Of a DNA stretch of 27,702 nucleotides, positions 1 to 27,702 are shown in pieces. The notes under the pieces are model-generated. The model was not told the origin of the DNA and searched no databases. It saw only the letters and a program-made list of their open reading frames with translations. Positions within the stretch are counted from its first letter, which is position 1. Every line of letters begins with the position of its first letter. Origin of the DNA: Streptosporangiaceae bacterium (lineage in GTDB: Bacteria > Actinomycetota > Actinomycetes > Streptosporangiales > Streptosporangiaceae); the NCBI GenBank assembly GCA_030040475.1, contig JASHTQ010000474.1:1-27702 (forward strand), read 5' to 3'. Made by a program: the position numbers and the translations under genes.

Positions 1-897
1 ACCGGGACCTGCGGGCACGGCCAGGGCCACGAGACCACGTTCGCGCAGATCGTGGCCGACCGCCTCGGCGTGCACCCCGACCAGGTCAAGCTGCGCCAGG
101 GCGACACCGACCTGGCCTCCTACGGCTGGGGCACCTGGGGCAGCCGCTCGATCGTGATCGGCGGCGGCGCCGCCGGGCGGGCCGCGGACGTGGTGGCCAG
201 CCAGCTCAGGCAGGTGGCCGGGTCGCTGCTCGAGGCAAGCCCGGCGGACGTCGAGCTCGCCGAGGGCACCGCCCGGATCCGCGGCGACGCCACCGCCGCC
301 ATCCCCATCGGGGAGCTGGCCAGGATCGTCCACTTCCAGGCGCACCGGCTGGAGGAAAGGCTGCGGTACGGCCTGGAGGCGCGGGTCAGCTACGACCCGC
401 CGGGCACCTTCTCCAACGCCTGCCACGCTGCCATGGTCGTGATCGACCCCGGCACCGGGGCGATCCGGCTGCACAGGTACCTGGTCGTCGAGGATTGCGG
501 CGTCGTCATCAACCCGATGGTGGTGGATGGCCAGGTGCGCGGCGGGGTCACCCAGGGCGCGGCGGCCGCGCTGCTCGAATGCGTCCGCTTCGATCCCGAC
601 GGGCAGCCGCTGAGCGCCACCTTGATGGACTACCTCGCGCCCACCGCCGCGGAGATGTGCGCCGTGGACATCGTCCACCTGCAGACGCCCTCACGGTTCA
701 GCGAGACCGGCGCGAAGGGCATGGGCGAGGGAGGCACGATCGGCGCCCCGGCGGCCGTGCTCAACGCCATCAACGACGCGCTGGCCGACACGGACGTCCG
801 CTTCGACCACATCCCCGTGCTGCCGCAGGACGTGACCGCCGCCCTCCGCGGCCGCACCCTCGCCGCTCCGCTCAACCGCGCCGGAGCCAGCAGATGA
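1..897 (+). CDS. Molybdenum hydroxylase large subunit (xanthine dehydrogenase/CoxL family), C-terminal part
   Basis: The reading frame is open from base 1, so the gene starts upstream and only the last 298 codons are visible. They match the second molybdopterin-binding domain of the xanthine dehydrogenase/aldehyde oxidase large subunit. A TGTCGHGQGHETTFAQI stretch opens the window, and the GMGEGG loop (Glu codon at 727-729) carries the glutamate that acts as general base in this family. The enzyme would hydroxylate a heterocycle or aldehyde with water as oxygen donor, in the cytoplasm. Its TGA overlaps the ATG of the 2Fe-2S subunit gene (ATGA), so the two are translationally coupled. It is clearly paralogous to the large subunit at 1403-3748: the segments around LASYGWGTWGSRS here and QPFGAGSWASRS there line up. 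The substrate cannot be read from the sequence. The FAD (CoxM-type) subunit is not in view and may lie upstream. Confidence 0.93.
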   Translation, partial: TGTCGHGQGHETTFAQIVADRLGVHPDQVKLRQGDTDLASYGWGTWGSRSIVIGGGAAGRAADVVASQLRQVAGSLLEASPADVELAEGTARIRGDATAAIPIGELARIVHFQAHRLEERLRYGLEARVSYDPPGTFSNACHAAMVVIDPGTGAIRLHRYLVVEDCGVVINPMVVDGQVRGGVTQGAAAALLECVRFDPDGQPLSATLMDYLAPTAAEMCAVDIVHLQTPSRFSETGAKGMGEGGTIGAPAAVLNAINDALADTDVRFDHIPVLPQDVTAALRGRTLAAPLNRAGASR

Positions 898-1406
898 GGG
901 ACATGCACGCCGTCCACGTCACGGTCAACGGCCGCAGCCACGAGCTGGTCGTCGAGGCGCGCCGGACGCTTGCCGACATGCTCCGCCACGATCTCGGCTA
1001 CACCGGCACCCACGTCGGCTGCGAGCACGGCATCTGCGGCGCGTGCACGGTGATCCTGGACGGCCAGCCGGCCCGTGCCTGCCTGGTCTTCGGCGTCCAG
1101 GCCGACGGCGCGCAGGTGCGGACGGTGGAGGGGCTGGCCGACGGCGAGCGGCTGTCGGACCTGCAGCAGGCGTTCAGCGACCACCACGCGCTGCAGTGCG
1201 GCTTTTGCACGCCGGGCTTCCTCATGCTGGCCGAGGCGTACCTGGCCGAGGCCGGCGACCAGCCGCTCGCGCAGGAGCAGGCCCGCGAGCTTGTCGCCGC
1301 CAACCTGTGCCGCTGCACCGGCTACCAGGGCATCGTCGAGGCGGTCCTGGCCACCGCGCGGGCGCGGTCCGGCCGCGGCGGGGCGGCCGGAGGGAGTCCG
1401 CCATGA
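894..1406 (+). CDS. Molybdenum hydroxylase small subunit, two 2Fe-2S clusters (CoxS/XdhC-type)
   Basis: This 170-residue protein has the normal length and layout of the iron-sulfur subunit of xanthine dehydrogenase-family enzymes, which passes electrons from the molybdenum cofactor to FAD. The plant-ferredoxin domain has Cys43, Cys48 and Cys51 in CEHGICGAC and Cys63. The all-helical domain has Cys102 and Cys105 in QCGFCTPG and Cys139 and Cys141 in NLCRCTGY. All eight ligands are present, so both clusters should form. The ATG at 894 overlaps the stop of the upstream large subunit, and the TGA overlaps the next ATG, so the gene sits tightly between two large-subunit genes. Longer upstream starts in this frame run into the preceding gene and have no family similarity. 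Confidence 0.96.
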   Translation: MRDMHAVHVTVNGRSHELVVEARRTLADMLRHDLGYTGTHVGCEHGICGACTVILDGQPARACLVFGVQADGAQVRTVEGLADGERLSDLQQAFSDHHALQCGFCTPGFLMLAEAYLAEAGDQPLAQEQARELVAANLCRCTGYQGIVEAVLATARARSGRGGAAGGSPP

Positions 1407-3748
1407 GCGCCATCGGCGCCCGGCTGCCGCGCAAGGAGGATCCCAGGCTGCTGCGCGGGCGCGGCAGGTTCGGCGACGACGTCAGCGCCCCCGGCCAGCT
1501 GTGGGCGCGGGTGGTCCGCTCGCCGTCCGCGCACGGCCTGGTACGCGAGCTCGACGTCACGCGGGCGGCGAAGGCGCCGGAGATCATCAGGGTGATCACC
1601 GCGGATGACCTTCCCCCCGGCCTGGCCATCCCGGTCCGGCTTGCTATCCCAGGCACCGACCTCGGCGACTACCTGCAGCCGATCCTGGCCGCAGGCACCG
1701 TCCGCTACGTCGGCGAGCCGCTCGCGGTCGTGGTCGGCGACGACCCGTACGCCTGCGAGGACGCGGCGGAGCTCGTCGAGATCGACATCGCCGAGCGGCC
1801 CGCCGTGCTCGACGCGCGCACCGCGCCCGCGCGGCAGGTCGCGGCCGAGCTTGCCGCGGGCTACGGGGATACCGCGGCGGCGTTCGCCGCCGCCGCGCAC
1901 GTGGTCGGCATCGAGCTGGCGATCGGCCGCCACAGCGGCGTGCCGCTCGAGCCCCGCTGCCTGCTGTCCGTCCCCGATCCGCGGGCGGGCACGCTCGACA
2001 TCTACGGCATGACCAAGGTGCCGGTGTGGAATCGTGACCTGCTGGCAGGCCTGCTCGGCATGGACGAGACGCTGATCCGCGTGCACGCCGTCGACGCGGG
2101 CGGCGGCTTCGGGGTCCGCGGCGAGTTCTACCCGGAGGATTTCCTCATCCCGTGGCTGAGCCTTGCGCTGGCCCGGCCGGTCAAGTGGGCCGAGGACCGG
2201 GCCGAGCACCTGGTCGCGGTCAACCACTCCCGTCAGCAGCACCACCGCATCGCGGCCGCCTTCGACGCCGACGGCAGGATCACCGCGCTCGAGGATGACA
2301 TCGTGCACGACAACGGCGCCTACTGCCGCACGCACGGGGTCGCGGTGCCCGAGCTGACGGTCGCGATGCTGCCCGGCCCCTACCGCCTTCCCGCCTACCG
2401 CGGCCGGGTGCGCGTCGTGCTCACCAACAAGACGCCGTGCGGCACCTACCGCGCGCCCGGCAGGTTCGAGGGCACCGCCGCGCGCGAGCACCTGCTCGAC
2501 GTCGCCGCGAGCCGGCTCGGCATCGATCCGGTCGAGCTGCGTCGGCGCAACCTGCTCACCGCGGCCGAGATGCCGCACCGGCGCCCGATCACGACCCTGA
2601 ACACCGAGCTGGTCCTGGACACCGGCGACTACCCGGCACTGCTCGCGGCGGCGGCCGGGGAGGCGGACCGCCTCGGCTACCGGACCGGCCCGGTCTCCCC
2701 GCGCGCCCCGGTCTCCCCGCGCGCCTCGCGCGCCTCGCGCGGCCCGTCGGCCGCCGGGGGCCGGCTGCGCGGCTTCGGCCTGGCCATGTTCGTGGAGAAG
2801 AGCGGACTCGGGCCGCAGGAGACCGCGGACGTCACGGTGAGCAGGTCCGGCGCCGTGCACGTCTACTCCGGCGGCACCTCGCTCGGCCAGGGCATCGAGA
2901 CCGTGCTCGCGCAGATCGCCGCCGACGCCCTCGGCGTCGACCCGCGTGTCGTCCAGGTCACCGCCGGCGACACCGCCGCCCAGCCGTTCGGCGCCGGGTC
3001 CTGGGCGTCGCGCTCGACCGTGGTCGGCGGCAACGCCGTGCACCAGGCCGCTGCCGCGGTGAGGAAGCGGGCGGTACAGCTCGCCGCGCGGATGCTCGAG
3101 GCCGCCGAGGAGGACCTCGACCTGGCCGACGGGTCCATCACCGTCCGCGGTGACCCGGCAGCGCGGATCGCCCTGGCCGACGTGGCCAGGGCGGCCGAGC
3201 CGACGAGCGGGTACCTGCGGCCGGGCGAGCCGGCCGGCCTGTCCGCCCGCCGCCGGTTCGAGGTCTCGCACATGACCTACCCCTACGGCGCGCACGCCGC
3301 CGTCGTCGACGTCGATACGGGCACCGGGCAGGTCCGGGTGCTGCGCTACCTGGTGGCCTACGAGGTGGGCCGCGCGATCAACCCGATGCTGGTGGAGGGC
3401 CAGCTGAGGGGCGGCGTGGCACAGGGGATCGGCGGCACGCTGCTCGAGGAGTTCGGCTACGACGAGGCAGGCCAGCCGCAGGCGATCACGTTCATGGAGT
3501 ACCGGATGCCGACCGCGGCGGAGGTCCCCGCCGTCGACGTGCTGCTGTCGCAGGATGCCCCGGCACCGGGCAATCCGCTCGGCGTGATGGGCGCGGGCGA
3601 GGGCGGCGTCAGCGCGGTGGGCGCCGCGGTGGCGAACGCGGTGCGGGACGCGCTTGGCCTGGCGGGGAGCGTCGGCGAGCTGCCGCTGACCCCGGCCAGG
3701 GTGCGCCGGCTCGCGGCTGCCTGCGGCCGGGCGGGGGCGACGGCATGA
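1403..3748 (+). CDS. Molybdenum hydroxylase large subunit (xanthine dehydrogenase/CoxL family), complete
   Basis: This 781-residue protein has the full domain order of the molybdopterin-binding subunit. The N-terminal a/b hammerhead domain includes VRYVGEPLAVVVGDD near residue 105. The first Mo domain has GGGFGVRGEFYPED and, later, CGTYRAPGRFEG. The second Mo domain has GGTSLGQGIE and ends in GAGEGG with Glu733 as the probable catalytic base. The length is typical for CoxL-like subunits. The start is ATG 1403, four bases inside the preceding gene. It can pair with the single 2Fe-2S subunit, but the truncated paralogue upstream could use the same partner. An in-frame repeat (residues 430-447, Pro/Ser/Arg/Ala) sits in the linker between the Mo domains and looks like a recent expansion. 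The substrate is unknown; purine, nicotinate-like, isoquinoline-like and aldehyde substrates are all possible for the family. Confidence 0.95.
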   Translation: MSAIGARLPRKEDPRLLRGRGRFGDDVSAPGQLWARVVRSPSAHGLVRELDVTRAAKAPEIIRVITADDLPPGLAIPVRLAIPGTDLGDYLQPILAAGTVRYVGEPLAVVVGDDPYACEDAAELVEIDIAERPAVLDARTAPARQVAAELAAGYGDTAAAFAAAAHVVGIELAIGRHSGVPLEPRCLLSVPDPRAGTLDIYGMTKVPVWNRDLLAGLLGMDETLIRVHAVDAGGGFGVRGEFYPEDFLIPWLSLALARPVKWAEDRAEHLVAVNHSRQQHHRIAAAFDADGRITALEDDIVHDNGAYCRTHGVAVPELTVAMLPGPYRLPAYRGRVRVVLTNKTPCGTYRAPGRFEGTAAREHLLDVAASRLGIDPVELRRRNLLTAAEMPHRRPITTLNTELVLDTGDYPALLAAAAGEADRLGYRTGPVSPRAPVSPRASRASRGPSAAGGRLRGFGLAMFVEKSGLGPQETADVTVSRSGAVHVYSGGTSLGQGIETVLAQIAADALGVDPRVVQVTAGDTAAQPFGAGSWASRSTVVGGNAVHQAAAAVRKRAVQLAARMLEAAEEDLDLADGSITVRGDPAARIALADVARAAEPTSGYLRPGEPAGLSARRRFEVSHMTYPYGAHAAVVDVDTGTGQVRVLRYLVAYEVGRAINPMLVEGQLRGGVAQGIGGTLLEEFGYDEAGQPQAITFMEYRMPTAAEVPAVDVLLSQDAPAPGNPLGVMGAGEGGVSAVGAAVANAVRDALGLAGSVGELPLTPARVRRLAAACGRAGATA
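2690..2743 (+). repeat. In-frame tandem repeat in the Mo-hydroxylase linker (two 18-mers plus two 9-mers)
   Basis: CCGGTCTCCCCGCGCGCC occurs twice back to back (2690-2707 and 2708-2725). It is followed by TCGCGCGCC (2726-2734) and the near copy TCGCGCGGC (2735-2743). All units are multiples of three and keep the frame, encoding PVSPRA twice, then SRA and SRG. The site falls in the inter-domain linker, where length changes should be tolerated. Confidence 0.9.
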
Positions 3749-4371
3749 CCGCCGACGGGGCCGGGCACGCCGGCTACGTGAGCAAGACGGACCTGGTCGC
3801 CGCGCTGATCCGCGAGCAGGTCATCACCGGGGAGCTGCCGGCCGGCCGGCAGCTGCGCCAGCGCGACCTCGCGGAGCGCTTCGGCGTCAGCCAGACACCG
3901 GTCCGCGAGGCGATGCGCCGGCTGGAGTCCGAGGGCCTGCTGGTCTGCGACACGCACCGCGGCTTCACCGTGGTCGCGCCCGACGACGGCAGGATCGAGG
4001 AGAACTTCCAGATCCGGGCCGCGCTTGAGTCTCTCGGCGCGTCGCTGGCGGCGCGCAGGATCGACGCGGCCGGGCTGGACCGGCTGCGGGACCTGAACGA
4101 CCGGATGCGCGCCCTCGGCGACGACGATCCCCGTTACGCCGACCTGAACAGGGAGTTCCACTTCACCATCTACGAGTACGCTGGCAGCCCGCTGCTGATG
4201 TCGCTGATGAGGCTGCTGTGGGCGTCGCTCAACCCAGGGCCCAGGGTCCGGCGCAGCCACGCGGAGTCGGCGCGCCAGCACGACCAGATCCTGCTGGCGC
4301 TCGCCGGCGGGGACGCCGCCGCCGCGTCGGCCCAAACGTACCAGCACATCATGGGCGCGCCTCCGGTATAA
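3745..4371 (+). CDS. GntR-family transcriptional regulator, FCD (FadR-like) subfamily
   Basis: This 208-residue protein has an N-terminal winged helix (about residues 13-75) with the GntR signature LRQRDLAERFGVSQTPVREA. A helical FCD ligand-binding domain follows. Asp133 and His139 (DLNREFH), His179 and His201 match the metal/ligand-binding positions of FCD domains. Such proteins usually repress catabolic genes and release DNA when they bind a pathway carboxylate. The ATG overlaps the TGA of the Mo-hydroxylase large subunit by four bases, so it is co-transcribed with that enzyme and is probably its local regulator. The effector is unknown. No clear GntR operator is visible within the operon itself; it would be expected upstream of base 1. 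Confidence 0.93.
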   Translation: MTADGAGHAGYVSKTDLVAALIREQVITGELPAGRQLRQRDLAERFGVSQTPVREAMRRLESEGLLVCDTHRGFTVVAPDDGRIEENFQIRAALESLGASLAARRIDAAGLDRLRDLNDRMRALGDDDPRYADLNREFHFTIYEYAGSPLLMSLMRLLWASLNPGPRVRRSHAESARQHDQILLALAGGDAAAASAQTYQHIMGAPPV

Positions 4372-4413
4372 GAGAAAGGCCGATTCCACGCCCGCAGGAG
4401 GGGGAAGCTGCCG

Positions 4414-5316
4414 ATGCCAGCGATCGTGACGGACGACGGCGTCACGCTGCACGTCGAGGAGACGGGGGAGGGGGAGCCGCTGCTGTTCATCCACGAGTTC
4501 GCTGGCGACCACCGCAGCTGGGAACCGCAGGTGCGGTTCTTCTCCGCCGCCTACCGGTGCGTCACCTACGCGGCCCGCGGGTACCCGCCGTCGGACGTGC
4601 CCACCGACCCGGCCGCGTACTCCCAGACCAGGGCGATAGCCGACGCGGTCGCGGTCCTCGACGGCCTGTCCATCGCCAGGGCGCACATCGTGGGGCTGTC
4701 GATGGGCGGCTTCACCGCGCTGCACCTCGCGATGGCGCACGCCGACCGGGTCGGCTCGGCGGTGGTCGCCGGGGCCGGATACGGCGCCCATCCCGACCGC
4801 GCCGAGGCGTTCCGCACCGAGTCCATGCTGACCGCGGCGGCGTTCGCGGCCGAGGGCGCGGCAAAGGTCGCCGAGCGTTACGCCGTCGGCCCGGCCCGGG
4901 TGCAGTTCCAGAACAAGAACCCGCGGGGCTGGGCCGAGTTCGCCGCGGCACTCGCCGCGCACTCCTCGCTGGGCAGCGCGCTGACCATGCGCGGCGTCCA
5001 GGCCGCCCGCCCGTCCCTCTACGCGCTGACCGATGAGCTTGCCCGGGTGCGCGCTCCGGTCCTTGTCCTGGTCGGCGACGAGGACGAGGGATGCCTTGAC
5101 GCCGCGGTGATGCTCAAGCAGACCGTCCCCACCGCCGGACTCGTCGTGCTCCCGAACACCGGGCACACGGTCAACCTCGAGGAGCCCGATGTGTTCAACC
5201 GCGTCGTGGACCGCTTCCTCGCGGCCGTTGCCCGCGGCGCCTGGCACGAGCGCGACCCGCGCTCGGTGTCCGCCTCCACCATGGGCCTCAGCCTCAACGA
5301 CGCTGACCTCGGCTGA
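4414..5316 (+). CDS. Alpha/beta hydrolase (enol-lactonase/MhpC-like)
   Basis: This 300-residue alpha/beta-hydrolase has its nucleophile Ser96 in GLSMGG, an acid Asp222 in LVGDEDEG and His251 in NTGHTVNLEEP, which is a complete triad. The usual HG oxyanion motif reads HEFAG (residues 27-31), a variant I recall from a group of actinobacterial hydrolases that share HEFAGDHRSWEPQ and ARGYPPSDVP. A strong Shine-Dalgarno (AGGAGGGGG, about 4397-4405) precedes the ATG. It lies 42 bases after the GntR gene on the same strand and is probably the last gene of the Mo-hydroxylase operon. There it may open a ring, lactone or ester made by the hydroxylase. It could be an esterase, C-C hydrolase or lactonase; the sequence does not decide. 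The last residues past about 275 are not part of the fold core. Confidence 0.88.
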   Translation: MPAIVTDDGVTLHVEETGEGEPLLFIHEFAGDHRSWEPQVRFFSAAYRCVTYAARGYPPSDVPTDPAAYSQTRAIADAVAVLDGLSIARAHIVGLSMGGFTALHLAMAHADRVGSAVVAGAGYGAHPDRAEAFRTESMLTAAAFAAEGAAKVAERYAVGPARVQFQNKNPRGWAEFAAALAAHSSLGSALTMRGVQAARPSLYALTDELARVRAPVLVLVGDEDEGCLDAAVMLKQTVPTAGLVVLPNTGHTVNLEEPDVFNRVVDRFLAAVARGAWHERDPRSVSASTMGLSLNDADLG

Positions 5317-5321
5317 CCTCG
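5302..5321 (+). repeat. Tandem 10-bp direct repeat spanning the hydrolase stop codon
   Basis: GCTGACCTCG occurs twice in direct succession (5302-5311 and 5312-5321). The TGA stop (5314-5316) lies inside the second copy. No function is apparent; it is probably a replication-slippage duplication. Confidence 0.85.
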
Positions 5322-5490
5322 ATTCTCTGCCGAAAAATACATTAAGTATGTGCTTGACTTCGTAGAGTGATAATCGTACCGTCGGATAGCCGCTCGAACG
5401 CGCCAGGCGGAAGGAGGCCGCCGGCGATCGGCTGACGTTAGCCATTCCCCCGAGAACAACCCGACCCCCCGTGGGCAACTGCGTTGTTTC
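5322..5490 (+). promoter_or_regulatory. Relatively AT-rich intergenic leader upstream of the DUF1906 gene
   Basis: About 170 non-coding bases lie between the hydrolase and the secreted protein. Bases 5325-5380 are clearly richer in A/T than the surroundings. They hold a small inverted repeat ATAC-ATTAA-GTAT (5337-5349), a TTGACT element (5354-5359) and a GATAAT element (5369-5374). The last two are only 9 bases apart, too close to be a normal -35/-10 pair, so I cannot define one promoter. The next gene is likely transcribed from here because the upstream operon ends just before. Confidence 0.45.
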
Positions 5491-5500
5491 GGGGGAGAGC

Positions 5501-6337
5501 ATGCATCGTACGGCCGTGTTCGTAGCCGGCGGCTACGCATTCGCCTTGATCGGCATGGGCGCGGGATATGGACCGGCCCTGGCCAGCGCGGAGACGGTAG
5601 CCGCCGCCAGGCACGCATCGAACCCGATGACCGGTTTCGACACGTGCACCGCGCCGCCACTGCACACCATGAAGGTCTGGCGGGCGAAATTCTCCGCCGT
5701 CGGAATCTACATAGGCGGCGAGGACATGGCCTGCTCGTACGGCAACCTGTCCGCGGCGTGGGTCCGCGCGGTGACGGCGATGGGCTGGTCGCTGCTGCCC
5801 ATCTACGTCGGGCCGCAGCCGTCCTGCGATCATTATTCCGGGCGGATCAACCCCAAGGTGGCCGCCGCGCAGGGCCGCCTGGCGGCGAGATTCGCGGCGC
5901 GCCATGCGAAGGCATTCGGCATCGGCAAAGGATCGCCGATCTACTATGACATAGAGGCCTATAACCGCAAGAATTCGCGGTGCGCGAACGCGGTGCTCAC
6001 ATTCCTGGACGCCTGGGACAGGCAGCTGCACGCGGAAGGGTACGTACCCGGCGTGTACTCGAGCGCAGATTCCGCCATTGTGAGCCTGGAGAAGACCAGC
6101 CGGATCAACGGCCACCGGCTGGCCAAGCCGCAATGCGTCTGGGTTGCCCTGTGGAATAACAAGGAAAACCTGAACGCGTCACCCTACCTGAAGGGCTCCG
6201 CGTGGCGGCGGACGGATACCTCGAAGCAATACTCCGGCCCGCACAAGGTCAAGGTCGGCGGCATCGCGCTCAACGTCGACGTGGATCTGATCGACAGTCC
6301 GGTCGTGCGCGCCAACCGCCAGGCGCGCCGTCATTGA
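5501..6337 (+). CDS. Secreted DUF1906 (glycoside hydrolase-like, Rv2525c-type) protein
   Basis: I choose ATG 5501 because GGGGGAGAG lies directly before it (5491-5499). An upstream in-frame GTG at 5471 would break the signal peptide. The 278-residue product starts with a Sec-type signal (residues 1-30, hydrophobic, ending ALASA before ETV). The rest matches DUF1906: NPMTGFDTCTAP, AVGIYIGGEDMACS, AVTAMGWSLLPIYVGPQ and GSPIYYDIEAY. The fold of this family resembles GH25 lysozymes. Asp48, Asp150/Glu152 and Asp260/Asp262 are candidate active-site acids. The Mycobacterium tuberculosis relative Rv2525c is exported and linked to the cell envelope, so a peptidoglycan- or glycan-related role outside the cell is plausible but unproven. 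Codon use includes ATA, TAT and AAT more than its neighbours, hinting at different origin. It is monocistronic. Confidence 0.88.
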   Translation: MHRTAVFVAGGYAFALIGMGAGYGPALASAETVAAARHASNPMTGFDTCTAPPLHTMKVWRAKFSAVGIYIGGEDMACSYGNLSAAWVRAVTAMGWSLLPIYVGPQPSCDHYSGRINPKVAAAQGRLAARFAARHAKAFGIGKGSPIYYDIEAYNRKNSRCANAVLTFLDAWDRQLHAEGYVPGVYSSADSAIVSLEKTSRINGHRLAKPQCVWVALWNNKENLNASPYLKGSAWRRTDTSKQYSGPHKVKVGGIALNVDVDLIDSPVVRANRQARRH

Positions 6338-6354
6338 CGGGCGGCCGCCCGTCA
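6335..6354. terminator. Perfect 20-bp palindrome between convergent genes (bidirectional terminator candidate)
   Basis: TGACGGGCGG is followed directly by CCGCCCGTCA, a perfect inverted repeat with no spacer. Its first three bases are the stop codon of the DUF1906 gene, and it lies 9 bases before the end of the convergent oxidoreductase gene. There is no T-tract, which is common for actinobacterial hairpin terminators. It could work for both strands. Confidence 0.6.
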
Positions 6355-6363
6355 GGGCCGGGA

Positions 6364-7773
6364 CTAAGAATCGAAGCCCATGCCCGCGGCGTCCATGGCC
6401 CGCAGCCACAGGTTCCTGCGTCCGGACCTGCGGTCGGCCCGGGCCAGGGACCAGCGGGTCGCTTGCACGCCCAGGTAGGCGAGCGGCTCGGGCGGGAAGG
6501 GCACCGGCTTGCTGCGCACCATCGCAAGCTCGGTCAGCTCGGTTCGCTCGCCGCTCAGCAGGTCGAGGACCACCCGGGCGCCGAACCTGCTCGCGCCCAC
6601 GCCGAGCCCGGTGTAACCGAGCGCGTAGCCGACCCTGCCGTGATGGGCGGTGCCGAAGAAGGCGCAGAACCGGCTGCAGGTGTCGACCGCGCCGCCCCAG
6701 CGGTGGCTGAACCCGATGCCTTCCAGCTGCGGGAACGTGGTGAAGAAGTGATCGGCCAGCCGGACGAACGTGCCGGGCCGCTGGTCGTGGGCCATCCGGA
6801 TATCGCGGCCGAAATGGTAGATGGCGTCATAGCCACCCCACAGGATCCGGTTGTCCGAGGTCAGCCGGTAGTAGTGGAACTGGTTCGCCGAGTCGGCGAT
6901 GCCCTGCCGGTTCCGCCATCCGATCGAGGCCAGCTGCGCCGGGGCCAGCGGCTCGGTCATCAGCACGTAGTCGTAGACGGGCACCACATAGGGGCGCAGC
7001 CGGCGGATCAGCGATCCGAACGCGCCGGTGCCGAGCACGGCGCGCTTGGCCCGCAGCACGCCGTGCCTGGTGCGCACGGTCACCCCGTCGGAGTCGCCGG
7101 CCAGGCCGGTAGCGGGCGTGCGCTCGGCGATGCGGACGCCGAGCCGCTCGCAGGCGGCGGCCAGTCCCCAGGCGAGCCTGGCGGGCTGGATCATCGCCGT
7201 TCCCTTCCTGTCCCAGCTGCCCGCCAGGTAGGTGGGGGAGTTCACCTCGGCCCGCATCGCGGCCTGGTCGAGGAAGGTTGCCCCGCTGGCGTTCGCGGCC
7301 GCGCGGAGCCCGGCAACCTGGTAGTCCTCGGTGGCGACCGTGACGGAGCCGGACCTGGAGAACTCGCAGTCGATGCCGTAGCGGTCCACCGCGGCCTCGA
7401 TCGCGTCCAGGTTCTCGGCGCCAAGGCGCTGCAGGCGAGCGAACTCGGCGGGAAACCTCTCTGTCCCGTTGGCTGCGCCGTGCGTCAGGCTGGCCTCGCA
7501 GAACCCTCCGTTGCGGCCGCTGGCCGCCCAGCCGATGCGGTTGCCCTCAAGCACCAGCACGGATCGTCCGGGGTTGGCCTCCTTGGCAAGCAGGGCGGCC
7601 CACAGCCCGCTGAACCCGGCGCCGATCACCGCCAGGTCGCAGGACGTGTCGCCGGGCAGCGGCGCACGGGCGGCCGGGGCGTCGGGCTGGTCCAGCCAGA
7701 ACGACCTGGGCTTGGCCGCCATCACCAGGCGGCCAAGCTCTGCGTCGCGTCCCGCCTCCGGCTTAGCGGTCAT
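6364..7773 (-). CDS. FAD-dependent amine oxidoreductase (DAO family, PuuB/glycine oxidase-like)
   Basis: This 469-residue protein has the N-terminal Rossmann motif VIGAGFSGLWAALLA (Gly51-Gly56) with Glu76 to bind the FAD ribose. It also has GWAASGRNGGF (81-91), typical of the gamma-glutamylputrescine oxidase/D-amino acid oxidase family, and a C-terminal FAD-contact GYALGYTGLGVGAS. It should oxidise a primary or secondary amine or amino acid, giving an aldehyde or imine and H2O2. The ATG at 7773 lies 11 bases inside the end of the aminotransferase gene, so the two are translationally coupled. Together they suggest breakdown of a polyamine- or GABA-like compound, as in the Puu pathway; the substrate is not shown. 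No transmembrane segment is seen, so it should be cytoplasmic. Confidence 0.92.
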   Translation of the reverse strand: MTAKPEAGRDAELGRLVMAAKPRSFWLDQPDAPAARAPLPGDTSCDLAVIGAGFSGLWAALLAKEANPGRSVLVLEGNRIGWAASGRNGGFCEASLTHGAANGTERFPAEFARLQRLGAENLDAIEAAVDRYGIDCEFSRSGSVTVATEDYQVAGLRAAANASGATFLDQAAMRAEVNSPTYLAGSWDRKGTAMIQPARLAWGLAAACERLGVRIAERTPATGLAGDSDGVTVRTRHGVLRAKRAVLGTGAFGSLIRRLRPYVVPVYDYVLMTEPLAPAQLASIGWRNRQGIADSANQFHYYRLTSDNRILWGGYDAIYHFGRDIRMAHDQRPGTFVRLADHFFTTFPQLEGIGFSHRWGGAVDTCSRFCAFFGTAHHGRVGYALGYTGLGVGASRFGARVVLDLLSGERTELTELAMVRSKPVPFPPEPLAYLGVQATRWSLARADRRSGRRNLWLRAMDAAGMGFDS

Positions 7774-9130
7774 TCCCGCTCGCCGAGGCGAACGCGTCCT
7801 CGAGGATGGACAGTCCCTCGTCGAGCAGGTCCTCGCCGATCACGAGCGGCGGCAGGAAGCGGATCACGTTCCCGAACGTCCCGCAGGTCAGCGTCACAAG
7901 TCCGGCCTGGTGGCAGGCCCGGCTGACGGCCGCGGTCATGCCCGGGTCGGGATCGAGCGTGCCCGGCTTGGTGAGCTCGATGGCGAGCATCGCGCCCCGG
8001 CCTCGCACGTCCGCGATCGCCGGGTACTTCTCCGCCAGCCCGTGCAGCCGCGGCAGCATGATCTCGCCGATCCGGCGTGCCCGCCCGGCCAGGTCCTCGG
8101 CCGCCATGGTCTCGATCGCGCCGAGCGCCGCGGCGCAGGCCACCGGGTTCCCGCCGTAGGTGCCGCCAAGCCCTCCCACGTGCACCGAGTCCATGATCTC
8201 GGCGCGCCCGGTTACCCCGCCAAGCGGCAGGCCGCCGGCGATGCCCTTCGCGGTCGTGATGAGGTCGGGCACCACGCCCTCGTGCTCGCAGGCAAACCAG
8301 TCGCCGGTGCGGCAGAACCCGGTCTGGATCTCGTCGGCGATGAACACGATCCCGTGCTCGCGGCAGAACTCGGCCAGCCCGGCGAGGAACCCGTCCGGCG
8401 GTACCACGAACCCGCCCTCGCCCTGGATCGGCTCGATGATCACGGCGGCCACGTTGTCCTCGCCCACCTGGGTGTGGATGAGGGACTCGATCATCGGCAG
8501 CGCGTTTTCCCGGCACGCCTCACGTCCGCCTGGCCAGCGCAGCGGGTAAGCCATCGGCATCCGGTAGATCTCGCCCGCGAACGGCCCGAACTTGTCCTTG
8601 TACGGCATGTTCTTCGCGGTGAGCGCCATGGTGAGGTTGGTGCGGCCGTGGTAGCCGTGGTCGAACGCGACGATGGCCTGTCTCCTGGTGGCGTGCCTGG
8701 CGATCTTCACCGCGTTCTCGACCGCCTCCGCGCCCGAGTTGAACAGCGCGGATCGCTTGTCGTGGCTTCCCGGCGTGCGCCTGGCCAGCTCCTCGCAGAC
8801 CTCCACGTAGCCCTCATACGGGGTCACCATGAAGCAGGTGTGGGTGAACCTGGACGCCTGCTCGGCGACCCTTGCGGCCACCCTGGGCGCCGCGTTGCCC
8901 ACGGAGACCACGGCGATGCCGGCGCCGAAGTCGATGAGGGAGTTGCCGTCGGCGTCGACGATGACGCCGCCGCCCGCGTCCGTGACGAACACCGGCAGCG
9001 TGGTGCTGACCCCGCGGGCCACCGCGCGCTCGCGCCTCGCCATCAGCTCACGTGAGACGGGTCCGGGGATCTCGGTGACAAGGTGCCGGCGCTGAAGGAG
9101 GCGGGAATCGCCCGCTGCGTGCTCAGTCAT
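7763..9130 (-). CDS. gabT: 4-aminobutyrate--2-oxoglutarate aminotransferase-like (class III PLP)
   Basis: From ATG 9130 the protein has 454 residues, the usual length for GabT. An alternative ATG at 9148 adds MNYGLI. Class III aminotransferase motifs are complete: NSGAEAVENAVKIAR, VAFDHGYHGRT, IIEPIQGEGG, FIADEIQTGFCRTG (Asp contacting the PLP ring nitrogen) and TTAKGIAGGLPLGG with the PLP lysine (Lys295 from 9130). It would move the amino group of GABA or a related omega-amino acid to 2-oxoglutarate, giving semialdehyde and glutamate. Neither ATG has a convincing Shine-Dalgarno. A TATGGT -10 element (9142-9137 on the minus strand) ends six bases before the A of ATG 9130, so a leaderless mRNA is possible. 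It is first in a two-gene operon with the FAD oxidase and is divergent from the PcaB-like gene. Confidence 0.9.
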   Translation of the reverse strand: MTEHAAGDSRLLQRRHLVTEIPGPVSRELMARRERAVARGVSTTLPVFVTDAGGGVIVDADGNSLIDFGAGIAVVSVGNAAPRVAARVAEQASRFTHTCFMVTPYEGYVEVCEELARRTPGSHDKRSALFNSGAEAVENAVKIARHATRRQAIVAFDHGYHGRTNLTMALTAKNMPYKDKFGPFAGEIYRMPMAYPLRWPGGREACRENALPMIESLIHTQVGEDNVAAVIIEPIQGEGGFVVPPDGFLAGLAEFCREHGIVFIADEIQTGFCRTGDWFACEHEGVVPDLITTAKGIAGGLPLGGVTGRAEIMDSVHVGGLGGTYGGNPVACAAALGAIETMAAEDLAGRARRIGEIMLPRLHGLAEKYPAIADVRGRGAMLAIELTKPGTLDPDPGMTAAVSRACHQAGLVTLTCGTFGNVIRFLPPLVIGEDLLDEGLSILEDAFASASGNDR

Positions 9131-9180
9131 GATCAGACCATAATTCATCTAGCCGGACACGGAGAGGACTGATCCCGGAC
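9131..9180. promoter_or_regulatory. Short divergent promoter region between aminotransferase and PcaB-like genes
   Basis: Only 50 bases separate the two divergent starts. The AT-rich patch 9137-9145 carries a minus-strand TATGGT (9142-9137) and an overlapping plus-strand CATAAT (9139-9144). Neither has a good -35. A plus-strand start near 9151 would include GGAGAGGA (9161-9168) as ribosome site for the ATG at 9181. Overlapping -10 elements would make the two operons compete. Confidence 0.4.
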
Positions 9181-10590
9181 ATGTCTGACCATGACAGGCC
9201 GAACGCGCAGGGTCTGTTCGGCGCGATGTTCGCCCGGGGCGCGGTCGAGGCCGACGACGCCGCGTGGCTGCAGGCCATGCTGGACACCGAGGCAGGACTG
9301 GCCCGGGCGCTTGAGCGGGCAGGGCTGGCGCCCGCGGGATCCGGGGAGGCGGTCTCCGCGACGGCCAGGGCGGCCAACTTCGAGCTCGGCGAGCTCGGCG
9401 AGCTCGCGGCGTTTGCCGGCAACCCGGTGCCAGCACTGGCCCGGGCCCTGGCGCGGCGCGTCCCGCAAACCGCGGTCAGCGCCGTGCACCGCGGCGCGAG
9501 CAGCCAGGACATCCTGGACACCGCCGCCATGCTGCTCGCGAGCCGTGCGATCGGCGTCGTGCTCGCCGACCTGGCCACCGCGGCCGACGCCGCGGCCGGG
9601 CTGGCCGAGGCGCACCGGGCCACGATCATGATCGGCCGGACGTCGCTACGCCACGCCATCCCCGTGACCTTCGGCCTGGTCGCGGCCGGCTGGCTGGCCA
9701 GCATGGATGAGGCGCGGCAGGGGCTGGCGGCGGTCGCATCGCGGCGGCTGGCCGTGCAGTTCGGCGGGGTGGCAGGCACGCTCGCCTCGCTCGGCGACCG
9801 CGGGCCCCAGGTGGCGGCGCTGCTCGCGGAGGAACTCGGCCTCGGGGTGCCCGTACTGCCCTGGCATACCGACCGGCTGCGGATCATCGACCTGGGCACC
9901 GCGCTTGCCCGGGTCACGGCGGCGCTCGGCAAGGTCGCCAGGGACGTCACGCTGCTTGCCCAGCAGGAGGTCGGCGAGGTCCGCGAGGGCGTGCCGGCGA
10001 CGGGTGCGGCCGCGGGGGACGGCCAGCGGCGCGCTGGGCCCGCCGCGATGCCGCGCACGCGCAACCCGGTCACGTCGCTCGCCATCCTCGGCTGCAGCAG
10101 GCAGGTTCCCGGCCTGCTCGCCACCCTCGTCGCCGCGGGCGAGCAGGAGCTGCAGCGCGCGGCCGGCGCGTGGCAGGCGGAATGGCAGCCGCTGACCGCC
10201 CTGCTGCAGCTGACCGGTTCGGCCTCGAGCTGGGCGGCCGAGCTGCTGCCCGGCCTGGTGGTGGACGGGTCGCGGATGGCCGCCAACCTCGCCGCCGCCA
10301 AGGGCCTGCCGCTGGCCGAGCACGTCGCCTCGCTGCTGGCCGGCGTGCTCGGCGTGACGCAGGCGCACGACCTGGTGGCCGAGGCGAGCCAGCGGGCCGT
10401 CGGCGCGGGCCTCCCGCTGCGCGACGTCCTGCTGGCCGTGCCCAAGCTGGAAGACCGGCTCGCCGCGGCGGGCATTTCCGCCGAGCAGATCGAGTCCGCG
10501 CTTGAGCCCGCGGGCTACCTTGGCGCCGCCGACGCCTTCGTGACCGCGGCGCTGGACGCGCACCGATCGCTGGAGCGCGGCCTCGGCTGA
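9181..10590 (+). CDS. pcaB: PcaB-like lyase (3-carboxy-cis,cis-muconate cycloisomerase/adenylosuccinate lyase superfamily) with altered signature loop
   Basis: This 469-residue protein follows the fumarase/aspartase superfamily from end to end and is closest to PcaB: an N-terminal DTEAGLARAL helix, HRGASSQD (103-110) and GRTSLRHAIPVTFG (152-165). The third conserved region, normally GSSxMPHKRNP, reads GPAAMPRTRNP (286-296). Both loop serines, the His and the Lys are replaced, although the frame stays open and the following sequence is normal. The serine of this loop is the usual general base, so ordinary chemistry may be lost or altered. PcaB converts 3-carboxymuconate to 4-carboxymuconolactone in protocatechuate breakdown. 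Directly downstream are two CoA-transferase subunits typical of the same pathway. GGAGAGGA lies 12 bases upstream of the ATG. Function is supported at superfamily level only. Confidence 0.8.
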   Translation: MSDHDRPNAQGLFGAMFARGAVEADDAAWLQAMLDTEAGLARALERAGLAPAGSGEAVSATARAANFELGELGELAAFAGNPVPALARALARRVPQTAVSAVHRGASSQDILDTAAMLLASRAIGVVLADLATAADAAAGLAEAHRATIMIGRTSLRHAIPVTFGLVAAGWLASMDEARQGLAAVASRRLAVQFGGVAGTLASLGDRGPQVAALLAEELGLGVPVLPWHTDRLRIIDLGTALARVTAALGKVARDVTLLAQQEVGEVREGVPATGAAAGDGQRRAGPAAMPRTRNPVTSLAILGCSRQVPGLLATLVAAGEQELQRAAGAWQAEWQPLTALLQLTGSASSWAAELLPGLVVDGSRMAANLAAAKGLPLAEHVASLLAGVLGVTQAHDLVAEASQRAVGAGLPLRDVLLAVPKLEDRLAAAGISAEQIESALEPAGYLGAADAFVTAALDAHRSLERGLG

Positions 10591-10617
10591 TAACGAACAC
10601 CTCAGACTGGAGCGAAA

Positions 10618-11436
10618 GTGGCGGAGATCGTCTCGCTCGCCGATGCGGTAGCCCGAGCGATTCACGACGGCGACGCGGTGGCCATGGAGGGATTCACGCA
10701 CCTGATCCCGTTTGCCGCCGGGCACGAGGTGATCAGGCAGCGGCGCCGTGACCTGACGCTGATCCGGATGACCCCCGACCTGATCTATGACCAGCTCATC
10801 GGGGCCGGGTGCGCACGCAAGCTGGTCTTCTCCTGGGGCGGCAACCCCGGCGTCGGCTCCCTGCACAGGTTCCGCGACGCGGTCGAGCACGCCTGGCCGG
10901 TCCCGCTCGAGCTGGAAGAGCACTCGCACGCGGGGATGGCGAACCGGTATCTGGCCGGCGCGTCCGGACTGCCGTTCGCCGTCCTGCGCGGCTACCGCGG
11001 CACGGACCTTTACCGCCTTGCCCCGGGTTCGACCATCAAGCCGATCACCTGCCCGTTCACCGGCGAGGAGCTGACCGCGGTCGCGGCGCTCCGCGCCGAC
11101 GTGGCGGTCATCCACGCCCAGCGCGCGGACAGGTCAGGCAACGTGCAGCTGTGGGGGATCACCGGCGTGCAGAAGGAGGCGGTGCTCGCGTCACGGCGCT
11201 CGGTCGTGACCGTCGAGGAGATCGTCGACTCGCTCGACCCTCGCCCCGGAGCCGTGGTGCTGCCCGGCTGGGCGGTCAGTTACGTGGCGCACGTGCCCGG
11301 CGGGGCGCATCCCTCCTACGCCCTTGGCTACGGCGCCCGTGACAACGACTACTACGTCGCCTGGGACGCCATCAGCCGCGATCGGGAATCCTTCACCAGG
11401 TGGCTGGACGGAGTACTGGCCGGAGGAGGTTGCTGA
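10618..11436 (+). CDS. pcaI: 3-oxoadipate CoA-transferase-type subunit A
   Basis: This 272-residue alpha subunit of a family I CoA transferase starts at GTG 10618, preceded by GGAG at 10609-10612. Typical segments are the N-terminal DGDAVAMEGFTHLIPFAAG, a FSWGGNPGVGS loop (71-81) and IHAQRADRSGNVQLWGI (165-181). The length fits the CatI/PcaI type found in actinobacteria rather than the shorter enterobacterial form. With the next gene it would move CoA from succinyl-CoA to 3-oxoadipate, or to a similar keto or dicarboxylic acid. It lies 27 bases after the PcaB-like gene. The related IpdA of steroid-ring breakdown has the same fold, so the substrate is not certain. Confidence 0.84.
   Translation: MAEIVSLADAVARAIHDGDAVAMEGFTHLIPFAAGHEVIRQRRRDLTLIRMTPDLIYDQLIGAGCARKLVFSWGGNPGVGSLHRFRDAVEHAWPVPLELEEHSHAGMANRYLAGASGLPFAVLRGYRGTDLYRLAPGSTIKPITCPFTGEELTAVAALRADVAVIHAQRADRSGNVQLWGITGVQKEAVLASRRSVVTVEEIVDSLDPRPGAVVLPGWAVSYVAHVPGGAHPSYALGYGARDNDYYVAWDAISRDRESFTRWLDGVLAGGGC
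11422..11429 (+). promoter_or_regulatory. Strong ribosome binding site that fixes the TTG start of subunit B
   Basis: GGAGGAGG lies inside the end of the subunit A gene, 9 bases before TTG 11439. No ATG or GTG sits at this distance in the subunit B frame. The earlier in-frame GTG at 11400 has no such site and would add non-conserved residues. Confidence 0.7.
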
Positions 11437-11438
11437 GC

Positions 11439-12179
11439 TTGGAGTACACGGCAGACGAGATGATGACCGTGTCCGCGGCCCGGGCGCTGCGCGACGGCGT
11501 GACCTGTTTCGTCGGGATCGGGCTGCCGAGCGCGGCGGCGAACCTCGCGCGCGCCACGCACGCACCGGGACTGGTGCTGATCTATGAGTCAGGCACGATC
11601 GGTGCCAAGCCGACCCGGCTGCCGCTGTCGATCGGCGACGGCATCCTGGCCGAGACCGCGGACACGGTCGTCAGCGTCCCCGAGATCTTCAATTACTGGC
11701 TGCAGCCCGGCCGCATCGACGTGGGTTTCCTCGGCGCCGCTCAGGTCGACAGGTTCGGCAACATCAACACCACCCTCGTAGGCGGAGACTACGCCCGCCC
11801 TCGCGCCCGGCTGCCCGGCGCGGGAGGTGCCCCGGAGATCGCCGCCTCATGCCGCGAGGTGATCATCGTGGTCCGGCAGCACCTCCGCTCGTTCGTGCAG
11901 CGGGTGGACTTCGTCACCTCGGTCGGCTACGGCTCGGGTCCCGGTGACCGTGACCGGCTCGGCCTCACCGGCGCCGGGCCGAAGAAGATCATCACCGACC
12001 TGGGCGTGCTCGAGCCCGACCCGGCGACCATGGAGTTCACCATGACCGGGCTGTACCCGGGCGTCTGCGCCGCGCGGGCCAGGGAGCGAACCGGCTGGGA
12101 CCTGGCGGTGGCACCCGAACCCGAGCTCATCGCCGGGCCGTCCGCCGCCGAACTCGCCGCGCTGCGTGCCCTAGGGTAG
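11439..12179 (+). CDS. pcaJ: 3-oxoadipate CoA-transferase-type subunit B
   Basis: I place the start at TTG 11439, giving 246 residues beginning with LEYTADEMMTVSAARAL read as Met-initiated. This matches known family N-termini and uses the strong GGAGGAGG site. The CoA-transferase segment IYESGTIGAKPTRLPL follows, with Glu50 at the position of the catalytic glutamate that forms the CoA thioester. Then come FNYWLQPGRIDVGFLGAAQVDRFGNIN and the C-terminal TDLGVLEPD. The glutamate argues for a true transferase rather than the IpdB-type hydrolase, which lacks it. It is coupled to subunit A (the start lies 2 bases after that stop). The pathway assignment rests on its neighbours. Confidence 0.84.
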   Translation: MEYTADEMMTVSAARALRDGVTCFVGIGLPSAAANLARATHAPGLVLIYESGTIGAKPTRLPLSIGDGILAETADTVVSVPEIFNYWLQPGRIDVGFLGAAQVDRFGNINTTLVGGDYARPRARLPGAGGAPEIAASCREVIIVVRQHLRSFVQRVDFVTSVGYGSGPGDRDRLGLTGAGPKKIITDLGVLEPDPATMEFTMTGLYPGVCAARARERTGWDLAVAPEPELIAGPSAAELAALRALG

Positions 12180-12208
12180 GAGCCAGCCGTCCCGTGGAAG
12201 GAGACGCC

Positions 12209-13237
12209 GTGCTGCCTTGGTCCGCCGATCTCGTCGGCCGCATCGAGGACAACGTCATCGGCAGCGACCTGCTGCGCGGTAACCCGCTCGGCGATCCGCA
12301 CGAGCGCCCGCTGCCCGTGTACCTGCCGCCCGGGTACGACGACGAGCCGGGACGACGGTACCCGACCGTGTACGTGATCCAGGGATACACGGGCAACGTG
12401 GCGATGTGGCGGAACAGGTCGCCCTACCGGCTGCCGTTCCCCGAGGCCGCGGACGCGGTGTTCGCCAGCGGCGAAGCCCCGCCTGCGATCGTGGTGTACG
12501 TCGACGCGTGGACCGGATACGGCGGCAGCCAGTTCGTCGACTCGCCGGGCACCGGGCGTTACCACTCCTACCTGTGCGACGAGGTCGTGCCGTGGGTGGA
12601 CGCGCGCTACCGCACCCAGCCGGATCCCGCGCACCGGGCGATCACGGGCAAGTCCAGCGGCGGGTTCGGCGCGATGATCACGCCGATGCTCCGCCCCGAC
12701 CTGTTCGGCGCGCTGGCCACGCACGCCGGGGACACGCTGTACGAGTACTGCTACATACCGGAGTTCGCCACCGCCACCAGGCACCTGCGCCGCTACGACG
12801 GTGACATCTGGCGCTGGTGGCGGGACTTCTCCTCCCGGGTTGCCTTCACCAAGGAGGAGGACATGTCCCTGCTCGGGTTGCTGGGCGTGGCCGCGTGCTT
12901 CTCCGCCCGCGAGGACGGAACGGTCGAGCTGCCGTTCGACCCGGTCACCGGGGTGCTCCGGCCTGCGGTGTGGCAGCGGTGGCTGGACTGGGACCCGGTG
13001 CGGATGGTGCCGGTCTACGCGGACGCGCTGCGCGGGCTGGGCGCGATCTGGATCGACGCGGGCACCAGGGACGAGTTCCATCTTGACCTGGGGGCCACGG
13101 CCTTCCGCGCCGCGCTCGGGGACATCGGGGTGCCCGACGACGTGGTGCATTTCGAGCTCTTCGACGCCGGGCACATGAGCATCGACTACCGTTATCCGAT
13201 GTCCCTGGCGTGGCTTTGCGGCCGGATGGCTAAGTAG
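12209..13237 (+). CDS. Esterase D/enterochelin esterase-like alpha/beta hydrolase
   Basis: GTG 12209 is favoured over GTG 12194 because GGAAGGAG (12196-12203) lies just before it; the product has 342 residues. The putative esterase fold shows RYPTVYVIQGYTG (oxyanion region), GKSSGGFGAM with nucleophile Ser149, an acid near Asp283 or Asp288 (WIDAGTRDEF) and His322 in DAGHMSIDYRY. No signal peptide is present, so it acts in the cytoplasm. It is the fourth gene of the PcaB-CoA transferase operon, 29 bases after subunit B. It occupies the place where beta-ketoadipate operons often carry the enol-lactone hydrolase, but it is not a PcaD/PcaL homologue by motif and lacks the decarboxylase part. The natural substrate is unknown. 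Confidence 0.82.
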   Translation: MLPWSADLVGRIEDNVIGSDLLRGNPLGDPHERPLPVYLPPGYDDEPGRRYPTVYVIQGYTGNVAMWRNRSPYRLPFPEAADAVFASGEAPPAIVVYVDAWTGYGGSQFVDSPGTGRYHSYLCDEVVPWVDARYRTQPDPAHRAITGKSSGGFGAMITPMLRPDLFGALATHAGDTLYEYCYIPEFATATRHLRRYDGDIWRWWRDFSSRVAFTKEEDMSLLGLLGVAACFSAREDGTVELPFDPVTGVLRPAVWQRWLDWDPVRMVPVYADALRGLGAIWIDAGTRDEFHLDLGATAFRAALGDIGVPDDVVHFELFDAGHMSIDYRYPMSLAWLCGRMAK

Positions 13238-13249
13238 CGGCTAAGTAGC
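13228..13249 (+). repeat. Tandem 11-bp direct repeat across the esterase stop codon
   Basis: GGCTAAGTAGC occurs twice in succession (13228-13238 and 13239-13249). The TAG stop (13235-13237) lies in the first copy. The duplication also creates a short hairpin GCGGCT-AAGT-AGCCGC (13237-13252). Confidence 0.85.
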
Positions 13250-13252
13250 CGC
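13237..13252 (+). terminator. Short hairpin directly after the esterase gene
   Basis: A six-base stem GCGGCT/AGCCGC with loop AAGT begins at the last base of the stop codon. The stem is short and has no T-tract, so it is a weak terminator candidate. The remaining leader to 13350 shows no clear promoter motif, only GGAGAG (13340-13345) before the next ATG. Confidence 0.4.
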
Positions 13253-13350
13253 CCGCCGGTACCGGGGTCTGGTACGTTTCCGGCGTATCGGGAGCGGGTC
13301 ATGGCCGACTGACCCCGAAAACCCTTTGAACCGCTGAATGGAGAGACGTT

Positions 13351-13857
13351 ATGCGCAAGAGCGGATGGGCAGCAGCTGCCGGTCTCGGATCGCTAGCACT
13401 GCTGCTAGCCGCGTGCGGGGGAGCATCGGGGTCGGCGGGTTCGACCGCCACTCCGACCACCACGGCCGCCGGGCAGGCAACCAGCCAGGCGCTGAACCCG
13501 CCAGGGACGACCGTGCTGATCGTCCAGAAGTCGAACCTCGGCTACGTCCTCGCCGAGGCCAACGGCCAGGTTGTCTACACCTACGGGAACGACAAGAAGG
13601 GCGGCTCGCCGACCTGCACCGGGTCGTGTGCCTCGCAGTGGCCTGCGGTCACCGGCAACCCCAAGTCCATTGCGGCCGATACCCTGCCAGGCACGCTCGG
13701 CACCGTCAGTGACGCGAACGGCGCCAAGCAGGTCACCTACAACGGCTACCCCCTGTACACCTACAAGGGCGCGAAGCCGCTGGCGACGACCGGTAACGGC
13801 GTGGGCGGCCTGTGGCACGTGATCAAGCTGTCCGCGAGCGACGTCTCCGGCGGGTGA
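13351..13857 (+). CDS. Secreted lipoprotein, COG4315/Lipoprotein_15 repeat family (copy 1)
   Basis: This 168-residue protein begins with a lipoprotein signal (MRKSGWAAAAGLGSLALLLAAC). The lipobox is LAAC with lipidated Cys22, followed by a short Thr/Ala-rich linker (23-50). The body has two of the secreted repeats of unknown function: NLGYVLAEANGQVVYTYGND with the YxYxxD motif (Tyr76, Tyr78, Asp81), and QVTYNGYPLYTYKG. Cys89 and Cys93 in CTGSC may form a disulfide or bind a ligand. The protein should be anchored outside the membrane. Family function is not established, and I assign none. It is a tandem paralogue of the next gene, with nearly the same DNA around the start and in the second repeat. 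Confidence 0.92.
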   Translation: MRKSGWAAAAGLGSLALLLAACGGASGSAGSTATPTTTAAGQATSQALNPPGTTVLIVQKSNLGYVLAEANGQVVYTYGNDKKGGSPTCTGSCASQWPAVTGNPKSIAADTLPGTLGTVSDANGAKQVTYNGYPLYTYKGAKPLATTGNGVGGLWHVIKLSASDVSGG

Positions 13858-13874
13858 CCGGAGCAATGACCTGG

Positions 13875-13902
13875 CGTTCCCGCCGGGCCCTCGCCGGGAA
13901 CG
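13875..13902 (+). terminator. Hairpin between the two lipoprotein genes
   Basis: CGTTCCCG (13875-13882) and CGGGAACG (13895-13902) form an 8-base stem with a 12-base loop, 17 bases after the first stop. There is no T-tract. It may be a partial terminator or mRNA-stabilising structure that sets different levels for the two copies. Confidence 0.45.
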
Positions 13903-13924
13903 GCCATCGATGAAGGAGAAAGTT

Positions 13925-14554
13925 ATGCGCAAGAGGGGATGGGCGGCGGCTGCCGGTCTGGGATCGCTGCTGCTGCTCGCCGCGTGCGGGGGATCCTCGA
14001 CGACTAACACGGGCCTGGGGTCCACTACTGCCGCCACGGCCTCGCCGTCGACGGGTGCCGCCGCGACGACAGCGCCAAGCCCGACGGTGGCCCAGAAGAC
14101 GGCCTCCCCGAAGCCGACGGTGAAGCAGACGACGCCCCACCCGACCGGCCCCACCGCGGGACCGCAGCCGAGCAGTCACCTGAGCGACTCGCTGCCGCCG
14201 GTAGGCACGACCATCATGGTCGTGCAGAAGTCCGATCTCGGTTTCGTGCTCGCCGAGGCGAACCACATGGTGGTCTATACCTACGCCAAGGACAAGAAGG
14301 GCGGCCCGCCGACCTGCACCGGATCATGCGCTGATACCTGGCTGCCGGTGACGGGCGTACCGCAGGTGTCGGCGGCCGACACCCTGCCGGGCACGCTCGG
14401 CACGGTCACCATGGCGAACGGCGGCAAGCAGATCACCTACAACGGCTACCCCCTGTACACCTACAAGGGCTCGGATCCGTACACCACCACCGGCAACGAC
14501 GTCGGAGGGGTGTGGCACGTGGTGATGCTCTCCGAGAGCGACATCACGGGCTAG
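13925..14554 (+). CDS. Secreted lipoprotein, COG4315/Lipoprotein_15 repeat family (copy 2, long linker)
   Basis: ATG 13925 is preferred over in-frame ATG 13910 because AAGGAG (13913-13918) then sits at the right distance and the product begins MRKRGWAAAA like its neighbour. The 209-residue lipoprotein has lipobox LAAC with Cys21. A Pro/Thr/Ser-rich linker (about residues 25-92) is much longer than in copy 1. The repeats are DLGFVLAEANHMVVYTYAKD (YxYxxD at Tyr118, Tyr120, Asp123) and QITYNGYPLYTYKG. Cys131 and Cys135 are conserved. The linker probably lets the domain reach further into the cell wall. The role is unknown. The pair clearly arose by duplication, and the two folded domains have diverged less than the linkers. 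Confidence 0.92.
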   Translation: MRKRGWAAAAGLGSLLLLAACGGSSTTNTGLGSTTAATASPSTGAAATTAPSPTVAQKTASPKPTVKQTTPHPTGPTAGPQPSSHLSDSLPPVGTTIMVVQKSDLGFVLAEANHMVVYTYAKDKKGGPPTCTGSCADTWLPVTGVPQVSAADTLPGTLGTVTMANGGKQITYNGYPLYTYKGSDPYTTTGNDVGGVWHVVMLSESDITG

Positions 14555-14568
14555 GCCCGCTCGGATCT

Positions 14569-14599
14569 GGCGGTTCCCGGGCCCGGCCCGGGAACCGCC
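14569..14599 (+). terminator. Strong hairpin terminator after the lipoprotein pair
   Basis: GGCGGTTCCCGGG (14569-14581) pairs perfectly with CCCGGGAACCGCC (14587-14599) around a 5-base loop: a 13-base, GC-rich stem 15 bases after the stop codon. It lacks a U-tract but is the strongest terminator-like structure in the window. It separates the lipoproteins from the exporter gene. Confidence 0.8.
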
Positions 14600-14670
14600 C
14601 TAGGTTGCCTGCCCGGCGGCCGGGTATGACGCGTCCGTAGATCAGGTCCAGCCGAACGGGGACGTCCATC

Positions 14671-16686
14671 GTGGCCAGCCAGGCAGCAGGTCAGAGCCGT
14701 ACCGCAGACCCGCCCGCGCCGCGGCGCGGGCTGGCGGTCATCTGCGGCGCGCTGATGCTCGCCATGCTGCTGGCCGCCCTTGACCAGACGATCGTGGCGA
14801 CCGCGCTGCCGACGATCGCGGGCGACCTGGGCGGGCTCGACCACCTGTCCTGGGTGGTCACCTCGTACCTGCTCGCCACCACGGCGACCACCCAGGTGTG
14901 GGGCAAGCTCGGCGACCAGTACGGCAGGAAGTACCTGTTCATCGCCGCGATCGTGATCTTCCTCATCGGCTCGGCCCTGTCCGGCCTCTCGCACACCCTG
15001 ACCGAGCTGATCGCGTTTCGCGCGCTGCAGGGCATCGGCGGCGGGGGCCTGCTCGTGCTGGCCCAGGCCATCGTCGGGGACGTCGTCCCGCCCCGGGAGC
15101 GGGGCAAGTACCAGGGCGCGTTCGGCGCGGTCTTCGGAGTGTCGAGCGTCATCGGGCCGCTGCTCGGCGGATTCTTCGTCGACAACCTCTCCTGGCGGTG
15201 GGTGTTCTACATCAACCTGCCGATCGGCGCCGTCGCGCTCGTGGTGGTGACCGCGGTGCTGCCCGCCACGCCCGACCGGCGCAAGCACTCCATCGACTAC
15301 CTGGGCGCCACGGTGATCGCCGCGTTCGCCACCTGCGTGGTCCTCGCCACCTCGTGGGGCGGTACCACCTATCGGTGGGGCTCGGGGGTGATCATCGGCC
15401 TGTTCGCCGCGTCCGCGGTGCTTGTCGTGGTCTGGTGGCTGTCCGCCCGCCGGGCGGCCGAGCCGCTGCTGCCGCTGCGGCTGTTCCGCAACCCGGTGTT
15501 CAGCGTGGCCGCGGCGATCAGCCTCGCGGCCGGGTTCGCTATGTTCGGCTCGATCTCCTACCTGCCGTTGTTCCTGCAGGTGGTGCACGGCATCTCGGCC
15601 ACCATATCCGGCGTCTACCTGCTGCCGCTCGTCGGCGGCCTGCTGGTCACCTCCATCGTCAGCGGCCAGCTGATCGCGAGGACAGGCAAGTACAAGATCT
15701 ATCCGATCGCCGGCACTGCCATCCTCGTGGTCGCGCTGTTCCTGCTGTCCAGGCTGGACGAGCACACCTCGACCGCGCTGACCTCCGTCGACTTCTTCAT
15801 CCTCGGGCTGGCTCTCGGGCTGATCATCCAGGTCCTCGTCATCGCCGTGCAGAACTCGGCAGACTTCGCCGACCTGGGTGCCGCGACCTCCGGGGCAACC
15901 TTCTTCCGCACCATCGGCGGCGCGTTCGGCGTGTCCATATTCGGTGCGATCTTCTCTAACCGGCTGGTCAGCGAGCTGGCCTCGACGCTGCGCGGGGTGC
16001 CGCTTCCGCACGGGTTCAACGCCGCGGGCGCCGCGGCAGACCCCGCGGTGCTCAAGAAGCTGCCCGCCGTGATCAAGACGGACGTGATACACGCCTACTC
16101 ACTCGCCCTGCACCCGGTCTTCCTCTACGCGATCCCGGTCGCGCTTGTCGCGTTCGCGCTCTCCTGGTTCCTGCGCGAGGTCCCGCTGCGGGCGACAAGC
16201 TCCGTCGGCATCGGCGAGGGCCTGGGCGCCGGGCCGCCGGAGCGCTCCTCGGTGCAGGAGGTCGAGCGCTCGCTGACCAGGCTCGGCGGCGCGGACCTCA
16301 GGCGGCGCGGCTACGAGCGGCTGGCCGCCGCGGCCGGCCTCGACCTGCCCGCGGGCAGCGCCTGGATCCTCACCCGGCTGGCCAAGCAGGGCGCCGTCGC
16401 GGGCGAGGAACTCGCCAGGCAGGCCGACGTGACGGTGGACTACGGTAAGCCCTACGTGGACCGCCTTGTCACAGAGCACATGGTGACCCGCTCGGACGGG
16501 AAGCTCGTGCTCACCGACGCCGGGCACCAGGCCGCCGAGCGGCTGTTCGCGGCGCGCCGGGAGGGACTGCGCGAGCTGCTCTCCGACCTGTCGCCCGAGG
16601 AGTACGCCGAACTCGGCGCGCTGCTGACCAGGCTGTCCCGCGCGATGCTCGGCGAGGACGCCGACAGCCACCTGCTCAGCCGCTAA
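14671..16686 (+). CDS. DHA2-family MFS multidrug exporter fused to a C-terminal MarR-like domain
   Basis: This 671-residue protein starts at GTG 14671 (GGGGA about 10 bases upstream). Residues about 20-505 are a 14-helix DHA2 (EmrB/QacA) drug:H+ antiporter. Motif D1 is [11 protein letters not shown] (37-47), motif A is [10 protein letters not shown] (78-87), and the exporter-specific motif C is [16 protein letters not shown] (152-167). A charged linker leads to residues about 525-661, which have the helix pattern of a MarR winged helix: [24 protein letters not shown], then the wing [15 protein letters not shown]. The frame is continuous, with no sign of a join error. Such exporter-MarR fusions occur in actinobacteria as I recall. 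The domain may bind the drug or DNA near the membrane; this is inference. No separate regulator gene is adjacent. Confidence 0.9.
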
Positions 16687-16768
16687 AGCACGCGCTACCC
16701 GCCCTTAACGCCCGGGCATTGACGTGCTCCCATGAGAAAGCTAGGGGCTGCAGGCCCGGAGCGAAGCG
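16687..16768. other. Convergent intergenic spacer between exporter and P450 genes
   Basis: This 82-base gap holds a weak nested structure: AGCACG (16687-16692) with CGTGCT (16723-16728), enclosing GCCC/GGGC. It may end transcription of the exporter gene. No gene or clear promoter is visible. Confidence 0.35.
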
Positions 16769-18226
16769 CTAGCTCAGGCCCTCTCGGACATGGCGGGACA
16801 TAGTGGCAGGCCCAGCGGGGAGGGCAAGATGCTGACGCTTGCGTTTGGCGAGAACCACTCCTAAGCCCCGGCGGCGGTAGCGGATGCGGCAGGGGGAGCG
16901 GGGACCCTTGAAGGCGGGTGTCCGCACCGGAGCCGGGTGCGGGTCGATGAGGGTGAGCTCGTAGCGCTGCAGCAGGCGGGTGATCGTCACGTGCACGAGC
17001 AGGTCGGCGAAGTGCTCGCCCAGGCACCTGTGCGTTCCGCCGCCGAACCCGTGCAGGTGGGCCACCTGCCTGGGGTCCGCGAGGAAACGATCCGGGTGGT
17101 AGCGCGTGGCGTCGTCGAACAGGGGCGGGAGCCGGTGGCTGATGACGGGCGCGACGAACACGTCGGCGCCGGCCGGGATCCTGCGCCCGTCGACGTCGAT
17201 CGGCCGCATGGCCCTGCGGAGCATCACCGGGGCGACCGGGCGCAGCCGCTCGGTCTCCTGCAGCGCCCGGTCCAGGCAGCTCATCCGGTGCACGACCGCC
17301 AGGTCCAGCGGCGTGTGCGGGTCCGGCAGCAGCGACTGCTGCTCGTCGAGGACCTTCTGCAGCTCGTCGGGGTGCTGCAGCAGGTCGATCAGCGCCCAGG
17401 AAAGGTGGCCCGTCGTGCTGTCGTGCCCGGCGAACGCCACGCCGAGTGCCATCTGCACGACCCAGAAGTCGGTGACCGGCGAGCCGTCGAGCGCGCGGGA
17501 GTTCATCAGTTCCTGCAGGAAGTCGGGGGGGTCGAGCGGCTGGACGCGCCTGGCCTGGATCAGGTCGCCCACGGCGGCGCGCATCTTGTCGCGGGCACGC
17601 CGGGCCCGCCGCAGGTGCGGGGCGGGGACCCAGCCCGGCGTGATCGGGTCGAGGCCGCGGATGAAGTCGCGGAAGTCGCCGGCGACCGTGTCTGGCATGC
17701 GGCTGACGAATTCGGCGCCGAGAAACGCCTCCATGATGACCCCGAGGACCAGGTCGTTCATCTCGCTCGGCAGGTCGAAGGTGCCGCAGTCGCCCAGCCG
17801 GGCGACGAACTCGGCGCAGCGGCGCTCCATCATCGTCAGGTAGGAGACCATCATCTTGCCCCGGAACAGGGGCAGCAGGGTCTCGCGCTGGTGCTGGTAC
17901 TCCTCGGGCGGGGCGAGGAAGTAGAAGTCGGACCCGAACAGCCGCTTGGTGAAGGCCAGGCTGGGCCCGATGGACAGGTGCTCGTCGTCGGTGTGCTTGA
18001 AGACCCACCGGGCCCATTCCGGGCCGAGCATGAAGATGGCTGGCCGGCGGCCGGGCCGCAGCCGCAGCCGGAAGACCTCGCCGTGCTCCTGATAGCCGCG
18101 CTCGAGCAGCTGGAGCTGGTCGCGCAGGAACCCCGGGGCATGCCCGAGGATCGGCAGCGCACCGGACACCATCGGCGGCATTGGGCGGGAGGCATCGGGG
18201 GATGGTGAAATGGTCGCTTCTGGCAC
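16769..18226 (-). CDS. Cytochrome P450 (bacterial CYP51-like type)
   Basis: This 485-residue P450 starts at GTG 18226, preceded by GAGGGAGG (18241-18234). It has the proline-rich N-terminus followed by VSGALPILGHA, the I-helix AGHDST (266-271), ExxR at Glu324-Arg327, and the heme loop FGGGTHRCLGEHFA with axial Cys401. The LLPLFRGKMM and HPDRF segments and the overall length resemble the CYP51-like class more than the short soluble actinobacterial CYP105/107 class, but family placement needs an alignment. There is no membrane anchor. The tail past residue about 455 is basic (RRRGLGVVLAKRKRQ) and longer than usual. No ferredoxin or reductase gene is next to it, so it must borrow electrons from elsewhere. 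The substrate is unknown; it is alone in its transcription unit. Confidence 0.92.
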   Translation of the reverse strand: MPEATISPSPDASRPMPPMVSGALPILGHAPGFLRDQLQLLERGYQEHGEVFRLRLRPGRRPAIFMLGPEWARWVFKHTDDEHLSIGPSLAFTKRLFGSDFYFLAPPEEYQHQRETLLPLFRGKMMVSYLTMMERRCAEFVARLGDCGTFDLPSEMNDLVLGVIMEAFLGAEFVSRMPDTVAGDFRDFIRGLDPITPGWVPAPHLRRARRARDKMRAAVGDLIQARRVQPLDPPDFLQELMNSRALDGSPVTDFWVVQMALGVAFAGHDSTTGHLSWALIDLLQHPDELQKVLDEQQSLLPDPHTPLDLAVVHRMSCLDRALQETERLRPVAPVMLRRAMRPIDVDGRRIPAGADVFVAPVISHRLPPLFDDATRYHPDRFLADPRQVAHLHGFGGGTHRCLGEHFADLLVHVTITRLLQRYELTLIDPHPAPVRTPAFKGPRSPCRIRYRRRGLGVVLAKRKRQHLALPAGPATMSRHVREGLS

Positions 18227-18257
18227 GGTCGGCCTCCCTCTCAGGAGCGGGAGTGCC

Positions 18258-18281
18258 CCGCCACTGTGGTCATTGTGGCGG
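18258..18281 (-). terminator. Hairpin between the sugar-kinase gene and the P450 gene
   Basis: CCGCCAC (18258-18264) and GTGGCGG (18275-18281) form a perfect 7-base stem with a 10-base loop. It lies 24 bases after the kinase stop and about 30 bases before the P450 start. It probably ends the long sugar operon; alternatively it is a leader structure of the P450 mRNA. Confidence 0.5.
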
Positions 18282-18305
18282 CGGTGTCTTTCTCCCGCCA
18301 GCCTC

Positions 18306-19349
18306 CTACCTGCGGAGGCGCGGAACGCCGGTCTGATACACGGCGCGCAGGCGGGCCTGTGCGGCGGGTGTGGCGTGCACGTGGTCCAGGCCGAGCAGCG
18401 CGGCCCCGGCCACCGGTGCCACCTCGATCACCCGCACGATCGCGGCCGGGGCGGTCGCGGCCAGACGTCGGGTGATGCCGCCCATCAGCAGCGGGTTCCT
18501 CGCCGTCAGCACGCTGCCACCGAGGACGACCGGGGTGGCCAGGTTATCCAGGCCGAGCCGCCGCATCGCGGTGACGGCCATCACCGAGACCTCCTCGGCG
18601 AGGCGGTTCACCACGGCAAGCGCCACCTGGTCGCCTTCATCGGCGGCACGCAGCAGCATGGGCGCCAGGCCGGTCAGGTCGTCCTCGCCGATCTTCCCCT
18701 TGTGGATGCCCAGCGTCACGTCCTCGACCTTGTCCACGCCGAAATGGCTGGTCAGGTAGCCGGCCAGGGCCGTGGCCGGGCCGCGGCCGTCTTCCGCGCG
18801 GATCGCGTGCCACAGAACCTCCATCCCCAGGCCGTAGCCGCCGCCCCAGTCGCCCGAGATCGCGCCCAGGGCCAGGTACCTGGTGACCCTGCCGTCCGGC
18901 GCGACGCCGACGCAGTTGATGCCCGCGCCGCAGACCACCGCCACGCCCCAGTGCGCTCCGGGCTCGGAGCCTGCCCGCAGGATCGCGAACGTGTCGTTGA
19001 CCACGGTGGCGGTCGGGCTCCAGCCCTGGGCCTGGACGACCGCGGCGTGTTCCGCCTCCTCTTCTGGCAGGTCCGCGTTGGCCAGGCAGGCCACCGTGTG
19101 CCTGGCGACGAAGCCCGACCTCGCCCCGTCGAGCTGGGCCGCGGCCTGCTTGACCACCGCGTCCAGGACGAGCACGGTCTGGTCGACGCCGACCTCGTGC
19201 GCGTTGATGCCAGGGCCGCGGGCCGAGGCGAGCACGATGCCGTCGCCGGCCACGAGGGCCACGTCGGTCTTGCTGTTGCCGCCGTCGATGGCCAGCACGG
19301 CTGCCAGCGGGCCTGTGCCGTGGCGGGCGCCCGAGTGCGGCTCAGCCAA
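18306..19349 (-). CDS. BadF/BadG/NagK-family sugar kinase (N-acetylglucosamine/glucosamine kinase-like)
   Basis: This is a kinase of the BadF/BadG/BcrA/BcrD ATPase family. Phosphate 1 motif is AIDGGNSKTDVALV (Asp22), the catalytic Asp119 is in VVNDT, phosphate 2 is GAGINC (141-146), then SGDWGGGYGLG (165-175) and adenosine motif VVLGGSV. The start is uncertain. TTG 19349 overlaps the GH9 stop by 8 bases and gives 347 residues; GTG 19298 would give 330. Longer starts only read through the GH9 gene. In this family the characterised sugar enzymes are GlcNAc kinase (human NAGK) and the Vibrio glucosamine kinase GspK. Being last in an oligosaccharide operon right after GH9, it probably phosphorylates the released monosaccharide, or perhaps a disaccharide for the GH4 enzyme. 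Confidence 0.87.
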   Translation of the reverse strand: MAEPHSGARHGTGPLAAVLAIDGGNSKTDVALVAGDGIVLASARGPGINAHEVGVDQTVLVLDAVVKQAAAQLDGARSGFVARHTVACLANADLPEEEAEHAAVVQAQGWSPTATVVNDTFAILRAGSEPGAHWGVAVVCGAGINCVGVAPDGRVTRYLALGAISGDWGGGYGLGMEVLWHAIRAEDGRGPATALAGYLTSHFGVDKVEDVTLGIHKGKIGEDDLTGLAPMLLRAADEGDQVALAVVNRLAEEVSVMAVTAMRRLGLDNLATPVVLGGSVLTARNPLLMGGITRRLAATAPAAIVRVIEVAPVAGAALLGLDHVHATPAAQARLRAVYQTGVPRLRR

Positions 19350-21294
19350 GGCCGGCCCCGCCTTGGCCAGCAGCGCCGAGGGCGAAGGCGAACAGGGACG
19401 CGGCGGTGTAGTCGTCGGCCGGTTCGACCGAGGGCCAGGACACCACGTTGTCCTCGTAGGCGGCGGCCGCGGTATTGAACGCGGCGTAGTTCCCGGCGCT
19501 GCAGGCGCGCATCCCGGTGACGGTGCCGAGGCCGGCGAAATTGCCCGGGCTGCTCGGCCCGTCGGTGGTCGCGCCGAGCTGGATGTCGCCGGCGCCGGTG
19601 AGCGATCCGGCCAGGTTGGCGATCTCGCTCTGCATGCAGCGCGGGAACACCGTGCCGGCGCCGACAACGAACGAGCTGCCCCACCCGTTGGCGCCGAGCG
19701 CGAAGTTCAGCTGCTGCTGCGCGAACGCCTGGTACCGGCTGGAACCGCCGTACTCCTGGTACAGCGCGTCGGTGATGAACAGGCCGAACGCGTGCGGCGA
19801 CGCGTCCGAGGGACCGAGCTGCGTGCCGAGCTCGAACGGGTCGCCGCTGGCCCAGTCCTCGCCGGTACGCAGCTGCGCGGCGAGGTCGCCGAGCAGCGCG
19901 CTTGGCGCGATGACCGGGGTGCCCCCGGCCGTGCGCATCGCCTGCAGCAGCTCGGCCTCGGCGACCGCGCCGTTGTCGTAGAGGTTGAACGTGTCGCCGT
20001 CGGCAGCGTGACCCTGGGCGATGTAGGCCCTGGCCCAGCGGGCCGCGGTCTGCAGGTCGGCCTGCAGCCGGGCGGGCGACGCGCCGGTCGCCTCGTCGGC
20101 GAGCGCGATCTCGGCGGCGCCCCAGAGCATGTCGCTCTTCCACTCGGTGCCCGGGTAGTAGTCGTGCGGGAACGCGGTGACAAGCTGCCCGACCCGTGTC
20201 GTCTTGGCCATGGCGTAGACGCCGCGGGCCATAGCGAGCAGGCGCTGTGCCTGGGCGGAATCGCCAGAAGCGGCGGCGAGCTGCGCGCCGAGGGCGAAGT
20301 CGGCGGCGAACCGGCCGGCCAGGTCGGGGCTGACCGGCTGGCCGGGCGGCGCCGCCTCGAACACCGGCCGGTACTTGACGTAGTACGCCGTCGGGCCCGG
20401 GTCACCGCCGGGACCGACGTCCATGCGGTCCTCGGCCTGCGGCAGGAACCAGAAGTTGTAGTCGCCCTGGATCGTGTTGCTCGCGTTGCCGTTGCCGATG
20501 CCGACCTGGACGTACATCACCTTCTGCGCGGGGTTCCACAGCTTGCCGATCCACTGCAGGCCGAACTCGGCCTCGGGCAGCAGCGCCGGGTACTCACCCG
20601 GATAGTCCCGGGCGGCGATCAGCATCAGCGCGTCCGCGTAGCTGGCCGTGTACGCGAACTTCTCGTAGCCGCCGCCGGCGTCGAACCAGCCGCCGGACAC
20701 GTCGACAGGGCCGCCGATCCGGCGCAGCGAGCCCAGCAGGTTGTCGTTGCCGTCGTAGCTCGGGTCCGCGTAGACGTAGGCCCGCTCGTCGGTCAGGTTG
20801 GCGGGCTGGCGGTCAAGCACGGCCGCATCGGTGTCCGGCCCGTCGCGCTCGGAGGTGAAGTACCGCACCGCGTTGTCGACGAGCTGGCGGTACAGCTGGG
20901 ACCCGCTGCCGATCACGAACGAGGGGGAGACCGCGGTTGCCGGGGACAGGAGCCTGACCTGGTAGACGCCTGCGGTCCTGACGCCGGAGAAGTCGAGCTC
21001 ATATACCGCCCGGTAGCCGGAGTTCCACGCTCCCACGTCGTCGGAAGAGGCGCCCAGGTAGGCGACTCCGTACGACGTGGTGACCTCGAACCGCACGGCC
21101 GCGGAAGGCCGGGCCAGCATCGCGAAGGCGACCTTCGGGCCCGACGCCGGGTACCCCACCTGGTTGACCCGCACCTGCGCCGGGGCCGCCGCGGCCGCGG
21201 CCCCGCCGGGGTCGGCCGCAGCGGCGGCCGCCGGGATGACCGTGGCAAGCGTGAGCGCGGCCGCCGTCGGGACCGTCCACCATGCGCGTCTCAT
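19342..21294 (-). CDS. Exported glycoside hydrolase family 9 protein with N-terminal CelD-type Ig domain
   Basis: ATG 21294 is chosen because GAGGAGG (21307-21301) lies 6 bases before it, overlapping the GH4 stop. The 650-residue product has an N-terminal signal (basic MRRAWW, hydrophobic core, Ala-rich cleavage region to about residue 38). An Ig-like CelD_N domain follows (about 40-128, VRVNQVGYPASGPKVAF), then an (alpha/alpha)6 GH9 domain (about 133-640). The key segment reads GGWFDAGGGYEKF (201-213) where GH9 enzymes normally have DAGD: Asp205 is present but the second Asp is Gly208, with an extra residue. The cellulase HHR motif is replaced by PRCMQSEIANLAGS (551-564). Glu614 or Glu624 is the candidate acid. 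It is probably not a cellulase; context suggests a glucosaminidase-like enzyme. The kinase start overlaps its stop. Confidence 0.88.
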   Translation of the reverse strand: MRRAWWTVPTAAALTLATVIPAAAAAADPGGAAAAAAPAQVRVNQVGYPASGPKVAFAMLARPSAAVRFEVTTSYGVAYLGASSDDVGAWNSGYRAVYELDFSGVRTAGVYQVRLLSPATAVSPSFVIGSGSQLYRQLVDNAVRYFTSERDGPDTDAAVLDRQPANLTDERAYVYADPSYDGNDNLLGSLRRIGGPVDVSGGWFDAGGGYEKFAYTASYADALMLIAARDYPGEYPALLPEAEFGLQWIGKLWNPAQKVMYVQVGIGNGNASNTIQGDYNFWFLPQAEDRMDVGPGGDPGPTAYYVKYRPVFEAAPPGQPVSPDLAGRFAADFALGAQLAAASGDSAQAQRLLAMARGVYAMAKTTRVGQLVTAFPHDYYPGTEWKSDMLWGAAEIALADEATGASPARLQADLQTAARWARAYIAQGHAADGDTFNLYDNGAVAEAELLQAMRTAGGTPVIAPSALLGDLAAQLRTGEDWASGDPFELGTQLGPSDASPHAFGLFITDALYQEYGGSSRYQAFAQQQLNFALGANGWGSSFVVGAGTVFPRCMQSEIANLAGSLTGAGDIQLGATTDGPSSPGNFAGLGTVTGMRACSAGNYAAFNTAAAAYEDNVVSWPSVEPADDYTAASLFAFALGAAGQGGAGLG

Positions 21295-21305
21295 CGGAAG
21301 CCTCC

Positions 21306-22556
21306 TCATGCCCAGGACAGGTAGCGGGCGTTCTCCGCGATCAGCCGGTCGGTCAGGCACCGCGCCCGGTCGGCCTGGCCCACCAGCGGGTGCGCGAGCA
21401 GCGCCTCGTACACCCGGTCGCGGCCGCCGCGGATCGCCGCGTCAAGCGCCAGCTCCTCGTAGGCGTACACGTGCGCGATCAGCCCGCGCAGCAGCGGCTG
21501 GACCGGGTCGACAGGCACCGGCGCCGCGCCGTCAGCGCCGATGACGGCGGGCACCTCGATCACCGCGTCGGCGGGCAGGAACGGCAGCGTCGCCCCGTTG
21601 AAGGTGTTGACCACCTGCACGTCGCGGCGATCGCCGGTCAGCGAGATCAGCAGGTCCACCGCCGCCTCGGAGTACCACGCCCCGCCGCGCTTGGACAGCT
21701 GCTCGGGCTTGCGGTCAAGCGCCGGGTCCGCGTACAGCCCGAGCAGCTCGGCCTCCAGCCGTGCCACCTGCTCGGCGCGGGTCACCGCGCCCCGCTGCTC
21801 CGCGACCACCGCGTCGTGGGCGTAGTAGTAGCGCAGGTAATAGGACGGCACCATGCCCAGCCGGCGGACGAACTGCGCGGGCAGCCCGGTGTGCGGCGCG
21901 ATCTGGTCCAGATGCAAGGCGAGCAGCGAAGGCAGCACGTCGGTGTCCTTGACCCAGACCGAGCGCTCCCAGGTCAGGTGGTTCAGGCCGACGTGCCCGA
22001 GCGACACGTCCTGCGGCGCGACGCCGAGCAGGCCGGCGAAGTGGCGCTGGAATCCGATCGCCACGTTGCACAGTCCCACCGCGCGATGGCCGGCCGACAG
22101 CAGCGCCCGCGTGACGATCCCCACCGGGTTCGTGAAGTCGATAAGGAAGCAAGAGGGCGAAGCCCGACGCACCGCCCGTTCGGCCAAATTCACGATGATG
22201 GGTACGGTGCGCAGCGCCTTTGCAAGGCCGCCGGCACCGGTGGTTTCCTGCCCTACGCACCCGCAGTCACGCGGCCAGGTCTCGTCGCGCTGGCGCGCGG
22301 CCTGCCCGCCGATCCGCAGCTGGAACACGATCGCGTCGGCGCCGTCCGCGCCCTCGTCCAGGCTGTCCGTCCAGCGGACCTGGGCGGTATGGCCGTGCGC
22401 GGCCATGATCCGGGCCGACACCGGCCCGACCGCGGCCAGCCGCTCGGTGTCCGGGTCGACGAGCACGAGCTCGGACACCGCCGGCAGCAGCCGGCCGATG
22501 CCGTCCGCGAGCTCGGGCGTGTAGGTGGAACCGCCGCCGATCACCGTCAGCTTCAT
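21306..22556 (-). CDS. Family 4 glycosidase (NAD+/Mn2+-dependent, 6-phospho-beta-glucosidase type)
   Basis: This 416-residue GH4 enzyme starts at ATG 22556, overlapping the upstream ATPase stop by four bases. The NAD+ motif is KLTVIGGGSTYTPEL (2-16). FTNPVGIVTRALL follows, then GLCNVAIGFQRH with metal ligand Cys163, and GLNHLTW with His193. The CNVxIG form of the cysteine motif is typical of the beta-6-phosphate branch rather than alpha-glucosidases or alpha-galactosidases. GH4 enzymes cleave by oxidation at C3, elimination and re-addition of water, and this branch usually needs a 6-phosphate on the non-reducing sugar. No PTS gene is present here, but a sugar kinase is two genes downstream. 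The GH9 gene follows after 11 bases. It acts in the cytoplasm. Confidence 0.92.
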   Translation of the reverse strand: MKLTVIGGGSTYTPELADGIGRLLPAVSELVLVDPDTERLAAVGPVSARIMAAHGHTAQVRWTDSLDEGADGADAIVFQLRIGGQAARQRDETWPRDCGCVGQETTGAGGLAKALRTVPIIVNLAERAVRRASPSCFLIDFTNPVGIVTRALLSAGHRAVGLCNVAIGFQRHFAGLLGVAPQDVSLGHVGLNHLTWERSVWVKDTDVLPSLLALHLDQIAPHTGLPAQFVRRLGMVPSYYLRYYYAHDAVVAEQRGAVTRAEQVARLEAELLGLYADPALDRKPEQLSKRGGAWYSEAAVDLLISLTGDRRDVQVVNTFNGATLPFLPADAVIEVPAVIGADGAAPVPVDPVQPLLRGLIAHVYAYEELALDAAIRGGRDRVYEALLAHPLVGQADRARCLTDRLIAENARYLSWA

Positions 22557-23560
22557 TGCTCTACCTTCTGCGCCGCAGCCTCACCGGCCACGGCGGCGGC
22601 AACGTGGCAGGCCGCCCGGTGCCCAGGTGCCAGCTCCTCAAGCACCGGAGTCACCGAAGAGCAGACGTCGATGGCGAGCGGGCACCGCAAGCGGAACCTG
22701 CAGCCGGGGACGGGGTCGATGACCTTGGGCGGCTCGCCGCGGTCGGTCTCCGCCGCCACCGACAGCGGCGCCCGCGGGTCCGGCACGGCGGACAGCAGCA
22801 GCTGGGTGTAGGGGTGCCTCGGGTGGGCAAGCACCTCCTCGATCGGGCCCTCCTCGGCGATCTGGCCGGCGTACATCACGATCAGCCGGTCCGCCACGTA
22901 CCGCGCGCTCGCGATGTCGTGGGTGATGTACAAGACCGAGACGCCCTGAGCGTCGCGCAGCTCGGCCATCAGGTTGAGCAGGCCGATCCTGATCGACACG
23001 TCGAGCATCGAGACCGGCTCGTCGGCCAGGATCAGCCTGGGCCGCATCGCCAGCGCCTGGGCGAATCCGACCCGCTGGCGCTGCCCGCCACTCAGCTCGT
23101 GCGGGAACCGGTCCAGCATGTCGGCGCCGAGCCCGACCACCTCGAAGACCCGCTCCGCCTCCTCGCGCCGCTGCCTGGCCGACAGCTCCGGGCGGTGCAG
23201 CTTGAGGCTGCGCAGCACGCCGTGCTGGACCCGGAACACCGGGTTGATCGAGCCGAACGGGTCCTGGAACACCATCGGCACCAGGCCGCTGTAGCGGAGC
23301 CGGCCGCGGCGGGAGCGGATCGCCGATACCGGCTTGCCCTCGAAGTAGATCTCCCCGCCTGTCGGCGCGTAGATCCTGGCGAGCACGCGGGCGATCGTGG
23401 ACTTGCCGCTGCCGCTCTCGCCGGCCAGCGCCACGATCTCCCGGTCGCCGACGCCGAAGCTCACGTCGTCCACGGCGTGCAGCGTCCGCCGCGACAGCAG
23501 CCCGCCGATCTTGAAGTGCCTGGTCAGGTGCTCGGCCCGCAGCAGCTCGGTGGAAGTCAT
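22553..23560 (-). CDS. Oligopeptide/oligosaccharide ABC transporter ATPase (OppF/DppF type)
   Basis: This 335-residue ATPase starts at ATG 23560, overlapping the OppD-type stop (ATGA). Walker A is GESGSGKST (47-55), the Q-loop glutamine is Gln99, the ABC signature is LSGGQRQR (156-163), Walker B is LILADEP (176-182), and the switch His is in YITHDI. The C-terminal Opp/Dpp extension has the Cys-rich CRFRLRCPLAIDVC segment, which in relatives binds an iron-sulfur cluster or metal. Walker B is followed by VSMLD instead of the more common TSALD. It pairs with the OppD-type ATPase and the two permeases to drive import. Despite the peptide-family name, the downstream GH4, GH9 and kinase genes point to a sugar ligand. 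Confidence 0.93.
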   Translation of the reverse strand: MTSTELLRAEHLTRHFKIGGLLSRRTLHAVDDVSFGVGDREIVALAGESGSGKSTIARVLARIYAPTGGEIYFEGKPVSAIRSRRGRLRYSGLVPMVFQDPFGSINPVFRVQHGVLRSLKLHRPELSARQRREEAERVFEVVGLGADMLDRFPHELSGGQRQRVGFAQALAMRPRLILADEPVSMLDVSIRIGLLNLMAELRDAQGVSVLYITHDIASARYVADRLIVMYAGQIAEEGPIEEVLAHPRHPYTQLLLSAVPDPRAPLSVAAETDRGEPPKVIDPVPGCRFRLRCPLAIDVCSSVTPVLEELAPGHRAACHVAAAVAGEAAAQKVEQ

Positions 23561-24573
23561 CGGCGGATGCTCCGCTCGCTGCTGGCCGGCACTGGCTGGC
23601 TGGGAGCTGGCAGGCTGCCGTCCTGGCGGCGCAGGCAGCGCACCAGCGCGTCGTCGAGTTCGGACAGGTCCGGCTCGACCTGGGTGCACCTGTCCACCGT
23701 GTACGGGCACCGCGGGTGGAACCGGCAGCCGGACGGCGGCGCGGCCAGGTCGGGCGGGCTGCCCGGGATGCCCTTGAGCGGGACCTTGGGGCCGCGGATG
23801 GACGGGAAGGCCTCGAGCAGGCCCTGGGTGTACGGGTGCTGCGGGCGGTCGAAGACCGTCCTTGTCGGGCCGAACTCGTCCACCTGCCCGGCGTACATCA
23901 CCATCAGCCGGTCGGAGAAGTGGCTGATCAGGGACATGTCGTGGGTGACGAAGATGACCGCGAAGCCGTAGCTGAGCTGGAGTTCCTTGATCTGGGCCAT
24001 CAGCGAGCGCTGCGCCACCACGTCGAGCGCGGAGGTGGGCTCGTCCATGATCACCAGGTCCGGGGTGAACAGCATCGCCATCGCGATCATCGACCGCTGC
24101 CGCATCCCGCCCGACAGCTGGTGCGGGTAGCTGCCCAGGTGCACGGGGTCGATGCCGACCATCCGCAGCACCTCGGCCGACCTGGCCGCGATCTCCTCCC
24201 GGGACGGCTTGCCGTGCGCCCGCATCGCGTCGGCGAACTGCGCCCCGATCGACTTGACCGGGTTCAGCGCGTTCATCGCGCTCTGCATGACGACCGACAT
24301 GTCCCGCCAGCGGACCGCGGACAGCTGCTTGTCGGTCAGGCCCACCAGGTCGGTGCCCTTGAACGTCACGCTGCCGGCGACGACAGCAGCCGGCGGGGAC
24401 AGCAGCTGGGCCACCGCGAACAGCAACGTCGACTTCCCGCAGCCCGACTCGCCCACGATGCCGAGGAACTCGCCCCGGTCCAGGGTGAACGACACGCCGT
24501 CCACCGCCCGGACGTCGCCGCGGTCCAGCACGTAGTCCACGGACAGGCCGACGACCTCAAGCACTTCGGACAC
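23557..24573 (-). CDS. Oligopeptide/oligosaccharide ABC transporter ATPase (OppD/DppD type)
   Basis: This 338-residue ATPase starts at GTG 24573 with AAGGAG just upstream (about 24588-24583). Walker A is GESGCGKST (41-49), the signature is LSGGMRQR (153-160), Walker B is [12 protein letters not shown] (173-184), and the switch His is in FVTHDM. The Opp/Dpp C-terminal region carries [15 protein letters not shown]. It overlaps the upstream permease gene by 17 bases and the downstream ATPase by four, so the transporter genes are tightly coupled. It would form the heterodimeric motor with the OppF-type protein. The tail past about residue 310 is low-complexity and rich in Pro, Ser and Arg. Confidence 0.93.
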
Positions 24574-25525
24574 GCTGGCTCCTTCGGGCGGTCCTTCCCG
24601 CGCTCCTTCGCACGGGCCGCAGCGCCGGGTTGCCGATCTCGTCGAAGGCGTAGTTGAGCAGGGCGAACGCCGCGCCGAGGACGGCGATGCAGGCTCCGGG
24701 CGCGATCGCCCACAGCGCCTGGCCGGTCTGCAGGGCGGCGTTGTTCTGCGCCCAGTAGAGCATCGTGCCCCAGCTGACCGTGTCCGGGTCGCCCAGGCCG
24801 ATGAACTGCAGGCTGGAGGCGAACAAGATCGCGTACAGCGCGTTGGTCAGGAAGCTCGCCACGATCAGCGAGGTCATCGTGGGGATGACCTCCATCACGA
24901 TGATGTACAGCCGGCGCTCGCCGCGCACCCTGGCCGCCTGCAGGAAATCCCTGCTGCGCAGCGTGAGCGCCTGCGCCCGCAGCTGCCGCGCCGTGTAGGA
25001 CCAGCTGGTGACGGTGATGACGACGATCAGCAGCAGCGTGCCGCCGCCGTGCGCATAGGCGGCGATCACGATCAGCAGCGGGAACAGCGGGATGACGAGC
25101 AGCACGTCGGTGAGCACGCCGAGCGAGCTGTCCCACAGCCCGCCCAGGTAGGCAGCGGCCACGCCGACCAGTACGGCGATCCCTGTGGTGGCCAGCCCGA
25201 CCGTGAACGCGATGATCATCACGTTCCTCGTTCCCCACACCAGCTGGGCGAACATGTCCTGGCCGTAGGCGGTGGTGCCGAGCAGGTGAGCGGTCGACGG
25301 CCCGAGGTGCGGCTTGTAGGCGTCCAGGCTCGGGTTGTCGTGCGCGATCACGCCGGGGAACAGCGCGACGAGGACGAAGAACACCAGCAGCACGGTGCCG
25401 ACGGTGGCCTTGCGGTTCGACCGCACCGCGCGGCCCATCCGGGCCAGCGCGTGGCTGGCCGCCGGAAATGTCGACTGGCGGCGCGGCTCGCCGGCGGGCT
25501 GGCCGAGGGACAGCGGGATCGACAT
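24557..25525 (-). CDS. ABC transporter permease (DppC/OppC type)
   Basis: This 322-residue inner-membrane protein has a first transmembrane helix at about 40-61, a periplasm-type loop with HLLGTTAYGQDMFAQLVWGTR (typical of DppC: LGTDxxGRD), and about five further helices. The cytoplasmic EAA coupling loop SRDFLQAARVRGERRLYII (191-209) contacts the ATPases. The family consensus Arg-Asp near position 90 is changed to Gln-Asp (YGQD). ATG 25525 lies 2 bases after the DppB-type stop; the ribosome site is weak, consistent with coupling to the upstream gene. It forms the membrane channel with the DppB-type permease. Confidence 0.93.
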   Translation of the reverse strand: MSIPLSLGQPAGEPRRQSTFPAASHALARMGRAVRSNRKATVGTVLLVFFVLVALFPGVIAHDNPSLDAYKPHLGPSTAHLLGTTAYGQDMFAQLVWGTRNVMIIAFTVGLATTGIAVLVGVAAAYLGGLWDSSLGVLTDVLLVIPLFPLLIVIAAYAHGGGTLLLIVVITVTSWSYTARQLRAQALTLRSRDFLQAARVRGERRLYIIVMEVIPTMTSLIVASFLTNALYAILFASSLQFIGLGDPDTVSWGTMLYWAQNNAALQTGQALWAIAPGACIAVLGAAFALLNYAFDEIGNPALRPVRRSAGRTARRSQRVRSA

Positions 25526-25527
25526 GG

Positions 25528-26514
25528 CTAGCTCGCCGCCCTGGTCCGCGGGTCGAGCACCGCGGTGACGATGTCGGCGATCAGGATCGCCACAAGCACC
25601 GCCACCGTGATGAGCAGGAACAGCGCCTGCATCAGCGGGTAGTCCTCACCCTGCACCGCCTGCAGCAGCATGAACCCCACGCCCGGGTAGTTGAACACGT
25701 ACTCGATGAGGATGGCGCCGCTGACCACGAAGCCCAGCGACATGGCAAAGCCGGTCAGGTTCGGCAAGATCGCGTTGCGCGCCGCGTAGTCGAGCATGAT
25801 CCGCCGTCCCGGCAGGCCCTTGGCCCTGGCCATCCGCACGTAGTCCTCGGCCAGCGTGGTGATCATGGTGTTCCGCATGGTCAGGATCCAGGTGCCGACC
25901 GTGGTGATCACCAGCGAGAGCGCGGGCAGGATGGAGTGGCTGAGCACGTCGCCGATGAAGTGCAGCGTGAGGCCGGGGGTGTCGCCCGTGACGTTGTAGC
26001 CGCCCACGTACGGCACCCAGTGCAGGCTGATGCCGAACACGAGCACCAGCACCATGGCCACCCAGAAGTACGGCACCGCCGAGGCGATCACGAACACCGG
26101 CGGCAGCACGCTGTCCAGCCGGCCGCCCCGCCGCCAGGCGGCGACGATGCCCAGCCCGGTGCCGAGCGCGAAGGCAAGGACCGTGCTCACGCCCACCAGG
26201 CCGAGCGTCCACCAGATCGCGCTGCCGATGACCGAGGTGACCGACGCCGGGTAGAAGTCCAGCGAGGTGCCGAAGTTGCCCGTCACCACCTGGTGCAGGT
26301 AGCTGACGTACTGCGAGGGCAGCGATTGATGCGTGTTGACGCCGAACAGGATCTCGAGCGCCTTCAGCGACTGCGGGGTGAGCTCGCCGTGGAACTTGGC
26401 CATCATGGCCAGCGCCGGGTTGCCTGGCATCAGCCGCGGCAGCAGGAAGTTGAGGGTCAGCGCCGCCCACAGCGTCAGCACGAAGAAGCCGAGGCGGCGT
26501 AGCGCGAATCTCAA
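25528..26514 (-). CDS. ABC transporter permease (DppB/OppB type)
   Basis: This 328-residue permease starts at TTG 26514, with AGGGGA about 10 bases upstream. It has an N-terminal helix (8-28) directly followed by LPRLMPGNPA, typical of DppB. Other features are GNFGTSLDFYPASV (79-92), about five more membrane helices, the EAA loop EDYVRMARAKGLPGRRIM (223-240), and the end DIVTAVLDPRTR, which is diagnostic for this family. No ATG or GTG fits better, since conserved residues begin at once. It is the first permease after the binding-protein gene, separated from it by a hairpin (26534-26561). Confidence 0.93.
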   Translation of the reverse strand: MRFALRRLGFFVLTLWAALTLNFLLPRLMPGNPALAMMAKFHGELTPQSLKALEILFGVNTHQSLPSQYVSYLHQVVTGNFGTSLDFYPASVTSVIGSAIWWTLGLVGVSTVLAFALGTGLGIVAAWRRGGRLDSVLPPVFVIASAVPYFWVAMVLVLVFGISLHWVPYVGGYNVTGDTPGLTLHFIGDVLSHSILPALSLVITTVGTWILTMRNTMITTLAEDYVRMARAKGLPGRRIMLDYAARNAILPNLTGFAMSLGFVVSGAILIEYVFNYPGVGFMLLQAVQGEDYPLMQALFLLITVAVLVAILIADIVTAVLDPRTRAAS

Positions 26515-26533
26515 GCTGGATCCCCTGGGTCAG

Positions 26534-26561
26534 GCGGGGTTGGGAGTGAGCCCAACCCCGC
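26534..26561 (-). terminator. Hairpin between the binding-protein and permease genes
   Basis: GCGGGGTTGGG (26534-26544) and CCCAACCCCGC (26551-26561) form a perfect 11-base stem with a 6-base loop, starting 8 bases after the binding-protein stop. There is no U-tract on the minus strand. In such operons a hairpin here commonly lowers or protects transcripts so that more binding protein than permease is made. Confidence 0.7.
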
Positions 26562-26569
26562 ACCCGTCG

Positions 26570-27702
26570 TTAGCGAGGCTTGAGGTGCAGCAGCACCTGC
26601 TCGTTGTCCGGATAGGCCCATACTGGCGGCTGCGCGTACGGGTCGCTAGGGGTGGGCCAGCCGGAGAAGGCCGCCGTGTCGTACTGGTACCAGTCCACCC
26701 CTTCGGTGATCGGGATGATCGGCACCTGGGACAGCATGACCTGCTCGAGCTGGTCGACGATGGAGTGCTGGGCCGCCGCGGACGTCGTGCTGGCGTACTG
26801 GTTGAGCAGGGCCTCGGTGGCGGCGTTGCTGTAGCGCTCGTAGTTGGTCGCCGCCGTCTTGCCGATCGGCGCCGTGTCGGCCGAGTTCAGCCAGTCGTTC
26901 AGCTCGTAGTACGGGCCCGGGCCGATGGTCTGCTGCTCGACGTAGGCGAGCTGGAAGTTGCCGGGGAACAGGTCGGCGTCGTAGTCGGTGTTGGTCAGGT
27001 TCTGGGGCGTCACCTGGATGCCGACGGCCTTGAGGTCCTGCACGATCACCTGCATGGAGGCGAGCCAGTCGGAGTAGTCGCCGATGTTGATCACGGTGAA
27101 GGACAGCTGCTTGCCCGCCGCGTTCACCATGATTCCGTTCGAGCCCAGGTGGTAGCCCGCCTGGGCGAGCAGCTGCTTGGCCTTGGCCGGGTCGTAGCTG
27201 TAGTTGCCGTAACCGGCCAGCGCGGAGGAGTCCAGCCAGCTTGAGTAGGTCGGGGTCACGATGCCCGCCTGGTTGGCGGCGGGCTCGTAGCCGGACTCGC
27301 CGATGCTGGAGACCTGCGGGCGGTTGATCGCGTAGGCCATCGCCTGGCGGACCTTGACGTTGGCCAGCAGCGGGTTGGTCAGGTTCGGCACCAGCGAGAC
27401 GTTCAGCACCGGCGGGAACCAGTAGTGGAAGGCCGGGCTCTTGGAGGTGTAGAAGGCCTGGATGCCCGGGATGTACTGGGCGCCCCACTGGGCCTGGCCG
27501 TCGGCCAGCTCGTCGTTGGCCGTGTTGTTGCTGGTGAAGGCCGGGTACTTCAGCGTCTTGACGTGCGGCTCACCGGGCTGCCAGTAGTGCGGGTTGGCCG
27601 TGTAGGTGATGTTCGCCGCCGTGCACGGGTTCACCTCGTAGGGACCGCTGCCGACCGGGTGGGAGTCGGGGTAGGCCACCGGGTTGGCGATCGTCGACCA
27701 GA
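26570..27702 (-). CDS. Family 5 extracellular solute-binding protein, C-terminal part
   Basis: The frame is open to the window edge, so the signal peptide and N-terminus are missing; 376 residues are visible. They match the C-terminal two-thirds of SBP family 5 (DppA/OppA, cellobiose- and chitobiose-binding relatives). Typical are HPVGSGPYEV, then NPHYWQPGEPHVKTLKYPAF, NPLLANVKVRQAMAYAINR (the conserved helix), AKQLLAQAGYHLGSNG and VPIIPITEGVDWYQYD. It would catch the substrate outside the membrane and deliver it to the permeases that follow. Family 5 proteins bind peptides, nickel, heme or oligosaccharides; ligand type here is inferred only from the sugar enzymes in the operon. It is the first visible gene of the operon. 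Confidence 0.92.
   Translation of the reverse strand, partial: WSTIANPVAYPDSHPVGSGPYEVNPCTAANITYTANPHYWQPGEPHVKTLKYPAFTSNNTANDELADGQAQWGAQYIPGIQAFYTSKSPAFHYWFPPVLNVSLVPNLTNPLLANVKVRQAMAYAINRPQVSSIGESGYEPAANQAGIVTPTYSSWLDSSALAGYGNYSYDPAKAKQLLAQAGYHLGSNGIMVNAAGKQLSFTVINIGDYSDWLASMQVIVQDLKAVGIQVTPQNLTNTDYDADLFPGNFQLAYVEQQTIGPGPYYELNDWLNSADTAPIGKTAATNYERYSNAATEALLNQYASTTSAAAQHSIVDQLEQVMLSQVPIIPITEGVDWYQYDTAAFSGWPTPSDPYAQPPVWAYPDNEQVLLHLKPR

Follow-up and report, generated by a model that had tools for sequence, protein, structure and literature searches.

A probable variant of the actinomycete csn operon with an Opp-type importer and an inserted GH9 gene in a Streptosporangiaceae bacterium

Described systems and layout of the locus

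The chitobiose operon of Vibrio carries genes for a solute-binding protein (SBP), permeases, ATPases, a GH9 enzyme and a kinase, in that order. According to PMC6096475, VC0615 is the GH9 enzyme of the Vibrio chitin-utilisation operon. The csnREFGHK operon of Streptomyces encodes a ROK repressor, a chitosan-oligosaccharide importer, a GH4 enzyme and a saccharide kinase, and is associated with the operator AGGAAANTTTCCT, according to PMC6097792 and PMC5635096; a figure legend of the latter describes CsnK as a putative oligosaccharide kinase.

The window, meaning the whole stretch of 27,702 nucleotides analysed here (contig JASHTQ010000474.1, Streptosporangiaceae bacterium), contains an eight-gene block on the minus strand. 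The window is probably a complete contig, as the longest one listed for its GH9 protein also has 27,702 bases. The gene order given in the earlier note was confirmed by Pfam as SBP_bac_5, BPD_transp_1 twice, ABC_tran with oligo_HPY twice, GH4, GH9 with CelD_N, and BcrAD_BadFG. The family 5 SBP (26570..27702; PF00496, 9.5e-44; best PDB match the VhCBP chain 6lzv, 2.2e-43) is represented by its C-terminal 376 aa, as its gene is cut by the contig end and its start and promoter lie beyond the contig. It is followed by Opp/Dpp-type permeases B (25528..26514; PF00528, 5.3e-44) and C (24557..25525; PF00528, 7.5e-18, with PF12911 below its cut-off), and by Opp/Dpp-type ATPases D (23557..24573) and F (22553..23560), both of which matched PF00005 and PF08352; the start of the latter was placed at MTSTELL within a longer frame (22553-23710). 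The remaining genes encode a CsnH-like GH4 enzyme, predicted to be a 6-phospho-beta-glycosidase (21306..22556; PF02056/PF11975; best PDB matches 6-phospho-beta-glucosidases, 1.4e-79), an apparently secreted GH9 protein of 650 aa with CelD_N and GH9 domains (19342..21294; PF00759, 2.4e-48), and a CsnK-like kinase of the BadF/NagK type (18306..19349; PF01869, 1.7e-20; best PDB match a MurNAc/GlcNAc kinase, 2.1e-18). Adjacent genes overlap or sit close together: the GH4 stop codon (21308-21306) is followed by AGGAGG and then by the GH9 ATG at 21294, and the likeliest kinase start is a TTG at 19349, overlapping the end of GH9.

Outside the block, a cytochrome P450 gene (16769-18226) lies on the same strand 79 bases past the kinase, and tblastn (E up to 1e-8) gave no match to it in the related loci L001, L003, L007, L009 and L148. 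The window also contains two adjoining PF03640 secreted-repeat genes (13351-14554) and a gene for an Rv2525c-like protein with a glycoside-hydrolase-like domain (5471-6337).

The eight-gene block recurs in L001, L007, L009 and L148, and that L003 has it from the first permease onward, a contig edge cutting the rest; this recurrence means that the gene order is not due to chance. Gene starts in these relatives are uncertain because a home-made GC-position ORF caller was used. In the L009 copy the second ATPase gene and GH4 are separated by an insert (L009:5659-8676) that contains a short peroxiredoxin-like ORF (identified by eye), a second, distant GH4 gene and a PfkB kinase gene. The first genome scan for GH9 found the block in 4 of 10 loci and GH9 without it in the other 6, within the stretches compared, one flank of which was short for L002, L005 and L008.

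Like the Streptomyces csn operon, the block joins GH4 and saccharide kinase genes to an ABC importer, predicted to carry oligosaccharides, and its relatives have a ROK regulator and AGGAAANTTTCCT-like operators. It differs in having a five-gene Opp-type importer with a family 5 SBP where csn has the family 1 CsnEFG, in the divergent position of the ROK gene in its relatives, and in the GH9 gene between GH4 and the kinase. We consider the locus likely to be a variant form of the csn operon of actinomycetes, serving the use of chitosan-derived glucosamine (GlcN) oligosaccharides.

The GH4-kinase pair and operator-like boxes

Profile models of GH4 and of the kinase, each based on five sequences from the window lineage, were used to search 394 genomes of the class. 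Because only the best 3 to 5 candidates per genome were scored in the genome searches (four or five for GH4 and kinase), match counts are lower bounds; the GH4 model gave at least 83 matches in 81 genomes, and the kinase model at least 88 in 78. A kinase match was found within 500 bases of the GH4 gene in 76 of the 83 cases and within 10 bases in 43; one of the seven exceptions, G003, has GH9 between the two genes. In quick trees the GH4 and kinase of the window nest among csn-type proteins, next to those of L092, so that in the window both members of the pair are of csn type, with GH9 between them. Judged by sequence, the GH4 and BadF kinase genes correspond to csnH and csnK of the actinomycete csnREFGHK operon.

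The GH4 residues C163, N164 and H193, which we take to be metal-site residues, are invariant in five of five aligned rows, and the Cys/His metal site and the closest relatives of the protein fit the 6-phospho-beta-glucosidase type. For the kinase, the best PDB matches were MurNAc/GlcNAc kinase and human NAGK, and the NagK_SO3507 model scored far below its cut-off. Two csnK-like kinase genes occur in tandem in both L107 (8245-10322) and L100 (1401-3436).

Twenty loci around GH4/kinase matches were fetched, hand-chosen from a longer list, as were two further sets of loci. A ROK-type regulator was detected by tblastn in 10 of these 20 csn-type loci. Pfam confirmed the ROK regulator in L096 and L163, and it identified a family 1 SBP in all four loci checked for one (L096, L145, L163, L178). 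A CsnR box with no more than one mismatch was located at the ROK gene start in 7 of the 20 (L093, L094, L095, L096, L097, L106 and L108), that of L106 lying inside the called first codons. Exact CsnR boxes numbered 3 in 1.37 Mb, against none in one shuffle that preserved single-base composition only.

Both the ROK gene and the box are present in relatives of the window. The operator TTAGGATACTGTCCTAA is identical in L001, L009/L114 and L148, where it separates the SBP gene from the divergent ROK gene; L007 has a near-identical version between the same two genes, overlapping the ROK start as called. No CsnR box with two or fewer mismatches was found in the window itself, which ends before the promoter and the ROK gene. 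Outside this group, the nearest relatives by SBP are L051 to L054; in these a gene for a ROK-family kinase, verified by Pfam in three of them, precedes the SBP gene, and the boxes carry 2 or 3 mismatches. The contigs of L052 to L054 stop within or before the importer. L051 has no GH9 gene, and its order is GH4, kinase, and a gene resembling GlcN-6-P deaminase (NagB-II model, 173 bits, below the cut-off of 430). Since L051 lacks GH9 and the GH4-kinase pair is conserved, the added gene is GH9 and not GH4. This reverses the earlier proposal, in which GH4 was the addition: the GH4-kinase pair is the conserved actinobacterial core, and GH9 is the insertion.

The GH9 gene and its association with csn

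The GH9 protein belongs to an actinobacterial clade. By profile and by predicted structure (pLDDT 92.3; an earlier model, pLDDT 58.6, was set aside) it shows no special closeness to the Vibrio exo-glucosaminidases, its nearest relatives are not the exo-beta-glucosaminidases VC0615 and PBPRA0520, and it resembles endoglucanases. The first 90 bases of the gene (21205..21294, minus strand) appear by eye to encode a Sec signal peptide, MRRAWWTVPTAAALTLATVIPAAAAAAD, with an approximate end. Its clade, its apparent signal peptide and its distance from the Vibrio enzymes do not support a reading of this GH9 as a Vibrio-type glucosaminidase. A single-sequence search did return a Vibrio GH9 as its only match; a GH9 search of 14 control genomes gave matches in two, neither of them a Vibrio.

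The clade of the window has lost one conserved active-site residue. The second active-site Asp is replaced by Gly in 12 of 12 window-clade rows of one alignment and 19 of 19 of another, and the remaining 36 rows of the first alignment read DAGD. The corresponding motif in the window is DAGGGYEK (20659..20682, minus strand), where the sister clade has DAGD. The first Asp and the acid Glu are kept, the latter being Glu626 (in SVEPADDY; 19423..19425, minus strand), predicted by analogy to be the general acid, and the two-Asp-plus-Glu set of an inverting hydrolase is incomplete in the window clade. With the Asp lost, GH9 may be inactive.

The GH9 subfamily was searched in 341 genomes of the family, giving at least 68 loci in 66 genomes, all of which were read. 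GH9 lies beside csnK/GH4, within 2 kb and on the same strand, in 18 of the 68. The other 50 comprise 25 with a CsnR-like box (two or fewer mismatches, and no more than one in 19 of them) within 300 bases of the alignment start, 3 with a ROK gene only, and 22 with neither linkage nor box; these box counts ignore kinship. Length-matched control windows, drawn from the same loci with the true boxes included, contained a box with up to two mismatches in 248 of 20,000 cases (1.2%) and one with up to one mismatch in 145 of 20,000, and 194 of 20,000 control windows of 300 bases contained a box. Upstream of canonical GH9 genes the box was found in 0 of 10, one of which had only 108 bases upstream. The order GH4, kinase, GH9, ROK was found in L163, L173, L181, L187, L190 and L192. 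Within the GH9 clade of the window, 5 of 11 loci are linked, one has a 2-mismatch box (L171, the same as L010) and five have neither (L166 to L170), although L169 and L170 (the same as L004 and L005) have a shortened box, TTAGTAGGTTTCCTAA, which was missed by the strict 13-mer scan and scored as none. In L010 (9722-11812) the window-clade GH9 gene adjoins an MMPL transporter gene, with TTTGGTAACTTTCCTAAC upstream. From these associations the GH9 subfamily looks to be part of the csn regulon elsewhere.

GH9-family glucosaminidases are not documented for actinobacteria in CAZy, according to a 2018 review (PMC6097792). Beyond this review, no work joining CsnR or actinobacterial chitosan use with GH9 was found in the titles and abstract openings of the matches listed. 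Of 19 genomes searched, made up of 18 GH9 carriers and G163, which has no member of this GH9 subfamily, two had a GH46 chitosanase; GH75 was found in 0 of 19, in a search that also had no match in any control. It is possible, and we offer it tentatively, that the csn-associated GH9 proteins constitute an undescribed family of secreted, chitosan-active enzymes of the Actinobacteria, and that the window clade has altered chemistry or serves as a chitosan-binding scavenger. As part of this proposal, the enzyme might draw on an external nucleophile, phosphate for example, or on a carboxylate at a new position, namely the invariant Glu of GGGYEK; the change from DAGD to DAGGGYE is invariant in the clade.

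The resemblance of GH9 to endoglucanases raises the question of whether the locus instead takes up cellobiose or another beta-glucoside, in which case GH9 would be a cellulase, the SBP would bind cello-oligosaccharides, and the kinase and GH4 would process 6-phospho-cellobiose. The likeness of GH4 to 6-phospho-beta-glucosidases is in keeping with this, as are the GH1-like and GH3 genes found, by annotation or by eye, beside related SBP genes, which also adjoin GH32, hexosaminidase and other genes. We nevertheless regard beta-glucoside uptake as unlikely, as it does not account for the CsnR-type boxes and ROK gene of the relatives, the csn pairing of GH4 with the kinase, the deaminase-like gene of L051, or the want of upstream boxes at the canonical, cellulase-type GH9 loci.

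The binding protein, the comparison with Vibrio and the proposed pathway

The best solved matches of the SBP are the Vibrio chitooligosaccharide-binding proteins, followed by sugar-binding proteins at 9e-35 to 2e-22, presumably from Thermotoga, and by a dipeptide-binding protein (2.5e-09). A tree of 46 rows places the SBP of the window in a fully supported actinobacterial clade of 9 rows, and VhCBP in a fully supported clade of 5 rows with rhizobial proteins. In AU tests, made on a quick tree with three long-branch rows excluded, placement of VhCBP with the SBP clade of the window alone was rejected (p 2.4e-05), whereas a larger clade that unites the window group and the Vibrio-plus-rhizobial group was not rejected (p 0.57).

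In a plasmid search with a VhCBP segment, the best rows were rhizobial (best 15 of 2,497). The SBP5 operons on rhizobial plasmids (L071 and L078) resemble the locus in the order SBP, permeases, ATPases and in an accompanying glycosidase gene (hexosaminidase or GH3), but their SBPs belong to the VhCBP clade and that of the window lies outside it. The example in L071 (8893-16312), from a Rhizobium leguminosarum plasmid, has a family 5 SBP importer followed by an annotated beta-N-acetylhexosaminidase gene. In L098 (5640-15005) and L099 (1003-9260), a csn-type GH4 gene, accompanied by the kinase gene in L098, occurs with an Opp-type importer, and the SBPs of these two loci sit elsewhere in the SBP tree than the window lineage.

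Arg436 and Phe437 of VhCBP read the N-acetyl group of the ligand, according to PMC8449061. In all 9 rows of the window clade these columns, which lie beside an alignment gap, contain A, G, S or P and T or S. Among the ligand-binding residues of VhCBP, N204 and D365 are conserved in all 9 rows, W363 is replaced by Y in 8 and F in 1, and W513 is retained in 2 rows and replaced by Y or F in the other 7. These substitutions fit a sugar ligand with no N-acetyl requirement, as would be expected for GlcN oligomers.

The earlier note had read the locus as the actinobacterial counterpart of the Vibrio chitobiose operon, arising by horizontal transfer or from an ancient shared module, with GH4 added. 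Several observations favour this: the Vibrio proteins are the best solved matches of the SBP, the lone hit of the single-sequence GH9 search was from Vibrio, the wider SBP clade is compatible with the AU test, and both loci line up the genes for a family 5 SBP, a pair of permeases, a pair of ATPases, a GH9 enzyme and a kinase. Unlike the Vibrio operon, however, the locus has GH4, its relatives have a ROK-type regulator, its GH9, which apparently carries a signal peptide, has nearer relatives than the Vibrio exo enzymes, and R436/F437 are not kept in its SBP clade. The Vibrio comparison therefore survives in part. An amino-sugar oligosaccharide system behind a peptide-transporter label is upheld by the Vibrio-like SBP and the csn-type GH4-kinase core, but a counterpart of the Vibrio operon with GH4 added is improbable. 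The likeness of the two operons looks to be mostly convergence of parts drawn from the same large families, and the two importers may share a remote common origin. A peptide or muropeptide importer that adjoins sugar genes by chance is very improbable: the importer is of the Opp/Dpp family and the best match of the kinase is a MurNAc/GlcNAc kinase, but the match of the SBP to the dipeptide-binding protein is far weaker than that to VhCBP, and importer and sugar genes occur together in L001, L003, L007, L009 and L148.

As a variant csn operon, the locus would have retained the csnH (GH4) and csnK (kinase) pair, with an Opp-type importer of SBP, two permeases and two ATPases in place of CsnEFG, and with an apparently secreted GH9 of the csn-associated subfamily inserted between csnH and csnK. 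Extracellular GH9 would shorten chitosan or GlcN-rich oligosaccharides, and the importer would take up GlcN di- or oligosaccharides. Once inside, these, or GlcN, would be phosphorylated by the kinase, GH4 would cleave the 6-phosphorylated disaccharide to GlcN-6-P and GlcN, and GlcN-6-P would enter central metabolism. Because GH4 resembles 6-phospho-beta-glucosidases, the simplest assumption is that the disaccharide is phosphorylated before it is cleaved; the alternative is phosphorylation of free GlcN. In the relatives, the divergent ROK regulator presumably binds the adjacent GTTAGGATACTGTCCTAAC-type operators.

A supposed peptide transporter can thus be re-labelled as a likely importer of chitosan-derived sugars. 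Since the window lineage has an Opp-type SBP from a different part of the tree than L098 and L099, it is suggested that the csn pathway swaps importers. The results also point to a GH9 subfamily that is likely under csn control.
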